The notes beneath the pieces are model-generated. The model did no database searches. It was given only the letters and a program-made list of their open reading frames with translations, and had not been told where the DNA came from. Shown in pieces: positions 1 through 64,000 of a stretch of 64,000 nt of DNA. Location of the stretch: positions 1 through 64,000 of the forward strand of contig NZ_JAUSUI010000003.1 of assembly GCF_030813495.1 (NCBI RefSeq). Direction: 5' to 3'. This stretch comes from Ancylobacter polymorphus (GTDB taxonomy: Bacteria; Pseudomonadota; Alphaproteobacteria; Rhizobiales; Xanthobacteraceae). The position numbers were made by a program, and so were the translations under genes. Each line of letters begins with the position of its first letter. The first letter of the stretch is position 1.

Positions 1-18
1 TGTGCTGATCTCGCTCAC
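1..18 (-). CDS. 5' end of a conjugation gene leaving the window (trbB expected)
   Basis: A GTG codon at 18-16 opens a frame reading MSEIST before the window ends. A strong ribosome-binding site (GGAGGAGG on the minus strand, about 23-33) sits at the right distance. In this ICE family traG and a copG-like gene are followed by trbB, the ATPase of the mating-pair apparatus, so trbB is the expected product. Only six codons are visible and the identity rests on gene order alone. Confidence 0.35.
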
Positions 19-178
19 GGACGCCTCCTCCAGTGGTGATGAACACATCCACTCTGACACATCGATGCCGTCAGGGGGCGTCCACCCCATCGCTTTTGGG
101 CCGCGGCTGTTGCCAGATCAATGACCGAAATGGGGCGCAAAACGAACGTCGCTGAAAGAGCAATCGAAGGGGTCAACT

Positions 179-619
179 TCAGCTGCCCCCCTCCTTCTCC
201 GGTCCCCCAACATCCTCCACGATCTCCTGCCGCAGCTGTGGCCCCTTCGCGAGACGCCGACCGAGCGCGCTTGTGTAGGCTGCGTAGCGCTCGGAGAGCT
301 TGGCCCGCGCGGCCTGGGCGGCGGGTTCGGGCAGCGCGGGGGTGGTGGCGAGCCAGAAGCGGATGAAGGTGGCGAAGGCCTCGGTCGAGATGCCGAGATC
401 GCGCTCCAGCCGCGCGAGGCGGCGATCAATCTGGCCGAGGCGTCTGGCAAGAGCTGCCTCCTGGCGCTCGGCGCTGTCGGGGGACAGGAAGGAGGCGATC
501 GCGGCCTGGGCAATCAGGGACATGGACTGGTCGCGCTGGGCGGCATAGTGCGCCAGCATGTCCATGATGTCGGGCTCGAGATAGACGGAAATCTGCGCTT
601 TCTTCGTGCGACCTGCCAT
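179..619 (-). CDS. CopG-like ribbon-helix-helix protein downstream of traG
   Basis: A protein of about 146 residues. The N-terminus (AQISVYLEPDIMDMLAHYA) has the beta-strand plus two-helix pattern of CopG/ribbon-helix-helix DNA-binding proteins. The middle is rich in Arg/Glu heptads (ARRLGQIDRRLARLERDLG) and probably forms a coiled coil. I prefer the ATG at 619, where a GGAG lies 11 bases upstream. A GTG at 628 would overlap the traG stop. Genes like this regularly sit between traG and trbB in Rhizobiales ICEs. A regulatory role in the tra/trb operon is inferred from that position and the RHH fold; no target site is visible. Confidence 0.75.
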   Translation of the reverse strand: MAGRTKKAQISVYLEPDIMDMLAHYAAQRDQSMSLIAQAAIASFLSPDSAERQEAALARRLGQIDRRLARLERDLGISTEAFATFIRFWLATTPALPEPAAQAARAKLSERYAAYTSALGRRLAKGPQLRQEIVEDVGGPEKEGGS

Positions 620-624
620 GGCGA

Positions 625-2616
625 TCACAGCTCCATGCCGTCGTTGGGAGTTAGGCTGACCTGTCGGGCCACGCCTTGCATCAGTCCGGTCATGCGCCGG
701 TTCCGGGCGGGGACGCCGTCCATCTCGTCGTCGCGATCCAGACCGAACTCGAACTCGTTCTCGATGGGCTGGCTTTTCTCGACCGGCTTGACGCGGCTGA
801 GCTCGGGCTGAAGCCGGTGCTCCGACCCGGTCAGATCCTCGTCTCGACCTTCGATGGCGGCACTCCCACCCTTACTCTCCTGAGGCCTGGGCAACGGCAG
901 CGTGGTCCAGTCATCGTGTTGGACGGTCGGGCCACGAGACCGCGTTGGCGGCGGCAAAAGCCGGTCCCGGAAGCGCGCATCCTCGTAGTAGCGCGCCTTC
1001 TTCGCCCGGATCGGCGCAGTGCCGGCGACCATGATGATCTCGTCCGTGGGCGGCAGCTGCATGACCTCGCCGGGGGTGAGCAGCGGGCGGGCGGTCTCCG
1101 AGCGCGACACCATGAGATGACCCAGCCACGGTGAGAGCCGGTGACCGGCGTAGTTCTTCATCGCCTTCATCTCAGTGGCGGTGCCGAGCGCATCGGAGAC
1201 GCGCTTGGCGGTGCGCTCATCGTTCGTGGCGAAGCTCACCCGGACATGGCAGTTGTCGAGGATCGAGTTGTTCGGACCATAGGCCTTCTCGATCTGGTTC
1301 AGCGACTGGGCGATGAGGAAGGCTTTCAGGCCATAGCCGGCCATGAAGGCGAGCGCGCTCTCGAAGAAGTCGAGCCGCCCCAGCGCCGGAAACTCGTCGA
1401 GCATGAGCAGCAGACGATGGCGTGCGCTCTTCGCCTGCAGGTCCTCGGTGAGGCGGCGGCCGATCTGGTTGAGGAGGAGGCGGATCAACGGCTTGGTGCG
1501 GTTGATGTCGGAGGGTGGCACCACGAGGTAGAGCGTGGTCGGCGTTTTTGCAGCGACGATATCCGCGATGCGCCAGTCGCAGTGCCGCGTCACCTCGGCA
1601 ATCACCGGATCTCGGTACAGGCCGAGGAAGGACATCGCGGTGGAGAGCACGCCCGAGCGCTCATTGTCGGATTTGTTCAGCAGCTCGCGGGCGGCGCTGG
1701 CGATGACGGGATGCGGGCCCGCCTTGCCGAGGTGGGCGGTCTTCATCATGGCGTCGAGCGTGGTCTCGATCGGCCGCTTCGGATCAGAAAGGAAGGCGGC
1801 GACGCCGGCGAGCGTCTTGTTGGTCTCAGCATAGAGCACGTGGAGGATAGCGCCGACCAGCAGCGCGTGGCTGGTCTTCTCCCAGTGGTTTCGCTTTTCC
1901 AGAGAGCCTTCGGGGTCCACCAGGATGTCGGCGATGTTCTGGACGTCGCGGACTTCCCATTCACCGCGGCGCACCTCCAGCAGTGGATTATAGGCGGCGG
2001 ACTTGACGTTGGTCGGATCGAACAGCAGCACGCGGCCATGTCGGGCCCGGAAGCCGGCGGTGAGCTGCCAGTTCTCGCCCTTGATGTCGTGGACGATGGC
2101 CGATCCCGGCCAGGTCAGCAGCGAGGGCACCACCAGGCCGACGCCCTTGCCGGAGCGGGTCGGCGCGAAGCACAGCACGTGCTCGGGCCCATCATGGCGC
2201 AGATAGTTCCGTTCATACCGACCGAGGACGACGCCATCGGTGCCGAGGAGCCCGGCAGCGCGGACTTCCTCCCTTTCGGCCCAGCGCGCCGAACCATAGG
2301 TGTCGACCCGGGAGGCCTCGCGCGCCCGCCAGACCGACAGCGCAATGGCGACCGCGATGGAGAGGAAGCCGCCGGAGGCGGCGATCAGCGCCCCCCGGAA
2401 GAACACCTCCGGCGCATAGGCATCGAAAAAGTACCACCACCAGAAGAAGGCCGGCGGGTAGTAGATCGGCAGGCCGAGAAGCGCGAACCACGGCGCGCCC
2501 AACTGTGCCTGAAAGCCGAGGCACCAGGCCACATATTGTGTGGCGCCCCAGATGGCAGCCAACACGATCAGCAGCACGGTGAGGATCTGCCCCCAGAGGA
2601 TTTTCGTCGCCGACAT
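625..2616 (-). CDS. traG: Conjugal transfer coupling protein TraG (VirD4/T4CP family)
   Basis: A 663-residue inner-membrane ATPase that links the relaxase-DNA complex to the type IV secretion channel. Hydrophobic segments near residues 8-35 and 75-95 are the N-terminal membrane anchors. The Walker A motif is FAPTRSGKGVGLVVPS (about 150-165) and the Walker B region is LLLMLDEFPALGR (about 400-412), followed by AQSLNQIEKAYG. Length is normal for TraG. It lies just downstream of the relaxase on the same strand, 21 bases away, and its stop touches the next gene, so relaxase, coupling protein and the copG-like gene form one transfer unit. Confidence 0.95.
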   Translation of the reverse strand: MSATKILWGQILTVLLIVLAAIWGATQYVAWCLGFQAQLGAPWFALLGLPIYYPPAFFWWWYFFDAYAPEVFFRGALIAASGGFLSIAVAIALSVWRAREASRVDTYGSARWAEREEVRAAGLLGTDGVVLGRYERNYLRHDGPEHVLCFAPTRSGKGVGLVVPSLLTWPGSAIVHDIKGENWQLTAGFRARHGRVLLFDPTNVKSAAYNPLLEVRRGEWEVRDVQNIADILVDPEGSLEKRNHWEKTSHALLVGAILHVLYAETNKTLAGVAAFLSDPKRPIETTLDAMMKTAHLGKAGPHPVIASAARELLNKSDNERSGVLSTAMSFLGLYRDPVIAEVTRHCDWRIADIVAAKTPTTLYLVVPPSDINRTKPLIRLLLNQIGRRLTEDLQAKSARHRLLLMLDEFPALGRLDFFESALAFMAGYGLKAFLIAQSLNQIEKAYGPNNSILDNCHVRVSFATNDERTAKRVSDALGTATEMKAMKNYAGHRLSPWLGHLMVSRSETARPLLTPGEVMQLPPTDEIIMVAGTAPIRAKKARYYEDARFRDRLLPPPTRSRGPTVQHDDWTTLPLPRPQESKGGSAAIEGRDEDLTGSEHRLQPELSRVKPVEKSQPIENEFEFGLDRDDEMDGVPARNRRMTGLMQGVARQVSLTPNDGMEL

Positions 2617-2637
2617 GGTGATGATCTTTCTCTCGGG

Positions 2638-4377
2638 TCAGAGGCCGAGGCCGCGCTTGCGACCGAAACTCCAGTCGACGCCACCATTGTCACGGGCGAC
2701 ACCGGAGACATGCTTGCCGAGCTGGCGCTCCAGAGAGGGTGACCAGGGCACGAGCTGGAAGCCGAGCCCGTCGTCGAGCATGGCGAAGCGGCCGGAGGCG
2801 AGGTTGAGGCGCTGGCGATACGTACCGGCGACATACTCGCCGCTACCGGCCTTGTTGAACGGCAGCCCGGTCTCGGCAGCGAGCTTCTCCCCCACGGCCT
2901 CCAGTTCCCGGCGGCGGAGCGTGTCGATGAGGTTGCGGGCGAAGACGACGCGCTGACCTTGTCGCTCGGCCAGCCCCTCGCGGACGAGATGCTCGGCGCG
3001 CCGGTCAAGTGCCTGGCTCACCTCCGCGCCGAAGCCGCCGTCCGACAGAGCGACGGGGTCACGCGCAATGGCCTGCCGGTCGAGCCAGGTGGCGCCGGTC
3101 GCCGTGACCTGATGGGCGAGATCGAGATCGGAGCGCACCGCGAGCGCGACACGCCGTTTACCGTGCGCATCATCGAAGGTTCGGAGCTCGACGATGGCGC
3201 CGGCCGCACCGTCACCAGCGGCATCGAGATCGGGCAGCCGGATGTGATGGGAACGCCCGTCCACGCCATCGACGATGGCAAAGGCGGAGCCGTGGAGTTC
3301 ATCATCGAGGCCGCGCGCGACCAGCCGGCCGATCACCGGTACGTCGAGGCTCTCGGCGGCGAGGACATAACTCGCCATACCGCGCTCGATGCCGCGTTCG
3401 GTGAGGGCGCGGTGCATGCGCTTGATGATGTCGCCGCGCTCCCCCAGCCCGCGCAGGGTGGCTTCCGCTTCCGGCTCCATCACCCATTGCGCGTTGCCGA
3501 TCTCGGTGGCGAGGCCGAGCGCCTCGAGCTTCCGGAGGCGCCCAATCTTCAGTGAATGGTGGTCATTCGGCTGTTGGCCGGGAGCCGGCGCCATGTCGAT
3601 GATGCCGCTCTCGCGGGTCTCGCGGAGAAGCTGGCGGTCGAGCTCGGTCCAGCGTTCAGCCTCGATCTGGCGTTCCAAACTCCGGCGGATATCGAGCTCG
3701 GTGCGGGGGCCGAGTTCTTGGGTGATCAGGTCACGGGCGCGATCGCGCATGCCCTCCTTGATGTAGTCGCGGGAGATCACGAGATCCTGGCCATCGTCGC
3801 GGCGGCCGCGCACGATCAGATGCACATGGGGATGCTCGGTGTTCCAGTGATCGACGGCGACCCAGTCGAGCCCGGTGCCGTGGTCCTTCTCCATCTGCCG
3901 GGTGAGGTCACGGGTGAAGGCCTGCAGGTCTTCCATCTCCAGGGCGTCGTCGGGCGAGACGATGAATCGGAAATGGTGACGGTCCTCGCGGCAGCGCTCA
4001 GCGAAGGCGTCGACATCCGCGCTGTCGCTCTCGGGACCGAACAGCCGCGCCTCCTCGCCATTGCGGGTCACCCCCTCGCGGCGAAGATAGGTGAGGTGCT
4101 GACTGAGGGAGCCCGCGCTGGCCGTGTGTCGGACGACGCGGGCCTTCACCACGGCGCCGCGTGAGCGTGGCGTGATCCGGCGGCTGGCCTGAAGGCTGGC
4201 GACCTGTCCGCTGCCGAAGCGCGAGCGGTTGCCGGTGGCGATCTTGGCCGAGCGAGAGACCCCGCCGCCGGCCTTCCGGGCCGCAGCGAGCGCCTGGGCG
4301 ACGAAGGGGCGGGCCTGCTGGGCGCGGGTCGAGCGGATGCGGCCGGGACGGACTCGGAACTCGCGGTCATCGCTCAT
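2638..4377 (-). CDS. rlxS: Relaxase/mobilization nuclease with DUF3363 domain (RlxS-like, MOBP)
   Basis: A 579-residue relaxase that nicks oriT and pilots the single strand during conjugation. The start is the ATG at 4377 (MSDDREFRVRPGRIRSTRAQQARPF), the usual N-terminus of this family; an upstream in-frame extension has no family support. Motif III, WNTEHPHVHLIVRG, carries the histidine triad for metal binding. The upstream HLTYLRREG is the part of the relaxase domain expected before it. The C-terminal half (about 290 onward) is the DUF3363 region. It matches RlxS of Mesorhizobium ICEs in neighbours and layout. A hairpin cluster with an IncP-like nic consensus lies directly upstream. Confidence 0.9.
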   Translation of the reverse strand: MSDDREFRVRPGRIRSTRAQQARPFVAQALAAARKAGGGVSRSAKIATGNRSRFGSGQVASLQASRRITPRSRGAVVKARVVRHTASAGSLSQHLTYLRREGVTRNGEEARLFGPESDSADVDAFAERCREDRHHFRFIVSPDDALEMEDLQAFTRDLTRQMEKDHGTGLDWVAVDHWNTEHPHVHLIVRGRRDDGQDLVISRDYIKEGMRDRARDLITQELGPRTELDIRRSLERQIEAERWTELDRQLLRETRESGIIDMAPAPGQQPNDHHSLKIGRLRKLEALGLATEIGNAQWVMEPEAEATLRGLGERGDIIKRMHRALTERGIERGMASYVLAAESLDVPVIGRLVARGLDDELHGSAFAIVDGVDGRSHHIRLPDLDAAGDGAAGAIVELRTFDDAHGKRRVALAVRSDLDLAHQVTATGATWLDRQAIARDPVALSDGGFGAEVSQALDRRAEHLVREGLAERQGQRVVFARNLIDTLRRRELEAVGEKLAAETGLPFNKAGSGEYVAGTYRQRLNLASGRFAMLDDGLGFQLVPWSPSLERQLGKHVSGVARDNGGVDWSFGRKRGLGL

Positions 4378-4387
4378 GGCGAAGCCT

Positions 4388-4532
4388 CGCAATGTGCGGA
4401 AAATCGTTGATGCGGTGCCATTTGCGGCACGCGCAAACCTTGTGGTTCGGCTCCACAAGGTGCCGAAGGCACAGGAAAGACGTGCAGAAACAACACCCCG
4501 ACCGCAGCGCAATGTGCGCCCTTTTATCCTGC
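4388..4532. other. Candidate origin of transfer (oriT) upstream of the relaxase
   Basis: The region holds several hairpins. These are GTGCC/GGCAC at 4415-4430, ACCTTGTGG/CCACAAGGT at 4437-4461, GTGCC-GAA-GGCAC at 4460-4472 and GCGCA-ATG-TGCGC at 4507-4519. The 11-mer CGCAATGTGCG occurs twice (4388-4398, 4508-4518). Six bases after the last hairpin is TATCCTGC (4525-4532), a perfect match to the IncP/RP4-type nic consensus YATCCTG|Y, which puts the nick after 4531 on the plus strand. Transfer from there would bring the tra genes in last. The assignment is an inference from structure, consensus and position. Confidence 0.55.
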
Positions 4533-4559
4533 CCTCCTAATCGGTCGCACTTTTGGTGA

Positions 4560-6200
4560 TCTTCCTGCCATCGTCGTTTCTCCATGAATCTGCGAAGATA
4601 TACGAAACTGTTCTCTACAGCGCGCCTGCGCCGCCTGGCCGTGAGTTCCGATGCGCCGTGCACTCCTCCGCGCTCATCGACGGGAGATTCCAGCTGCCCA
4701 TGAGCAGCGTCCGAACCGTCGCGGCGCAATTTCCCATCGGTCTGACGGAGCATCATCACAGGCACTCGGGCGCGGTCCGGCCGTCTTGCGATCGGCGCGG
4801 CCGCAGGCAAGATAGCGTGCGTTCCGTCGTGGATGGTCTGCATCGGTCCTCATCCGCCGGGGCGGATCTCCATGTTCAGGCCGCGTCGGTCGTCCTGCGG
4901 CCGCGCTGCGTTTGCTGTGTCGTTGGACGGGTCATGCGTGCGCTCCCAGAAGCTTGCGGCCCTTGACCTGCGCGCGCCGTTCGGTCGCGGTCTCACTCGC
5001 CGCCGGGTCGCCGACATAGAAGGTTCCGTCGCTCCACATGGCGTGCATGATGACGGCGAGCTTGCGCGCAACCGCCACCACCGCTTTGCGGTGGCAGGAG
5101 CGTTTGGCGATCTGCTGCCCCCAGCTTTTGACCTTGTCCGTGCCCTTGAACCGGGTCAGCAAACCGGACGCCGCCTCGTAGAGCGCGCTGCGCACATCGG
5201 CATCGCCGGCTTTCGAGATCCGCCCCTGAACGTCGATCGACGTGCCGGACTGCCAGCGTTTCGATGTCAGCCCGAAGTAAGCCGCAACGTCGCGCGAACG
5301 GCGGAACCGTGTCGGATCATCGATCGCCGTCATGAACGACAAGGCCGTCACCGGCCCGACGCCGGGGATTGCCAGGAAGCGTCGGCACAGCTCGGTGCGC
5401 GCCACGATCTTCACGACGAGATCGTGCAAGCGGCCATACTGCTTCCACAGCGCGGCGCGGGCCGTCAGCATGGCGTCCATCAGCTCGCTCGACAGCGGAT
5501 CATGCGCCACCGCCTCACGCACCGCCTGATCGAAAGCGCCTCGCGATGTGGCGCCGAGCTTGATGCCGAAACTCTTCAGCGAATGACGGATCGCGTTCTC
5601 CAGATCGAGAAATTTGCGTTTGAGATTGCGCCGGTGCGTCAGTAACAGGCGCATCCGGTAGCAATCTTCCGTCTTCACATGTGCGGCCCGGAACCAGCCG
5701 GTGCGCATGATGTGCGCGATGCCGAGCGCGTCCATTTCGTCGGTCTTGTTGCGCTGCGCCGCCATCGCGGCGCGCACATGCTGCGTCTCCAGACAGATCA
5801 CCGGCAGGCCGAGCTTGGCGAGTTCGGGATGCAGCCAGGGCGACAGTGAACCTGCTTCGTGGCCAACGCGTCGCAGCCGCGCCGCGAAAGGTTTCAGCAC
5901 TGCGAACAGTGCCTCCGGCTCGGTCGCCACTTTGACCGTCAGATGCACGTCGCCGCGATCGTCAACGACGCACACCGCCGTCTCGTCAATTGCGACATCC
6001 AGCCCGCAAAAATACTCCATCAGCCGCCTCCTGCGTGGTTTGACGGCCACGACAGTATCAGCGCTGGAAACCGCGGCTGTCGGACCAGGTGCGGCCTGCC
6101 GATTACGGGCGGCACTCGTGCGGTCGTCGTCTCTGTCATGCGCCTCCCGGCCCTCCATGGAGCGCCGGAACCCGCCAGAATGCGAAAGCCGGTCGGCGTG
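4560..6200 (-). mobile_element. IS110-family insertion sequence (ends approximate)
   Basis: A complete IS110-type transposase gene (4932-6020) sits between the lytic transglycosylase gene and the oriT/relaxase region, which are normally close neighbours. IS110 elements have no classical terminal inverted repeats, so I cannot fix the ends. The limits given are the outer bounds set by the flanking ICE features. The 4546-4931 stretch downstream of the gene has no credible ORF. It includes a hairpin ATCCGCC-GG-GGCGGAT (4852-4867). The 6021-6201 stretch upstream is where the family usually encodes its guide (bridge) RNA. Confidence 0.6.
4932..6020 (-). CDS. IS110-family transposase (DEDD recombinase)
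   Basis: A 362-residue protein starting at the ATG at 6020 (MEYFCGLDVAIDETAVCVVDD). The frame stays open far upstream, but the family begins at the GLDV motif. The N-terminal DEDD RuvC-like domain shows D in GLDVAIDE, E in GHEAGSLSPWL and DEMDALGIAHIM. The C-terminal Transposase_20 domain shows LAIPGVGPVTALSFMTAIDD and the Ser-containing YFGLTSKRWQSGTS. All expected motifs are present and the frame is intact, so the enzyme is probably functional. It separates the parA-to-LT operon from oriT and the relaxase gene. Confidence 0.92.
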   Translation of the reverse strand: MEYFCGLDVAIDETAVCVVDDRGDVHLTVKVATEPEALFAVLKPFAARLRRVGHEAGSLSPWLHPELAKLGLPVICLETQHVRAAMAAQRNKTDEMDALGIAHIMRTGWFRAAHVKTEDCYRMRLLLTHRRNLKRKFLDLENAIRHSLKSFGIKLGATSRGAFDQAVREAVAHDPLSSELMDAMLTARAALWKQYGRLHDLVVKIVARTELCRRFLAIPGVGPVTALSFMTAIDDPTRFRRSRDVAAYFGLTSKRWQSGTSIDVQGRISKAGDADVRSALYEAASGLLTRFKGTDKVKSWGQQIAKRSCHRKAVVAVARKLAVIMHAMWSDGTFYVGDPAASETATERRAQVKGRKLLGAHA

Positions 6201-6201
6201 G

Positions 6202-6864
6202 TCATGGAGCCCTCCGCGATGGCAAAGGTGCAACGAAGAGCGTGCTCGATCGCGGGGTGAGGAGCGCCGCATCGGTGGGATTGCTGCGCGCAGTCTGTGC
6301 GGCGAACAGCGGCGCCTTGCGCCAGCTTTGCGCCGTTGGCCGCACCAATTCCGTAGCGCCGGCTGCAGACTCTTTGTCGATGATCGGCGCCAACGCTGCG
6401 ATGTAAGTGCGCGTCTCCTGCGGCAGCGGCGTGCCGGCAAGCGACGCCTCATAGCGCGCCGGCCCGGCATTGTAGGCCGCGAGCATGGCGCGGGTGCTGC
6501 CATAGCGGTCATGGAGCTGGCGCAGATGGGCAGCGCCGGCGAGGATGTTGTCGCGCGGGTCGAACGGATCGGCGCCGAGACCGTGATGGACGCGAAGCTC
6601 GTCCCAGGTCGCGGGCATGATCTGCATCAGCCCCATGGCACCGGCATGCGAGACGGCGCGCGGATCGCCGCCGCTCTCGGCCCGCAGGACGGCTCGGATC
6701 CAGACGGCTGGAAGCTCAAAGCGCTGCGCAGCCTCGTCGATAAAGTCGGCGTAGGAGGTGACAGCATTCGCCAAGGTCGGCGACATGGTCTGCGCGGCGG
6801 CAGAGCCGGGCGAGGCGCCGCCGATCAGCAGTCCGGATGCGAGAAAGAGCACAGCGCGATGCAT
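6202..6864 (-). CDS. Lytic transglycosylase of the conjugation machinery
   Basis: A 220-residue periplasmic enzyme that opens peptidoglycan for assembly of the mating channel. The start at 6864 (MHRAVLFLASGLLIGGASPGSAAAQ) gives a clear signal peptide and sits one base after the traF stop. The SLT domain shows the catalytic glutamate in RAESGGDP, then AGAMGLMQIMPATWDELR and AYNAGPARYE. It is the last gene of the coupled parA-RHH-DUF2840-traF-LT series. An equivalent gene follows traF in Mesorhizobium ICEs. The IS110 insertion begins shortly after its stop. Confidence 0.92.
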   Translation of the reverse strand: MHRAVLFLASGLLIGGASPGSAAAQTMSPTLANAVTSYADFIDEAAQRFELPAVWIRAVLRAESGGDPRAVSHAGAMGLMQIMPATWDELRVHHGLGADPFDPRDNILAGAAHLRQLHDRYGSTRAMLAAYNAGPARYEASLAGTPLPQETRTYIAALAPIIDKESAAGATELVRPTAQSWRKAPLFAAQTARSNPTDAALLTPRSSTLFVAPLPSRRAP

Positions 6865-6865
6865 G

Positions 6866-7411
6866 TCAGCGCACCGCCGCGCGCCAGACGAAGTCACTGT
6901 TGCCGGCTTCATCCGTGAGGAGTGGCATCGCACGACCGATGACGGTCCCGTCTGAGATCGGCCCGAAGTAGCGCCCGTCGAGACTGTCGCCGACGTTCGG
7001 GTTCATCAGGAACACTTCGCCAGCCGCGATACGCCGGCAGCCCTGCCAGACCGGCAGATCGCGGCCCATGCGGTCGCGCGGCAGCGCTTCGCCAAGCGGT
7101 ACGCCATCGACGGTGATGGCGTTGCCGAGGCGGCAGACTTCCTGTCCCGGGAGCCCCATCACACGCTTCAGCAGCGGCGTGCCTTCGCCGATATAGCCAC
7201 GCGCGATGAGGAACGCGGCGAGCGGCGGCGGCTGCATCACCGCGACCAGATCGGTGATCTCGAGATGATCCGCCGGCTCGACCGAGTAGAGCCCGACAGG
7301 AACGCTCGCCGAGACATTCCAGATCAGCTTCAGCGGCGTCGGCAGCGTGGCGGCGTAGGCCATGCCGACGCTGGCGGCCGCAGCCATCAGCACATAGGCG
7401 GCGCGGTTCAT
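6866..7411 (-). CDS. traF: TraF-type S26 signal peptidase
   Basis: A 181-residue membrane peptidase; in IncP-like systems TraF cyclises or matures the pilin TrbC. The ATG at 7411 overlaps the preceding stop by the ATGA arrangement and gives an N-terminal hydrophobic segment (AAYVLMAAAASVGMAYAA). The nucleophile Ser is in SASVPVGLYSV and the general-base Lys in LLKRVMGLPGQEV. The C-terminal box GDSLDGRYFGPI is the usual last S26 motif. It is translationally coupled to DUF2840 upstream and to the lytic transglycosylase downstream. Confidence 0.93.
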   Translation of the reverse strand: MNRAAYVLMAAAASVGMAYAATLPTPLKLIWNVSASVPVGLYSVEPADHLEITDLVAVMQPPPLAAFLIARGYIGEGTPLLKRVMGLPGQEVCRLGNAITVDGVPLGEALPRDRMGRDLPVWQGCRRIAAGEVFLMNPNVGDSLDGRYFGPISDGTVIGRAMPLLTDEAGNSDFVWRAAVR

Positions 7412-7929
7412 TGACCGCACTCCCGCCGCTTCAGCCACGCCTGATGGCGCTCTATCGTGTAGGCGCGCGGCTCGAAGCCGACGCTGACGCGGTGCGCGAC
7501 ATGCCCCCAGTGGTCAGGAGCGACGGTCGCCGCATCGATGCCGATCGCTTCGATAGCGTCGATGTGCTGAAGGATTTTCTCGACCTTCGGCCAGCCATCG
7601 ACCCGCAGCAGGATCTCGCCGCCGGGGCGCACGAAGGGCAGCGTCTGGTAGCCGTCGCCCGGTGCCACGCAGCGCACGATGTCGAGGCGGGAGGCCACGG
7701 TGCCGAAGTCGTTCGACGCCCACCGGACAAAGGCGAAGATGGAGCCGGGAGGGAAAGACAGGATGCGCCGGCGGCGATCCAATAGCTGCTCATTTGCGTG
7801 ATGGCCGAAGCGAATCCAGTTCTCGATGCGCTTCTCGATATGGGTCAGCTCGACATGGGTCAGGGCATCGGATGGGGGACTGGACGCGGAAGCCGTGCTG
7901 GCCGCACTGGGCGCAAACGCCGCGCTCAT
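7408..7929 (-). CDS. DUF2840 domain protein of the ICE transfer operon
   Basis: A 173-residue protein matching DUF2840, a family found almost only in Rhizobiales conjugative elements between parA and traF. The N-terminal 25 residues are Ser/Ala-rich and low complexity. The conserved core runs from LTHVELTHIEKRIENWIRFG to YTIERHQAWLKRRECGQ. No catalytic motif is visible. It overlaps the genes on both sides by ATGA, so it is produced together with the Par proteins and TraF. Its biochemical role is unknown. Confidence 0.85.
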   Translation of the reverse strand: MSAAFAPSAASTASASSPPSDALTHVELTHIEKRIENWIRFGHHANEQLLDRRRRILSFPPGSIFAFVRWASNDFGTVASRLDIVRCVAPGDGYQTLPFVRPGGEILLRVDGWPKVEKILQHIDAIEAIGIDAATVAPDHWGHVAHRVSVGFEPRAYTIERHQAWLKRRECGQ

Positions 7930-8177
7930 GGCAGATCTCCAGACTGGGGAGGGAATTCACGCGCGAGGAGGTCGCGCAGCATCTCGGCGACGGTGACGCC
8001 GCGCCGGAAGGCGGCGACCTTGATCCGCCCGCGCAGTTCGGGCGTCACATCGATGGTGAGGCGCGCGGTGAACGTGGCGCCGGGGCGGTGCTCTGGCGCG
8101 ACATTCGCCGCCTTGATCCAGTGCTCGGGATCGGCAGGTCGGGAGGCAAAGTCGCGGCGGATCGGGCGCTCGCTCAT
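7926..8177 (-). CDS. Small ribbon-helix-helix partition-type protein
   Basis: An 83-residue protein from the ATG at 8177 (MSERPIRRDFASRPADPEHWIKAA). The C-terminal half (FTARLTIDVTPELRGRIKVAAFRRGVTVAEMLRDLLAREF) has the RHH fold used by the small DNA-binding partners of ParA. The start overlaps the parA stop (ATGA) and the stop overlaps the DUF2840 start. A role as centromere-binding partner or repressor of the parA operon is likely from this position. The family is not the classical ParB. Confidence 0.82.
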   Translation of the reverse strand: MSERPIRRDFASRPADPEHWIKAANVAPEHRPGATFTARLTIDVTPELRGRIKVAAFRRGVTVAEMLRDLLAREFPPQSGDLP

Positions 8178-8827
8178 GGCGCGAGCCTCCCGAGGTCGAG
8201 ACAATTGATCTCGGCGGCGAGCGCAGCGATCTCGCGCGTGGCCGGCCCTGCATCGTCGCGCTCGAAGACGAGACGTCCGGATTGCGCGGCCGCCGCAAAG
8301 GCGATGCGCTGTCCGACGGTGCTGGCGAGCACCGGGGGATCGTGGTCGGCCAGCGTCCGCGCCGTCTCGCGGGCGAGAACCGTGCGCGCGCCGCAGCGGT
8401 TCAGGACGAACCGGACCAGCATCTCCGGGCGGTAGATCCGCGCCTCGCGGATCAGCGCCAGCATCTCGGCCGAGGCCCATCCATCGAATGGCGAGGGCTG
8501 CACCGGGATCAGCACCAGATCGGCGGCGAGCAGCGCCGATCGCATCAGCCCGGCGACGCGGGGTGGTCCATCGATGACGATGTGATCCGTGTCACGCGCG
8601 AGTTCGGGCGCCTCCCGGTGCAGCGTATCGCGGGCGAGGCCGACGACACCGAACAGCCGCGGCAGTACCTCGCGACTGCGCTGCTGCGACCAGTCGAGGC
8701 TGGAGCCCTGCGGATCGGCGTCGATCAGGGTGATCCGCTGTCCTTGCCGGGCCCATTGCCCAGCGAGATGCAGCGCCAGGGTGGTCTTGCCGACCCCGCC
8801 TTTCTGGTTGAGGAGCGCGACGATCAT
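8174..8827 (-). CDS. parA: ParA-family partition ATPase
   Basis: A 217-residue ATPase of the small ParA/MinD type. The deviant Walker A motif KGGVGKTT is at residues 9-16 (LNQKGGVGKTTLALHLAGQWA). The Walker A' region is LIDADPQGSS and the Walker B region HIVIDGPPRVAGLMRSAL. It heads the operon parA-RHH-DUF2840-traF-LT. It is separated from the replication initiator gene by about 210 bases carrying iteron-like repeats. It probably stabilises the excised circular form of the ICE, as par genes do in replicating ICEs. Confidence 0.93.
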   Translation of the reverse strand: MIVALLNQKGGVGKTTLALHLAGQWARQGQRITLIDADPQGSSLDWSQQRSREVLPRLFGVVGLARDTLHREAPELARDTDHIVIDGPPRVAGLMRSALLAADLVLIPVQPSPFDGWASAEMLALIREARIYRPEMLVRFVLNRCGARTVLARETARTLADHDPPVLASTVGQRIAFAAAAQSGRLVFERDDAGPATREIAALAAEINCLDLGRLAP

Positions 8828-8967
8828 GGCGCGCTCCGCACGTTCAGCGGCGACACACGCGTCGTAGTAGAATGGCGTAGTTCCGTTAGAAGGATTCCGA
8901 AGGAATCCGGGTTAGAGAAGTTACGGACGCCGGAAGCCTCTGATTCAGAAGACTGAATCGTCGATTC

Positions 8968-9033
8968 TGGTCCCCGATAGCACGAGGATCCGGTCCCTGA
9001 TGGCACGAGGGTACTGGTCCCCGATAGCACGAG
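8968..9033. repeat. Three iteron-like direct repeats between parA and the replication initiator gene
   Basis: The 19-mer TGGTCCCCGATAGCACGAG occurs at 8968-8986 and again, identical, at 9015-9033. A variant with three changes lies between them at 8991-9009. The start-to-start spacing is 23 and 24 bases, about two helical turns. Repeats of this kind beside an initiator gene are the usual binding sites in an iteron origin, so this is a candidate oriV or an autoregulatory site. It lies immediately 3' of the initiator gene. Confidence 0.7.
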
Positions 9034-9038
9034 ATGAT

Positions 9039-9926
9039 TCACAGCTTGTCCCCAGATCGGATGGCCGCGAGACGGCGGCGGGTTGGCAGGGCAAGGCGTG
9101 CAGCGTCGATCTCGGCGAAGGAGAGGATGTCAGCAGCGTCCGTCTGGCGGCGCATGCCGAGCTGGTAGCCGGGCAGCGCCTGGCGGCCGACGATCGCGCG
9201 TAGGTCATAGGCGAAGTGCTTGAGGGGCGAGAGGCTGCCGGATTTGGCGTGGAGGTGAGCGACGTCGAAGCTCCAGCCGTGGTCCTGGTGCCCGCCATGC
9301 TTGCGCACGAGGCGGTAGAGCCAGCGTTCCAGCCCGCCCGTCAGCCCGAAATAGGTGCGGTCGATGGTGAGCACGAGCGCGTCGTCGAGCACGGCGCGGT
9401 AGAACCAGTCCGGCAGGATGAGGTCGACGCCGTCGGGCCGGCCGTTGCGGTCGGTGCGCTCCTGCCATTCATTGATCCAGGAGAAGCGGTGCCGGCGCCC
9501 CTCCGCGGGCTGGCGGATGGTGGTCGAGACCGTCGTGGATTGGAGGCGGTCGAGCGCGGCCTTGAGGCGCTGATAGTCGCGCAGGGAGGTGCCGCGCCCG
9601 ACAAAGGTGAGGATCTCATAGGGCGTCGCGGCCATCAGGCGTGAGGTTCGCAGCCCCGCGTCGCGCGCCTCGACGATCTGGCTGGCGGCCCAGATGAGAA
9701 TGTCGGCATCCCAGATGGTCGCCATGCCGTGGTCGGGCACGGCCTCGACCCGGATGGCGATGCTCCCGGTCCGGAAATCGATCGGCGCCACGCGATGGGT
9801 CTTGGAGAGGGAGAAGAAGGGATAGGCCATGAGATCCTGCGCATCTCTTGGCGCGAAGTCGCCCGGCAAGGCGCGGAACTGATCGAGCTGTCCGCGCTCC
9901 GAGAGGCTGTGATGCCGCGCCGCCAT
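9039..9926 (-). CDS. repA: Replication initiator protein (RepA-type, RPA family)
   Basis: A 295-residue protein resembling the plasmid replication initiator A family found on Rhizobiales ICEs and plasmids. Recognisable blocks are FFSLSKTHRVAPIDFRTGSIAIRVEA, ATPYEILTFVGRGTSLRDYQRLKAALDRLQSTTV (winged-helix part) and LTIDRTYFGLTGGLERWLYRLVRKHGG. It starts at an ATG at 9926, just after the excisionase-like gene, and ends at the iteron-like repeats. Initiator plus iterons plus ParA suggest that the excised element can replicate. Confidence 0.85.
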   Translation of the reverse strand: MAARHHSLSERGQLDQFRALPGDFAPRDAQDLMAYPFFSLSKTHRVAPIDFRTGSIAIRVEAVPDHGMATIWDADILIWAASQIVEARDAGLRTSRLMAATPYEILTFVGRGTSLRDYQRLKAALDRLQSTTVSTTIRQPAEGRRHRFSWINEWQERTDRNGRPDGVDLILPDWFYRAVLDDALVLTIDRTYFGLTGGLERWLYRLVRKHGGHQDHGWSFDVAHLHAKSGSLSPLKHFAYDLRAIVGRQALPGYQLGMRRQTDAADILSFAEIDAARLALPTRRRLAAIRSGDKL

Positions 9927-9934
9927 GGGAGCGT

Positions 9935-10216
9935 TCAGCGTGCGGCGCGGCCGGCGAACGAACCGGCGGCAAGCGCGTGGCGCTTGGCCGGCAGGACGGT
10001 GCCGCGCGGATCGGATGTCGAGGTGACCGCGCCGCGCTCGGTCCAGGCCTGCAGGTCGTCGATGGAATAGACGACGCGTCCGCCGAGCTTGCGATAGGCG
10101 GGACCGGTGCCATAGGTGCGGTGCTTCTCAAGCGTGCGGGCCGACAGGCTGAGAAATTCGGCGGCTTCCTTGGTGCGCAGGTAGCGCGGCGGGAGGGTGG
10201 CGAGATCGGGTCGCAT
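9935..10216 (-). CDS. rdfS: Helix-turn-helix excisionase-like protein (RdfS-like)
   Basis: A 93-residue protein from the ATG at 10216, chosen because GGAGG lies just upstream. A longer in-frame N-terminus is possible. PPRYLRTKEAAEFLSLSARTLEKHRTYGTGPAYRKLGGRVVYSIDDLQAW is a MerR/excisionase-type winged HTH. In ICEMlSymR7A the recombination directionality factor RdfS has this fold and is switched on by FseA; here an fseA-like gene lies immediately upstream on the same strand. RdfS bends attachment-site DNA so that the integrase excises the element. The assignment rests on fold and neighbourhood. Confidence 0.7.
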   Translation of the reverse strand: MRPDLATLPPRYLRTKEAAEFLSLSARTLEKHRTYGTGPAYRKLGGRVVYSIDDLQAWTERGAVTSTSDPRGTVLPAKRHALAAGSFAGRAAR

Positions 10217-10337
10217 GGAGCGGGCCTCCGTGGGCGTGGCGGGAGCCGCCGGAGTGCGGCGGCGGACGGTGACCACGGTGGCGGAGGAGGAATGTCGGGA
10301 GGGATGGGGAAGATTGGGGGACTATATTTCCCACCCC

Positions 10338-10920
10338 CTAGCGGGGCGAGGTGCAGCGGCGGCGTCTATGCAACAGCTTGCGATAGTCGCCCGCGACCAT
10401 TCGGCTCGCATCCTCGACAAGCGCGATGACCGTGTCGCGCAGGGAGGACGTCTTCCAGGGCGCTGCTGCGACACGAACGGCACCGAAGAGTCCGGTGGCA
10501 ATCTCACGATAGGTCGCACCCGCGCGCCGAGCGTCCTCTGCCTGAAGCATGTGGCGCAGGCGTTGACGCTGCTGGAGCGTGATCCTCCGATCCGGCGGCA
10601 TGGACGCAGTCCGCATATGGGCAGACAGCCGCAGCAGAGCCTCGATCCGATCTGGGAGGTGTGCGTCCATTAGCACGAGAGCACAAAGGGATGGATCGAG
10701 GCGACGGCCTTCTGGCAGCATAACGGTAATCGCGTCCCGGCCCGCACCGATGATCGCACAAACAGATGCGTGCTGGTGATGTTCCCTGCCTTGAGGTGTA
10801 TTACCAGCGTTCGGAGGGCCATAGGCAGTGTCGCTTGGCGCGACAAGTGAGATCAGGCCGGGGTCGGTTTCCAGGTCCCAGATGACGGAAGCGTCTCGGG
10901 CATCACATGTGGGGTCAATC
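10338..10920 (-). CDS. fseA: DUF2285 protein, C-terminal half of an FseA-type activator
   Basis: The frame continues the DUF6499 product after a +1 shift at 10918-10926 and reads IDPTCDARDASVIWDLETDPGLISLVAPSD onward. Near its end, DRRITLQQRQRLRHMLQAEDARRAGATYREIATGLFG contains a DNA-binding HTH of the DUF2285 type. It has no good start codon of its own near the junction. In Mesorhizobium ICEs msi172 and msi171 encode these same two domains, and the activator FseA is made only when ribosomes shift frame. FseA then activates the excisionase gene, which lies just downstream here. Confidence 0.78.
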
Positions 10921-10926
10921 GGGAAA
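10915..10926 (-). promoter_or_regulatory. Probable +1 programmed ribosomal frameshift site (TTT CCC GAT TGA)
   Basis: The DUF6499 frame reads TTT CCC GAT TGA (minus strand 10926 to 10915) and stops. If the CCC-decoding tRNA slips one base onto CCG, the next codons are ATT GAC CCC. These join the DUF2285 frame at exactly the point where fused homologues continue (LRFP-x-DP). The position agrees with the known +1 shift in FseA of ICEMlSymR7A. A simple indel mutation would leave the same pattern, so expression data are needed to tell them apart. Confidence 0.65.
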
Positions 10927-11118
10927 TCGCAGACCCCAGCGGGCTCGCATGAGCGCCGCGAGGGTCTCCTCATCGGCTCCGTCGGCCGCACAGAGTTTGG
11001 CAAAGTCTTGCCGATACGCCTTGTTACGCCGAAGCCATTCCCAGGCAAACTGTGCAGGCGAGAGAGTATCTACGAAGGCGTAAGCCTCTGATGACTGCCA
11101 GGCCGATTGCAGGACCAT
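10915..11118 (-). CDS. DUF6499 protein, N-terminal half of an FseA-type activator
   Basis: A 67-residue product (MVLQSAWQSSEAYAFVDTLSPAQFAWEWLRRNKAYRQDFAKL...). The block AYAFVDTLSPAQFAWEWLRRNKAYRQDF is the hallmark of DUF6499. It ends at TGA 10917-10915, exactly where the DUF2285 domain of fused homologues begins. Alone it would correspond to Msi172 of the Mesorhizobium island. With a +1 shift it becomes the N-terminus of FseA. It lies 108 bases downstream of the qseM-like gene on the same strand. Confidence 0.78.
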   Translation of the reverse strand: MVLQSAWQSSEAYAFVDTLSPAQFAWEWLRRNKAYRQDFAKLCAADGADEETLAALMRARWGLRFPD

Positions 11119-11225
11119 CCGGATCCCTTTCGAGCGTGCCGCGATACGCCGGACGATCTCGTCTGAGGGGAGCTTTCGGAAGAAACGCCAACGACATGCC
11201 CTGATGCCCAGCAGGCATCACCCGA

Positions 11226-11486
11226 TCACTTGTCGGGTCGACGCAGGAGTTGCTGATATCCCTCTGCCGACATCCAGCGCGCTCGGGCCAGATGGGCCGC
11301 GTGGACACGCCGGGCGTGTTCCGGCGCGGTGAGCGGATCCAGGCTGAACAGCAGCGCGACAACTTCCTTCCAGTCGGCGCCCGCCGCTTCGGCATCGAGC
11401 AGCCGCAGATAGAGCGCGGCATGACTGCGATCGTAGTCGGTGACGGTCGGCGCATCGGGCGGCGCGTCGCGAAAGGCTCGGGTCAT
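11226..11486 (-). CDS. qseM: QseM-like antiactivator
   Basis: An 86-residue acidic protein (DYDRSHAALYLRLLDAEAAGADWKEVVALLFSLDPLTAPEHARRVHAAHLARARWMSAEGYQQLL). The DUF2285-like helical pattern and the position, upstream of fseA and divergent from an XRE gene, match QseM of Mesorhizobium ICEs. QseM binds and blocks both TraR and FseA, keeping the element integrated in most cells. The 264-base gap to the divergent XRE gene holds two operator-like sites. The function is by analogy, since sequence similarity in this family is low. Confidence 0.65.
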   Translation of the reverse strand: MTRAFRDAPPDAPTVTDYDRSHAALYLRLLDAEAAGADWKEVVALLFSLDPLTAPEHARRVHAAHLARARWMSAEGYQQLLRRPDK

Positions 11487-11690
11487 GGCGAGCGTCGCTC
11501 TTCATCGTGAGGAGCGAGAGCCTAGAGCGACGACCCGGTGAGGTGGTAGGTCGTGGAGCGGCATCACGTGATGAGGTGCCGGCATCGCGGAAGGCGCGGC
11601 ATGACATCCACCTCGTTACGAAAGGGCGTGAAGCTCCCCTTCAGTACACGCAGTTGGCGGTCGCTTCAGTATGCCAGCGCGTAAAGCATA

Positions 11691-11720
11691 TTAGTTACTA
11701 CATATTATAGTTGATAAACT
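11691..11720. promoter_or_regulatory. Operator-like sites in the qseM-qseC divergent promoter
   Basis: Two short symmetric sites lie 52-31 bases upstream of the XRE gene. They are TAGTTACTA (11692-11700) and AGTTGATAAACT (11709-11720, AGTT/AACT arms). The block 11699-11720 is identical over 22 bases to 24699-24720, upstream of the second qseC-like gene. In Mesorhizobium QseC represses or activates qseM and itself from adjacent operators, and this layout fits that model. The second locus keeps only the AGTTGATAAACT site. Confidence 0.6.
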
Positions 11721-11750
11721 TGATTGCGGAAATCCGCGACCGCTTGCGCC

Positions 11751-12026
11751 ATGGACATGCGCAAGCTGGTCGGCCGCAATCTCGCGCGCCTGCGTCAGGC
11801 TCAGGAGCTGACGCAGGAGGAGCTTGCCATGCGTTCGGGGTTCAGCCAGCAATATCTGTCCGACGTTGAGCGCGGCCTCAAAAATCCGACGATCATCACA
11901 CTGTACGAGATCGCGCTGGCCCTGAGCGTGAGCCATGTGGCGCTTGTCGAGCCGGACGGCATGGCGAACGAGATGGCGCCACAGCCCAAGCGAAGGCGCG
12001 CCGCAGGCGCGAGCCGGATCAAGTGA
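11751..12026 (+). CDS. qseC: XRE-family regulator, QseC-like
   Basis: A 91-residue protein from the ATG at 11751 (MDMRKLVGRNLARLRQAQELTQEELAMRSGFSQQYLSDVERGLKNPTIITLYEIALAL). The HTH_3 domain occupies residues 5-65. The tail is Arg/Lys-rich (KRRRAAGASRIK). It is divergent from the qseM-like gene, as in ICEMlSymR7A, where QseC is the switch that sets whether qseM is on. A paralogue with about three-quarters DNA identity by eye lies at 24751-24969, on the other side of the metabolic cargo. Confidence 0.8.
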   Translation: MDMRKLVGRNLARLRQAQELTQEELAMRSGFSQQYLSDVERGLKNPTIITLYEIALALSVSHVALVEPDGMANEMAPQPKRRRAAGASRIK

Positions 12027-12049
12027 CACGACAACGGCATGTGTTGAGA

Positions 12050-12988
12050 TCACGTCTGGGCGGCGCACCGGTGGCTTGGGGATTTCCTCAGTTCGCGCGC
12101 GACGGACAGAAACCGGGTCAGAGCAGGGTTGGGATTCGAGCGTGACCAGACGGCACGAAGCGGCAATCCCTGTCCTGTGAGAGGACGGCAAGTGACCGCT
12201 GCATGAGATGACAGGGAAACGGTTGTCAGCGTCAGGCCTTGTCCAAGCGCGACAAGTTGCAGGAGGTTTGTCTCCCGAGTGAGCGGCTCAACCGAAAGGC
12301 AAACAGTAGGCACGTGGGCGAAGAGGTCTCGGAAAACGGGCAGAGCCGGGTCGCCCGCCATGAAGATGAAGTGCCGCCCGGCCAGTTCATCGAGGTCGAT
12401 CATGGGCGACGTGGCGAGAACATCGCGCTCGGCCATGACGATGAGCACAGGCTCGTCCCACAGATCGAGCTCGGCGTGGCTAGTCACCGCGGGGCAGCCG
12501 ACTTGGAGGGTGACATCAAGCTCATGCCGGCGCACTGCCTGACACTGCGACGCCGGGTCCGTATCGAAGAGTTCGACACGGATGTTTGGGCAGACGTGTA
12601 GGACGCGACGAAGCAACTGCGTGAGCCCAGCTCCCGATGTGATCGGGGGCAGGCCGATGCGAAGCACGCCATCCTGTGCCGTTCCGGCGCGCTCCACCGC
12701 CAGTGCTGCCTGCGATGCCTGTGCCAGGATTTCCCGCGCGGGCCCCAGCAGACGACGGCCGGCGAAAGTCGGCCGCACGCCGGCATGGGATCGGGCAAAA
12801 AGGGTGGCCCCAATGGCATCCTCAATGTCACGAATACGCCGGCTCAGCGTCGATTGCTGCACACCCAGGCGGTCCGCTGCCCGCCGGAAGCTGCCCTCTT
12901 CGGCTGCCGCGAGAATGAAGCGCCAATGTTTCATCAGGAACGGATCGAGGCGCTGGGCAATGGCGGTGATATCGGGCTGAACCTTCAT
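12050..12988 (-). CDS. LysR-family transcriptional regulator
   Basis: A 312-residue LysR regulator. The winged HTH at about 18-75 is MKHWRFILAAAEEGSFRRAADRLGVQQSTLSRRIRDIEDAIGATLFARSHAGVRPTFAG, and a periplasmic-binding-protein-like effector domain follows. The gene overlaps the methyltransferase gene by ATGA on the minus strand, so both come from the divergent promoter at 13822-14021. It probably controls the metabolic cargo, but no LysR box (T-N11-A) stands out. It converges with the qseC-like gene, with 23 bases between their stops. Confidence 0.9.
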   Translation of the reverse strand: MKVQPDITAIAQRLDPFLMKHWRFILAAAEEGSFRRAADRLGVQQSTLSRRIRDIEDAIGATLFARSHAGVRPTFAGRRLLGPAREILAQASQAALAVERAGTAQDGVLRIGLPPITSGAGLTQLLRRVLHVCPNIRVELFDTDPASQCQAVRRHELDVTLQVGCPAVTSHAELDLWDEPVLIVMAERDVLATSPMIDLDELAGRHFIFMAGDPALPVFRDLFAHVPTVCLSVEPLTRETNLLQLVALGQGLTLTTVSLSSHAAVTCRPLTGQGLPLRAVWSRSNPNPALTRFLSVARELRKSPSHRCAAQT

Positions 12989-13821
12989 GCACCGTCCTCG
13001 CGAGGCGTCGACAGGTGGAAGGCAGCGTAGATATAGCCGGTCGTACGCTCCAGCCGATCATCCATGCCTTGCTCGGCCATCAAGGCGAGGATGGAGGCGC
13101 GCTCCTGCGCGGTCGAGAACCTACGTTGGCGTTGCCTGAGGTTTGGCTTGGCGATCGTGGCGAGTCCGAACCCCGCTAGCATAGTGGCGATTTCCCCGTA
13201 GCCGAACGGATGCATCGCGAAGCTCGCCACCCAGGGGCGTGAATCGGCGGTCGCCTCATAGACCTGTTGGAATGTTCGCACCGTTGCATAGCCAACGCAG
13301 CCGGTACTAATGATTAGATCCGCGCCTCGAAGAGTGTCGCGGTCTGTCACGGACAGAGGCTCTATCTCCAGATTAGCTGCCACCGCCGCTTCTATCAGGC
13401 CGACATCGCGGGCGTAACGCAATGCGCGACGGCTGGGATCCAGACCCACGAACTCAAGGTCTTCTCGCCGCTGCTGATGCGTGAAGAAGACCCGGTGATC
13501 CTCCAGGCGATGGGTCGACAGCGGTCCATCCTGCAGGATGTAGGCGGCATAGAGGTCGTCCAAGGTGAGCCGGGAACGGAGCAGAGCCGCATTGAGCCCG
13601 TAGGATGCACCCACATCAACGATCTTGAGAGGTCGACGTGGCCGCTGGCGGCGCAGGTCCTCAATGATCCCTTCGAACACCGGTCTGGCACGGTCGCAGA
13701 TCATGTAGTCGAGAGCGAGATGGGCTTGGTAGTAGGCGTGCGGCCAGGGCTGGTCATAGGTCGGCGAGAAATCATGTTTGGCTGACCCCAGTCCTGATTC
13801 ATACCCCCTCATCGACATCAT
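12985..13821 (-). CDS. SAM-dependent methyltransferase-like protein of unknown substrate
   Basis: A 278-residue protein with a class I methyltransferase-like core. LKIVDVGASYGLNAALLRS (about 65-83) fits the glycine-rich SAM motif I, EFVGLDPSRRALRYARDVGL is the acidic motif II region, and LIISTGCVGYATVRTFQQV is the post-I strand and turn. I do not recognise a characterised family. Two nearby ATGs precede the one chosen at 13821 in frame (MMSMRGY). It is co-transcribed with the LysR gene and divergent from the GntR/ABC operon. Confidence 0.65.
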   Translation of the reverse strand: MMSMRGYESGLGSAKHDFSPTYDQPWPHAYYQAHLALDYMICDRARPVFEGIIEDLRRQRPRRPLKIVDVGASYGLNAALLRSRLTLDDLYAAYILQDGPLSTHRLEDHRVFFTHQQRREDLEFVGLDPSRRALRYARDVGLIEAAVAANLEIEPLSVTDRDTLRGADLIISTGCVGYATVRTFQQVYEATADSRPWVASFAMHPFGYGEIATMLAGFGLATIAKPNLRQRQRRFSTAQERASILALMAEQGMDDRLERTTGYIYAAFHLSTPREDGA

Positions 13822-13885
13822 CCGCTTTCGCCTTTTCTCGCGTTACAGCGAGGAATTTTCGCGTTCGGCGTAGTCGATGGCAAAC

Positions 13886-13998
13886 TACATTCGAGAATGT
13901 ATGAGATATTTCATGAACTTATTCCAATTGCAGCAAGCCGGTATACCGGCTTACTAATCCGGGACGCCGTCGTTGACGATACATATTTTAAGATGTAC
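13886..13998. promoter_or_regulatory. Palindromic operators in the methyltransferase/GntR divergent promoter
   Basis: The 200-base gap at 13822-14021 holds three symmetric sites. They are TACATTC-GA-GAATGTA (13886-13901), the perfect 18-base palindrome AAGCCGGTATACCGGCTT (13935-13952) and TACAT-N8-ATGTA around 13980-13997. The GGTATACC core is typical of FCD-type GntR operators, and a GntR gene starts at 14022. AGGAGG just before 14022 is its ribosome-binding site. Confidence 0.55.
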
Positions 13999-14021
13999 CA
14001 ATTTGTCAGCAGGAGGCCGCT

Positions 14022-14705
14022 ATGACCGTGACTGTTGAGAGCCGACCCACGCCAAGGGAGCGGTTTTCCGCTATCCACCGCGCTCTGCGCGACCGCATCT
14101 GTCTTCTGATTTACCCGCCCGGGACCGCACTCAGCGAGGCCGAGCTTGCACGCGAATTCGGTGTCAGCCGCACCCCTATGCGGCGGGTGATGCAGGCGCT
14201 GGAAAATGAAGGGCTGATCGAGACCACGCCGAATGTCGGCTCGATGGTAACCTCGGTGGAACTTAAATCGCTGCGCGACGCCTATGCGCTGCGGATGAAG
14301 CTGGCCGAGCTGCTCGGCGATCTCAACCCGGCGTCGATGCTCGCCGCCATTACCGGTACGCTCCGCGAGCTTCTGGCCGAATGCCAGCCCCTCAGCGGTC
14401 AGGTCGATGTGCGGGCCCTGGCCCAGATCAGCCACCGGCTTCAGGACGAAATACTGCATCTTTCGGGCAATGCCGAATACCGGCAGGTTTCCGAGGTTCT
14501 CTATTACAAGACGATCCGCGCCTATCTCGAGATACTGCCCGAACTGAACTGGGCGGCTGAAGTCGCGGCGCAAGCCGACGAGATCAATGAGATACTGGCC
14601 TCGCTCGCCGCCGGCGACATCCGCGCGGTAGGCTTCATCCGGCGCAACCACATCGCCCGCACTCTTAACCGCATCACCAGCTTCATGCTGGGTGATCACG
14701 ATTGA
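14022..14705 (+). CDS. GntR/FCD-family regulator heading the ABC-amidase operon
   Basis: A 227-residue regulator. The winged HTH at about 15-80 (IHRALRDRICLLIYPPGTALSEAELAREFGVSRTPMRRVMQALENEGLIETTPNVGSMV) is followed by an all-helical FCD-like effector domain. The final segment (AAGDIRAVGFIRRNHIARTLNRI) resembles the end of the GntR protein at 23961-24647, so the two are paralogues. Its stop overlaps the ABC ATPase frame, placing it first in the operon. It probably represses that operon from the palindromes upstream. Confidence 0.9.
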   Translation: MTVTVESRPTPRERFSAIHRALRDRICLLIYPPGTALSEAELAREFGVSRTPMRRVMQALENEGLIETTPNVGSMVTSVELKSLRDAYALRMKLAELLGDLNPASMLAAITGTLRELLAECQPLSGQVDVRALAQISHRLQDEILHLSGNAEYRQVSEVLYYKTIRAYLEILPELNWAAEVAAQADEINEILASLAAGDIRAVGFIRRNHIARTLNRITSFMLGDHD

Positions 14706-14713
14706 GGGCGCCC

Positions 14714-15835
14714 ATGCTGATGAAGGTTACCAGCGCGCTGGCGCGATCAGGCAACGGGAACCAGGCGGAAGCTCTTGTGCTGCGCGGCGTCGATAAAACC
14801 TATGACGGTGTCAGCAAGGTAGTGGACGCGCTTGATCTCGATGTTCACCCGGGTGAGTTCCTCACGATCCTCGGCCCTTCGGGCTCCGGCAAGACCAGCC
14901 TGCTGATGATGCTCGCCGGCTTCGAGGCGCCGAGTGCCGGTAAGATCGAGATCGGCGGGCGGGACGTGTCCAGGCTGCCGCCCTACAAGCGCAATATCGG
15001 CATGGTGTTCCAGCATTATGCGCTGTTCCCGCATCTGACCGTCGGCGAGAATCTCGCTTACCCGCTACAGGCACGCGGCTGGCGGAAATCCGACATTGCC
15101 GAGCGGGTCGCCTGGGCGCTGCAGCTGATCCGGCTCGATGGCATGCGGGACCGGCGGCCGGCGCAGCTGTCCGGCGGGCAGCAGCAACGCATCGCCGTGG
15201 CTCGGGCGCTCATCTACAAGCCGCAGCTCGTGCTGATGGACGAGCCGCTGGGCGCGCTCGACAAGCAGCTGCGCGAGCAGATGCAGGATGAGATCGTCAG
15301 GATCCATCGCGAACTGCGGCCGACCATCGTCTATGTCACCCATGACCAGAGCGAGGCCTTGTCGCTTTCTGATCGCGTCGCGGTGTTCGACGCGGGACGG
15401 ATTGCCCAGATCGGCACCCCCTCGGAACTCTACGAGCAGCCAGGGACTGCCTTCGTGGCCGGCTTCATCGGCGAGAACAATCGCATCACCGGCAGCGTGA
15501 TCGCTGCCACGACCGAGTTCTGCCATATCCGCTGCGCCGATGGTGCCGTCGTTGAGGCGCGAAACATCGCCGACGCGCGCATCGGCGACCAGGTAAGCCT
15601 CTCGGTCCGGCCAGAGCGGCTGCGGCCTGCACAAGCCGGGGGCGGCTCCTCGGTCGAGGTGGAGGTCGCCGACATCACCTATCTCGGTGAGGTTTCGCGC
15701 GTGCGCTGCCGGATGCGCGACGGCACCGAGATCATCTGGAAACTGCCCAATTGCGGCCAGAGCGCGCGCCCCGACCGCGGCGCAACCATCACTCTCGGCT
15801 TCAGCCGAGAGGACGCCCGGGCCTTCGCCGCCTGA
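14714..15835 (+). CDS. ABC transporter ATP-binding protein (PotA-type)
   Basis: A 373-residue ATPase of the polyamine/2-aminoethylphosphonate (PotA-like) group. Walker A is GPSGSGKT, the Q-loop is VFQHYALFPHLTVGENLAYPL, the signature is LSGGQQQR, Walker B is LVLMDEPLGALD and the switch His is in VTHDQSEAL. A C-terminal TOBE domain (about 275-370) is present. The ATG at 14714 is preferred over an earlier TTG that overlaps the GntR stop. With the binding protein and two permeases that follow it makes a complete importer. Confidence 0.93.
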   Translation: MLMKVTSALARSGNGNQAEALVLRGVDKTYDGVSKVVDALDLDVHPGEFLTILGPSGSGKTSLLMMLAGFEAPSAGKIEIGGRDVSRLPPYKRNIGMVFQHYALFPHLTVGENLAYPLQARGWRKSDIAERVAWALQLIRLDGMRDRRPAQLSGGQQQRIAVARALIYKPQLVLMDEPLGALDKQLREQMQDEIVRIHRELRPTIVYVTHDQSEALSLSDRVAVFDAGRIAQIGTPSELYEQPGTAFVAGFIGENNRITGSVIAATTEFCHIRCADGAVVEARNIADARIGDQVSLSVRPERLRPAQAGGGSSVEVEVADITYLGEVSRVRCRMRDGTEIIWKLPNCGQSARPDRGATITLGFSREDARAFAA

Positions 15836-15866
15836 GCGCACCCTTCCCATCTTAAGGAGGTTCACC

Positions 15867-16940
15867 ATGGTCATCGCGTGCCCGAAAGTGTCGTCCGCAG
15901 CTCTTCTCGGCCTTCTGATTACCTATGGACCCGCGTGCGCGGCGGACGCCCTGACCATTGCCTCCTTCGGCGGCCAATACACGGCAAGCCAGAAAAAGTC
16001 GCAGTATGAACCGTTCACCGCCAGCACTGATGTGACGATCAAGTCGGTCGATTACAATGGTGGACTTGCCGAACTCACCGCCCAGGTGCGTTCCGGAACG
16101 GTGAGCTGGGACGTCGTCGATGTTGAGTTGCAAGATCTTGATCGTGGCTGCGCCGACGGTCTGTTCGAGAAGATCGATCCGGCGCAACTACCGGCAGGGT
16201 CTGATGGGGTTCCGGCCATCGCGGACTTTGTCACCGGGTCACTGCATGATTGTGGCGTCGGCACGGTCATCTGGTCCAACGTACTCGCCTTCCGCGATCC
16301 CGCCTTTCCCGATGCCAAGCCCAGCCGGATCGAGGACTTCTTCGATCTTGAGAGGTTTCCGGGCCGCCGCGGGCTGCCCAAGCGTCCTCACGCGATACTT
16401 GAATGGGCGTTGATGGCCGATGGGGTATCGCCCTCCGAGGTCTATCGGGTTCTGGCAACGCCGGAAGGTCTCGACCGCGCCTTCGCCAAGCTCGATACCG
16501 TCAAGGATCACGCCGTTTTCTGGGAGACCGGAGCGCAGATGATCCAGCTTCTTGCCGATGGCGAGGTGGCGCTATCCGCCGCTTATAATGGGCGCGTGCA
16601 ATCGGCCATCTCGGAGGATGCCAAGCCGCTCAAGATCATCTGGGACCGGCAGATATGGAACGCCGACTACTACGCGGTCGTCGCCGGTACCGGAGCCAAG
16701 GGCCGGGCACTCGATTTCATCCGCTTTGCCACTGGAACCGTTCCGCTGGCCGAACAGACCAAATACATCGCTTATGGTCCCGTGCGCCGCTCCTCTCAGC
16801 CGCTGATCGCGCCAGCCATTGCCGCCACGCTTCCGACGGCACCGTCCAATTTCAGTAACGCCCTGGCTTTCGATGCCGCCTGGTGGATCTCACATGGCGA
16901 TGCGATCAATGACCGCTATGCGGCGTGGCTGGTCCAATGA
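15867..16940 (+). CDS. ABC transporter substrate-binding protein (PotD-like)
   Basis: A 357-residue periplasmic protein with a signal peptide (VSSAALLGLLITYGPACAA) and a perfect ribosome-binding site TAAGGAGGT six bases before the ATG at 15867. The mature start ADALTIASFGGQYTASQKKSQYEPFTASTDV and the block GTVSWDVVDVELQDLDRGCADGLFEKID match the spermidine/putrescine-type extracellular solute-binding family (SBP_bac). Ligands of this family include polyamines, opines and amide-type compounds. The ligand here is not evident. Its stop overlaps the first permease start (ATGA). Confidence 0.9.
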   Translation: MVIACPKVSSAALLGLLITYGPACAADALTIASFGGQYTASQKKSQYEPFTASTDVTIKSVDYNGGLAELTAQVRSGTVSWDVVDVELQDLDRGCADGLFEKIDPAQLPAGSDGVPAIADFVTGSLHDCGVGTVIWSNVLAFRDPAFPDAKPSRIEDFFDLERFPGRRGLPKRPHAILEWALMADGVSPSEVYRVLATPEGLDRAFAKLDTVKDHAVFWETGAQMIQLLADGEVALSAAYNGRVQSAISEDAKPLKIIWDRQIWNADYYAVVAGTGAKGRALDFIRFATGTVPLAEQTKYIAYGPVRRSSQPLIAPAIAATLPTAPSNFSNALAFDAAWWISHGDAINDRYAAWLVQ

Positions 16941-18109
16941 ACGCGGCCTCGCCCTCCCGCGCCGGCTGGGCGCTCGTGCTTCCCCTGGTCGCCTTCATCG
17001 CCATCGCCTTCCTGGCGCCGATCGCGACCATGCTTCTGCAGAGCGTCCACGATCCGGAAATTGCCGATCTCATGCCGCGTACGCGCGAGGCTCTCGCTCG
17101 ATGGGACGGGATCAGCGTTCCGCAAAATGGCGCTCAGGCTGTCACTGCGGATTTGCGGGCGGCGAGCGCGGCCAACCAGATCAGTCGGCTTGCCCAGCGT
17201 CTAAACCGCGAGCGGAGTGGGTTTCGTGCGCTGATCGACGTCACCGCGCGACAGCTGGACCGGAATCCGGACACGGAGCTTGCGCAGATCGATCCTGGCT
17301 GGAGCGATCCCGACCTGTGGCGGCTTCTGGCGCGGGTGACCTCGCCCTGGACGGGACAACATCTGCTCAATGCCCTGGATTTGACGGTGACGGCCGATGG
17401 AGCAATCGTTCGGCAGGAGGAGGCGCGGCGACTTTATGTCGATCTCTTCCTGCGCACCGCCTGGGTCGCCGCCTTGGTGACCCTCATCTGTGCGCTGCTC
17501 GGCTATCCCTATGCCTATGCCATGGCAGCGGCGGGCCCCTCTTTGCGTGCGCTGCTACTTTTTCTGGTGCTGCTGCCGTTCTGGACCTCCTTGCTGGTGC
17601 GCGCCACGGCTTGGATCGTGCTGCTGCAGCGGCGGGGCGTCATCAATGAAGGGCTGCTCGCGATGGGCGTCATTGGCGAAACCGGCCGTCTCGACATGAT
17701 CTACAACATGACGGGGACCATCATCGTAATGGTTCACGTGCTGCTGCCCTTCTTTGTGCTTCCGCTCTATTCGGTGATGGCGGGACTGCCGGCGTCCTAT
17801 GTGCGCGCCTCTGCAAGCCTGGGAGCGCATCCACTGCGGACCTTCGCCCGCGTCTATCTTCCGTTGACCTATCCCGGAGTCGCGGCCGGCGGCCTGCTCG
17901 TCTTTATCCTGTCCCTTGGCTACTACGTCACCCCGGCCCTTGTGGGGGGACGAACCGGCCAGCTCATCAGCAATCAGATCGCTTTTCACATGCAGAGGAG
18001 CCTGAACTGGGGCTTGGCGGCCGCTCTTGGGACGTTGCTCCTGCTCGCGGTTCTGCTCCTCGCTTTGACGCTGCCACGCCTCGCCGAACGCGGAGGGCTG
18101 CGCGCATGA
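16937..18109 (+). CDS. ABC transporter permease (PotB-like) with a large periplasmic insert
   Basis: A 390-residue permease from the ATG at 16937. TM1 is near residues 10-30 (ALVLPLVAFIAIAFLAPIATMLLQ). A long hydrophilic segment of about 145 residues follows before TM2 (LRTAWVAALVTLICALLGYPYAYAMAAAG). Such inserts occur in PotB proteins of this subgroup. The coupling EAA loop is SASLGAHPLRTFARVYLPLTYPG. Its stop overlaps the start of the second permease. Confidence 0.92.
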   Translation: MNAASPSRAGWALVLPLVAFIAIAFLAPIATMLLQSVHDPEIADLMPRTREALARWDGISVPQNGAQAVTADLRAASAANQISRLAQRLNRERSGFRALIDVTARQLDRNPDTELAQIDPGWSDPDLWRLLARVTSPWTGQHLLNALDLTVTADGAIVRQEEARRLYVDLFLRTAWVAALVTLICALLGYPYAYAMAAAGPSLRALLLFLVLLPFWTSLLVRATAWIVLLQRRGVINEGLLAMGVIGETGRLDMIYNMTGTIIVMVHVLLPFFVLPLYSVMAGLPASYVRASASLGAHPLRTFARVYLPLTYPGVAAGGLLVFILSLGYYVTPALVGGRTGQLISNQIAFHMQRSLNWGLAAALGTLLLLAVLLLALTLPRLAERGGLRA

Positions 18110-18924
18110 ACCGGCTCGCCCGTCTCGGCTTCTATCTTCTCTGCGGTCTGATCGCGGCCTTCCTCGTGCTGCCACTCCTCGTGATCGTGCCGCTGTCGTT
18201 CAACCCGGAGCCGTATTTCTCCTTCACGCCGGCCATGCTCCGACTCGATCCGATGGGCTGGTCGCTTCGCTGGTATCGCGAAATCGCAGAAAGCGCGCAG
18301 TGGCGGCTGGCCCTTCGCAACAGCCTGAGTATCGCGGCTGTGGTCACCCCGCTGGCAGCCATTCTCGGCACGATGGCGGCCCTCGGATTGCGGCGGCTGC
18401 CGACACGACCGCGCAAGATGGTCGCGGTCATCATCGCGTCGCCGCTTGTCGTGCCGGTCATCCTGTTCGCCACGGGAATCTATTTCTTCCTGGCGCCGCT
18501 GGGGCTCACTCAGTCCTTCACCGGCATTATTCTCGCCCATACCGCTTTGGCGGCGCCTTATGTGGTGGTGACGGTTGGCAGCACGCTCACCACCTTTGAC
18601 GAGCGTCTGCTCCGTGCTGCGTCCATACTGGGCTCGCCACCCCTGTCCGCCTTTCTGAAGGTGACCTTGCCGCTGATCGCGCCCGGTATCGCCTCGGGTG
18701 CTCTGTTCGCCTTTGTCACGTCCTTCGACGAGGCCGTCATCGCCCTGTTCCTGGCTGGCTATGACCAGCGCACCATTCCGTTACAGATGTGGTCGGGCGT
18801 GCGGGATCAGTTGAGTCCTGCCGTGCTCGCCGCAGCCACTCTCATGGTGCTTCTCGTCACCATCGTCATGCTCGCTGCGATGTTCATCGCTCGCTCGGTG
18901 CGATCGGCAGGAGCACGCCGATGA
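18106..18924 (+). CDS. ABC transporter permease (PotC-like)
   Basis: A 272-residue inner-membrane permease with six predicted segments (first LGFYLLCGLIAAFLVLPLLVIVPLSF). The EAA loop is AASILGSPPLSAFLKVTLPLIAPGIASG, as in PotC. It completes the transporter started at 14714. The overlaps ATGA on both sides show tight translational coupling, here also to a small protein gene and the amidase gene. Hydrolysis of the imported compound by the amidase is therefore likely. Confidence 0.93.
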   Translation: MNRLARLGFYLLCGLIAAFLVLPLLVIVPLSFNPEPYFSFTPAMLRLDPMGWSLRWYREIAESAQWRLALRNSLSIAAVVTPLAAILGTMAALGLRRLPTRPRKMVAVIIASPLVVPVILFATGIYFFLAPLGLTQSFTGIILAHTALAAPYVVVTVGSTLTTFDERLLRAASILGSPPLSAFLKVTLPLIAPGIASGALFAFVTSFDEAVIALFLAGYDQRTIPLQMWSGVRDQLSPAVLAAATLMVLLVTIVMLAAMFIARSVRSAGARR

Positions 18925-19145
18925 GCCGTCAGGACTTGTTCGACGCCGATTTCCTGGTCAACGTCGCGACGCGGCTTGCCGGGCGCGACTGGCCCACTGC
19001 GACGTTGGCGCCGCTGGTGCAAGAGGCGGGGCATGGCCTTGTCAGCGGCCTGGGCGATCTGCTGGCGAGCCTGCAGCGGCTTGCAGATCAGGATCTTGGC
19101 GACATCGGACCGGCTATCCCTCCTTTCCAGGAAAAAGGCCAATGA
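18921..19145 (+). CDS. Small GatC/AtzG-like putative amidase subunit
   Basis: A 74-residue protein (MSRQDLFDADFLVNVATRLAGRDWPTATLAPLVQEAGHGLVSGLGDLLASLQRLADQDLGDIGPAIPPF). It sits between the second permease and the amidase with ATGA overlaps on both sides. Its size, helical pattern and position resemble AtzG and GatC, the small proteins that bind and stabilise amidase-signature enzymes (AtzE, GatA). Sequence similarity is too low for certainty. The last part, with the prolines after DIGPA, could wrap round the amidase as GatC does. Confidence 0.55.
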   Translation: MSRQDLFDADFLVNVATRLAGRDWPTATLAPLVQEAGHGLVSGLGDLLASLQRLADQDLGDIGPAIPPFQEKGQ

Positions 19146-20584
19146 GCGACCTTACGCATCTATCCTTGCGCAAGCTCCGACGGCTGATGATCTCCGGAGA
19201 GGTTCGGCCGGAAGAGGTGACCGCGGCGTTTCTGGCGCGAGCTGAAGCGCGCAACAGTTGCGATCTCAGCTATGTTTCGATAGGTGCGGAACATGCGCTC
19301 TCGCGTGCTGGTATGGTCGAGCAGGCTGGCGCATTAGGGCGTCTGGCCGGCATCCCCTTCTCCTGCAAAGATGTCTTTGACACTGTGACGCTGCCGACGA
19401 CAGCGGGCTCGCGCGTCATGCATGATTATCGGCCGCTCAGAGACGCGCGGGCGCTTCAACGCCTCGAGGCTGCGGGCGCCATTCTTCTGGGAAAGAATAA
19501 TCTGCACGAGTTCTGCTACGGCATCACCGGCGCCAACCCTATCTTCGGCACGCCGGCTAACCCACATGATCCAGGCCGCCTGGCGGGCGGATCCTCAAGC
19601 GGCTCTGCCGTTGCGGTCGCCAACCGCACGGCGATGTTTGCCCTCGGCACCGATACGGGCGGCTCGGTGCGCGTTCCCGCCAGCCTATGCGGCCTTGTCG
19701 GCTTCAAGCCGACGCGCGGGCAGATCAGCCTGAAGGGTGTGGTGCCTTTCTGCTGGTCGCTGGATCATGTCGGGATTCTTGCGCGAAGCTGCGGGGACGC
19801 GACCGAGGTTTTCCTGGCCGTTCGCGAGGCGGATGAGGCCATCTTGGCAGCGAACGCCGATCATGCCGAGCGAGGCAACTCGCTGCATGGGCTGCGCATT
19901 GGAGTGCCCAGGGGAGCCTATCTCGAGAATGTAGCGTCCGACATTGCCTTGCGCGTGCAGCAGCTGATCGCGGAATGCCGCCGGCTGGGTGCCCACATTG
20001 TCGAGGTGGTGATGCCAGACGCCACCCATGTGCGCACGGCCTCGCTGGCCGTTCAACTTGTCGAGGCCTTTGCCTGGCACCGTACAAATCTCCAGCGCCG
20101 GTTCGATCTCTATGGCGAGGATGTGCGTGAGGGGCTGCTTCAGGGCCAGTTCATCCTAGCTGAGCATTATGTGCAGGCGCTCCGGCTGATCGCTGCGAAG
20201 CAGGCCGAGGTCAGCGAGCGGCTTAAGGATATCGATGTGCTGATGACGCCGACGACGCCGGTCGTCGCGCCAGAGCTGGATCAGAGGCGGGTGACGCTGG
20301 CGGGCGTTGAGGTACCTGTCGGCAATGCACTGTCGCATTTCACCTGCCTTTTCAACCTGACCGGCCATCCCGCGCTGTCCGTTCCCATCGGTCGGGACGG
20401 CGATGGCCTGCCGGTCGGTTTGCAACTGATCGGCGCCCATCATCGAGACACGAAGCTCTTGTCGATCGGCACCGCGCTGGAACGGGCGGGTCTGGCCGGC
20501 TGGATCGAGCCGAATGACGAGATGGATGATGGTGTTTGCATGGCGCCTACGCGGTCGGAACAGCGGGAACTTCATACGCATTAG
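19142..20584 (+). CDS. Amidase-signature family hydrolase
   Basis: A 480-residue amidase. The Ser-cisSer-Lys triad is complete: Lys76 in FSCKDVFDT, the cis-Ser in GGSSSGS (149-155) and the nucleophile Ser175 in TDTGGSVRVPASLCGLVGFKPT. These enzymes hydrolyse a wide range of amides and carbamoyl compounds in the cytoplasm. The gene is the last of the GntR-ABC-small protein operon, which suggests that the transporter brings in its substrate. The product after residue 470 (ARTRSEQRELHTH-like tail) is not conserved. The specific substrate cannot be read from the sequence. Confidence 0.92.
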   Translation: MSDLTHLSLRKLRRLMISGEVRPEEVTAAFLARAEARNSCDLSYVSIGAEHALSRAGMVEQAGALGRLAGIPFSCKDVFDTVTLPTTAGSRVMHDYRPLRDARALQRLEAAGAILLGKNNLHEFCYGITGANPIFGTPANPHDPGRLAGGSSSGSAVAVANRTAMFALGTDTGGSVRVPASLCGLVGFKPTRGQISLKGVVPFCWSLDHVGILARSCGDATEVFLAVREADEAILAANADHAERGNSLHGLRIGVPRGAYLENVASDIALRVQQLIAECRRLGAHIVEVVMPDATHVRTASLAVQLVEAFAWHRTNLQRRFDLYGEDVREGLLQGQFILAEHYVQALRLIAAKQAEVSERLKDIDVLMTPTTPVVAPELDQRRVTLAGVEVPVGNALSHFTCLFNLTGHPALSVPIGRDGDGLPVGLQLIGAHHRDTKLLSIGTALERAGLAGWIEPNDEMDDGVCMAPTRSEQRELHTH

Positions 20585-20696
20585 GGACATAGGCGCCACG
20601 GATGCCTCCTCCACGTCGCCTGTCCATCAGTCGGGTTTTGAACGAGCTCTTGCGCACCCACGCTGAATAGGACGTCGTAGATCCGGAGACGGTTTT

Positions 20697-21057
20697 ATGG
20701 ACATTCGACCGATTAGGACCGATGCGGATTATGATCGGGCGCTGGCCGAGATGACACGCTATTTCGAGCAGCAGCCTGAGCCTGGCTCGACGGAAGAGGA
20801 CCGCTTCGACGTGCTCTCGGTCCCTATCGCGGCGTATGAAGAGCGGCACTTTCCGCAGCCGGATGCCGATTCCTGTCGAAGCGCTGCGCGCTTTCCTTGA
20901 AGCAACCGGGCGAAGGCAGCAGGGTCTTGCCGCACCACTCGCATCGGAGGTCCTGCGCCGCAAGAGAGCCCTGACCGTCGATATGATCGGCAAGTTGAGC
21001 AAGGAGTGGGGTATTCCGGCGGATGTCCTGGTGCGGCCTTACAGGCTGGCGGCGTAA
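20697..21057 (+). pseudogene. HigA-type antitoxin remnant, frameshifted
   Basis: The first frame reads MDIRPIRTDADYDRALAEMTRYFEQQPEPGSTEEDRFDVLSVPIAAYEERHFPQPDAD, a typical N-terminus of HigA-family antitoxins. An extra T near 20871 then ends it at 20900. The matching C-terminus (PVEALRAFLEATGRRQQGLAAPLASEVLRRKRALTVDMIGKLSKEWGIPADVLVRPYR) continues in the next frame to 21057. It has also lost about six residues before ASEVLRRKRAL, inside the HTH. No toxin gene is adjacent. It is a decayed leftover between the amidase and GntR genes. Confidence 0.8.
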
Positions 21058-21213
21058 AACGTCTCCAAGGAAGGTTTCATCGCGCCGCGGGATGGTGTTG
21101 GTCCGATCAAGCTCAATTGCGAGGGCGGACCGATCAGTGGGAAATTGAGATCCACAGTATCCGCCTTTCAGGACATTACGCGATCGAGGTGATGCCCTTC
21201 CCAATCACACGTG

Positions 21214-21948
21214 TTAGTCCTGCATCAAGGAGGTCGCGAGCGCGCGCATGACCAGATCCGGCAGCGCCACCTCAAGAACCTGGAAATGATCATTCAGACC
21301 TATCACAGCCGCCTCCATTTTTCCCTCGTTCAGTGCTGAGGCCAGGGCGGCGAGGGAGGCATGTAGCGGCACGGTCAGCTCGGACGATCGATAGGCGCAG
21401 CGGCGAACATGATGGGTCCGCTCGCAGAGATCGATCACGTTGCTCTCGATCACATCGCTGCCCGTCCATCGGCTCATGGCGATGAACAAGGCTTCGGTTC
21501 GGCGTGCCAGCGCAACGGCCGTCCTTGGATCGCACGGCGTCAAGGGGGGAGGCCGCAGATCAGTCAAGAGCCGAAATGACGCCAGGGGAGGGGCCTTGTC
21601 GAGGCTGTGACGCAGGAGGAGCTGTAGAAGGTCATGGATTTCCTTCATCTCGCGCAGGCGCAGTTCGCGGGCGAAAAATCCTCGCGCGGGGACAGCAGCA
21701 ATATGACCTTCGGCATGCAGGCGGATCAGCGCCTCGCGCACAGGCGTGTTGCTGACCCTCAGCTGGTCCGACAGTTCGACGACGGCCAGATGCTGGCCAG
21801 GACGGAACCTGTAGAGCAGCGCCTGTGTTTTCAGGGCACGGTAGACCTGATGCCGCCGGTCCCCGCCGAGGCATCCTGATGGCCGTGATCCCGGGCGAAA
21901 ACGGTCTCCGTCACTTTTCATCCTCGCGTCTATGGCTCCCTGCTTCAA
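21214..21948 (-). CDS. GntR-family regulator beside the M24-like gene
   Basis: A 244-residue regulator. The winged HTH at about 33-95 reads HQVYRALKTQALLYRFRPGQHLAVVELSDQLRVSNTPVREALIRLHAEGHIAAVPARGFFA. The C-terminal half is helical, in the manner of the FCD group but shorter in recognisable motifs. It overlaps the M24-like gene by ATGA on the minus strand. It is one of three GntR proteins in the cargo and is the best candidate to bind the inverted 13-mers at 23106-23208. Confidence 0.87.
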   Translation of the reverse strand: MKQGAIDARMKSDGDRFRPGSRPSGCLGGDRRHQVYRALKTQALLYRFRPGQHLAVVELSDQLRVSNTPVREALIRLHAEGHIAAVPARGFFARELRLREMKEIHDLLQLLLRHSLDKAPPLASFRLLTDLRPPPLTPCDPRTAVALARRTEALFIAMSRWTGSDVIESNVIDLCERTHHVRRCAYRSSELTVPLHASLAALASALNEGKMEAAVIGLNDHFQVLEVALPDLVMRALATSLMQD

Positions 21949-23096
21949 AGAAGCTTCAGGTCACGGGGATAGGGCGTGAGATAGTCGAATCCGTCCTCGG
22001 TCACTACGATGGAATCGCCTATGCGTCCGCCGCCCTTGCCGGGCACTGTAATGCCGCCATCGACGGCAAAGGTCATGCCGGCCTGTAGCTCGCGGGTTTC
22101 GCCACGCTTGAGTTCCGGTGCCTCCAGCAGCGACATGCCGACCGAGCGGCCGGTGCGATAGCCCGGCGAGAAGCCAGCCGCCGCATACACCTCTTCTGCT
22201 GCGGCATTGACTGCCTCGCAGCGTATGCCGGGGCGGATCGTGGCCAGCGCCGTGCGCTGGGCGGCCAGAGCGGCTTCCTGGATGCGCGCCTGCTCATCGG
22301 TCACAGTTCCTACATAAAACTGGCGATCAAAGCCGAGCTTGTAGTTGCGGAAACTCACCATGCCGCAGAAGCACAGATAGACAGGATCGCCGGACTCCAG
22401 CCGGCGCACGCCGGCGCGCCGATGGACCATGCAGGTGTCCGTGCCTGACTGCAGGATCTGCAGATTATGGATCAGTGGCGAGACGTAGCGGTCCCCGGGA
22501 TCGCTCAGCAGGGAGGCGGCGCGGCGCGAGCCGGCCTGCATGGCGGCAAGCGCGATCTCATATTCGGGCACGCCGGGACCAATTGCGTCCGCGGCAGCAT
22601 CCATCATCGCACCAGCCACTTCGCCGGCCTGGCGCATGATGGCGATCTCGTCTGGCGACTTGATCATGCGCTGCTCGGTGATCAGCGGCGCGATATCCGT
22701 CAGGATGCGATCAGGAAGTTGCTCCCTGATCTCGGCGGCGACCACGTTCGGCAGCCGGGCTGTTTCGACCCCGACCGGAGCAGCCGTCGTGGGGTTGGTG
22801 ATGAGGCCAATAAGCACGTCCCGCCATTCCCGGCCACCATCGGTCCAGGGGCGGATGTCCCCGACCCAGCTCATGGCCGCGCACATGTCTGATTCCATTA
22901 ACGGCGTGAGGATCACCGGAGCACGACCGGGCCCCACGATCATCAGCGTCGGCCGCCCGAACTCCATGCCTAGATAGTTCCAGTAGCCCCCGTAATACGC
23001 GATCGAGTCCGGATCACTCAGAACGGCCAGTCCGATGCCGGCGCTCTCGAGGGACAGAGAGAGAAGACGCGTACGCATCTCAAAGGGGCTTGTCAT
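21945..23096 (-). CDS. M24-fold (pita-bread) hydrolase lacking the usual metal ligands
   Basis: A 383-residue protein with the creatinase-N plus M24 peptidase layout. Core landmarks are IKSPDEIAIMRQAGEVAG (145-162) and SPLIHNLQILQSGTDTCMVHRR. The five metal ligands of Xaa-Pro peptidases are mostly replaced. The first Asp region reads LCFCG (241-245), the His region reads YRTGRSVG (313-320) and the two Glu regions read AVDGGI and RIGDS. Creatinase shows that this fold can work without metal on C-N bonds. A non-peptidase amidinohydrolase or amidohydrolase role is therefore more likely than a peptidase. It is divergent from the EutA-like gene. Confidence 0.8.
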   Translation of the reverse strand: MTSPFEMRTRLLSLSLESAGIGLAVLSDPDSIAYYGGYWNYLGMEFGRPTLMIVGPGRAPVILTPLMESDMCAAMSWVGDIRPWTDGGREWRDVLIGLITNPTTAAPVGVETARLPNVVAAEIREQLPDRILTDIAPLITEQRMIKSPDEIAIMRQAGEVAGAMMDAAADAIGPGVPEYEIALAAMQAGSRRAASLLSDPGDRYVSPLIHNLQILQSGTDTCMVHRRAGVRRLESGDPVYLCFCGMVSFRNYKLGFDRQFYVGTVTDEQARIQEAALAAQRTALATIRPGIRCEAVNAAAEEVYAAAGFSPGYRTGRSVGMSLLEAPELKRGETRELQAGMTFAVDGGITVPGKGGGRIGDSIVVTEDGFDYLTPYPRDLKLL

Positions 23097-23105
23097 TTGC
23101 TAACC

Positions 23106-23208
23106 TGTATGCAGCTATGAAGAGCCTCACGATAATGAGGCTGGAAATGCATTGTCAATATTGGAAAATATGACAGTGCCGAGCGGAAATTTTCTATAGC
23201 TGCATACA
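23106..23208. promoter_or_regulatory. Paired inverted 13-mers in the M24-like/EutA-like divergent promoter
   Basis: TGTATGCAGCTAT (23106-23118) and its exact reverse complement ATAGCTGCATACA (23196-23208) flank the divergent promoter, one close to each gene. The TGTATNCA-type core is typical of GntR/FCD operators. One regulator could therefore control both directions symmetrically and perhaps loop the DNA. A separate hairpin AGCCTCA-N6-TGAGGCT lies at 23123-23142. GGAGG precedes the EutA-like ATG at 23223. Confidence 0.65.
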
Positions 23209-23222
23209 TCACGGAGGCAGTC

Positions 23223-23960
23223 ATGCGTGAGATCAAGAGCGACGCTGGTCGCCATCACCGGGCGAAGATCGGGTTCGTGCTGTTGGCGATGGAACAGACC
23301 ATCGAAGACGACATGTTCACTCTCCGTCCAGGGGGCGTGGGCATTCACTTCACGCGGGCCCCAATGGCGAACCGGGTCAGCGTCGATACGCTGGCGGCCA
23401 TGGCCTCGGGCATTGGCGATGCTGCCAGCCTGCTCCTGCCGGAGGAGGCGCTCGATGTCGTCTGTTACGCCTGCACATCGGGCAGCGTCGTCATCGGCGA
23501 GGAGCGGGTGTTTGCAGAGTTGATCCGGGGCAAGCCCAGCGCCCGGGCCACCTCATTGATCACCTCGGTCATGCGGGCTCTGGAGGCGCTGAAGGTTCGC
23601 CGCATCGCTATCGCCACACCCTATCTTGCCGAGGTCGATGCTATCGAGCGCAGCTATATGGCGGAACGCGGCTTCGAGATCGTTCACATGCAGGGATTGG
23701 GCATCGAGAAGGACGCCGATATGGTGAGGGTGGCGCCGGAAGCCATTTTGGAATTTGCCCTCAGCGTCGATCGCACTGAGGCCGAGGCGCTCTTCATCAG
23801 CTGTGGCGCCCTACGGTCTCTCGACATTATCGAGGAACTCGAGCGCCGGATCGGCAAACCGGTCGTGACCAGCAATCAGGCGATGATGTGGGACTGCCTG
23901 CGTCTTGCCGGGATCGCGGACCAGCGGGATGATTATGGCGTTCTGCTTCGGGAGCATTGA
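23223..23960 (+). CDS. EutA/maleate isomerase-like Asp/Glu racemase superfamily protein
   Basis: A 245-residue protein. The two catalytic-type cysteines of the superfamily are present: Cys84 in VCYACTSGSVVIG and Cys194 in LFISCGALRSL. The blocks TPYLAEVDAIERSYMAERGFEIV and GKPVVTSNQAMMWDCLRLAG fit the maleate cis-trans isomerase / ectoine-utilisation EutA subgroup. Related enzymes isomerise maleate, racemise amino acids or decarboxylate malonates. EutA-like genes occur beside an M24 hydrolase in ectoine-use operons, as here. EutB, EutC and EutE are absent, so ectoine is not a firm call. Confidence 0.75.
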   Translation: MREIKSDAGRHHRAKIGFVLLAMEQTIEDDMFTLRPGGVGIHFTRAPMANRVSVDTLAAMASGIGDAASLLLPEEALDVVCYACTSGSVVIGEERVFAELIRGKPSARATSLITSVMRALEALKVRRIAIATPYLAEVDAIERSYMAERGFEIVHMQGLGIEKDADMVRVAPEAILEFALSVDRTEAEALFISCGALRSLDIIEELERRIGKPVVTSNQAMMWDCLRLAGIADQRDDYGVLLREH

Positions 23961-24647
23961 GTGAGCGAAAGCGCGACGAGCGAAAACTCAAGGACACGAG
24001 CCCCGCGCGGCCAGGTGACGGACATCTACCGGACCTTGCGCGACCGGATCTGTCTACTGCGTTACCCGCCCGGCATGCTGCTTGGCGAGCACGAACTCGC
24101 CGAAGAATTCACGGTCAGTCGCACGCCGGTGCGCCAGGCGCTGCAGCGGCTGGAATATGACGGACTCACTGAGACCCGCAACGGTGTGGGAACGATGGTG
24201 ACCGGCGTCGATCCAAACGCCTTCCGTGATATTTATGCGTTCCGGCTTCGCCTGAGCGAAATGATGGGCGAGTTCCCCGCGGAAGACGAGGCACCGCACG
24301 CCCTCTCGACCATCTTGCTACTTCAGGACCGGTTGGTGGCCTTGAGAGGCCAGCGGGACATGGAGGCGTTCTGGCAGCTCAACCATGAACTTCATCATGC
24401 TACGAACCGGCTCATCGCCAATCTGGCTTTGCGCGAGACCCATGAGCGCTATTACTTCCAGGCCTCGCGCATCTGGTACAGCGTGATCGAGGCGTTCTTC
24501 GAGGAACAGCTCGCCGATCTGGCCAGTGAACTCAACGAAATCGTGGGTGCGCTACGCGCCGGCGACATAAGGGCGGTCGGCTATATCCAGCGCAACCATA
24601 TTGCCTTTGGCCTCCATCGTGTCGCGAGCGCGCACGCTGCCGTTTGA
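23961..24647 (+). CDS. GntR/FCD-family regulator downstream of the EutA-like gene
   Basis: A 228-residue regulator beginning at a GTG directly after the EutA-like stop. The HTH (VTDIYRTLRDRICLLRYPPGMLLGEHELAEEFTVSRTPVRQALQRLEYDGLTETRNGVGTMVTGVDPNAF) is closely related to the GntR protein at 14022-14705. The C-terminal region with FWQLNHELHHATNRLIANLALRETHERYYF is an FCD-type ligand pocket with His residues. The two paralogues probably answer the same or a related ligand. It ends the metabolic cargo before the second qseC-like gene. Confidence 0.9.
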   Translation: MSESATSENSRTRAPRGQVTDIYRTLRDRICLLRYPPGMLLGEHELAEEFTVSRTPVRQALQRLEYDGLTETRNGVGTMVTGVDPNAFRDIYAFRLRLSEMMGEFPAEDEAPHALSTILLLQDRLVALRGQRDMEAFWQLNHELHHATNRLIANLALRETHERYYFQASRIWYSVIEAFFEEQLADLASELNEIVGALRAGDIRAVGYIQRNHIAFGLHRVASAHAAV

Positions 24648-24698
24648 TGCTGCAGACCCAGCCCGGACGGGCCGGGTCCCATGTGGTCCAGATGTATT

Positions 24699-24720
24699 TA
24701 CATATTATAGTTGATAAACT
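24699..24720. repeat. 22-bp operator repeat, second copy
   Basis: Positions 24699-24720 are identical to 11699-11720 over 22 bases and include AGTTGATAAACT. Each copy lies the same distance (52 bases) before a qseC-like ATG, so the copies are 13,000 bases apart. Upstream of the second copy the other operator (TAGTTACTA) is missing and there is no divergent qseM. Conservation beyond the surrounding sequence suggests a functional binding site shared by both regulators. Confidence 0.7.
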
Positions 24721-24750
24721 CGATGCGACGGAATTGCGAACGGTTTGCGC

Positions 24751-24969
24751 ATGGATATGCGCAAGCTGGTCGGACGAAATTTCGCCCGCCTGCGTCAGGC
24801 CAAGGACCTGACGCAGGAACAGGTTGCCGAGCGCTCGGGGCTGAGCCAGCAGTATCTCAGTGGTCTAGAACGCGGCCGACGCAATCCGACGATTATCACC
24901 CTCTATGAGCTGGCACGTGCTCTTGATGTCAGCCATGTCGAGCTGGTTCTCCCGCCGGACAAGAAGTGA
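24751..24969 (+). CDS. XRE-family regulator, second QseC-like copy
   Basis: A 72-residue protein (MDMRKLVGRNFARLRQAKDLTQEQVAERSGLSQQYLSGLERGRRNPTIITLYELARALDVSHVELVLPPDKK). It is the same length and fold as the QseC-like protein at 11751 but lacks that protein's basic tail. The recognition helix region (SQQYLSGLERGRRNPT against SQQYLSDVERGLKNPT) is nearly the same, so cross-binding to the shared 22-bp operator is likely. No qseM is paired with it. It converges on DUF736, with a strong hairpin between. Confidence 0.82.
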   Translation: MDMRKLVGRNFARLRQAKDLTQEQVAERSGLSQQYLSGLERGRRNPTIITLYELARALDVSHVELVLPPDKK

Positions 24970-24984
24970 GGGGTGCTGGTGTGA

Positions 24985-25004
24985 CCCCGGCCGGGAGGCC
25001 GGGG
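24985..25004. terminator. Bidirectional terminator-like hairpin
   Basis: CCCCGGCC-GGGA-GGCCGGGG forms a perfect 8-bp stem between the convergent second qseC-like gene and the DUF736 gene. There is no T-run, so termination may depend on the stem or on Rho. Confidence 0.5.
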
Positions 25005-25023
25005 CCCTGATCCAGGCGAGATC

Positions 25024-25350
25024 TTAGTCGCCGCGGCGCCCGTTGGGGCGGGACCAGATGAGGGAGAAGTTCTCGCCGTCCTCGTCATCGAAGAGGTTGG
25101 CGTAGATGGCGGCGGTGAAGCTCGGATCGTCGAGCTTGAGGCCCAGATAGTCGCGGCCCTCGGTGGAGCGCTTGGACCAGGCGGCCCCGATCTCGGCGCG
25201 GCCGACCAGCACCCGATGGCTGGGGGCGTTCTCGCCGTTGACGCGGGTGTCGGGGATGATGCGCACGCCCCGGGCCTGCACGCCGAGGGTCACGATGTCG
25301 CCGGTGAACTCGTTGGTGCCGGTCTTCTTGAAGGTGCCGATGGTGGCCAT
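25024..25350 (-). CDS. DUF736 family protein
   Basis: A 108-residue protein (MATIGTFKKTGTNEFTGDIVTLGVQARGVRIIPDTRVNGENAPSHRVLVGRAEIGAAWSKRSTEGRDYLGLKLDDPSFTAAIYANLF). This is a clear DUF736 member. The family is abundant on Rhizobiales plasmids and ICEs, often as several copies, and has no assigned function. The start at 25350 is the conserved MATIG. In related ICEs DUF736 lies in the block with DUF2493, Toprim and ParB-like genes, which fits the genes that follow. Confidence 0.92.
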   Translation of the reverse strand: MATIGTFKKTGTNEFTGDIVTLGVQARGVRIIPDTRVNGENAPSHRVLVGRAEIGAAWSKRSTEGRDYLGLKLDDPSFTAAIYANLFDDEDGENFSLIWSRPNGRRGD

Positions 25351-25984
25351 GTTCCGTCTCCGTCCTGTCTCCTGAGCCCGCACCATTGCGGCCTCGATGG
25401 CGATCGGGGGCCGAAGGCGAGCGACGCCACATCGCCTCAGGGTCCCCGTCGCGCTCGCGCGATGGGGTGAGGATTGCGACCGCAGCGCAGCGGAGGACGG
25501 CGCAGGCGCGACTTTGTTCCTTCGCGAGGAATGACGGCGATCCGGGGTCCCCGCGCGGCTCAGCGCGCGGGGTGGTGTCGGCAGGGGAAGAAAGTCGGGA
25601 CCAGCCGTTGTGGCATAGGCGCTCGAGGCGCAGCCGTCCTTCGGCCAGATCAGGCCATTGAAGAGGCCGTTTGGAGCGGGCACGGGCGGATGGATGAGGG
25701 AGATGGTTTGGCCTCGCGCCGGATATAGAGACCCGACCGCCCAGCATCGGCGGACGATACCCTGAGGCTGGCCAATCTGCGCATTCCCAGTCCCGTCAAT
25801 GTCGCGAATGCTCTGCCCCGAGGGGCCTTTCGACAGCGACGCGGCCGCCGTTCGCCGCGAGCGCCAACCCTGCCGTACAGCATGGCGAAACGGACGCTCT
25901 GGACTTCCGCTCCCTCCCGGCCCGACCGGTTGACGCGGACCCTAAGCCATTCGCCGTCTGGTGTGCCGAGCGGCTATCGCGGTG
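25351..25984. other. Non-coding gap upstream of DUF736
   Basis: I see no convincing gene in these 634 bases. The stretch contains a perfect hairpin CCCCGCGCG-N6-CGCGCGGGG (25549-25572). It also has the phrase CGCAGCGCAGCGGAGGA, which recurs at about 28824 in another intergenic region of the ICE. The DUF736 promoter should lie near its left end. Confidence 0.5.
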
Positions 25985-26320
25985 TCAGGGAGGGGAGCTG
26001 TGCCCGTCAGAAGGGCCGAACGCCTTCCTTTCGGTGATGCGCACGAAGGCGACAATGCCAAAGGCGGCGGCTCCGAGTATCGAAAACACCATCTGCCACG
26101 TCTGGGAGGGCATGGTGTGCTTCAGGATGCCATGGGTGGCGTGGAAGCCTGCCGCCACGGCCGGGACGACGAACATGGCAGCGATGAGCAGACGCGCACA
26201 GATCGGGCGGACGATCGCGAACAGGAACTGGCCGAGGGCGTAAGTCAGGCCGGCGGCGGCAAGGCCGACAACAACGCCGAGCCATCCGGCGCCGGTGTCA
26301 TAAGCCCGTGATGCCCGCAA
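25985..26320 (-). CDS. Small integral membrane protein of the ICE backbone
   Basis: A 111-residue protein with three or four hydrophobic segments (GAGWLGVVVGLAAAGLTYALGQFLFAIV, LLIAAMFVVPAVAAGFHATHGIL, WQMVFSILGAAAFGIVAFVRI). The only usable start in frame is a TTG at 26320, inside the preceding small gene. The pattern YDTGAGWLGVVVG recurs in proteins of Rhizobiales ICEs. Function is unknown. It is followed by non-coding DNA and preceded by two tiny ORFs on the same strand. Confidence 0.6.
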   Translation of the reverse strand: MRASRAYDTGAGWLGVVVGLAAAGLTYALGQFLFAIVRPICARLLIAAMFVVPAVAAGFHATHGILKHTMPSQTWQMVFSILGAAAFGIVAFVRITERKAFGPSDGHSSPP

Positions 26321-26411
26321 ACAGCGGCAACGCGAATACCGCCAGCGTGAAGAGCAGCCAGCAGAGGAACGCGATCGTCGCCATGCTGAGGAGAATTCCG
26401 ATGAAGATCAT
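26298..26411 (-). CDS. 37-residue single-span membrane peptide
   Basis: The frame from the ATG at 26411 reads MIFIGILLSMATIAFLCWLLFTLAVFALPLFAGITGL, almost entirely hydrophobic with one long membrane helix. GGAG lies upstream. Its end overlaps the start of the 111-residue membrane protein by 23 bases in another frame, which suggests translational coupling. I do not recognise a family. Confidence 0.5.
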   Translation of the reverse strand: MIFIGILLSMATIAFLCWLLFTLAVFALPLFAGITGL

Positions 26412-26534
26412 GGGGGCGGCTCCATAAAATCAGACCGATGCGCCTCCGCCACCACGATGCACCGGCGGGATTGGCGTTGGCGGCAGAGCACGAGCGCACG
26501 CCGCCTCCGCCGATCATGGCCGCCTGTTTGCCTC

Positions 26535-26702
26535 TCAGGAGGCGAAGGGGTCGATTTCGCGGACGATCGCGGCTTCTTCGCCGTCATATTCGGCAGCCGG
26601 GGTGACGGAGAGCGTGCCGTCGCCGGCGCGGAAGATGACGACGGTGGCCATCAGGGTGGTGGCGAGGCTGAAGGCGAAGGCGTGAGCGATCTGGGCGGAC
26701 AT
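26535..26702 (-). CDS. 55-residue small hypothetical protein
   Basis: The frame from the ATG at 26702 reads MSAQIAHAFAFSLATTLMATVVIFRAGDGTLSVTPAAEYDGEEAAIVREIDPFAS. One hydrophobic helix (10-24) is followed by an acidic tail. The orientation matches the two membrane-protein genes after it. No family is recognised; the amphipathic layout and conserved neighbourhood are the only support. Confidence 0.45.
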   Translation of the reverse strand: MSAQIAHAFAFSLATTLMATVVIFRAGDGTLSVTPAAEYDGEEAAIVREIDPFAS

Positions 26703-26984
26703 CGACCTGGCTCCTGCGCGAGCGGAGGTCCATCCCCCGCTGACAGGCGCCCGAAGAGGCCGGCCGTTGGCCGCAATCACCGTGTGCGGCGCAGCCGGAG
26801 CGGCGGCACGCGCAGCGTAGTCCGACCCTTCATGGGTTGATGGCGTCAGGCCATCGGCTGGACCCAAGGATCAGCGTCGTGAAGCGGGGATGGTCGTCCG
26901 ATCAGGAGACCTTGATGTCAGGCGTTCGCGAATGCCGATCCCATCGGGTTGCCCAGTCCAACACCTGCTACCCGTGGCCGGTCG

Positions 26985-27407
26985 TCAGCTGTTGACGTTC
27001 CACGGATTGATGACCGCCACACCGGCGGCGTCGAACGCGCTGGTATCGCGCGTGGCCACAGTGAAGCCCCGGGAGGCTGCGATTGCGGCGATATAGCCGT
27101 CGGGCGTCGGAAAGCCCTTGCCAGCCTTGCGCGCCTTCACGGCGAGGTCGGCATAGCGTCGTGCGGCAGCGACATCGAACGGCAGAACGCGATCGGCGAA
27201 CAGCTCCATCACCCCGTCCAGGGCCTCCGTGAGCCGGTCTTTGCGCTTGCCAGTGGGCAGCGCGCCTATGCCGAACAACAGTTCGGCGATGGTGACGCTG
27301 GAGAGATAGAGCGTCTCGGCCGCCTGCTCGTCGAACCATGCCCGAACGGTGTCGTCGGGCGCGGGCTTCATCGCCTCCGAGATGACATTGGTGTCGAGAA
27401 GGATCAT
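26985..27407 (-). CDS. fitB: PIN-domain toxin (FitB/VapC family)
   Basis: A 140-residue PIN ribonuclease. Acidic active-site residues are visible in MILLDTNVISEAMKP (Asp5), VTIAELLFGIGALP (Glu), TPDGYIAAIAASRGFTVATRDTSAF (both Asp). The signature ILLDTNVISE is typical of FitB-type toxins. It overlaps its antitoxin gene by ATGA. In an ICE such a pair would act as an addiction module that penalises loss of the element. Confidence 0.92.
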   Translation of the reverse strand: MILLDTNVISEAMKPAPDDTVRAWFDEQAAETLYLSSVTIAELLFGIGALPTGKRKDRLTEALDGVMELFADRVLPFDVAAARRYADLAVKARKAGKGFPTPDGYIAAIAASRGFTVATRDTSAFDAAGVAVINPWNVNS

Positions 27408-27658
27408 TCGAAGCTCATGGGCTCGGCGGGCATCCTGTCACGCGCCGGGCTGAGGGCGTCGATATCCTCATTGGTCAGCCCCAGCCGGCGGCTACGCTCC
27501 GCGAGCGCCGTGCCGAGCCGGAGGCGCATGTCAGGGCGAACGGCGCTCTCAAGGATGTCGCGCATCTCGGCTTCGGTGCTGCGGCCATGCTGTGCCGCGC
27601 GCACCTTGAGGGCACGGTGCGTTGCCTCGGAGAGGTTACGGATCGTCACTGCGGGCAT
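27404..27658 (-). CDS. fitA: FitA-like RHH antitoxin
   Basis: An 84-residue antitoxin from the ATG at 27658 (MPAVTIRNLSEATHRALKVRAAQHGRSTEAEMRDILESAV). This is the Arc/RHH domain of FitA. The C-terminal part (ALSPARDRMPAEPMSFE) should wrap round the PIN toxin. An earlier in-frame ATG exists but the family starts at MPAVTIRNL. The toxin follows with an ATGA overlap. Confidence 0.9.
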   Translation of the reverse strand: MPAVTIRNLSEATHRALKVRAAQHGRSTEAEMRDILESAVRPDMRLRLGTALAERSRRLGLTNEDIDALSPARDRMPAEPMSFE

Positions 27659-27678
27659 GATGGCGCCTCCCAGCACAT

Positions 27679-27695
27679 TTGATAGCGTTGATAGC
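27679..27695. promoter_or_regulatory. Direct-repeat operator candidate for the toxin-antitoxin operon
   Basis: TTGATAGC occurs twice (27679-27686 and 27688-27695), 20 to 37 bases upstream of the antitoxin start, in a short AT-rich stretch. Paired short sites at this place are typical for RHH autorepressors. Confidence 0.45.
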
Positions 27696-27743
27696 AAAAT
27701 AGAGAATTTGCCATCGCATTCAAGATGGCGGGTGTGGCGGCGC

Positions 27744-28670
27744 TTATGCGCCGCCGGAGCCGAAGCGATAGACCGGGATGCCCATCTTACGGGCCTTGTC
27801 GGCCAGGTTGTCCTGAATGCCGGTCCCGGGAAAGATAACGACCCCGATCGGCACCACGTTCAGCATCTGGTCGTTGCGCTTGAAGGGCGCGGCCTTGGCG
27901 TGCTTCGTCCAGTCGGGCTTGAAGGCCACCTGCGGCACCTTGCGGCTGTCGGCCCAGAGGGACGCGATCTTTTCGGCGCCCTTGGGCGAGCCGCCATGCA
28001 GCAGCACCATGTTCGGGTGCTTGGCGTGGATCTGATCGAGCTTGGCCCAGATCTGCCTGTGATCGGCGGTATCGCCGCCCGAGAAGGCGATCTTCGGCCC
28101 GGCGGGCACGAGCACATCGTTATCGGCGCGCCGACGGGCGGCGAGGAAATCCCGGCTGTCGATCAGCGCTGCGGTGAGATGGCGATGGTTGACCCGTGAT
28201 CCCGCCCGTGGCGTCCAGGGAGAGCCGGTGGCGATGCGGTAACGGTCGGCGGCGGCCTCGCGGAAGGATTCCATGCCGTCGCGGCGGCCGATCATGTTCA
28301 TGCCAATGTCGATCAGGCGCTCGAGCTCCAGTGACTTCACCTCCGAGCCGTCCTGTTCGCGCTGAAGCTGCTTCTGGGCCTGCTCGTTGTCGTCAAGCTT
28401 CTGCTCGATCCGGTCCGCGGCGCGGTGGAACATGTTGACGGTCGACCAGAGGAGGTCGGGAAGCTCGGCATCGAGGTTGGTGTCGGTAATCGTAGCGACG
28501 AGAGCATCGAAGATATCGGCGATGGCGCCTTCGATGATGCGGTCCTGCGGTGGCGGGCGCTGGTCGCGCTCGTCCTCGGAAGCACGATGCCCGTGGATCT
28601 GCAACTCCTGGATCAGGTGGTCGGTCGGGGATGACACCTGGTGCGGCTCGTGGTCGTCATACGCGCTCAT
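27744..28670 (-). CDS. DUF2493 (SLOG-fold) protein
   Basis: A 308-residue protein from the ATG at 28670 (MSAYDDHEPHQVSSPTDHL). Its C-terminal third (AGPKIAFSGGDTADHRQIWAKLDQIHAKHPNMVLLHGGSPKGAEKIASLWADSRKVPQVAFKPDW) is the DUF2493/YspA SLOG domain, a Rossmann-like fold thought to bind nucleotides. LLHGGSPKGAEKIA is the phosphate-binding loop. The N-terminal two-thirds is helical. The family is a regular part of Rhizobiales ICEs next to Toprim and ParB-like genes. Function is unknown. Confidence 0.9.
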   Translation of the reverse strand: MSAYDDHEPHQVSSPTDHLIQELQIHGHRASEDERDQRPPPQDRIIEGAIADIFDALVATITDTNLDAELPDLLWSTVNMFHRAADRIEQKLDDNEQAQKQLQREQDGSEVKSLELERLIDIGMNMIGRRDGMESFREAAADRYRIATGSPWTPRAGSRVNHRHLTAALIDSRDFLAARRRADNDVLVPAGPKIAFSGGDTADHRQIWAKLDQIHAKHPNMVLLHGGSPKGAEKIASLWADSRKVPQVAFKPDWTKHAKAAPFKRNDQMLNVVPIGVVIFPGTGIQDNLADKARKMGIPVYRFGSGGA

Positions 28671-29037
28671 GGGATGCCCCAATGGTTGGACCGCTTGCCG
28701 TGGCGGCCTTCATGGCGACGAAGCCATCGGGCGGGACGGACCTGCACCCGGAGCGCGGGCATGGCCCCCGAAAGGGGGAACCGGTTTCGGGACAAGACCA
28801 TGCCGAAAAGCGCACAGGGCCGCAGCGCAGCGGAGGATGGCGACAAGCCGGGGATTTTGCTTCGCGATGGAAAGCGGCTCGAAGGCCGCGCCGGAAAATC
28901 GTCGGCGGAAGCCATTGCCGATCCGGCCCGGCTGACGGCCGATCGCCCTCTCGAAGGCGCGAGGCGCGGTCCTTTTCCGTGGGCTGACGCATCCTTGCGG
29001 GTATGGCAGCCACGTCTCGCCGTTCAGCCTGCTCCAG
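28671..29037. other. Non-coding gap between Toprim and DUF2493 genes
   Basis: No credible gene is visible. A hairpin CCCCC-GAAA-GGGGG (28765-28778) and the GC-rich phrase CGCAGCGCAGCGGAGGAT (about 28823) are present. A near copy of the phrase lies at about 25480. The DUF2493 promoter must lie here, because DUF2493 starts at 28670. Confidence 0.5.
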
Positions 29038-30072
29038 CTATGAGGTCAGGCTCATGAAGCGCAAGACGTCTTCCGGGGTGAGTTGCACCCGAACTCCCGT
29101 CCGGAGCGCATCGATACCCAGCCGATGGAGATCCTCGTTGAAGTCCCCGAGCACTGGCGACAATGGGATGGCCTCGATCCCATCGGCGTTCGCCCGTTGG
29201 ATCAGCATGTCCCGTGCGCCGTCTCCCGCCGGATCGTTGTCGCGGACGATGTAAAGCCGCCGCAACCTCAATGGGAACATGATGGCGGCCAGATGTGCTG
29301 CCGAGAGCGCCGGTGCCATCGCCATGTTTGGCAGGACCTGCCGGAGCGACAGCATGGTCTCGATGCCTTCGCCGGCAGCCATAACGTCACCTTGCACACC
29401 GATTAGAACGGTAGACCCAAGCAGATTACCCATCGCCTTGCGCGGCGTGTCGACTGGAGCCTTGTCCGAACCGTCGGGGGCGAGCCAGGTGCGGTGTACG
29501 CCGGTGATCCTGCCGGTGAGATCAGTGACGGCGGCGATCATGGCGGGCCAGGTCTCTGTCGGGCCATCATCGGCCTTGTAGTAGCAGTGCGGATGAAAGC
29601 GCAGGTTTCCGGTTCCGTGCAAAAGCGTAATGCCGCGTCGGCGCAAATACGTCTCTGCAAGGGTCCCGGCGAGGGGCTGCGACATGGCGAACAACCGGCG
29701 AGCCGCTTCAACCGATCCTGATGGAGCCGGCAGGACATGGCGACGTGGTGCTGCGGGCTCCGGTTCGGGATGCGGCAGGCTGAGAAAGATCCGCGCTTCC
29801 TCGGCAACGTCAGCGAAGTCGGTGAGGCCCGATGATCCGCGGATGATATCGAGGAGATCGCCATGTTCGCCGGTGGCGGCATCGGTCCATTTGCCCGCCG
29901 GGCTCTTCGCGGATGCGTGGAGCCGGACGAAGAGCGAGCGGCCGGGCGTGTTTCTGATATCGCCGACCAGCCAGTAGCGGCCCTCCCGGCGCCCATTGGA
30001 GAGATAGTGACGGCAGACGGCTTCGGCCCGATCGCCGAGCCGGCGCGACAGATCGTGAGCAATCCCGGACAT
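29038..30072 (-). CDS. Toprim-domain primase-like protein
   Basis: A 344-residue protein. The first 100 residues (RAEAVCRHYLSNGRREGRYWLVGDIRNTPGRSLFVRLH) form a DNA-binding/primase-like region. The Toprim domain in the C-terminal half shows the conserved Glu in VMAAGEGIETMLSLRQVLP and the DxD-type motif in LYIVRDNDPAGDGARDML. Such proteins accompany ICE and plasmid replication genes and may prime the transferred strand. An intrinsic terminator separates it from the ParB-like gene upstream. Confidence 0.9.
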   Translation of the reverse strand: MSGIAHDLSRRLGDRAEAVCRHYLSNGRREGRYWLVGDIRNTPGRSLFVRLHASAKSPAGKWTDAATGEHGDLLDIIRGSSGLTDFADVAEEARIFLSLPHPEPEPAAPRRHVLPAPSGSVEAARRLFAMSQPLAGTLAETYLRRRGITLLHGTGNLRFHPHCYYKADDGPTETWPAMIAAVTDLTGRITGVHRTWLAPDGSDKAPVDTPRKAMGNLLGSTVLIGVQGDVMAAGEGIETMLSLRQVLPNMAMAPALSAAHLAAIMFPLRLRRLYIVRDNDPAGDGARDMLIQRANADGIEAIPLSPVLGDFNEDLHRLGIDALRTGVRVQLTPEDVLRFMSLTS

Positions 30073-30080
30073 GGCGAGCT

Positions 30081-30118
30081 TTTCAAAAACAAAGGCCCGC
30101 CGACAGAGCCGGCGGGCC
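30081..30118 (-). terminator. Intrinsic terminator downstream of the ParB-like gene
   Basis: On the minus strand GGCCCGCCG-N7-CGGCGGGCC is followed directly by TTTGTTTTTG. It lies 24 bases past the ParB-like stop and just before the Toprim start, so it separates the two units or attenuates read-through. Confidence 0.75.
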
Positions 30119-30141
30119 GAGGTTCAGGATCGTGTTGAGGG

Positions 30142-32205
30142 TTACTCCGCCGCCACGGCAGGGGGGATGTCCGTGGTGTCCTCAGTATCCTCAAGGCTTT
30201 CGTCTTCGCCCATGGCCGTTGTGCCGTCCTGCGCCGCCGTTTCATCGCCAACTGCGGGTTCGGCTCCGCGCAGCGGCTCCGGCAGCCAGCCGGTATCGGC
30301 CAGCAGTGCTTCCGCCTCGCGGGCCATGTCGCCCTTCTTCAGGTGCGCGATACGCTCTGCCGCACGCGCCCCCTTCGCCTCGCTCACCGCCAGCAGAATG
30401 CGGGCCTTGGTGACCCGGCCGAGAAAATTGTCCACGGTCGGCTTCCAACCTGCCGTGGCCATGTCGAGGTCGACGGCGCAGGCGAGTTGATCGGCATGGT
30501 CGAGCGCGCGCGGGCGCCGGTTCCAGGCCTCATGAACGGCGTTAACCGACAGGCTCACCACATGGGCAAACAGGCTGGAGCGGCTGTCGCTGTCCCATTC
30601 CCCAAGCGCCCCCCAGACATCAGCCGAGTCCTTCGGCAGGACCTTCGCCCAGCCCTCATGCCGGGCGTGGATCGCCGCGGCCGAGGCGCTGTCGTTCAGC
30701 CCCGGCGCCTGCGCGCTGAACGCCACGCTCTTCAGGTCGAGTTCGAGGCAGCTATCCGAGCCGTAGCGATAGAAGCTCTTCAGCGTCAGGGCATGCAGGG
30801 CCGCGAGGAAGGCGACCTCCGGCCGATCGCCCAGCGCCTGGCGCAGGCCAAGCGTGCGGTGCGAGGTCAGCTCGGTCATCAGCCGGTCCGGGAGCGCAGA
30901 CAGCCCTTCGTCCTCCTCGGGCTCGGGCGTCGGCGCGTCTGCCATGACGGCATCGCCCGCCCTCGTCGCCGTAGCGGCGGCAAGGCGCCGCCCGGCGTTT
31001 TCGGCGGCGACTTCGGGCTCCACCGGCAGCTCGTCCTCCGGCCGCACATAGCCGCGCTCAATGCGCACCGACCCATCATGGGCGATACTGACGAAGGCGC
31101 CGGCGCGCGCCATCTCCACCGGATCGAAAGTGATCGGACGCGCGTCGAAGACTTCGATCGCCATCTCGATCTCGCCGAGCCGGGCGTCCACCTCATCCGG
31201 CAGTTCATCCGCATCGGCGTATTCCGCAGACAGGCGATCATACTCCGCCTGCAGGGCGTCGCGGCTGGCTTCCTCCTCTGTGGTGAGCGGGATGGTCTCG
31301 CCGCGCATCTGGCGCAGGCCATAAGTGTGGCCATAGGCGAAGTCAGGGGCCATCTCGACCCACTTCCACCCCTCGGCGGCGACAGCGTCGGCCTCGTCCT
31401 TGAGCTTGTCAGCAACCAGTCGGACGACCAGCGCGACATCCTGCAGCCAGCCGCCGTCGTCGCCCTGAAACAGGTCGCGCAGGATGGTGCCGCCGGCCTC
31501 GACATAGGCCTCGAGGCCGATGAACTGGGCGCGCTTGTCGCAGGCACGCACCGCACCTTCGGTCAGCATGCGGCGGATGGCATAGGGCTGCTTGTCATAG
31601 GAGGTCTTCAGCCGCTCGAAGACCTGTTCCTGGCGCGCATGGTCGCCGGATACGGTAAAGGCCATGAGCTGGTCGAGCGTCACGCCGTCCTCGGCATAGA
31701 CATCCAGCAGCACCGGCGACACCGAGGCGAGCTTGAGGCGCTGCTTCACCACGCCGACGGAGACGAAGAAGGCGGCGGCAATCTCCTCCTCGGACTGACC
31801 CTTCTCGCGGAGCGCCAGAAAGGCGCGGAACTGGTCGAGCGGATGGAGCGGCGCGCGCTGGACATTCTCGGCGAGCGAATCCTCCTCGGCGATGCCGCCC
31901 TCCCGGATGACGCAGGGCACCGGCGCGGTCTTGGCAAGGCGCTTCTGCTTCACCAGCAGTTCCAGCGCCCGGTAGCGCCGCCCGCCCGCCGGGATCTCGA
32001 ACATGCCGGTCTCGATACCGGCGTCGTCGACGACAGGCCGGACGCTGAGGCCCTGCAGCAGGCCACGGCGGGCGATGTCCTCGGCCAGTTCCTCGATCGA
32101 GACGCCGGCCTTGATGCGCCGGACGTTCGACTGGCTGAGCAGGAGCTTGTTGAAGGGGATGTCACGCGAGGGCGAGAGCGTGATCTTCTGAACATTGGTC
32201 GCCAT
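30142..32205 (-). CDS. Large ParB/RepB/Spo0J-family nuclease-like protein
   Basis: A 687-residue protein starting at the ATG at 32205, seven bases from a GGAGGT. The N-terminal ParB domain shows IPFNKLLLSQSNVRRI, IARRGLLQGLSVRP, PAGGRRYRALELLVKQ (the CTP-binding GxRR-type box) and DSLAENVQRAPLHPLDQFRAF. An HTH follows (SEEEIAAAFFVSVGVVKQRLKLASVSP). The long C-terminal part is acidic and specific to plasmid/ICE members. It is about twice the length of chromosomal ParB. The role is probably in stabilisation or gene control of the element rather than simple partition. Confidence 0.9.
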   Translation of the reverse strand: MATNVQKITLSPSRDIPFNKLLLSQSNVRRIKAGVSIEELAEDIARRGLLQGLSVRPVVDDAGIETGMFEIPAGGRRYRALELLVKQKRLAKTAPVPCVIREGGIAEEDSLAENVQRAPLHPLDQFRAFLALREKGQSEEEIAAAFFVSVGVVKQRLKLASVSPVLLDVYAEDGVTLDQLMAFTVSGDHARQEQVFERLKTSYDKQPYAIRRMLTEGAVRACDKRAQFIGLEAYVEAGGTILRDLFQGDDGGWLQDVALVVRLVADKLKDEADAVAAEGWKWVEMAPDFAYGHTYGLRQMRGETIPLTTEEEASRDALQAEYDRLSAEYADADELPDEVDARLGEIEMAIEVFDARPITFDPVEMARAGAFVSIAHDGSVRIERGYVRPEDELPVEPEVAAENAGRRLAAATATRAGDAVMADAPTPEPEEDEGLSALPDRLMTELTSHRTLGLRQALGDRPEVAFLAALHALTLKSFYRYGSDSCLELDLKSVAFSAQAPGLNDSASAAAIHARHEGWAKVLPKDSADVWGALGEWDSDSRSSLFAHVVSLSVNAVHEAWNRRPRALDHADQLACAVDLDMATAGWKPTVDNFLGRVTKARILLAVSEAKGARAAERIAHLKKGDMAREAEALLADTGWLPEPLRGAEPAVGDETAAQDGTTAMGEDESLEDTEDTTDIPPAVAAE

Positions 32206-32305
32206 GGAAGGCACCTCCGCGACGGGCGGCCAAGAGCCTCTCTCTCGGCCTCCAACCCGTCACGCAGCGCCGCGCCGCCCTCTCACTCTGGAGGGCGACG
32301 CCGCA
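32206..32305 (-). ncRNA. Structured 5' leader of the ParB-like gene (radC-motif-like)
   Basis: The minus-strand leader folds as CGCCCTC-N8-GAGGGCG, then an arm GACGGG...CCCGTC that encloses GGCC...GGCC, then the ribosome-binding site GGAGGTG. Blocks AGAGTGAGAGG, CGTGACGGGTTG and GCCCGTC-N2-GGAGGTG recur in the same order before the DUF932 gene. The context (5' UTRs of DNA-interacting genes on alphaproteobacterial mobile elements) is that of the radC RNA motif. The family assignment is unverified. Confidence 0.55.
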
Positions 32306-32334
32306 GAACCGCAGATCCGCAAAAGCGCAAAGCA

Positions 32335-32374
32335 GGAAAGCCGGAGACAGGGATGTCCGCGTCTCCGGCTTTCC
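32335..32374 (-). terminator. Terminator downstream of DUF932
   Basis: GGAAAGCCGGAGAC and GTCTCCGGCTTTCC form a perfect 14-bp stem with a 12-base loop, six bases after the DUF932 stop. On the minus strand it is followed by T-rich sequence (TGCTTTGCGCTTTT). Confidence 0.75.
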
Positions 32375-32379
32375 GGAAA

Positions 32380-33573
32380 TCAGGCGGCCCGATCGAGCAG
32401 CTTCTTGGCCCGGCCCTCGAGGTCGAGCCTTGCATCCTGGTGAGGCTTGTCGCGTGCGACCGCGGTGATGCCCTGCACGAAGTCGAAGATGCTCTCGGGC
32501 TTGCGCCCTTCCTCGGCCAGCACCGTGTCGATGATCCTGGCGGTCTCGGCCCTGGAGAAGCCCCGGTTGCGCAGGAAGTCGCTGCGGTCCTCGTCGGTGC
32601 GCGCGACGATCTTCTCCCGTGCCGCCTTGATGCCGTTGACGAAGGGCATGGGCGAGGAATTGGCAAAGCGGGTGAGTGCCGGCGCTGCCTCGTGCGCGAA
32701 GCGGGAGGCGGCGTATTTGGAGTGGCGGATGGTGATCTCCTGGAAGTCCTCGACGCCCCAGAGATTACGGTTCTGGCACACGGCACGCAGGTAGAAGCTC
32801 GCAATGCCGAGCGTCTTGGCCCCCACCTCCGAGTTCCAGCAATAGAAGCCCCGGAAATAGAGGTCCGGCGAGCCGTCGGGCAAACGCCCGGCCTCGATCG
32901 GGTTGAGATCGTCGACCAGGAACAGGAAGACGTCGCGGTCGGAGGCATAGAGCGTCGTCGTATCCTTGGTGATGTCGACACGCGGATTGTAGATGCCCGT
33001 CGACCAGTCGAGCACGCCCGGCACCTTCCAGCGCGTGTCGCCGGTGCCGTTGCCGGCGATGCGCTGCACCGCCTCGACCAGCTCGTGATCATAGATCCGG
33101 CCATAGTCGGGGCCGGTCACCGCGCGCAGCTCGACGCGGCCATTGGCGGTCTCATAGGTCTTGATCTGCTCGGCGCGGTGCGAGGTCAGGCCATACTGCA
33201 GATTGATGCCGGCCAGAGCGGCGGGAAGCTGGCGCAGATAGGCGGCCGGCGCCCCGATCTGCGCCGCGAGCTGGCCGAAGGACCAATGGTTCGGTTCGAT
33301 GGGCGCATCCGCCCCCGGCAGCACCAGTGCGAGTCGCTCGGCATTGGAGCGGCTGGCCTCCACATGGATGCGGGACGTCTCCACAAGGCGCGACCGGCTG
33401 TTATCGGCCCGGCCTCGCACCATCGCGGCCAGTTCGCCGAGCGACAAGAACCGTTCGTCATCCGGCCTCGCGAACCACTCCGACGACACGCGGCCGACCC
33501 GCTCGCCGCGCGTGACATCCACCTTGTAGCCGCCACTGGCGTCGCGACCGGCATCCAGAACCTGCATGTTCAT
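32380..33573 (-). CDS. DUF932 domain protein
   Basis: A 397-residue protein of the DUF932 (phage/plasmid-like TIGR03299-type) family. Landmarks are RTLV-like ADNSRSRLVETSRIHVEA, NHWSFGQLAAQIGAPAAYLRQLPAALAGINLQYGL, VTGPDYGRIYDHELVEAVQRI and YASDRDVFLFLVDD. The family is common on conjugative elements and has no defined function; a role in DNA handling or antirestriction has been suggested from its neighbours. Its mRNA leader matches that of the ParB-like gene. It is the last backbone gene before the arsenic island. Confidence 0.9.
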   Translation of the reverse strand: MNMQVLDAGRDASGGYKVDVTRGERVGRVSSEWFARPDDERFLSLGELAAMVRGRADNSRSRLVETSRIHVEASRSNAERLALVLPGADAPIEPNHWSFGQLAAQIGAPAAYLRQLPAALAGINLQYGLTSHRAEQIKTYETANGRVELRAVTGPDYGRIYDHELVEAVQRIAGNGTGDTRWKVPGVLDWSTGIYNPRVDITKDTTTLYASDRDVFLFLVDDLNPIEAGRLPDGSPDLYFRGFYCWNSEVGAKTLGIASFYLRAVCQNRNLWGVEDFQEITIRHSKYAASRFAHEAAPALTRFANSSPMPFVNGIKAAREKIVARTDEDRSDFLRNRGFSRAETARIIDTVLAEEGRKPESIFDFVQGITAVARDKPHQDARLDLEGRAKKLLDRAA

Positions 33574-33680
33574 GGGGATCCACCTCCATGACGGGCGCCG
33601 GAAGACACTCTCCCAGCCCTCAACCCGTCACGGAAATCCGATCCGGCCTCTCACTCTTTGGAGTATGAGGATTCCCCAGA
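33574..33680 (-). ncRNA. Structured 5' leader of the DUF932 gene (radC-motif-like)
   Basis: The leader shares AGAGTGAGAGG, CGTGACGGGTTG and GCCCGTC-N2-GGAGGTG, in the same order and at similar spacing, with the leader at 32206-32305. GACGGG (about 33630) can pair with CCCGTC (about 33593), with the ribosome-binding site directly after the stem. Loop sequences differ while the paired arms are kept, as expected for a conserved RNA structure. Confidence 0.55.
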
Positions 33681-33696
33681 GCCTGCGGAGCAGATC

Positions 33697-34536
33697 CTAA
33701 CCGAACCGTCCCGTCACATAGGCGATCGTTCGCTCATCCGCCGGCCTGCTGAACACGTCGGCCGTCGCGCCGTATTCCACCATATGGCCGAGATGCATGA
33801 AGGCGGTGTAGTCCGAAATCCGGGCGGCCTGCTGCATGTTGTGCGTGACGATAACGACCGTGTAGCGATCCCGGAATTCGTCGATCAGATCCTCAATCTT
33901 AGCCGTCGCTATAGGGTCAAGGGCCGACGTCGGCTCGTCGAGAAGCAGAACATCCGGTTCCGGTGCGAGCGCACGCGCGATGCACAGACGCTGCTGTTGC
34001 CCGCCCGAGAGGCCATAGGCTGACGTCTTCAACCGGTCCTTGACCTCGTCCCATAGAGCAGCCTGTCGCAGGGCCCTTTCGACCCGCTCGTCGAGAACCG
34101 ACCGGCTGCTGATGCCGCGGATCGTCAGGCCGGCGGCGACATTGTCATAGATGCTCTTGGGAAACGGGTTCGGCTTCTGGAACACCATGCCGATGCGCAG
34201 GCGCACCAACATCGGGTCGACATCACGCCCCACAATGTTCAGTTGCTCAGGCAGCAGCATGATCTCACCCTCGTAGCGATTGCCGGGATAGAGATCGTGC
34301 ATACGGTTGAAGCTGCGCAGGAGCGTGCTTTTTCCACATCCGGAGGGACCGATAAGGGCTGTTACCTTGGCGTTGGCGACAGGCAGCTGCACCGATTTCA
34401 GGGCATGGAAGGTGCCGTAATAGAAATCCAGATTGCGCACATCAACACGCAGGTCCGGTACCGCATTGAGGGCACGCGGAGCTACCTTGATCTGCGTGAC
34501 GAGACTGGCGGAATCGCTTGGAGAAAGCCGGGTCAC
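33697..34536 (-). CDS. pstB: Phosphate ABC transporter ATP-binding protein PstB
   Basis: A 279-residue ATPase with the PstB hallmarks [18 protein letters not shown], Walker [40 protein letters not shown], signature [16 protein letters not shown] and Walker [14 protein letters not shown]. It is the last gene of pstS-pstC-pstA-pstB. The usual phoU is absent. It overlaps pstA by ATGA. In arsenic islands a Pst system favours phosphate over arsenate when arsenate is produced by arsenite oxidation. Confidence 0.96.
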
Positions 34537-35453
34537 CGCATGGCCCTTCTGAGTTTGTAGCGCAGCCAGATGGCGCCGGCGTTCATGAGCAGAGTCATCG
34601 CCAGCAGGATGAGACCCGTCGCCGCAGCGTTAACGTGAAAGCCCGCCTGCGGCCGCGAAACCCAGTTGAACATCTGGATTGGCATGACGGTAAAGGGCGA
34701 TCCGAGCCAATCGAAATTGATGAAGGGGAATTCGGGGCCCACCGGCGAAGGGGGTAGGAAGGCGATGAAGGTGAGCGCGCCGATCGTGATAATGGGGGCC
34801 GTTTCGCCGATTGCACGCGACATCCCGACGATGGCGCCGGTGAGAATGCCGGGCCGTGCCGCCGGCAGGATGTAGCCGCCCACCGTTTGCCACTTGTCGG
34901 CGCCCAGGGCGAACGCCGCCTCCCGAACCTCCTGGGGGATCGACCGCACGGCCTCGCGGGTCGCAACAATGATGATGGGCAGGATCAGCAAGGCGAGGGT
35001 CAGGCCGGCGACAAAGATGGTCTGGCCGAGGCCGAACATCTGAATGAATAGGCCGAGCGCCAGCAACCCGTAGATGATGGAGGGGACGCCAGCCAGGTTG
35101 GTGACGTTGATCTCGATCAGGTTGGTGATGAGGTTCTTGGGCGCGTATTCCTCGAGGTACAAGCCCGCAGCCACGCCGAGCGGCACGGCGAGCGCGGCGG
35201 TGACGATCATGACCAGCGCGCTGCCCACCCACGCCGACAGGATGCCGGCGTCGTTCGGGCGGCGGGAAGGAAAGCTGGTGAGGAAGTCGTAGTCGATTCG
35301 GCCGAGGCCATCGACCATGAAGTCGATGATCAGGGTCAACAGGACCAGCATGGTCAAGCTCAGCACTGACAGGCCGAGCAGCGCAAACCGCTTTTCGGAT
35401 CGGCGCGCGCTGCGGATGATCTCGGCTTCGGACAATTGGGATATGTCGGTCAT
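34533..35453 (-). CDS. pstA: Phosphate ABC transporter permease PstA
   Basis: A 306-residue permease with six membrane spans. The PstA-type segments are [48 protein letters not shown] and the EAA loop [43 protein letters not shown]. The C-terminus (RYKLRRAMR) is basic. It is the third gene of the operon. Confidence 0.95.
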
Positions 35454-35468
35454 GTCGCGCCGGGATCC

Positions 35469-36398
35469 TCAATAGACTTCGCGGTATTTGCGCCGCAGCA
35501 CGAAGGCAATGACGTTGAAGGTGAGGGTCATCAGGAACAGCGTCAGCCCAGCAGCGAAGATCGTCAGATAGGCGATCGAGTCGTGCGGCACATCGCCAAG
35601 GCTGATCTGCACGATGTAGGCCGTGATGGTGGCGGCGCCCTCCAGGGGATTGAGCGCGATCTTCGCCTGCTGTCCCGCAGCGATCGCGACCACCATCGTC
35701 TCGCCGACCGCGCGCGACATGCCAAGCATGTAGGCGGCCGTAATGCCCGAGAGAGCTCCCGGTATAACCACCTTCACGCCGGTCTGCAGCCTCGTGTAGC
35801 CGAGCGCATAAGCGCCCTCGCGCAGCGTGTTCGGCACCGCGCGCATCGCGTCCTCGCTGACCGAGACGATGTACGGCAGGATCATGATGCCCATGACAAT
35901 GCCGGGAACCAGAAGATTGAAGCCCGCAAGGCCGGGGATGAAGGTCTGGAACAGCGGCGTCAGGAAGAGCAGAGCGAAGTAGCCGAACGCCACGGTGGGC
36001 ACGCCCGCAATGAGCTCCAGAAACGGCTTGATGATCTCCCGCAAGGCCGGCGGGGCGAATTCACTGAGATAAATGGCGAGAATCGTTCCCGCCGGAACCG
36101 CGACAAGCAGGGCGATGCCGGATGTCATCAGGGTCCCGGACACCAGCGTCATGATGCCGAAGTGTTTGTCCTGGAAGACCGGCGTCCATTGCGTGTCCGT
36201 CAGGAAGTCAAGCATCGAGACCTGAGCGAAGAAGCGCACGCTCTCGCTCACCAGGACATAGACGATACCCATGGTCACGAGCACGGAAACGAAAGCCGCG
36301 GCGAACATCATGGCGCGCATCGCCCGGTCGACCAGACGGCGGCGCGCCAGGAAGCGCGGCGAGACGAGAAGCGGCATCGGCGTGGTGGATGCGGGCAA
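35469..36398 (-). CDS. pstC: Phosphate ABC transporter permease PstC
   Basis: A 309-residue permease. Landmarks are the first span MFAAAFVSVLVTMGIVYVLV, the substrate-facing segment FLTDTQWTPVFQDKHFGIMTLVSGTLMTSGIALLVAVPAGTILAIYLSEFAPP and the EAA loop GAYALGYTRLQTGVKVVIPGALSGITAAYMLGMSRAVGETMVV. It follows pstS, with a strong hairpin between the two genes, and precedes pstA by 15 bases. Confidence 0.95.
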   Translation of the reverse strand: MPASTTPMPLLVSPRFLARRRLVDRAMRAMMFAAAFVSVLVTMGIVYVLVSESVRFFAQVSMLDFLTDTQWTPVFQDKHFGIMTLVSGTLMTSGIALLVAVPAGTILAIYLSEFAPPALREIIKPFLELIAGVPTVAFGYFALLFLTPLFQTFIPGLAGFNLLVPGIVMGIMILPYIVSVSEDAMRAVPNTLREGAYALGYTRLQTGVKVVIPGALSGITAAYMLGMSRAVGETMVVAIAAGQQAKIALNPLEGAATITAYIVQISLGDVPHDSIAYLTIFAAGLTLFLMTLTFNVIAFVLRRKYREVY

Positions 36399-36424
36399 GA
36401 CGCTGTTCCGGTAAGGTGATGAGA

Positions 36425-36453
36425 GGACCGGGAACCCGGACGGTTCCCGGTCC
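36425..36453 (-). other. Intercistronic hairpin between pstS and pstC
   Basis: GGACCGGGAACC-N5-GGTTCCCGGTCC is a perfect 12-bp stem, nine bases after the pstS stop and without a T-run. Stems of this kind commonly protect the binding-protein message and lower read-through, giving more PstS than permease. Confidence 0.6.
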
Positions 36454-36461
36454 GAGCAGCA

Positions 36462-37463
36462 TCAATAAACGAGCTTTTCCTTGAGCAGATCCTCGACCGA
36501 CACGCCGACCTTGGAGCCGGTAAAGCCGGTGCCGATCTCGCGCTTGGCGAAGCGCTCCTGGAATGCCTTGAGCGCGGCTTCGGGCAGCGGCACGTAGCCG
36601 ACTTCCTTGATCAGTTCCACGGCGTGCTTCGGGTCCTGGTAGAACTCGACGAACTTCGCGACTTCCGGCTTGGCCTCGGCCGCCTTCTTGCTCACATAGA
36701 TGAAAATCGGGCGCGACAGCGGCTGGTACTTGCCGGTGCGGGCATTTTCGACGCTCGGTTCGATCGCGGGAGCGGCGTCATTGAGCTTGATCTTGACGGC
36801 CTTGAGCTTGTCGGCGTTTTCCTCGAAATAAGCGAGGCCGAAGAAGCCCAGCGCATTTGGGTCGCCGGCCACGCCCTGCACCAGCACGTTATCGTCCTCG
36901 GAGGCCGTGAAGTCGCCGCGGCTAGAGTGTTCCTTGCCGACAATCGCGGCAGTGAAATAGTCGTAGGTGCCAGAATCCACGCCGGCCCCGTAAAGCACGA
37001 GCGGTTTGTCGGGGAAGCTGGAGCGCACCTGCTTCCAGTTGGTGATCTTGCCCTGTGCTTCGGGTTGCCAGATCGTCTTCAGTTCGGCGACCGTCATCTC
37101 CGATGCCCAGTCATTGGACGGATGAACGATCACGGTGAGCGCGTCGAGCGCTACCGGAAGCTCGATATACTCGACGCCCGCTTCCTTGCAGGCCTTCTGC
37201 TCGGCCGCCGTGATCGGGCGAGAGGCATTGGAGATGTCGGTCTCGCCGCGGCAGAATTTCTTGAAGCCGCCACCGGTTCCCGACAGGCCGACGGTCACCT
37301 TGATGTTGGGATTGGCCTTCTGGAATTCTTCGGCCATCGCTTCGGTCACCGGAAAGACCGTCGAGGACCCGTCGGCCTGGACAACGGCCTGTGCGCTGGC
37401 GGCGTGGAACGCGCCACTGACCGCGAGCAGCGCGAGCGTCCCTGCCATGGTGATTGTCTTCAT
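36462..37463 (-). CDS. pstS: Phosphate-binding protein PstS (first gene of pstSCAB)
   Basis: A 333-residue periplasmic protein with a signal peptide ([21 protein letters not shown]). The phosphate-binding loops [19 protein letters not shown] and [25 protein letters not shown] are present. It belongs to the PstS group that is clearly different from the second PstS encoded at 37944. A well-spaced GGGAG precedes the ATG. It heads a complete pst operon transcribed leftward, divergent from the second pstS. Confidence 0.95.
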
Positions 37464-37943
37464 CGCTCACTCCCGTTTGAAGCTGAACCTTGGGAGATTC
37501 ACCTCCCGATACGGCGCTGTCCTAGAGTTGTTATGCTTCAATTTTGTGACGCTTACGATTTTGAACGTAATCCGATCAGTGGGAAACCAATTATTATATA
37601 AGTTTAGTGGTCGTGATTTGATGATATTTTAATGTAAATATACAATAATATGGCAAAGAGTAGGGGTTTGGTGTCATATATATCGCCAAAAGCTCGGATT
37701 TTATCTGTTCTCATGGAGTTTATATCGTCGTCAGTCCCACAGGGTGGCACGGGAAAAACCGTAATGTACGTTCGGGTGCTCCTTCGGGAGGCTGCAGAGT
37801 CTCGGAGCGTCAACCACAAATGCAAAGTGATTCTGTCGATGTCTCTCGACAAAAAGAATCTAGCGCCGCGTCACGTAAGTGTCGTACACCTCCTCTAGTT
37901 TCTTGTCGATCTGTCCCGACGGATTGATATTTGAGGTGTCGTG
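37464..37943. other. AT-rich divergent region between two pstS genes
   Basis: This 480-base stretch has no credible gene. Its part at about 37540-37720 is much richer in A+T than the surroundings (TTATTATATAAG, GATATTTTAATG) and should hold the promoters of both pstS genes. A weak Pho-box-like pair GCGTCAC-GTAA-GTGTCGT lies at 37868-37885, upstream of the rightward pstS. A sigma-54 -24-like TGGCACG at about 37745 lacks the -12 GC. Confidence 0.5.
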
Positions 37944-38960
37944 ATGACCCGTCTCCTTTCCTTCATCGTTGTGGCTTTGCTGGCCCTCACCCCAAGCGTG
38001 CGCGCTGACGAGTTGAGCGGTGCGGGCTCGACTTTCGCTTACCCAATCATCTGGAAATGGGCGGAGGCTTATCGTGGGGTCAATGGCACGCTGGTGGGTT
38101 ACCAGTCGGTTGGCTCCTCCGCGGGCGTAAACCGGATCCGTGATAAGGCCGTCGATTTTGGCGCCTCTGACAAACCGCTGAAGCCCGAGGAGCTCGAGCG
38201 CCTAGGCCTCGGTCAGTTTCCGATCGTGTTCGGCGGTGTGGTGCCAGTCGTGAATCTTCCCGGAGTTTCGCCGGGCGCCATTCGCTTCACGGGAGGTGTT
38301 CTGGCGGACATCTATATGGGAAAGATCACCAAATGGTCGGATCCCGCGCTGAAGGCCCTCAACCCCGACCTTGATCTCCCTGACAGTTTGATTGCCGTGA
38401 TCCATCGTTCGGATGGCTCAGGCACGACCTTCAACTTTGTGTCCTATCTCTCAAAAGCGAGTCCGGAATGGAAGCAGACGCTGGGCGAGGGAAGTGCGGT
38501 TGCCTGGCCGGTCGGCAGTGGCGCAAGGGGAAATGAAGGGGTTGCTCTGGAAGTGCAGAGGACGCCGAATGCGATCGGATATGTTGAATTTACTTATGTA
38601 ACGCAAGCCAAGCTCACTTACGGTCTGGTTCAGAATCGCTCGGGCCAGTTCATTGCGCCGAGTTCTGCATCGTTTCAGGCCGCCGCCCTCGGTGTTGACT
38701 GGACGAAGGTTCGCGACTTCTATGCAACCATTAACGATTCCGCTGTGCCGGATGCCTATCCGATCGCGGCCACCACATTCATATTGATGTACAAGGCTCC
38801 GGCGAACGCCACTCGCACGCGAACGGCTCTCGGCTTTTTCGATTTTGCGCTTGGCCCCGGCAGCGCCTATGCATCGAAGCTCGGGTATGTTCCGCTGCCT
38901 GAGCCGCTCGTGCAGCAGGTGAAGACCTATTGTGCGGCGACGTTCAAGAGCGGAAGCTGA
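37944..38960 (+). CDS. Second phosphate-binding protein PstS (classical type)
   Basis: A 338-residue periplasmic protein with a signal peptide (LLSFIVVALLALTPSVRA). SGAGSTFAYPIIWKWAEAY, YQSVGSSAGVNRIRDKAVDFGASDKPL and HRSDGSGTTFNFVSYLSKASPEW are the phosphate-binding segments of the classical E. coli-like PstS. The ATG at 37944 is preferred to a GTG three bases earlier. It is encoded without its own permeases, 20 bases upstream of the ArsR-ArsC fusion, so expression may be tied to arsenic. It may feed the PstCA pair encoded opposite. Confidence 0.93.
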   Translation: MTRLLSFIVVALLALTPSVRADELSGAGSTFAYPIIWKWAEAYRGVNGTLVGYQSVGSSAGVNRIRDKAVDFGASDKPLKPEELERLGLGQFPIVFGGVVPVVNLPGVSPGAIRFTGGVLADIYMGKITKWSDPALKALNPDLDLPDSLIAVIHRSDGSGTTFNFVSYLSKASPEWKQTLGEGSAVAWPVGSGARGNEGVALEVQRTPNAIGYVEFTYVTQAKLTYGLVQNRSGQFIAPSSASFQAAALGVDWTKVRDFYATINDSAVPDAYPIAATTFILMYKAPANATRTRTALGFFDFALGPGSAYASKLGYVPLPEPLVQQVKTYCAATFKSGS

Positions 38961-38980
38961 GGCGAAAGCGGGACGTGGCG

Positions 38981-39868
38981 ATGCAAAGTCAGGCAAAGGA
39001 TGTGAAGCGGCTTCTGTCGGATGATGCCGTCGCGATATTCGAAGCGCTGGCTCAGCCGACCCGCCTCGACGCCTTCCGCCTGCTTCTGCGCTATGCCCCT
39101 TTTGGACTGAATGCAGGCGATGTAGCTCGCCTGCTGGCCGTGCCCCACAACACGATGTCGACACACCTCGCCCATTTGGAGAGGGCTGGATTGGTGGGGT
39201 CCCGCCGCGAAGGTCGATCGATCATTTACTCTGCCCGAACCGCGCGGGCGGGGTCGATTCTTGAGCTGTTCCTCAGCGAATTGCCTGCTCTGGCCGATCC
39301 AGGAGGGGGATTTCCGCGCCTTCGTCCCGGCGAGCCTATGGAGCGGTGCTATAATGTGCTGCTCGTTTGCTCGCACAACTCCGCGCGCTCGATAATGGCC
39401 GAGGCGGTGCTAAACCGGGAAGGGCGCGGGCGTTTCCGTGCCTTCTCCGCCGGCAGTGCGCCGCGCGGCACACCTCACCCAATGGCGCTCGATTTGCTGG
39501 GTTCGCTCGGCTATACGACCGACGATCTTCGTTCCAAGAGTTGGGACGAATTCGCCAGCCGTGCTGTCGAACCGATGGACTTCATCATCACCGTCTGTGA
39601 TGCCGCCGCAGGCGAAAGCTGTCCATTGTTTCCGGGGCACCCACTTACCGCGCATTGGGGGCTCGCTGACCCTGCTGCCGCTGGCGGAACGGAAACGGAA
39701 TTGCGGGCAGCGTTCATCAGCACGTACCGGCAGATCGCGGCCCGCATGTCGGCCTTCGTCAATCTGCCAATCGAGAGTCTCGATCTTGGCGGCCTCAAGT
39801 CGCGCCTCAGCGATATTTCGATCATGGAGGGGGCTACAGAGATGACGCTTGCCTCCCGCGCGGCATGA
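38981..39868 (+). CDS. ArsR-ArsC fusion: arsenic-responsive repressor joined to LMW-phosphatase-type arsenate reductase
   Basis: A 295-residue fusion. Residues 15-105 are an ArsR winged HTH (AIFEALAQPTRLDAFRLLLRYAPFGLNAGDVARLLAVPHNTMSTHLAHLERAGLV). Residues 123-275 are an LMW protein tyrosine phosphatase-like arsenate reductase (YNVLLVCSHNSARSIMAEAVLNREG, a CX5R loop; and CDAAAGESCPLFPGHPLTAHWGLADPAA). Both halves resemble the separate ArsR (43548) and ArsC (43927) encoded later in the island, in the same order. It follows pstS2 closely, which suggests one transcript. Confidence 0.92.
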   Translation: MQSQAKDVKRLLSDDAVAIFEALAQPTRLDAFRLLLRYAPFGLNAGDVARLLAVPHNTMSTHLAHLERAGLVGSRREGRSIIYSARTARAGSILELFLSELPALADPGGGFPRLRPGEPMERCYNVLLVCSHNSARSIMAEAVLNREGRGRFRAFSAGSAPRGTPHPMALDLLGSLGYTTDDLRSKSWDEFASRAVEPMDFIITVCDAAAGESCPLFPGHPLTAHWGLADPAAAGGTETELRAAFISTYRQIAARMSAFVNLPIESLDLGGLKSRLSDISIMEGATEMTLASRAA

Positions 39869-39890
39869 ACGTGACGAGTTGTGATCCTTT

Positions 39891-39908
39891 TTGTGGTCAA
39901 ACTGTCAT
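39891..39908 (+). promoter_or_regulatory. Pho-box-like repeat upstream of the phnD-like gene
   Basis: TTGTGGT-CAAA-CTGTCAT has the 7-4-7 layout of a PhoB site. The second half matches CTGTCAT fully and the first half at four of seven positions. It is 49 bases before the ATG at 39957. Confidence 0.45.
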
Positions 39909-39956
39909 AATACACAATTACTGACGTGATCAGCCAATGTTGCTCGGGAGAGATAC

Positions 39957-40931
39957 ATGTCACTGATCCGGCGTCTACTCAAAGTATCCAGCCTTTCCGT
40001 AGCGTTCGCGCTGGCGGGTCTCGGTCTTGCAAATGCCGAATTCAAGCTTGATCCGCGGTTTACCGATGCAAATGGCGACATGGTCGCGGATGCGCCGACG
40101 GATGCATCCAAGCAGATCGACCCCGACACACTCATTTTCGCTTATACGCCGGTCGAAGACCCGGCGGTCTACGCCAAGGTGTGGCAGGAATTCCTCGACC
40201 ACCTCGCCAAGACCACCGGCAAGAAGGTGCAGTTCTTTCCGGTGCAGTCCAACGCCGCCCAGCTTGAAGCGATGCGCGCCGGCCGCCTTCACGTCGCCGG
40301 CTTCAACACGGGCTCGAACCCCATCGCGGTGGCGTGCGCGGGCTTCGTGCCCTTCACCATGATGGCCTCGAAGACCGGCGCCTTCGGCTATGAGATGGAA
40401 ATCATCACCTATCCGGGCTCGGGCGTGACCAAGGTCGAGGACATCAAGGGCAAGAAGATGGCCTTTACCTCCGAGACCTCGAACTCCGGCTACAAGGCGC
40501 CGTCGGCGCTGCTGCGCACCGAATTCAAGCTTGAGGCCGGCAAGGATTTCGAGCCGGTGTTCTCCGGCAAGCACGACAACTCGATCCTCGGCGTGGCCAA
40601 CAAGGACTATCCGGCGGCGGCGATCGCCAACTCCGTGATGAAGCGCATGGTCGCCCGCGGCGTCATCAAGCCGGAGCAGGTCGTCACCATCTACAAGTCG
40701 CAGACCTTCCCGACCACCGGCTATGGTTATGTCTACAACCTCAAGCCGGAACTGGCCGCCAAGGTGAAGGAAGCGTTCAGCACGTTCAATTGGGAAGGCT
40801 CGGCTCTGCTCAAGGAGTTCCAGACCTCTGAGCCGCCGCAGGAAGCCTTCATCCCGATCACCTTCAAGGACAACTGGGCGGTGATCCGGCAGATCGATAG
40901 CGCCATGGGCGTCAGCTACGAGTGCAAGTGA
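39957..40931 (+). CDS. PhnD-type phosphonate/phosphite-binding protein
   Basis: A 324-residue periplasmic protein with a signal peptide (VSSLSVAFALAGLGLANAE). IFAYTPVEDPAVYAKVWQEFLDHLAKTTGKKVQFFPVQSNAAQLEAMRAGRLHVAGFNTG and DIKGKKMAFTSETSNSGYKAPSALLRTEF match the phosphate/phosphite/phosphonate-binding PhnD family. Binding pockets of this family take phosphonates, phosphite or phosphate; AioX of arsenite sensing is a distant relative. The next three genes form its transporter. In this island, uptake of an alternative phosphorus source under arsenate stress is a sensible role. Confidence 0.92.
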   Translation: MSLIRRLLKVSSLSVAFALAGLGLANAEFKLDPRFTDANGDMVADAPTDASKQIDPDTLIFAYTPVEDPAVYAKVWQEFLDHLAKTTGKKVQFFPVQSNAAQLEAMRAGRLHVAGFNTGSNPIAVACAGFVPFTMMASKTGAFGYEMEIITYPGSGVTKVEDIKGKKMAFTSETSNSGYKAPSALLRTEFKLEAGKDFEPVFSGKHDNSILGVANKDYPAAAIANSVMKRMVARGVIKPEQVVTIYKSQTFPTTGYGYVYNLKPELAAKVKEAFSTFNWEGSALLKEFQTSEPPQEAFIPITFKDNWAVIRQIDSAMGVSYECK

Positions 40932-40971
40932 AGGAACTGAGCTAGATTAGCGACAAACGAGGTTTGTGAGC

Positions 40972-41817
40972 ATGCTGCGACTCGAGGGCCTTTCCAAGCG
41001 CTATGCCAACGGCGACAGGGCTCTCGATCACATCGATCTGCATGTTCCCGCCGGTCAGGTCGTCGGCCTGATCGGCCCCTCGGGTGCCGGCAAATCAACG
41101 CTCATCCGCTGCGTCAACCGGCTCGTCGAGCCGAGCGAGGGCAAGATTTTCCTCGGCGACGTCGAACTCACCGCCCTGGGCCGGGCCGGCCTGCGCCAGG
41201 CCCGGCGCCGAATGGGCATGATTTTCCAGGAATACGCGCTGGTCGAGCGTCTCTCGGTGATGGAGAACGTGCTGTCCGGGCGCCTCGGCTATGTCGGCTT
41301 CTGGCGCGCCTGGTTCCGGCGCTTCCCGCAGGCGGACATCGACCGGGCCTTTGCCGTGCTCGATCGCGTGAGCCTGATGGACCATGTCGACAAGCGCGCC
41401 GACGAGCTTTCCGGCGGCCAGCGGCAGCGTGTCGGCATTGCCCGCGCGCTGGTGCAGGAGCCGGATATTCTTCTGGTGGACGAGCCGACAGCCAGCCTCG
41501 ATCCCAAGACCTCGCGGCAGATCATGCGTCTCATCGTCGAGATCTGCGCCGAGCGGAATCTCGCCGCGATCGTCAACATCCACGACGTTGCCCTCGCCCA
41601 GATGTTCGTTCAGCGGATCGTCGGCCTGCGGGCCGGCCGCGTCGTGTTCGACGGCCCGCCCGAAAGCCTCGACCCCGCCGCGCTGACGGCGATCTATGGC
41701 GAGGAAGACTGGTCCAAGACCATGACGCGGGAGGAAGAGGCCGAGGATCGCGCGCATGAGGCGGCCTCCGAGCAGTTGCGCGGCGTGCGCGCACCGCTGA
41801 TCGCGGAAGCGCTCTGA
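40972..41817 (+). CDS. PhnC-type ABC transporter ATP-binding protein
   Basis: A 281-residue ATPase (Walker [22 protein letters not shown]-loop [25 protein letters not shown], signature [17 protein letters not shown], Walker [14 protein letters not shown]). [18 protein letters not shown] is the insertion typical of PhnC. The ATG at 40972 has better spacing from the upstream AGG than the GTG at 40966. Its stop overlaps the first permease start. The C-terminal extension after about residue 245 is charged. Confidence 0.93.
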
Positions 41818-42620
41818 TGGCCGATGCCGTTCGCCCGCGCCGCTGGCGCCCTGCGCCGCTGATCGCCAATCCCTGGCTGCGCCACGGCCTGACGCTGGGC
41901 GCGGCGATCTATCTGGCGCTAGCCCTGGGCACCGTCGATGTCAACTGGGCGCGCGTCGTCGACGGCCTGGATCGGGGCGCGCGCTTCATCGGCGGCTTCC
42001 TGCAGCCGAACTTCTCCTCACGCTGGGACGACATCGTTCAGGGCATGATCGAGAGCCTGACCATGACAGTGACATCCACCGTCGTCGGCATCGCCATTTC
42101 CATTCCTATCGGCATCGGCGCCGCCCGCAATATCGTGCCGCGGCCGGTCTATTATGTGTGCCGGTCAATCATCGCGGTTTCGCGCTCGCTGCAGGAGATC
42201 ATCGTCGCGATCTTCCTCGTGGCCATGGTCGGCTTTGGCCCGTTCGCCGGCTTTCTCACCCTGTCCTTCGCCACCATCGGCTTTTTGTCGAAGCTGCTGG
42301 CCGAGGACATCGAGGATATCGACCCGGCCTCGGTGGAGGCCATTCGCGCCACTGGCTCGGGCTGGTTCTCCATGCTGTCCTACGGCGTGCTGCCGCAAGT
42401 CATGCCGCGGCTGATCGGCCTGTCGCTGTACCGTCTCGACATCAATTTCCGCGAGTCGGCGGTGGTCGGTATTGTCGGCGCCGGCGGCATCGGCGCGACG
42501 CTGAATACCGCGATCGACCGCTACGAGTTCGACAGCGCGGCGGCGATCCTGCTGCTCATCATCGGCATCGTGATGGTCAGCGAATACACGTCGAGCATCA
42601 TTCGCAAAAGGGTGCAGTGA
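41817..42620 (+). CDS. PhnE-type ABC permease, first copy
   Basis: A 267-residue inner-membrane permease. IGAARNIVPRPVYYVCRSIIAVSRSLQEIIVAIFLVAMVGFGPFAGFLTLSF and the EAA loop VEAIRATGSGWFSMLSYGVLPQVMPRLIGLSLYRLDINFRESAVVGIVGAGGIG are typical PhnE. The start and the preceding stop overlap (TGATG), as do its stop and the next start. Two PhnE-like proteins in tandem form a heterodimeric channel. Confidence 0.93.
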   Translation: MADAVRPRRWRPAPLIANPWLRHGLTLGAAIYLALALGTVDVNWARVVDGLDRGARFIGGFLQPNFSSRWDDIVQGMIESLTMTVTSTVVGIAISIPIGIGAARNIVPRPVYYVCRSIIAVSRSLQEIIVAIFLVAMVGFGPFAGFLTLSFATIGFLSKLLAEDIEDIDPASVEAIRATGSGWFSMLSYGVLPQVMPRLIGLSLYRLDINFRESAVVGIVGAGGIGATLNTAIDRYEFDSAAAILLLIIGIVMVSEYTSSIIRKRVQ

Positions 42621-43438
42621 TGGCCGTCCAACAACTCGCCAATGGGCGCTTCGCCTGGCAGCGGCGGACGGCCAGGGCCGAATGGCTGAACTGGCTGGCC
42701 TGGCTGGCCGGCGTCGCCCTCACCGTCTTCTGCTGGCGGGTGATGACGGAAAGCACGATCTGGGACTATGTCTGGGACGCGCCGACGCAGGCCGCCGACA
42801 TTGGCGGGCGCATGGTGCCGCCGCGCTGGAGCTACTTTCCCAACATCCTCAAGCCGCTCTGGGACACGCTGAACATTGCCACGCTTGGTACCTTGCTGGC
42901 CGTGTTCATCTCGGTGCCGATCGCGTTTCTGGCGGCCCGCAACACTACGCCGAGCGTCGCCTTCGTGCGGCCGGTGGCGATCCTGGTCATCGTCTCGTCG
43001 CGTTCGATCAACGCCATCATCTGGGCGCTGCTGCTGGTGTCCATTCTCGGCCCAGGCATTCTCGCCGGCATCATCGCCATCGCGCTGCGCTCCATCGGCT
43101 TCATCGGCAAGCTGCTCTATGAGGCGATCGAGGAAATCGACGCCAAGCAGGTCGAGGCGATCAGCGCAACCGGCGCCTCCGGCCCGCAGACGCTGGCCTA
43201 CGCGATCGTCCCGCAGATCATGCCGGCCTTCGCCGGCATCACCGTTTTCCGCTGGGACATCAACATCCGCGAATCCACCGTTCTCGGCCTGGTAGGTGCG
43301 GGCGGCATAGGGCTCAATCTGGAGAGTTCGCTCAACACGCTGGCTTGGCCCCAAGTGACGCTGATCCTCCTAGTCATATTGGGCACCGTCGTCATCAGCG
43401 AATGGATTTCGGCCCGCATCCGCCACGCCATCATCTGA
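42620..43438 (+). CDS. PhnE-type ABC permease, second copy
   Basis: A 272-residue permease that starts at the ATG at 42620, overlapping the previous stop; a longer open frame upstream is read-through only. WSYFPNILKPLWDTLNIATLGTLLAVFISVPIAFLAARNTTPS and VEAISATGASGPQTLAYAIVPQIMPAFAGITVFRWDINIRESTVLGLVGAGGIGLNLESSL are PhnE hallmarks. It ends the transporter operon. About 110 bases later the ars operon starts with arsR. Confidence 0.93.
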   Translation: MAVQQLANGRFAWQRRTARAEWLNWLAWLAGVALTVFCWRVMTESTIWDYVWDAPTQAADIGGRMVPPRWSYFPNILKPLWDTLNIATLGTLLAVFISVPIAFLAARNTTPSVAFVRPVAILVIVSSRSINAIIWALLLVSILGPGILAGIIAIALRSIGFIGKLLYEAIEEIDAKQVEAISATGASGPQTLAYAIVPQIMPAFAGITVFRWDINIRESTVLGLVGAGGIGLNLESSLNTLAWPQVTLILLVILGTVVISEWISARIRHAII

Positions 43439-43524
43439 GGCGAACGAACAGGACGAGCGCATCGCCATCCGCCGCGAACCGGAGGATCGACCATAGTCGC
43501 GCATGACAATACTTGATACTCGTC

Positions 43525-43552
43525 CATATATCGGCTATCGTCGACATATGGA
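43525..43552. promoter_or_regulatory. ArsR operator candidate before arsR1
   Basis: CCATAT (43525-43530) and ATATGG (43547-43552) are inverted repeats that flank TATCGGCTATCGTCGA. They cover the arsR start codon, so a repressor bound here would block transcription and translation of arsR-arsC-arsC-acr3. Confidence 0.4.
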
Positions 43553-43934
43553 CACTGATAACGCCCTTGCCGCCTTCGCCGCGCTCGCCCAGCCCACCCG
43601 GCTGGATGTGTTTCGCCTGCTCGTCGCCCATGAGCCGGAAGGCATGCCGGCGGGCGAGGTGGCGCGTCGGCTCGACGTGCCGCACAACACGCTCTCCACC
43701 CATCTCGGCATTCTCGCCCGGGCGGGGCTGATCGAGGCCGAGCGGCAGAGCCGGCTCATCCTCTATCGCGCCCGCCTCGACGCGGTGCGCGACCTCGCTG
43801 GCTTCATCCTGAAGGATTGCTGCGGCGGCAAGCCCGAGATCTGTGCCCCTTTGATCGCCGATCTCCAGCCCTGCTGTCCCGCCGCAGGACCGACCACAGA
43901 CAACCCTGCCGCCAAGGAGGCGCGCCATGTCTGA
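43548..43934 (+). CDS. arsR: ArsR-family arsenic-responsive repressor
   Basis: A 128-residue repressor from the ATG at 43548. FAALAQPTRLDVFRLLVAHEPEGMPAGEVARRLDVPHNTLSTHLGILARAGLIEAERQSRLILYRA is a complete winged HTH. Cysteines lie in the C-terminal tail (KDCCGGKPEICAPLIADLQPCCPAAG) rather than in the HTH helix, which is the As(III)-binding pattern of C-terminal-site ArsR proteins. It heads arsR-arsC-arsC-acr3 and overlaps arsC by eight bases. Confidence 0.95.
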   Translation: MDTDNALAAFAALAQPTRLDVFRLLVAHEPEGMPAGEVARRLDVPHNTLSTHLGILARAGLIEAERQSRLILYRARLDAVRDLAGFILKDCCGGKPEICAPLIADLQPCCPAAGPTTDNPAAKEARHV

Positions 43935-44478
43935 TCTCTCGCCCGGCCAGAACGCCGGCCACATCTACAACGTGCTGTTTCTCTGCACCGGCAATTCCGC
44001 CCGCTCGATCCTGGCGGAATCCATCCTCGCCAAGGACGGGCACGGGCGTTTCCGCGCCTTCTCCGCCGGCAGCCAGCCCAAGGGAGCGGTGAACCCGCTG
44101 GCACTGGCGACGCTGCGCAGCCTCGACTATCCCACGGACGGCCTGCGTTCGAAAAGCTGGGGCGAATTCGCCGCGCCCGACGCGCCGGTCATGGATTTCG
44201 TCTTCACCGTCTGCGACGGCGCGGCGGGCGAGACCTGCCCGGTCTGGCCGGGCCAGCCGATGACCGCCCATTGGGGCATCGAGGATCCCGCTGCCATCGA
44301 GGGGACCGATCTCGAGCGCGAAGCCGCCTTCGCCCGCACCTTCCGCTATCTCAAGAACCGCATCGCCGCCTTCGCCGCCCTGCCGATCCGCAGCCTCGAC
44401 AGCATGACGCTCGGGGCGAAGCTCCACGAGATCGGCCGCAGCGAGGGGGCGACCCAGCCCCGGCGCGATGTGGCGTGA
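43927..44478 (+). CDS. arsC: Arsenate reductase ArsC, low-molecular-weight phosphatase type
   Basis: A 183-residue thioredoxin-coupled type arsenate reductase. The P-loop is YNVLFLCTGNSARSILAESIL (CX5R), followed by CDGAAGETCPVWPGQPMTAHWGIEDPAA. It turns arsenate into arsenite for export by Acr3. Its sequence is closely parallel to the ArsC half of the fusion at 38981. It follows arsR with an overlap and precedes the glutaredoxin-type ArsC gene by ten bases. Confidence 0.95.
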   Translation: MSDLSPGQNAGHIYNVLFLCTGNSARSILAESILAKDGHGRFRAFSAGSQPKGAVNPLALATLRSLDYPTDGLRSKSWGEFAAPDAPVMDFVFTVCDGAAGETCPVWPGQPMTAHWGIEDPAAIEGTDLEREAAFARTFRYLKNRIAAFAALPIRSLDSMTLGAKLHEIGRSEGATQPRRDVA

Positions 44479-44488
44479 GGAGGCCCCA

Positions 44489-44914
44489 ATGACCGACGTC
44501 ACCCTCTACCACAACCCCGCCTGCGGCACCTCACGCAACGTGCTCGGCCTGATCCGCAATGCCGGCCTTGAGCCGGTGGTGATCGAATATCTCAAGACCC
44601 CGCCGAGCCGCGAGGAACTCGTCTCGCTCATCGACCGCATGGGGATCAGCGTGCGCGACCTCCTCCGCGAGAAGGGCACGCCCTATGCCGAGCTCGGCCT
44701 CGGCGACCCCGCGCTCAGCGACGACGCCCTTCTCGACGCGATGATGGCGCACCCGATCCTCATCAACCGTCCCATCGTCGTCACCCCGCGCGGCGTGAAG
44801 CTGTGCCGCCCCTCCGAGGTGGTGCTCGACCTGCTCGACGACCCGCAGCGCGGCGAATTCCGCAAGGAAGACGGCGCGCTGGTCATCGACGCCCACGGCA
44901 ACCGCGCCGCCTGA
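44489..44914 (+). CDS. arsC: Arsenate reductase ArsC, glutaredoxin type
   Basis: A 141-residue ArsC of the E. coli plasmid type from the ATG at 44489. The catalytic Cys12 sits in TLYHNPACGTSRN. PYAELGLGDPALSDDALLDAMMAHPILINRPIVVTPRGVKLCRPSEVVLDLL carries the conserved Arg residues. It uses glutathione and glutaredoxin. Two unrelated arsenate reductase families therefore sit side by side in this operon. Confidence 0.95.
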   Translation: MTDVTLYHNPACGTSRNVLGLIRNAGLEPVVIEYLKTPPSREELVSLIDRMGISVRDLLREKGTPYAELGLGDPALSDDALLDAMMAHPILINRPIVVTPRGVKLCRPSEVVLDLLDDPQRGEFRKEDGALVIDAHGNRAA

Positions 44915-44932
44915 ACGAGAACCGGAAACCCC

Positions 44933-46015
44933 ATGTCCCAGACTCTGGCGCTCACGCCCCGGCCCGCCGCGCGGCTGTCCTTCCTCGACCGCTACCTCAC
45001 CGTGTGGATCTTCGCGGCGATGGCGCTGGGCGTCGTCCTCGGCACGGTGTTCACCGGCCTGCCGGAGGCGCTGAACACGCTCTCGGTCGGTTCCACCAAC
45101 GTCCCGATCGCCATCGGGCTGATCCTGATGATGTACCCGCCGCTCGCCAAGGTGCGCTACGAGGAACTGCACCTTGTCTTCGCCGACAAGCGGGTGCTGG
45201 TGCTGTCGCTGGTGCAGAACTGGCTGATCGGTCCGGCGCTGATGTTCGCGCTGGCCGTCATCTTCCTGCGCGACTACCCGGAATATATGACCGGGCTGAT
45301 CCTTATCGGCTTGGCGCGCTGCATCGCCATGGTGCTGGTGTGGAACCAGCTCGCCTGCGGCGACAACCAGTATGTCGCCGGGCTGGTGGCGTTCAACTCG
45401 ATCTTCCAGATCCTGTTCTTCTCAACCTATGCCTGGCTGTTCCTCACCGTGCTGCCGCCGTTGTTCGGGCTGGAGGGCAGCATCATTGATGTCAGCTTCT
45501 GGACCATCACCGAGGCGGTGCTTATCTATCTCGGCATTCCCTTCCTCGCCGGCTTCCTCACCCGCCGCGTGCTGATCGCCCGCAAGGGACCGGACTGGTA
45601 CGCCAATGTGTTCCTGCCGAGGATCAGCCCGATCACGCTCGGCGCGCTTTTGTTCACCATCGTCGCCATGTTCAGCCTGAAGGGGGGCGATCTCGTGCGC
45701 CTGCCGATGGACGCGGTGATCATCGCCATTCCGCTGACGATCTATTTCGTCGTCCAGTTCCTCATCAGCTTCGCCATGGGCAAGCTGATCGAGGCGGATT
45801 ATCCGCGTACAACCGCCATCGCCTTCACCGCCGCGGGGAACAATTTCGAGCTCGCCATCGCGGTCGCCATCGCCGCCTTCGGCCTCGCCTCGCCCGTCGC
45901 CTTCGCCGCCGTCATCGGGCCGCTGGTCGAGGTGCCGGTGCTGATCCTGCTCGTGCATGTCGCCCTGCGGCTCGGCAAATGGTGGTTTCCGAGGACGGCG
46001 CCGGGCGGCCGTTAA
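44933..46015 (+). CDS. acr3: Arsenite efflux permease Acr3
   Basis: A 360-residue membrane carrier with ten predicted spans that exports arsenite using the proton motive force. Conserved Acr3 features are [25 protein letters not shown], the essential Cys130 in [34 protein letters not shown] and the Glu in [21 protein letters not shown]. It ends the arsR-arsC-arsC-acr3 operon. Confidence 0.96.
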
Positions 46016-46042
46016 GGACCACCGGGGACGGCGCAGCGAGAC

Positions 46043-46064
46043 TTATTCGATAGATGTCGAAATA
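46043..46064. promoter_or_regulatory. ArsR operator candidate before arsR2
   Basis: TTATTCGA-TAGATG-TCGAAATA is an imperfect inverted repeat 41 bases before arsR2. A smaller TTGAC (46069) follows. The layout is typical of autoregulated arsR promoters. Confidence 0.45.
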
Positions 46065-46104
46065 GGGCTTGACCGCCGGCCGCAGGGGCCCCTAATTTAT
46101 TTCC

Positions 46105-46422
46105 ATGAATCTCGAACAAGCCTCCCGCCAGCTTGAAGCGCTCGGCAATCCGACCCGCCTGCAGCTCTATCGGACGCTGGTACGGGCGGGGCCTGCCGGC
46201 CTGCCGGTCGGCGGCCTGCAGGAGCGGATCGGCATCGCCGCCTCGACGCTGTCGCATCATCTCAAGCGTCTCGTCGAGACGGGGCTGGTGACGCAGGAGC
46301 GGCAGGCGACGACCCTCATCTGCCGCGCGCATTACCCCGCCATGGACGCGCTGATCGGCTATCTCGCCGACGAATGCTGCGCCGATGCCGGATGCGTGGC
46401 GGTCGCCGCCGCTGCGAGCTGA
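46105..46422 (+). CDS. arsR: Second ArsR-family repressor
   Basis: A 105-residue repressor. The winged HTH is ASRQLEALGNPTRLQLYRTLVRAGPAGLPVGGLQERIGIAASTLSHHLKRLVETGLVTQERQATTLICRA. The C-terminal ADECCADAGC is a cysteine cluster suited to As(III). It differs strongly from the first ArsR (no PHNTLSTHLG block). It precedes the monooxygenase, MFS and arsH genes and probably controls them. Confidence 0.94.
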   Translation: MNLEQASRQLEALGNPTRLQLYRTLVRAGPAGLPVGGLQERIGIAASTLSHHLKRLVETGLVTQERQATTLICRAHYPAMDALIGYLADECCADAGCVAVAAAAS

Positions 46423-46463
46423 ATTTCTTAACCTCTATTTCCATCATACCGGAAGGATAGAAG

Positions 46464-47801
46464 ATGGAACCCGCATCGACGCCTGACCTTCCGATCGGCA
46501 TAATTGGTGCGGGCCCTGTAGGGCTGGCCGCAGCCGCCCATGCGATGCGGCGCGGGATCACGCCACTGATCTTCGAGCGCGGCCCAACCGTCGCGAGCGC
46601 GCTGCGCAGCTGGGCACATGTGCGGGTCTTCACGCCGTGGAAATACAATGTCGACGCCGCCGCACGCGGCTTGCTGCTGGAGCAGGGCTGGCGGGAGCCG
46701 AATCCCGACGCCCTGCCCACCGGCGCCGAGATTGTTCGCGACTATCTGGAGCCGCTGGCGCGCCATCCCGCCATCGCACCGCATCTGCGCTGCGCGGCCG
46801 AGGTGCGCACCATCGCTCGCACCGGCCTCGACAAGCTTACCACCGCCGGTCGGGAGAATGCCCCGTTCCAGATCGTCTGGCGCGGGTCGGATGGTGCCGA
46901 GCAGCGCACCGAGGTTCGCGCGGTGCTGGACGCGTCCGGGACCTGGGGCCAGCCGAACCCTCTCGGCGTCGACGGCCTCATGGTGCCCGGGGAACGCGAG
47001 GCGCAGGACCGCATCGCCTACGGCATTCCCGATATTCTGGGGTCTGCGCGCGCGGACTATGCCGGCCGGCGCGTCCTAGTTGCCGGCAGCGGCCATTCCG
47101 CCATCAATGCCGTGCTCGACCTGCTCCGCCTGCAGGAAGAGGCGACGGAGACGCGCATCGTCTGGGCGTTGCGCCGCAGCGGATTGGACAAGCTCCTCGG
47201 CGGCGGTCTTGAGGACAAGCTGGCGGAGCGCGGGGCGCTTGGGCTCGCCGCGCAGCGCGCGATCGAGACCGGCCGCCTCGACGTGCTCTCGCCCTTCGCC
47301 ACGGAGCGGCTGGAGCGGACGGGCGAAGCCCTCTCTCTCACGGCGCGCGTGGCCGGCCGCACGCAGAGCCTCGCTGTCGACCGGATCATTGTCGCGACGG
47401 GCTCCCGGCCCGATCTGACGCTGTTCCGTGAATTGCGGGCCGCACTCGATCCCGTCGTCGAGGCACCGTTGGCGCTCGCGCCGCTGATCGACCCCAATCT
47501 GCACTCCTGCGGGACCGTGCCTCCGCATGGGGCGATGGAGCTGGCGCATCCGGAAACCGGCTTCTACATCGTCGGCTCGAAAGCCTACGGACGAGCGCCG
47601 ACCTTCCTGATGATGACCGGCTATGAGCAGGTCCGCTCGGTCATCGCCGAGATCGCCGGCGACCATGCGGCCGCGCGCGACGTGCAGCTGGTGCTGCCCG
47701 AAACCGGCGTGTGCAGCACCGCACCGCTGGAAACCGAGGCTGCCTGTTGCGGGCCCGCACCCGCTGCCGCGCCTGCCGCCTGCTGTGGAGCCCGTGCTTG
47801 A
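46464..47801 (+). CDS. ArsO-like flavin-dependent oxidoreductase with a Cys-rich tail
   Basis: A 445-residue FAD/NAD(P)-binding protein. The FAD Rossmann motif is IGIIGAGPVGLAAAAHAMRRG (11-31) and the NAD(P) motif is RRVLVAGSGHSAINAVLDLL. FMO-like putative monooxygenases called ArsO occur in many ars operons without proven chemistry. The last 30 residues carry two cysteine pairs ([21 protein letters not shown]), an arrangement suited to trivalent arsenic. The gene overlaps the MFS gene. Confidence 0.85.
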   Translation: MEPASTPDLPIGIIGAGPVGLAAAAHAMRRGITPLIFERGPTVASALRSWAHVRVFTPWKYNVDAAARGLLLEQGWREPNPDALPTGAEIVRDYLEPLARHPAIAPHLRCAAEVRTIARTGLDKLTTAGRENAPFQIVWRGSDGAEQRTEVRAVLDASGTWGQPNPLGVDGLMVPGEREAQDRIAYGIPDILGSARADYAGRRVLVAGSGHSAINAVLDLLRLQEEATETRIVWALRRSGLDKLLGGGLEDKLAERGALGLAAQRAIETGRLDVLSPFATERLERTGEALSLTARVAGRTQSLAVDRIIVATGSRPDLTLFRELRAALDPVVEAPLALAPLIDPNLHSCGTVPPHGAMELAHPETGFYIVGSKAYGRAPTFLMMTGYEQVRSVIAEIAGDHAAARDVQLVLPETGVCSTAPLETEAACCGPAPAAAPAACCGARA

Positions 47802-49054
47802 GCGACAATGTTCTTGCCTCCGGCGCCGGGGAGCACCGCCCACCCGGCGCGCGCAGCCTGTTCGTCACCGGCCTCGGCATCGGCCAGGTCTGTTCGTGGG
47901 GCTCGCTCTATTACAGCTTCCCGCTGATCGCCGAGGCGATGGGGCGGGACCTCGGCTGGTCGAAAACCATGCTCTATGGCGCCGCGACGCTCGGCCTCGC
48001 TTTGGCGGGATTGGCCGCCTATCCCGTCGGCGCGGCCATCGACCGCGGCCATGGTCGCGCGATCATGACCATTGGCTCGGTGCTGGCCGGGCTGCTGCTG
48101 GTGCTGTGGTCGCAGGTGGAGAGCCTCGCTCTGTTCTATGTCGCGGTGGCCGGTATCGGCGCGCTGCAGGCGGCGACGCTGTACGATCCCGCCTTCGCCG
48201 TCGTTGCCCGGCGCTCCGGCCCGTCGCATGCGCGGGCCGGCATCACCGCGCTCACTTTGTGGGGCGGCTTCGCCTCCACCGTGTTCATCCCGCTGGTGCA
48301 GCTTCTGCTCGACACGGTCGGCTGGCGCGACGCGCTCATGGTACTGGCGGCGATCAACATCCTCGTCTGCGCCTTCTGCTACTGGTCGGTGATCGACCCG
48401 GACGCCGATGCGCCGGCGCGTCCCGCCGCCAGCGGCCGGCCGGCGCTGAGCGGGCGGGCGGCGGTGGCCTGGGCGGCGCGCCAGCCGGTGTTCTGGGCGC
48501 TGGCGGTGGCTTTCACCGCCTATTCCGCCGCCTTCTCGGCCTTCACCTTCCACCTCTACCCGCTGCTGGTGGAGAAGGGGTTCGAGGTGTCGTCCGTGGT
48601 CGCGGCCATGACATTGATCGGCCCGGCGCAGGTGGCGGGGCGCATCGCCATCTGGGTGTTCGCGCCGCGCGCCCCGGTACGGGTGATCGGCTCGCTCACC
48701 GTGGCGGTGTTTCCGCTGGCGCTGGTGGCGCTCGACCTGCTGCCGCCGAGCTTCCTGCTCATCGCCCTGGTCGCTTTGTTCTATGGCGGCGCCAACGGCA
48801 TCACCACCATCGTGCGCGGGCTCTCCGTGCCGGAGATGCTGACGCGGGAGGCCTATGGCGCGGTGAACGGGGCGATGTCGGCGCCGAGCACCGTCTCGCG
48901 TGCGCTCGCCCCGCTCGGCGCGGCGCTGATCTGGTCGGCCTCCGGCTCCTATGACGCGGTCCTGCTGAGCATCATCCTCCTGACGGTCATCGTGGCCGCC
49001 GGCTTCTGGCTCGCCGCCTTCCTGTCGCGCCGCGCACGGTTCGAGGTTTCCTGA
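47798..49054 (+). CDS. MFS transporter of the ars operon
   Basis: A 418-residue, 12-span major facilitator protein. The start is uncertain; a TTG at 47798 overlapping the oxidoreductase stop (TTGA) gives the family-like N-terminus just before [33 protein letters not shown]. Later blocks are [37 protein letters not shown] and [20 protein letters not shown]. Related MFS proteins stand between arsO-like and arsH genes in other arsenic islands and are presumed to export an organic or trivalent arsenical. The true substrate is unknown. Confidence 0.85.
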
Positions 49055-49806
49055 TGACAACTGACGATTTCACCGAGGCGCTGGACCCCGCCCATTTCGA
49101 CCGGCCGAATGCCGACAAGCTGGCGCCGGCCGCGCCGCTGACGCATCCCCCGCGCATCCTGCTGCTCTACGGTTCGCTGCGCGCGCGGTCCTATAGCCGG
49201 CTGCTGGTCGAGGAGGCCGCGCGCCTGCTCACCGCCATGGGCGCGGAAACGCGCATCTTCGATCCGCGCGGCCTGCCGCTGCCGGACGCGGAGCCGGCCG
49301 ACCATCCCAAGGTCGTGGAACTGCGCACCCTGTCGGAATGGTCGGAGGGCCAAGTCTGGTGCAGCCCGGAGCGGCACGGCACCATCACAGGCGTGTTCAA
49401 GTGCCAGATCGACTGGCTGCCGCTGGAATATCGCGGCATTCGCCCGACGCAGGGGCGCACGCTGGCGGTGATGCAGGTTTCGGGCGGCTCGCAATCCTTC
49501 AATGCGGTGAACACGCTGCGCGTGCTCGGTCGCTGGATGCGGATGATCACCATCCCCAACCAGTCCTCGGTCGCCAAGGCCTTCGAGGAATTCGACGAGA
49601 CCGGGCGGATGAAGCCGTCTTCCTATTACGACCGCGTCGTCGACGTGATGGAAGAGCTGATGAAGTTCACCCTGCTCACCCGCGAGCGCCGGGACTATTT
49701 CACCAGCCGCTACAGCGAGCGTCGCGAGGCGTCGCTCAAGGCGGCGGTCGCTGAGGCCGCGGATCTCTCGGCAATCGCAATGGCGGAAACCGGCACACAG
49801 CGATGA
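49054..49806 (+). CDS. arsH: ArsH, NADPH-dependent FMN oxidoreductase
   Basis: A 250-residue flavoprotein that oxidises trivalent methyl and aromatic arsenicals to the less toxic pentavalent forms. The FMN phosphate loop is [24 protein letters not shown]. The ArsH blocks [52 protein letters not shown] and [36 protein letters not shown] are complete. Its start overlaps the MFS stop (TGATG). It ends this operon, converging with moaA. Confidence 0.97.
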
Positions 49807-49830
49807 CGTGGCACTCGGCGGTTTTCCTCT

Positions 49831-50874
49831 TCAGCCGCCGGTAACGCTCATGTGCCGGCGCAGTGCGGGCGGGCGGCCGGGACGGTCGATCACGAAATCG
49901 TGGCCCTTCGGCTTGCGGAAGATCGCGTCATCAAGCGCCGTGTGCAGCGTCTCGTCGCTCTCCGAGGCGCGGAGCGGCGTGCGCAGGTCGGCCGCGTCGT
50001 CCTGACCGAGGCACATATAGAGCGTGCCGGTGCAGGTGACGCGCACCCGGTTGCAGCCCTCGCAGAAATTATGCGTCAGCGGGGTGATGAAGCCGAGCCG
50101 CCCGCCGGTCTCCTTGATCGAGACATAGCGCGCCGGGCCGCCGGTGCGGAACGGGATATCCTCCAGTGTCCAGCGTTCAGCGAGGCGCGCCCGCACGGTG
50201 GAAAGCGGCAGATATTGGTCGAGGCGCTCGGCCCCGGTCTCGCCCAACGGCATGACCTCGATGAGCGAGACGTCCATGCCGCGCCCATGCGCCCATTCGA
50301 TGAGGGCGGGGATTTCCGCCTCATTGCCGGCCAGCGCGACGGCGTTGAGCTTCACATGGATGCCGGCATTCTGCGCCGCGTCGATGCCGGCGAGCACCTT
50401 GGAGAGGTCGCCCCAGCGGGTGAGGGCGCGGAACTTCGCCGGGTCCAGCGTGTCGAGCGAGACATTAATGCGCTTGACGCCGCAGGCGGCGAGATCGCCG
50501 GCGAAACGGGCGAGCTGCGAGCCATTGGTGGTGAGGGTGAGTTCTTCCAGCGCGCCCGAATCGAGATGACGCGAGAGCGAGCGGAACAGCGTCATCACGT
50601 CCCGGCGCACCAGCGGCTCGCCGCCGGTGAGGCGCAGCTTCTTCACCCCGCGCACGACGAAGGCGGAGCACAGGCGGTCCAGCTCCTCCAGCGTCAGCAA
50701 TTCCGGCTTCGGCAGGAAGGTCATGTGCTCCGCCATGCAGTACACACAGCGGAAGTCGCAGCGGTCGGTGACGGAGACGCGCAGATAGGTGACGGCGCGG
50801 CCGAACGTGTCGATGAGTGGCATGCGCGTAACGAGGCGCTCCGCGCTGGTGACGGAGGAAACTCGGACATTCAT
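49831..50874 (-). CDS. moaA: GTP 3',8-cyclase MoaA in the arsenite oxidase operon
   Basis: A 347-residue radical SAM enzyme of molybdenum cofactor synthesis. The first cluster motif is [19 protein letters not shown] (CX3CX2C) and the C-terminal cluster is [20 protein letters not shown]. The essential GlyGly end is kept (SVTGG). It lies downstream of aioA in the same direction. It is probably an extra copy that boosts cofactor supply for AioA, since moa genes often accompany aio operons. The first 17 residues before MPLIDTFG are not conserved, so the start could be there. Confidence 0.95.
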
Positions 50875-50914
50875 CAGGGGACTCCAGAAAGCCGCTGCAG
50901 CTCAAGGCAGGAAG

Positions 50915-50944
50915 ATGGGCCGCCGCCTGGGGGCGGCGGCCCAT
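50915..50944 (-). other. Strong hairpin between aioA and moaA
   Basis: ATGGGCCGCCGCC-TGGG-GGCGGCGGCCCAT has perfect 13-bp arms, begins six bases past the aioA stop and is not followed by a T-run. It could attenuate read-through into moaA or protect the aioBA message from 3' decay. Confidence 0.6.
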
Positions 50945-50949
50945 TGCCG

Positions 50950-53412
50950 TCAGGAGATGTATTCCTTCGACTTGAAGGTGAGGTGCTGCACCGATTTCGG
51001 GGCATCAGCGATCTTGCGGATACTGCCCCAAGTCTGCTTGTAGTTGGGAATGACGAACTCGTTGACACCCGCCGAGACGACATTGCCCTGCACGCCGGTG
51101 GGATAGCCGAACAGCATGAAGGCCTGCTTCGGTTTGGCCGTCGGCGTCGGATAGGCCATGGCCTGTGTCGAGCCGTTGTCATTGTAGACTTCGACGAGGT
51201 CGCCGTTTTTCAATCCGAGATCGGCCATGTCCTTCGGGTTCATTTCGATGAACGGGTAAGGCCAGCGGTCCATGACGAACTCGTTCTCGACATCGAGATA
51301 GGCGCTCTGCCAGACCAGATTGGCCCGTCCATTGTTGATCAGGAAGGGGTATTTGTCCTTCTCGGCCTGCTTGCCGGGTGCTTCCAGACCACGCCACTGC
51401 GTGGCGGCGAACACCGCCTTGCCGTCCGGCTTGTTGAACTTGCCGTCCGCGAACAGCCGCTTGGTGCCGACAATCTTTCCATCCTGAACGCCTGTCGCCG
51501 GTTCCTGGAAGCCGTTGGTTCCCATGGCCCGCAGCAGGTCGTAGGTGACGAACTCGCCGCCTTTCTCATGTCCGTGATAGCCATCCATGAAGGCGTCTTC
51601 CTCAGTCTTCCAGTCGAAGCCGGAGAACTTCGTCGCTATGTCCGCCTTGCCCATCTCGCCGAGCACGCGCTGCATGTGGTTTGCAATCCGTGCCGCGATC
51701 AGGCAGTCGGGCATGGCGGCGCCGGGCGGGTCCATGTAGCGCTCGGTGAGCCGCATCCGCCGTTCGCCATTCATCGAGGTGAGGTTCATCTCACCTGAGG
51801 TGGCCGCCGGCAGCATGACGTGAGCGGCTTCGCCGACCTTGGTCGGCACGATATCAACGTCGACCGAGAACAGTCCCCCCTTGCGGATCGCGTCCATGAT
51901 GGCTGCGACCATGGCCGGCCGATCGCCGTATGGAACGGCGTTCATGGCGTCCTTCACGAGGTCCGTGCGCTTCTTGTAGACCCGCTTGAACTCCATGGCG
52001 TTCAGCGTCGTCTTGTAGTGGTCGCAGCCCCATATGTGGTGGACGCCGCCCTTGCCCTCGATCAGCAGTTTGTCGACATAGGCGGCGGGACGTCCGACAT
52101 GGGCGTCTGAGGGACGGGAATAGCCCTCCTGATGGCCGCCCATGCGCACGCAGCCACCGCCCGGACGGCCGATATTGCCGGTCGCCAGAGCGAGATTCAC
52201 CAGCGACTGGTTGGTGCGGTAATTGTCGTTGCCCCAGATGAGGCCCTTCTCATAGGCGAACATGGCGCGGCGACGCGCGCCTCCCGCCTTGGGCTCGGCG
52301 ATCCAAGTGATCGCCTTGACGATGTCCGCCTCGGACAGGCCGGTGATCTTCGCCGCCTCGGCAATTGATACCTTGTTGGCCGCGACCGCCTTCTCGAAGT
52401 CCTTGGTCGAGGCGCCGATGAAGGCCTTGTCGATCCAGCCCTTCTCCGCCGCATAAGTGAACCAGGCATTGAACAGCGCAAGGTCGGTGCCGGAGTTGAG
52501 CGCGAGATGCAGCACATTTTCTTTGCCTGCTTCCACTTCGCAGGCATTGACCGTCACCGTGCGGCGAGGATCGACGATGACGACCCGGCCCTGGGCCACC
52601 GGCTCGTCGCCGAACTCCGCCTTTTTCTTGTCGAGCGAGGTGCCGCGCAGGTTCGGCACCCAGTGGTTCAGGAAGTAATTCGTCTGGGTTTCCAGCGCAT
52701 TGGTTCCGACAGCGACGATGGTGTCGGCGAGCTGCGCATCCTCGTAGCAATTGTTCAGTTCGCCCACGCCCATGTCGCGCGAGCCGTGGACCTCGGAATT
52801 ATAGGCCGGGCGGTTGTGGATGCGGATGTTCTTGACCTTCATCGCCCCGAAATAGAGCTTGCCGGTGCCCCAGGTGTTCTCATAGCCGCCGCCGGCGCCA
52901 CCATGGTCGAAAGCGGAAACGAACAGCCCGTCCTCGCCCTGCTCGGCGATCACAGCGGCCGTCACCCGGGCGACGAGGTCTAGCGCGTCGTCCCAACTGG
53001 TCGGCTGCAGCTGGCCGTAGCGCCAGACCAGCGGGTCGGTCAGGCGCTGAAGCTGCGTGTTGCGCTGGCGCGAATAGCTCATCTCCGCGATGCGCGCACC
53101 GCGCACCGAGCCGAGCCCGGAGTTCACGCTGCAGTCCTGATCCGGTTTGATGACGATATGCACGTCACGGCCGTCCTGGCGGACGAGATTGTACATGGAC
53201 GGCGCGTACCAGGCGGGCGTGTCCGCGCCCTGCTGCTCGGCGAGATCGACGCCGAACTTGTTGTCGGCGGGGGCGGTCCCGCCTTCATAGCGGGCGTCCC
53301 AGCTATAAGCTTTGTAGCCGCAGCCGACGATGCAGTAGTGGCAGACGACGTTGTGGACCTTGGCGTTGGCCGGGACGATAGGCAGCCGGCCGATCTGGCG
53401 CTTGTAAGCCAT
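50950..53412 (-). CDS. aioA: Arsenite oxidase large (molybdopterin) subunit AioA
   Basis: An 820-residue periplasmic enzyme subunit that oxidises arsenite to arsenate at a Mo-bis-MGD centre. It starts at the ATG at 53412 (MAYKRQIGRLPIVPANAKVHN). C24-x2-C27-x3-C31 (CHYCIVGCGY) binds the [3Fe-4S] cluster. AioA blocks seen are SAFDHGGAGGGYENTWGTGKLYFGAMKVKNIRIHNRPAYNSEVHGSRDMG, NIGRPGGGCVRMGGHQEGYSRPSDAHVGRP and HMQRVLGEMG. It has no signal of its own and is exported with AioB. It is 11 bases from the aioB stop. Confidence 0.98.
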   Translation of the reverse strand: MAYKRQIGRLPIVPANAKVHNVVCHYCIVGCGYKAYSWDARYEGGTAPADNKFGVDLAEQQGADTPAWYAPSMYNLVRQDGRDVHIVIKPDQDCSVNSGLGSVRGARIAEMSYSRQRNTQLQRLTDPLVWRYGQLQPTSWDDALDLVARVTAAVIAEQGEDGLFVSAFDHGGAGGGYENTWGTGKLYFGAMKVKNIRIHNRPAYNSEVHGSRDMGVGELNNCYEDAQLADTIVAVGTNALETQTNYFLNHWVPNLRGTSLDKKKAEFGDEPVAQGRVVIVDPRRTVTVNACEVEAGKENVLHLALNSGTDLALFNAWFTYAAEKGWIDKAFIGASTKDFEKAVAANKVSIAEAAKITGLSEADIVKAITWIAEPKAGGARRRAMFAYEKGLIWGNDNYRTNQSLVNLALATGNIGRPGGGCVRMGGHQEGYSRPSDAHVGRPAAYVDKLLIEGKGGVHHIWGCDHYKTTLNAMEFKRVYKKRTDLVKDAMNAVPYGDRPAMVAAIMDAIRKGGLFSVDVDIVPTKVGEAAHVMLPAATSGEMNLTSMNGERRMRLTERYMDPPGAAMPDCLIAARIANHMQRVLGEMGKADIATKFSGFDWKTEEDAFMDGYHGHEKGGEFVTYDLLRAMGTNGFQEPATGVQDGKIVGTKRLFADGKFNKPDGKAVFAATQWRGLEAPGKQAEKDKYPFLINNGRANLVWQSAYLDVENEFVMDRWPYPFIEMNPKDMADLGLKNGDLVEVYNDNGSTQAMAYPTPTAKPKQAFMLFGYPTGVQGNVVSAGVNEFVIPNYKQTWGSIRKIADAPKSVQHLTFKSKEYIS

Positions 53413-53423
53413 TGTTTCCTCCC

Positions 53424-53948
53424 TCAAAGCACGTTCGACAGGCGGCCATACAGGAGCTCGTCGACGCCCTCGGCGTAGATGTCGCCCTTGTCGTCGATCC
53501 GCAGCGCGTATTGGGGAAGGTTCTGCGTCGCCTGCCCCCAGACCTGCTGTCCGCCCTTCTCGCAATCGAAGCGCGAGTAATGGCCCGGGCAGTTCAGCGT
53601 CTTGTCGCCGGCGGAATAGGCCAGCGGATATCCCTTGTGCGGGCAGACGGTCGAGAAGCCGACGATGTCGCCGTCGGGACCGGCGCCACCTGGCACACGG
53701 GTGCCGAGCTTCAGCAGGACGCCCGGCGCGTCCTCGTCGGGATAGGCGACATCCAGCGGCTCGTTGGCTTTGAGGTCCTTGACGTTGGCGAGCCGGTTCG
53801 CCGGATATTTCACCAGTGCCGCCGTGGGTTCAGCGGCTCGGGCTTCTGCCGGCAGCACGGTGGCCGCAGCCGCCCCGGCTGTCATCACACCTGCGCCGGT
53901 CAGAAACTGGCGGCGTCCGGCATCTATGAGGCTGTTGCACCTCTTCAT
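53424..53948 (-). CDS. aioB: Arsenite oxidase small Rieske subunit AioB
   Basis: A 174-residue Rieske protein. A Tat signal begins DAGRRQFLTGAGVMTAGAAAATVLPAEARA (RR at 12-13) and carries the whole AioBA complex across the membrane. The [2Fe-2S] ligands are C102-x-H104 (CPHKG) and C120-x2-H123 (CPGHYSRFD). It passes electrons from AioA to a soluble c-type cytochrome or azurin. No cytochrome c gene follows in this operon, so the partner must come from elsewhere. A sigma-54 promoter lies upstream. Confidence 0.97.
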   Translation of the reverse strand: MKRCNSLIDAGRRQFLTGAGVMTAGAAAATVLPAEARAAEPTAALVKYPANRLANVKDLKANEPLDVAYPDEDAPGVLLKLGTRVPGGAGPDGDIVGFSTVCPHKGYPLAYSAGDKTLNCPGHYSRFDCEKGGQQVWGQATQNLPQYALRIDDKGDIYAEGVDELLYGRLSNVL

Positions 53949-53995
53949 ATTCGCTCCCTCCCATCATGCAGGTCCGCGTGCGGACGACATTGCAC

Positions 53996-54012
53996 TGCAG
54001 GAGTCGAGCCAG
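53996..54012 (-). promoter_or_regulatory. Sigma-54 (RpoN) promoter of aioBA
   Basis: On the minus strand CTGGCTCGACTCCTGCA has the -24 GG (54010-54009) and -12 GC (53998-53997) separated by exactly ten bases. It lies about 48 bases upstream of the aioB ATG. This agrees with the GAFTGA motif of AioR and with known RpoN dependence of aioBA in related bacteria. Confidence 0.75.
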
Positions 54013-54137
54013 TTTAGAATAGTGATAAAAATCAGCGATTTAGATTGTTTCGGCGGGCGCGCGTTGACATTTCGCGTTCGACAATCCGAACATGCTGCGC
54101 CGCCGTTGGTTCGGACTTTCGAACAGGAGGTTCCGCC

Positions 54138-55460
54138 TTATGGCTCCGCACCCAGTCCGAGTCGGCGCATCTTCTCCCACAGCGTGGTACGCCCGATGCC
54201 AAGCAGCCGCGCCGCTGCGCTGATCTCGCCCTGCGTGCTGGCGAGCGCGCGCACGATGTGCCGCTTCTCGGCATCAAGGCGCGCCTCTTCCAGCGAGCCG
54301 AGCTGAGGGGCGCCCTCAAGGCCGCCGGCGGCCTGCTCGGGAAACAGGTCGCCCGGCATGATCCAGGGCCCCATGCCGAGAGCGATGGCGCGCTCCATGC
54401 GATTACGCAGCTCGCGAATATTGCCGGGCCAGGAATGGGCAAGCGCTGCTTCCTCGGCGAGGGCGCTGATGCCGTTGGCCTGGGTCGCCAACCGGCCCGA
54501 GAGTTCGGCGAAGACCCGTTCCATCAGCCAGGGAATGTCCTCCCGCCGCTCCCGCAACGACGGCATGCGCACGGCGACGACATTGATCCGGTAGTACAGA
54601 TCCTCGCGGAAGCTGCCCGCTGCCACGCGGCGGGGCAGATCGGCATTGGTGGCGGTCACCAGCCGGCCTTTGAAAGGCAGCGGCCGCTCGCCGCCGACGC
54701 GGATGAAGCTGCGGTCTTCGATGAGACGCAGCAGCTTGGCCTGCAGTTCGGGGCGCAGTTCGCCGATCTCGTCGAGGAATAGGATGCCGGTTCCGGCCCG
54801 CTCGGCATAGCCGAGATGGCGTTGCGCGGCGCCGGTGAAGGCGCCCCTCTCATGGCCGAAAAGCTCGCTCTCCAGTAGATCCGCGGGGATGGCGGCGCAG
54901 TTGACGGCCATGAAAGGCGCGGTGGCGGCGTCCGACATCGCATGGAGAAAATGTGCCGCGACCTCTTTGCCGGTGCCTGTCTCTCCGGTGATCAGCACGC
55001 TCGAATGGACCCGTGCAACACGCCGCAACAGCCGCTCGGTTTCCCGGATGGCGGCCGAAACACCAAGGGTGGCGTCATCGCCCGCTTCCGGCGCGCGCAT
55101 CAGATCGCCGAGGCGCGCGAGAAAGTCGTTCATCTCGAAGGGCTTGGTGACATAATCGGCGGCGCCGGCGCGCATGAGCCGGACGGCCTGATCGATGTCG
55201 CCATGCGCCGTGATGAACAGGAAAGGGGGCGCGTTGGCACTGCTTGCCGCGGCTCGGAACACGGCCTCACCCGACACATCGGGAAGCCGGATGTCGCAGA
55301 TGATGGCTTTGAAGCGGCGCGCGGCGATCTCGCCCAGCGCATCCTGCCCGGCCTGCCACCATTTGACCGCCATGCCTTCGAGCGTGAGCCGCTGGACGAG
55401 GCTTTCCCCCATGATCGGATCATCCTCGACGAGGCCGATCAGAACCGGCTCAGGCGACAT
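54138..55460 (-). CDS. aioR: AioR, sigma-54-dependent response regulator for arsenite oxidase
   Basis: A 440-residue NtrC-type activator from the ATG at 55460. The receiver has the phosphoacceptor Asp56 in IICDIRLPD and the Lys in [11 protein letters not shown]. The AAA+ domain shows Walker A GETGTGKE (159-166) and the sigma-54-contacting GAFTGA (206-211). Walker B is [11 protein letters not shown]. The C-terminal Fis-type HTH is [24 protein letters not shown]. It overlaps aioS by 11 bases. The aioBA genes and their promoter lie just downstream. Confidence 0.96.
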
Positions 55461-56901
55461 GGGCCAACTCCTCGTCGCACGCGAAAGGGACCGTGACGTG
55501 CACGCAGGTGCCGGCCTCTTCCGGATGATCGACATAGATGGTGGCGCCGAGGTCGACGAGCAGCCTATGCGTCATCCACAAGCCGAGGCCGCCCCCCCCA
55601 TTCAAGGGGCGGGCATCGGCGGCGCCGGTCAGCAGCGCGGCGGCGTCGCCCGGCAGGCCAGGACCGCGGTCCCGAACCTCCATCAGCAGCCGCCGGTCTG
55701 CCACCGCCGCCGAGAGGGCGACGGTCGAGCCTTCCGGCGATGCTGCGACGGCGTTGAGCAACAGATTCAGCACAGCCTGCCGGATCGGTGTGCTCGGAAG
55801 CGGGATGCTGTTATCCAAGCTGTTGACGATAGTGACGTTGATGCCCCGTCGGCGGGCTTCGGGCGCGACGAGCAGGCCGAGGTCATCGATGTCCGCGGCC
55901 AACAGATTGCGCCGGCTGTCGTCGGTTCGGTAAAGCGCCAGTGTCGTGCGCACCACATCGCGTATGCCAATCAGGCCGCGCTCGAGCAGGCCCAACGATC
56001 CGACACGGACGGTTTCGATGTGGCCGTGGCTTTTAACGGTCGCGAGCGCATTGAATAGCCCGCCGAGCGGATTGTTGATTTCATGAGCCAATGCCGACGC
56101 CAGCCGCCCGAGGCTGCCGAGGCGCTCCTCCTCGGCGAGCCGCTTGGAGAGTTCCTGGCGCTCCGCCGTCGACTGCACGAGAGTATTGTACGACTGGAAG
56201 AGGCGACCGAACTCGCCCCGGCTGGTGGCGACGATGTCGGGCGCGATAGGTGCGACATCGGTTTCGCGAGCACTGCCTAGATGGTCAGACAATATGCGGA
56301 TCGGTCGCATCATCCGGGCCACCAGCAGCCAGCCCGCCGTGGCCAGGAGAAAGGTCAGAACCCCGTTGGTTAGTATGAGCGCAGTCAGCACGTCCTGTCG
56401 CTCGATCGCCAGATGGCGGGTATCGAAGCTCGCATAGATCGTACCCACTTTTCGTCCGGGGTAGGCGAGATCACGCCGGGCATGGGCGCGATCGGCACCG
56501 GAATCGAAGCGGAATGTCTCCCGGCCCGTGGCGGCGACGATCGACGAAGACACCATTGCGCCGACGGGATGGGCTCGCGGATCGGATGCGACGATCACGC
56601 GATTGTCGGCATTGGCGACAATCGCCTCCACCGGGCGTAGGCTCTTGTTGAGTTGCTGCGCCCGCTCGATCGCGTCGAAAACTTCCCAGATATCGTCGCG
56701 TAGGATCGAGGGCGCGACCGCCGAGGATAGACCGTCGAGATAGCTCTGGGTCAACTCGCGGAGATGACGCTCCTGAGTGTCGTCCAGACGCGACAGCACG
56801 CGTTCGGAGAGAACGACACCGACGAGAACCATCAGCGCGGCGACCGCCAGAGGCACCTTCAGCGTCACGGGCCAATGGCGGGGATCGAGCGAGGGCCGCA
56901 T
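55450..56901 (-). CDS. aioS: AioS, arsenite-responsive sensor histidine kinase
   Basis: A 483-residue membrane kinase. TM1 is about 15-32, TM2 about 172-195, with a periplasmic domain of about 140 residues between. A HAMP region follows (RMMRPIRILSDHLGSAR). The phosphoacceptor is His273 in LASALAHEINNPLGGLFNAL. The ATPase boxes are RQAVLNLLLNAVAAS (N), VRDRGPGLPGD (G1) and GGGGLGLWMTHRLL (G2). It receives the arsenite signal from AioX in the periplasm and phosphorylates AioR. Confidence 0.95.
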   Translation of the reverse strand: MRPSLDPRHWPVTLKVPLAVAALMVLVGVVLSERVLSRLDDTQERHLRELTQSYLDGLSSAVAPSILRDDIWEVFDAIERAQQLNKSLRPVEAIVANADNRVIVASDPRAHPVGAMVSSSIVAATGRETFRFDSGADRAHARRDLAYPGRKVGTIYASFDTRHLAIERQDVLTALILTNGVLTFLLATAGWLLVARMMRPIRILSDHLGSARETDVAPIAPDIVATSRGEFGRLFQSYNTLVQSTAERQELSKRLAEEERLGSLGRLASALAHEINNPLGGLFNALATVKSHGHIETVRVGSLGLLERGLIGIRDVVRTTLALYRTDDSRRNLLAADIDDLGLLVAPEARRRGINVTIVNSLDNSIPLPSTPIRQAVLNLLLNAVAASPEGSTVALSAAVADRRLLMEVRDRGPGLPGDAAALLTGAADARPLNGGGGLGLWMTHRLLVDLGATIYVDHPEEAGTCVHVTVPFACDEELAHVA

Positions 56902-56904
56902 CGG

Positions 56905-57789
56905 CTAGCCCTGAAGCGCGACGGTGGCCGCCTTGGCGGCGATCGTGTCGAAGAGGTCGGCTTCCTCGCGCGCGAAACCGTCGAGGCGCAGCATGGCGAG
57001 GATGGCGCGTCCTTCCATGTCCTCGGACATGTTGAGCAGGGCGGCGGACAGTCGAGCGAGGTTTTGGTTGTCTACGGCGACCCGCGGGGCGGCGATCGGC
57101 GGGAAGCCGAGCCATTCGGAACGCCGGACTATTCGGGTGCGAGCGGTGAGTTCCGGCTCCAGTTCGGCGACGACCTCATAGACATAGCCGTCCACCGATC
57201 CTGACGTGGCGAGCCCCGATGCGACGGCGCGAATGACGTTCCGGTGGCCATAGGTAAAGAATGTCCGCTCGAAGAACGTCTCGGGCCGGGCATGAGCCTC
57301 GGCCAGAGCCGCGCGCGTGACCAGGAAACCGGAATTGGAATCGGGGTCCGAGAAGGCGTGCACATCGCCTTTGAGGTCGGCGAGGTTTTCGGCCCTGCGA
57401 TCGGCATCGACGATCAGATAGGACTGATAGAGCGGCCTGCCGCGCCATCGCGGCACAGCGACCATCTGAAGCTCGGTCTCGTGCATGACATAGGGGTAGC
57501 CGCAGATCCATGCCGCGTCGATCTGTCTCGAAATAAGGAGAGCAACGATCTCTTGATAGGTGCGGCGGGTGATCAGATTGACCGGAACACTTGTCGTCCG
57601 CCCAAGGTATGTTTGGAGACGACCAAGCAATTCTAGATCGGAAGTAAGAAAAACTGGCGTCAACCCGAAGCGTATTTCTGATGATTTAGCCTGAGACTGG
57701 CGAGAAAATACAGCAAGAGAGGCGAAAAAAGACGCCAGTCCCGTAACAAAGACGCGCCGATCCAATCCGAAGACAGACTTCCGAGACAT
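56905..57789 (-). CDS. aioX: AioX, periplasmic arsenite-binding sensor protein
   Basis: A 294-residue periplasmic protein of the PhnD-like family that binds arsenite and triggers AioS. A Tat-like signal is visible (GLDRRVFVTGLASFFASLAVFSRQSQA). The single cysteine, Cys96 in AAWICGYPYVMHETEL, lies at the place where AioX proteins bind As(III). SDPDSNSGFLVTRAALAEA is the ligand-binding loop. The order aioX-aioS-aioR-aioB-aioA is the standard one. Confidence 0.95.
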   Translation of the reverse strand: MSRKSVFGLDRRVFVTGLASFFASLAVFSRQSQAKSSEIRFGLTPVFLTSDLELLGRLQTYLGRTTSVPVNLITRRTYQEIVALLISRQIDAAWICGYPYVMHETELQMVAVPRWRGRPLYQSYLIVDADRRAENLADLKGDVHAFSDPDSNSGFLVTRAALAEAHARPETFFERTFFTYGHRNVIRAVASGLATSGSVDGYVYEVVAELEPELTARTRIVRRSEWLGFPPIAAPRVAVDNQNLARLSAALLNMSEDMEGRAILAMLRLDGFAREEADLFDTIAAKAATVALQG

Positions 57790-57911
57790 GGCGTTTCCTG
57801 TTTGTAGTTCTTATTTTTCCAGTCACGTTACCTTGGTTTGGTGTCAACGGAAATAGAACGACTCATCACAAAACCTCGGATCGGCCGCCATGCCTCCCTC
57901 AGCCCCCTTTG

Positions 57912-57929
57912 GTGTCACGGGACTGTCAT
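57912..57929 (+). promoter_or_regulatory. Pho box upstream of GAPDH-arsJ
   Basis: GTGTCAC-GGGA-CTGTCAT has the 7-4-7 direct-repeat layout of PhoB sites, with the second half perfect and TGTCA kept in the first. It reads in the direction of the GAPDH gene and ends 94 bases before its ATG. Confidence 0.6.
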
Positions 57930-58023
57930 CCTGGACTGCTACGGCGCCAAGGAAATCGCGCAATGATGGCTGGTCGCACGAAGCGACTGCCGCCTGTGTT
58001 ACCGATCCAAGAGGATTCCGCGC

Positions 58024-59067
58024 ATGAAAGTCGGCATTAACGGCATGGGACGGATCGGGCGGCTGGCGCTGCGCGCGGCGATGGGGGCTGCCGAGCGCCA
58101 GGGGGACGATCCGCGTGCCGACAACCGGCTCGACGTGGTCCACTTCAACGAGATCAAGGGCGGCTCCGCGGCCACCGCGCATCTTCTGGAATTCGACAGC
58201 GTGCAGGGGCGTTGGCGCGCGCAGATCGAGGTGTCGGGCGATGAGGCCGTGACCATAGACGGCAAGCGCATCTCCTTCTCTGCCCATGCCGCCCCGGGCG
58301 ACATCCCGTGGGGTGATCTCGGCGTCGATGTCGTGCTGGAGTGCACCGGCAAGTTCCTGACCCCGGCCGTCCTGCAGGGGCATCTGGATCGCGGCGCCAA
58401 GCGTGTGATCGTTGCCGCGCCGGTGAAGGACCCGTCGGTGCTCAATGTCGTGGTGGGTGTCAACGAGCGTCTTTACAACCCGGCAACGCACCCCATCGTG
58501 ACGGCGGCGTCCTGCACTACCAACTGCCTCGCCCCCGTGGTGAAGGTCGTGCATGAGGCGATCGGCATCCGTCACGGCCAGATCACCACGATCCACAACC
58601 CGACCAACACCAATGTGGTGGTCGACGCGCCGCACAAGGATCTGCGCCGCGCCCGTTCCGCCATGCTATCGCTGCAGCCGACCACGACCGGCAGCGCCAC
58701 CGCCATCGCGCTGATCTACCCGGAGCTGAAGGGCAAGCTGAACGGCCATGCGGTGCGTGCGCCGGTGCTCAACGCCTCGCTCACTGACGCGGTGTTCGAG
58801 ATGCAGCGCCCGACCAGCGTCGAGGAGGTGAACGCGCTGTTCCGCGCCGCAGCCGAAGGCCCGCTCAAGGGCATTCTCGGCTATGAGCCGCGCGCGCTGG
58901 TCTCCGCCGACTATGCCCGCGACACCCGGTCCTCCATCGTCGACGGCCTGTCGACCATGGTCACCGATGAGACGCTGCTGAAGGTCTACGCCTGGTACGA
59001 CAACGAGATGGGCTATGCCTGCCGCATGGTCGATCTCGCCTGCCATATGCGCAAGGTCGGGATTTGA
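58024..59067 (+). CDS. ArsJ-partner glyceraldehyde-3-phosphate dehydrogenase
   Basis: A 347-residue GAPDH. NAD binding is [17 protein letters not shown]. The catalytic Cys164 is in [11 protein letters not shown], with His191 in [10 protein letters not shown]. Arsenic-island GAPDHs form 1-arseno-3-phosphoglycerate from arsenate and G3P, which ArsJ then exports. The insert [27 protein letters not shown] is typical of this sub-branch. It lies two bases before arsJ and is divergent from aioX. Confidence 0.93.
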
Positions 59068-59069
59068 CC

Positions 59070-60329
59070 ATGACAGGCTCATCGGCCAGCGGCCTGCGCA
59101 ACTACGCCATCGTGACGGCGGCCTATTGGGGCTTCACCCTCACCGATGGCGCCCTGCGCATGCTGGTGCTGTTCACCTTCTTCCAGCTCGGCTATTCGCC
59201 CTTCACGCTGGCCTTCCTGTTCCTGCTTTATGAGGCGGCGGGCATCGGCGCCAACTTCATCGGCGGCTGGCTGGCGGCGCGCTACGGCATCACCCGCATG
59301 CTCACCGTCGGGCTGGTGACGCAGATCGCCGGCTTCCTGCTGCTGTCGGCGGTGTCGCCCGAATGGGGCAGCACGCTGCTCGTCACCTGGGTTTTGCTGG
59401 CGCAGGGCGTGTGCGGCGTCGCCAAGGACCTGACCAAGACCGCGTCCAAATCGGCGATCAAGATCACGGAATCGCAGGCGGGCGGGCAGGCGGAAGGCCG
59501 GCTGTTCAAATGGGTGGCCTGGTTCACCGGCTCGAAGAACGCGATGAAGGGCGTCGGCTTCTTCCTCGGCGGGCTGCTGCTGCAACTGGTCGGCTTCCGC
59601 TACGGGCTGTGGCTGATGGCGGGAGCGCTGTTCCTCGTCATGCTCGGCGTGGTGTTCTCGCTGCCCGCGATGATGGGCAAGGCCAAGGCCAGCGCCAGCG
59701 CCCGCGAATTGTTAGCTAAATCCAAGGGCATCAACCTGCTGGCCGCCGCCCGCGTCGCCCTGTTCGGCGCGCGCGACGTGTGGTTCGTCGTCGGCGTGCC
59801 GGTCTTTCTCTATGCCAGCGGCTGGACCTTCACCATGGTCGGCGCCTTTCTGGCATTGTGGACCATCGGTTACGGGCTGGTGCAGGCGGCGGCGCCCTCG
59901 CTGGTCGCGCGCAGCCCCGATGGCCTGTCGCGCGAAGTGCCGGCGGCGCGCTGGTGGTCGCTGGGGCTCGCCCTGGTGCCGGCGCTGATCGCCGTGGCGC
60001 TGGCGCTCGATCCGCCCGACCCGACCCTCGCGCTGGTCGTCGGCCTTGCCGTGTTCGGCATCGCCTTCGCGGTGAACTCCTCGGTGCATTCCTATCTCGT
60101 GCTCGCCTATGCTGGCTCGGAGAAGGCGGCGGAGGATGTCGGCTTCTATTATGCGGCCAACGCCGCCGGGCGCTTCCTCGGCATTCTCGCCTCCGGCTTC
60201 CTCTATCAGTTCGGCGGCATCTATGCCTGCCTCATCGGTTCGGCCGTGATGCTGTTCCTCTGCTGGCTCATAACGCTGGCGCTGCCGACGCAAGCGGATT
60301 CATCGAGACCCACGGTTCGAGTTGCCTGA
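59070..60329 (+). CDS. arsJ: ArsJ, organoarsenical (1-arseno-3-phosphoglycerate) efflux permease
   Basis: A 419-residue MFS protein. The ArsJ segments are RNYAIVTAAYWGFTLTDGALRMLVLFTFFQLGYSPFTLAFLFLLYEAAGIGANFIGGWLAARYG, GVAKDLTKTASKSAIKITE and FKWVAWFTGSKNAMKGVGFFLGGLLL. It exports the unstable arseno-sugar acid made by GAPDH, which then breaks down to arsenate outside, so the pair works as an arsenate efflux route. It is the last gene of the arsenic island before the integrase. Confidence 0.95.
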   Translation: MTGSSASGLRNYAIVTAAYWGFTLTDGALRMLVLFTFFQLGYSPFTLAFLFLLYEAAGIGANFIGGWLAARYGITRMLTVGLVTQIAGFLLLSAVSPEWGSTLLVTWVLLAQGVCGVAKDLTKTASKSAIKITESQAGGQAEGRLFKWVAWFTGSKNAMKGVGFFLGGLLLQLVGFRYGLWLMAGALFLVMLGVVFSLPAMMGKAKASASARELLAKSKGINLLAAARVALFGARDVWFVVGVPVFLYASGWTFTMVGAFLALWTIGYGLVQAAAPSLVARSPDGLSREVPAARWWSLGLALVPALIAVALALDPPDPTLALVVGLAVFGIAFAVNSSVHSYLVLAYAGSEKAAEDVGFYYAANAAGRFLGILASGFLYQFGGIYACLIGSAVMLFLCWLITLALPTQADSSRPTVRVA

Positions 60330-60387
60330 TGATGTTTGCCTGCGGGGGCAGACATTCGCAACGTTCGCGTGAAGGCGGAAAATCCTG

Positions 60388-61758
60388 TTATGCCGTCCGG
60401 CGGCGCAGCGCAGCAGTGGTAACCTCGCGGCCCATGAATTCTTCCCTCGCAAGGAAAATGGCACGGCGAGTGGCGCCGGGACCAAGCCAGGCAGCGACTT
60501 TCATTTCCTGGGCGATGGTATCCCCCAGAGTGCCGAAAATTGTGGAGCTGATCGCCTGTTGCTGTCTACGAAGGTGATCCTCAAGCAGCTTGTGGCGGGT
60601 GATATATCCGGCGTTAACTCCCGGAATGGAGTGATTCATCAGCATTCGGGCGTCCAATTCCGAGACGCCCGCGGGCGTTGCCACAGTGCGGAACGTCTGG
60701 CGCAGTTCGTTGCCCCATTTCGATAGCGTCTCACGGTCCTCCTTCTGCTCGACAAGATGTCCGTCTGCGCTGTCCGCAGGGAAAATCCAATTGGTAGCTT
60801 CCCGTGGGTGCATCAACTGGCCAAAGCGCAGCGCGCGTATCAAGCAGTTGATCATCTGTCGAGACAACGGAATATCGAAGGCGCGATCAGCGCCTCCCTT
60901 CGGCTTTGGCACATGCAGTACGCGCCGACGCCAATCGATGTGGGACGGCTTGGCTTCCTTCAATGCCGCGGGCCGGCACGCGGACAACAACGTGAAGAGG
61001 TGAAATTCGCGCCGGATCGGATTGTCGATGGTAGCCAGTTCGATGAACCAAGCCTTAAGGTCAGCCAGACCCATCCCCGTGTTGCGGCGCTTTTCGCCAT
61101 TCCAATCGATGCTGCCGACGGGATTGTCGGCAGGAAGCTCCCGGTTGGTCTTGCGTGCGTGATTATAGACCGCGCGCAGCGTTCGCATGCAGCCATTGGC
61201 GATGTAGGGGCCATTCGCCGTGGTGACCGCATCGTGCTTTGCAGCCACCTTTGCCGGGTTGTTGCCGAGGTCGATCAGCGGCAAATCGAGCCATTCGGCG
61301 AAAACGCGTTCGATATGATCTCGATAGCTTTCGATAGTCCGATCGCTTCGCCCTTTGCGCGTCATCGCTATTTTATAGCGCTCCCAAGCCTGCCGAAGTG
61401 TAATGCCGACAGAGTTCGACGTTTCTGATGCGGGAATATGGGCAGCCGACGTCGCTTTCGTCGTCTTCTCCTCGGCTTTGGGATGCTGGCCCCGGCTGAT
61501 CTGTGCCAGATATTCCTTTGCCACCGATCGCGCGGCCCGCGTCGACATTTCCGACGTATCGCCAATTGCGACGCGGACTGTGGATGCCCGTTTGCCCTCC
61601 TCTCTAAGGTCTCCCTGGACCGTAAAGGTCTTCTTCCGCGGGCCCACCACAAGAAAGAAGCCCTTCAATTCGGTATCGCGGACGATGTAGCGCCCGCTTT
61701 CGGGCGCAAGGAGGCGCTCGATGGCCTTGTCGTTCAGCTGGAAACGTATATCGGCCAT
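60388..61758 (-). CDS. int: Tyrosine-type site-specific integrase of the ICE
   Basis: A 456-residue integrase from the ATG at 61758 (MADIRFQLNDKAIERLLAPESG). The N-terminal arm-binding domain is followed by a core-binding region (LRQAWERYKIAMTRKGRSDRTIESYRDHIERVFAEW). Catalytic residues are Arg in LLSACRPAALKEAKPSHIDW, Arg in NELRQTFRTVATPAGV, His in LMNHSIPGVNAGY and the nucleophile Tyr in NAGYIT. The first HxxR histidine position reads Asn. It lies 180 bases from the tRNA-Arg fragment, the expected place for the element's own integrase. Confidence 0.93.
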   Translation of the reverse strand: MADIRFQLNDKAIERLLAPESGRYIVRDTELKGFFLVVGPRKKTFTVQGDLREEGKRASTVRVAIGDTSEMSTRAARSVAKEYLAQISRGQHPKAEEKTTKATSAAHIPASETSNSVGITLRQAWERYKIAMTRKGRSDRTIESYRDHIERVFAEWLDLPLIDLGNNPAKVAAKHDAVTTANGPYIANGCMRTLRAVYNHARKTNRELPADNPVGSIDWNGEKRRNTGMGLADLKAWFIELATIDNPIRREFHLFTLLSACRPAALKEAKPSHIDWRRRVLHVPKPKGGADRAFDIPLSRQMINCLIRALRFGQLMHPREATNWIFPADSADGHLVEQKEDRETLSKWGNELRQTFRTVATPAGVSELDARMLMNHSIPGVNAGYITRHKLLEDHLRRQQQAISSTIFGTLGDTIAQEMKVAAWLGPGATRRAIFLAREEFMGREVTTAALRRRTA

Positions 61759-61937
61759 AGCGTAGATGCCATCTTCTGAAACGGTTTTTGAAACGGTTTT
61801 GGCGGACGGGCGTGTCTGGAGGGCCTTTTTCGCTATTGCACGACTGAATGCGATTAGTGTAGTATATTCAGCATGTTGAACGCAAATAGAAAAAGTTTGT
61901 AGGGCTACGGGATACAACAGAAAAGCGCCGTTTCTGA

Positions 61938-61983
61938 ACTACGAATCTGGGGGTCAGAGGTTCGAATCCTTTCGGGCGCGCCA
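61938..61983 (+). other. Attachment site: 3' part of a tRNA-Arg(ACG) gene
   Basis: ACTACGAATCTGG, then the T-arm GGTTCGAATCC and the acceptor end GGGCGCGCCA correspond to the anticodon loop (ACG) through CCA of tRNA-Arg. The sequence left of 61938 does not form the D-arm or the 5' anticodon strand, so this is a fragment and not a full tRNA. It marks the element boundary; the intact tRNA gene should flank the other end, left of the window. Confidence 0.75.
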
Positions 61984-62327
61984 TTTTCAACGAGAAAAAT
62001 CAAGCGTTTAATGAGATTTGGTAAGGGCTGTCAGCCTTCGGGCTGTGGTCGCTGTCGCCACCTTGTCGCCACCGCTTCGGAAATCGAACGGGTTCAGGCG
62101 GGGCTGATGTCGCGCGCAAAAGCCGATGGCCACTCGCGAAGGATCATATGGCCACGCGCTGAAGCCGGTTTGAAGGCCTCTTCCAAGCCGCTGCACCAGC
62201 GCCGCGCGCCCGTCTCCACAGGCCGATCCCGCAATTCCAGTTGGTCCCTTTTCGTTCTCATGGAATCTATCTCGCCATCAGCGAGGGAAGATGACCATGA
62301 TGAGCGAGCAGCCGCCCGCCGAAGGCG
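61984..62327. other. Flanking DNA right of the ICE with no gene seen
   Basis: The stretch between the attachment site and the istB remnant has only short overlapping frames with no recognised family. It begins with an AT-rich segment directly after the tRNA end (TTTTCAACGAGAAAAATCAAG). Confidence 0.4.
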
Positions 62328-62557
62328 ACGCTCTTGCCGTATCTCCCCTTCGCCCAGTCCGGTGGCCAATTGCTGTTCCACCTGATCAGCAGGTTCTACG
62401 AGCAGAGCGCGATCATCGTCACCCCCAACCTCGCCTTGGCGAATGGCCCTGGGTCTTCGGCGACGCCAAGATGAGCACGGGCCGCTCGACCGCCTCACCC
62501 GCCACTGCGACATCGTCGAGCCGGCAACGTCACGGGCGCTTCAAGAACAGGCTCTGA
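62328..62557 (+). pseudogene. IS21-family istB remnant
   Basis: The C-terminal part of the IstB transposition helper is visible over three frames. LPYLPFAQSGGQLLFHLISRFYEQSAIIVTPNLA is followed by a frameshift, then GEWPWVFGDAKMST, another frameshift, then LDRLTRHCDIVE, with RFKNR at the end. Two single-base deletions explain the shifts. IstA and the Walker A part of IstB are missing. It is a decayed fragment in the chromosomal flank. Confidence 0.8.
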
Positions 62558-62818
62558 GCCCGACCGAGCCCATCCCCAGAGGGGTCCCTATTGCGCGCCT
62601 ATCAGGGGCCCGTTCCAATGCCGTTTGACAGATGTTCTTCCGTGAAGCGGCTGCGCCTCATCTCTGGCCCTCTCAGGTGGGCCAGAATGATCTTCAAACC
62701 GGATTGGTGATGAGGGCAGCGCCAGAGACCCCGAAGCCGGTTGACACCCCGGAACAGGCGCCGCCATGATCGCAGATGCGGGAGGGCCGTAGGGCTCTCG
62801 GCAGGGGATGCTGGGCTG

Positions 62819-63421
62819 ATGTCGGAAGATAACGCTGCTTTCGCCCGGAGGCTGCGAGACTGGCGTCGGCTGAGCGGCATCAAGCAGCTTGCCCTCGCCG
62901 ACATGCTCGGCGTGTCCCAGGCAGCGGTATCCTATTGGGAAACCGGGCGCGACAGACCCTCGGCCGAACTGCTGAAGCGGATCGACGAGATGATCGCCAG
63001 CTCGAGTGTCGGCGAGGTGACGCTGGAGCGGGTGTTCACTGAGCGCCAGCCCGGGGTCATGGCGCTCTATGATCTGGACGGTATACGCTTCATGGCGGCA
63101 TCGCGCGGCTATCGCGCCCTTTGGCCGGGCATGTACCAGTTGCAGGGCAAGTCGTTGGAACGCCATCTCGTGAACGAATCCGGATTGATGCTGGCGAACC
63201 AGGCTCTCAGGCGCGACGTTGATTCCGGCAAGCTGGCCCTCGTCAGCGGCGTGAGCGACCGACACACCGATATCGTGGTCGACATCGCGGTTCGCCATGA
63301 ATGGACCATCCGGATCCGTCGTTTCGGGCCCAAAACGCTCCTGTCGATCTCCTACGACCCCTGTGCCGAGACGGTCCCGGTCGGCATCACCGAGGTCAAG
63401 CTCTTTAGCGACCTGAAATGA
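62819..63421 (+). CDS. XRE-family regulator with a C-terminal sensor-like domain
   Basis: A 200-residue protein from the ATG at 62819. The HTH_3 domain is FARRLRDWRRLSGIKQLALADMLGVSQAAVSYWETGRDRPSAELLKRIDEMI (8-60). The C-terminal part (GVMALYDLDGIRFMAASRGYRALWPGMYQLQGKSLERHLVNES) looks like a PAS-type sensor domain, followed by a beta-rich segment. The ligand is unknown. It lies outside the ICE, upstream of a type I secretion gene. Confidence 0.8.
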   Translation: MSEDNAAFARRLRDWRRLSGIKQLALADMLGVSQAAVSYWETGRDRPSAELLKRIDEMIASSSVGEVTLERVFTERQPGVMALYDLDGIRFMAASRGYRALWPGMYQLQGKSLERHLVNESGLMLANQALRRDVDSGKLALVSGVSDRHTDIVVDIAVRHEWTIRIRRFGPKTLLSISYDPCAETVPVGITEVKLFSDLK

Positions 63422-63625
63422 GGCGCCCGATGCCGGCGGGCGCGCTTATGAAATATAAGCGGCTGTCATCCGGCTGGGCCATGATGGTGCCCTTGCACCG
63501 CGCCAGCGGCGCACGCCATAGTTTTGCTCGGCGGGCCAAGGTGAAGAACATCCACGAATGAGTGTACGCAACCCCTTGATGTGCCTCGGGACGACCGCTG
63601 GGTTGGCGCCGTCCGGAGCATGTCG

Positions 63626-64000
63626 ATGACAGCGCGCCCGGCACATTTCACCCCGTCACGCCCCGGCCCTGACGTCGCCGGCACCACCCTCGCCGGCAGT
63701 CGGCACGCCCTCATCGGCGTGGGGGTATTCAGCGGCGTCACCAATCTCCTGATGCTCACCGGCCCACTCTTCATGCTTCAGGTCTATGACCGGGTGCTGG
63801 TCAGCCGGTCGCTGCCGACCCTGTGGGTACTCGGCCTGATCGCGACGGTGCTCTACATCGCCTTCGCCATGATCGACTATGCGCGCAGCCGGGTCCTGGC
63901 ACGTATCGGCGACCGGCTGGAGGCCAAGTTCTCAGAGCGTGCTTTTCGCCGGGAGATTGCCGATGCGTTCGAGGGGCAGGCGACCGACGGGCGGCCGACA
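63626..64000 (+). CDS. Type I secretion system permease/ATPase, 5' part
   Basis: The frame from the ATG at 63626 (alternative in-frame ATG at 63620) runs off the window. MTARPAHFTPSRPGP is followed by LIGVGVFSGVTNLLMLTGPLFMLQVYDRVLVSRSLPTLWVLGLIATVLYIAFAMIDYARSRVLARIGDRLEAKFSERAFRREI. This is the N-terminal membrane region of PrtD/HasD-type T1SS ABC transporters. GGAG lies eight bases before 63626. The ATPase domain is outside. Confidence 0.88.
   Translation, partial: MTARPAHFTPSRPGPDVAGTTLAGSRHALIGVGVFSGVTNLLMLTGPLFMLQVYDRVLVSRSLPTLWVLGLIATVLYIAFAMIDYARSRVLARIGDRLEAKFSERAFRREIADAFEGQATDGRPT

What the first reader, a model, noticed from the sequence alone, without database searches (positions are those of the whole stretch)
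10338..11118. Split FseA-type activator joined by a probable +1 programmed frameshift
The DUF6499 and DUF2285 halves lie in different frames and meet at TTT CCC GAT TGA. Slipping one base at CCC gives LRFP-IDP, the continuation seen in one-piece homologues. FseA of ICEMlSymR7A is made this way, so the layout points to a translational limit on excision. The exact retention of the junction, with both halves otherwise intact, argues against decay.
Basis: partly seen in the sequence, partly recalled or inferred. Interest (0 to 1): 0.8.

Follow-up and report, generated by a model that had tools for sequence, protein, structure and literature searches.

The report
Frameshifted ICE excision activator, UUU shift
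A soil bacterium's mobile element probably makes the protein that triggers its own excision only when the ribosome skips one base at a conserved UUU codon; this switch is already known from related elements, and this copy is a well-preserved new example.

Summary
On the minus strand a DUF6499 (PF20109) half and a DUF2285 (PF10074) half lie in 0 and +1 frames and meet at CGA TTT CCC GAT TGA (TTT = 10924-10926). The genome is an Ancylobacter. Relatives keep the two-frame design, and the C half is under purifying selection in its +1 frame (dN/dS 0.18-0.24, five comparisons). A programmed +1 shift making an FseA-type activator is therefore the best reading. It is a published mechanism (PMC10359603: about 61% of 4709 FseA homologues).

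The slip is not tied to CCC: in 125 dereplicated two-frame genes the shared core is UUU_Y (122 of 125), while CCC follows in only 74. A review already names UUU as the shift site. The TGA beside the junction is private to this copy: five sampled relatives have CGA there and stop four codons later. The gene sits in a qseM-fseA-rdfS cluster with a candidate FseA box.

What the comparison may add: GGG and CGA just before the site are strongly over-used in two-frame genes but not in one-piece homologues, whereas the Trp-Gly pair is kept in both.

The parts
10915..11118 (-). 0-frame ORF, N half of FseA: DUF6499 / PF20109 Trans_reg_dom, 67 aa, motif AWEWLRRN (Msi172-like)
   Evidence: PF20109 77.3 bits
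10921..10938 (-). +1 frameshift signal TGG GGT CTG CGA TTT CCC; slip codon TTT = 10924-10926, CGA = 10927-10929
   Evidence: conservation in 125 homologues
10915..10917 (-). TGA stop of the 0 frame, second codon after CCC; private to this copy (CGA in five sampled Ancylobacter relatives)
10338..10923 (-). +1-frame C half of FseA: middle domain and DUF2285 / PF10074 RovC_DNA-bd, stop included (Msi171-like)
   Evidence: 110.4 bits; purifying selection
10305..10333 (-). candidate FseA box TGGGAA-N17-TCCCCA just after fseA, before rdfS
   Evidence: box letters inferred here from these loci, not read from the paper's figure
9935..10216 (-). rdfS-like recombination directionality factor (HTH_17); ATG at 10216, alternative GTG at 10276
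   Evidence: PF12728 39.8 bits on 9938-10276; sequence
11226..11486 (-). QseM-like lone DUF2285 protein, 86 aa, directly upstream of fseA
   Evidence: PF10074 35.7 bits, cut-off 26.4
11724..12026 (+). XRE-type HTH_3 regulator divergent from the qseM-like gene (QseC-like role inferred)
   Evidence: PF01381 55.2 bits
625..9926 (-). conjugation/maintenance genes downstream: RepA, ParA, DUF2840, S26 peptidase (TraF-like), transglycosylase, [IS110 insertion], relaxase with DUF3363, TraG coupling protein
   Evidence: same genes apart from the IS in two single-contig same-genus genomes

Best explanation
[quoted passage not shown] Most ribosomes translate only the short DUF6499 protein. A minority slip +1 when peptidyl-tRNA-Phe sits on UUU (10924-10926): it re-pairs to the overlapping UUC, and translation continues in the +1 frame (CCG AUU GAC...), giving one polypeptide ...WGLRFPIDP... 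with the DUF2285 DNA-binding domain. Inferred from R7A: this protein binds an inverted repeat in front of rdfS, switches on rdfS and the transfer genes and so starts excision, and is held back by the QseM-like protein encoded just upstream. Shown here: the two frames, their conservation and selection, the UUU_Y core and the gene order. Inferred: that shifting happens, its low rate, and the functions.
For: Domains in two frames. 156 of 195 profile hits have the +1 relation. UUU in 122 of 125 dereplicated sites against 27% UUU among 678 other Phe codons of the same genes, always followed by C or T; the bias holds in GC3-rich genes (75 of 78 at GC3 0.7-0.8, 11 of 11 above 0.8). C half dN/dS 0.18-0.24 against five relatives. 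The joined reading aligns without a gap across the junction in 15 proteins and weakly matches RovC, E 0.02. 53 of 123 homologues have no start codon in the +1 frame up to 30 nt past the slip, 16 none up to 90 nt. QseM-like hit upstream in 89 of 111 and an RdfS-like motif downstream in 92 of 124 (the motif is found on the reverse strand in 0 of 124 and in 8 of 2480 shuffles). Mechanism demonstrated for R7A as reported in PMC10359603 (passages), with UUU as shift site in PMC5009743 (passages).
Against: No expression data. 70 of the 123 homologues do have a start codon in the +1 frame by 30 nt past the slip, among them this one. Six loci keep both halves but have UGU instead of UUU (L028, L029, L067, L074, L080, L027), which UUU_Y re-pairing does not explain. 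This copy lacks the GGG-UUR of the commonest signal. No quorum-sensing gene or integrase appeared among the 20 ORFs scanned with Pfam, so the R7A regulatory circuit is not shown to be complete here.
Confidence: 0.87

Rival explanations
1. The slip occurs at CCC (P-site tRNA-Pro moving from CCC to CCG).
For: CCC is the commonest next codon, 74 of 125, and is kept in the five sampled Ancylobacter relatives; CCC_UGA is a known +1 site elsewhere (PMC5009743 passages). Product identical.
Against: 51 of 125 two-frame genes have no CCC there, while UUU_Y is kept in 122. The review names UUU as the shift site of the R7A element.
Confidence: 0.07
2. No shift: the C half is made separately from its own start and the two halves meet as two proteins.
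For: The window has TTG, TTG, GTG and ATG codons in the open +1 frame upstream of the slip; the ATG at 10973 has GGAG before it, and the GTG 65-68 nt before the slip is shared by five of six Ancylobacter genes. PMC9601964 argues for separate start and stop codons in Azorhizobium (passage).
Against: L025 (A. amanitiformis) has no start codon in its +1 frame from its opening to 120 nt past the slip, and the window's ATG is absent from the other five. Across the family 53 of 123 have none up to 30 nt past the slip and 16 none up to 90 nt. Separate starts would not explain the UUU, CGA and GGG bias.
Confidence: 0.06
3. A decaying or mis-sequenced gene with an accidental frameshift.
For: The own genome's second copy (contig C9, L002/L004) has a stop in its +1 frame 184 nt after the slip, so decay of such genes may occur.
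Against: Same two frames in five Ancylobacter relatives and in 156 of 195 hits; purifying selection on the C half in its +1 frame; neighbours conserved in two single-contig same-genus genomes.
Confidence: 0.02

Closest known systems
FseA (msi172-msi171) of ICEMlSymR7A, Mesorhizobium japonicum
   Same: DUF6499 + DUF2285 in two frames joined by +1 PRF; QseM-type lone DUF2285 protein and RdfS as partners; traF and rlxS-type genes linked
   Different: Here fseA lies directly between a qseM-like gene and rdfS; no traI/traR-type gene among the ORFs scanned; RepA/ParA/DUF2840 genes lie between rdfS and the peptidase; GGT CTG CGA before UUU
Family-wide conserved +1 PRF site of FseA homologues (PMC10359603, passages and section 18 seen; 4709 homologues, ~61% two-frame)
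   Same: Same domain split and shift
   Different: A codon-level description of the signal (GGG, CGA, UUU_Y) is not in the passages seen; the 2015 PNAS paper that describes the site could not be read
One-piece FseA/RovC-type homologues (L131, L132, L134, L136, L251-L253 and others)
   Same: WGLR..EDP segment where the junction would be, both domains
   Different: Single frame; mostly GGC and CGC codons, no UUU in the slip position of the WGLR..EDP set
UUU_Y +1 sites such as yopN-tyeA and influenza PA-X (PMC5009743 passages)
   Same: +1 slip at UUU followed by pyrimidine
   Different: Unrelated genes; different upstream codon

Membership tests
FseA-type activators | N-terminal DUF6499 with AWEFLRRN-like motif | tested here: met
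   AWEWLRRN; PF20109 77.3 bits
FseA-type activators | C-terminal DUF2285 domain | tested here: met
   PF10074 110.4 bits
FseA-type activators | halves joined by +1 PRF at a conserved UUU site (in the two-frame majority) | tested here: inconclusive
   Site sequence and frames present and conserved; the shift itself was not measured
FseA-type activators | activates rdfS through an inverted-repeat FseA box | tested here: inconclusive
   TGGGAA-N17-TCCCCA at 10305-10333. TGGGRA-N15..18-TCCCCA within 200 nt after the C-half stop in 12 of 124 loci, several of them related, against 0 of 6200 mononucleotide shuffles; the pattern was chosen after seeing the Ancylobacter loci. One match in the window; 6 of 100 dinucleotide shuffles of the 64 kb had at least one
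FseA-type activators | inhibited by a QseM antiactivator | not testable with these tools
   A QseM-like ORF is adjacent (35.7 bits); binding not tested
ICE of the ICEMlSymR7A conjugation type | rdfS, traF, rlxS, traG genes linked | tested here: met
   Pfam matches HTH_17, Peptidase_S26, DUF3363/Relaxase, T4SS-DNA_transf in 625-10276
ICE of the ICEMlSymR7A conjugation type | integrase and trb operon on the same element | tested here: inconclusive
   Contig ends 0.6 kb past traG. VirB4-type matches of the own genome lie on other contigs, C9 and C10. G010 has one about 8 kb past traG; G009 has no PF03135 match

The most novel reading that the evidence does not exclude
The FseA shift signal is an extended mRNA-level signal, UGG-GGG-UUR-CGA-UUU-Y, rather than a nascent Trp-Gly peptide effect. 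CGA in the E site (weak wobble pairing; recalled) and a G-run upstream raise slipping at UUU_Y, while Trp-Gly is kept for protein folding, since one-piece homologues that need no shift keep it too. Elements would then tune excision frequency by synonymous changes in a few codons; this Ancylobacter lineage (GGU-CUG-CGA) would be a lower-output version.
Probability: 0.45. Interest if true: 0.45.

Novelty: new member of a known kind. Interest (0 to 1): 0.27.

Why it matters
It adds a free-living Ancylobacter element to a published translational brake on ICE excision. It also turns the question of what makes this site slip into a few codon swaps: UUU, CGA and GGG are over-used in two-frame genes only, whereas Trp-Gly, which has been suggested to influence the shift, is conserved in one-frame genes as well.

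Tried and rejected
Slip at CCC: rejected on conservation. Stop codon as part of the signal: rejected, since the 0-frame stop lies 3 to 212 codons after the slip codon (125 loci). Transcriptional slippage: no long homopolymer run at the site. 3' RNA structure: none found, z +0.80 for the 96 nt from 10935 to 10840. A hairpin just 5' of the site has z -2.36 (101 nt, 5 of 200 shuffles as stable) but ends a few bases before UUU, inside the ribosome's footprint, so I give it no role. UUR as a frameshift-specific codon: rejected, 83 of 125 two-frame against 14 of 22 one-frame, Fisher p 0.81. Viral contigs: no relatives by tblastn. NCBIfam: no match at E 0.001 for the two fseA halves or the QseM-like protein; its rdfS query was out of frame by my error and does not count. 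The rdfS queries were also out of frame and are not used. Stretches of contigs C9, C10 and C12 of the own genome were looked at for the rest of the element; eight window proteins (one of them the out-of-frame rdfS) had no tblastn match on them.

Full report
What is there. The +1 frame carries DUF2285 (PF10074, 110.4 bits) down to 10341, stop at 10338-10340. The frames meet at TGG GGT CTG CGA TTT CCC GAT TGA.

Relatives. PF20109 was sought in 101 relatives, 297 genomes of the order, 398 of the phylum and 250 of another order of the phylum; the sets overlap (31, 61, 42 and 19 genomes matched). The C half was sought in 30 genomes of the genus (15 matched). Not every matched place was fetched. Domain profiles built here were run over the fetched loci. 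After exact duplicates and two Brucella loci were dropped, 195 N-domain hits remained: 156 with the C domain in +1, 28 in the same frame, 1 in +2, 10 with no C domain found. At, before the last search, there were 175 hits (156 +1, 13 same frame, 1 +2, 5 none). 154 of the 156 had a mappable slip codon (148 TTT, 6 TGT), and these fell to 125 after removing sites over 90% identical across 170 nt.

The slip site. In these 125 the slip codon is TTT in 122 and TGT in 3. The next base is C in 119 and T in 6, never A or G. The next codon is CCC in 74, CGC in 38 and others in 13. Elsewhere in the same genes TTT is 27% of 678 Phe codons. UUU_Y is exactly what tRNA-Phe needs to re-pair one base forward, and a slip there gives the same protein as a slip at CCC. 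The 0-frame stop lies 3 to 212 codons after the slip codon and is not part of the signal. The TGA next to the junction is private to this copy among six Ancylobacter genes compared.

Codons before the site. GGG is used in 95 of 118 Gly codons at -3 (12.6% of other Gly codons in these genes), UUR in 83 of 125 codons at -2 (11.8% of other Leu codons), CGA in 91 of 100 Arg codons at -1 (9.8% of other Arg codons). One-frame homologues are a control: 22 of 28 keep Trp-Gly; among these GGG is used in 3 of 22, CGA in 0 of 15 Arg codons (14 CGC, 1 CGT), UUR in 14 of 22. Fisher p is 3e-9 for GGG and 5e-13 for CGA, but 0.81 for UUR, so UUR is not specific to shifting. Sequences are related, so these p values overstate the evidence; the one-frame set is also more distant and mostly from another class. 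Trp-Gly conservation without shifting weakens it as evidence for a nascent-peptide stimulator, while the GGG and CGA bias points to an mRNA- or tRNA-level effect. The pattern TGGGGNYTRCGATTTY occurs at 41 places in 34 of 249 genomes; the same pattern read backwards occurs at 3. Compared by eye, 24 of the 25 places of the form TGGGGGTTRCGATTTC fall in PF20109 matches, and one (G275) lies about 100 nt beyond a partial match.

Selection. Against five Ancylobacter relatives the C half has dN/dS 0.18-0.24 and the N half 0.43-0.67, with lower dS in the N half (0.10-0.30 against 0.32-0.56). In the last 14 codons up to the slip, 1 of 13 invariant residues shows a synonymous change, against 69 of 133 in the C half (Fisher p 0.0025). 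This fits extra constraint on the RNA just before the site, though n is small.

Independent start. In the open +1 frame upstream of the slip this copy has TTG, TTG, GTG and a private ATG (10973), and five of six Ancylobacter genes share a GTG 65-68 nt before the slip; the sixth, L025, has no start codon up to 120 nt past the slip. Of 123 homologues with an uninterrupted +1 frame, 70 have a start codon by 30 nt past the slip, 53 do not, and 16 have none up to 90 nt; 2 of 125 have an interrupted +1 frame, one being the own genome's second copy on C9. Separate translation is therefore unlikely as the general mode, but this copy's own sequence does not exclude it.

Neighbourhood. Upstream lies a QseM-like lone DUF2285 ORF (11226-11486) and a divergent HTH_3 gene; downstream a candidate box (10305-10333) and an rdfS-like HTH_17 gene. 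A DUF2285 hit lies within 600 nt upstream in 89 of 111 two-frame loci, and an RdfS-like motif within 450 nt downstream in 92 of 124; the same motif is found on the reverse strand in 0 of 124 and in 8 of 2480 shuffles. RepA, ParA, DUF2840, S26 peptidase, transglycosylase, relaxase (DUF3363) and TraG follow. In G009, one contig, the order from the LysR and HTH_3 genes through qseM and fseA to TraG is the same; in G010, one contig, the stretch fetched shows the order from fseA to TraG (the rdfS query was out of frame and is not counted). The window ends 0.6 kb past traG, so integrase and trb genes of this copy were not found; G010 has a VirB4-type gene about 8 kb past traG, G009 has no PF03135 match.

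Known or new. The passages seen of PMC10359603 (section 18) state that FseA is made by +1 PRF, that the site is found in alpha, beta and gamma proteobacteria, and that about 61% of 4709 homologues are two-frame. PMC5882170, PMC11963761 and PMC8627217 (passages) describe the same activator. This is a new member of a known kind. I did not see the GGG/CGA bias or the one-frame control in print, but searched only, and the key 2015 paper is not held.

Open point. Six loci have UGU instead of UUU (L028, L029, L067, L074, L080, and separately L027) with both domains present. Five of them form a group found in five genomes. They do not fit UUU_Y re-pairing; how they are expressed is unexplained.

Noticed in passing
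window 4932-6512: An IS110-family transposase ORF lies between the transglycosylase gene and the relaxase gene; in G009 (L283) those genes are only about 110 bp apart. The insertion may separate relaxase and traG expression from the rdfS operon in this copy.
   Followed up: partly
L002/L004 (G000:C9:103501-104248): The same genome holds a second fseA-type gene with the canonical TGG GGG TTA CGA TTT CCC site, but its +1 frame has a stop 184 nt after the slip.
   Followed up: partly
L028, L029, L067, L074, L080 (and L027): Two-frame fseA genes with UGU in place of the otherwise near-invariant UUU; both domains present, shift mechanism unexplained.
   Followed up: partly
window 10924-10965: Synonymous changes are nearly absent in the last 14 codons up to the slip among six Ancylobacter genes, and a 101-nt stretch ending just before the slip folds with z -2.36.
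   Followed up: partly
L112/L128 (G268:C74): An fseA homologue whose 0 frame stays open for 325 aa while the DUF2285 domain is found in the +1 frame; it too has TTT CGC after TGG GGT GTT CTG.
   Followed up: partly
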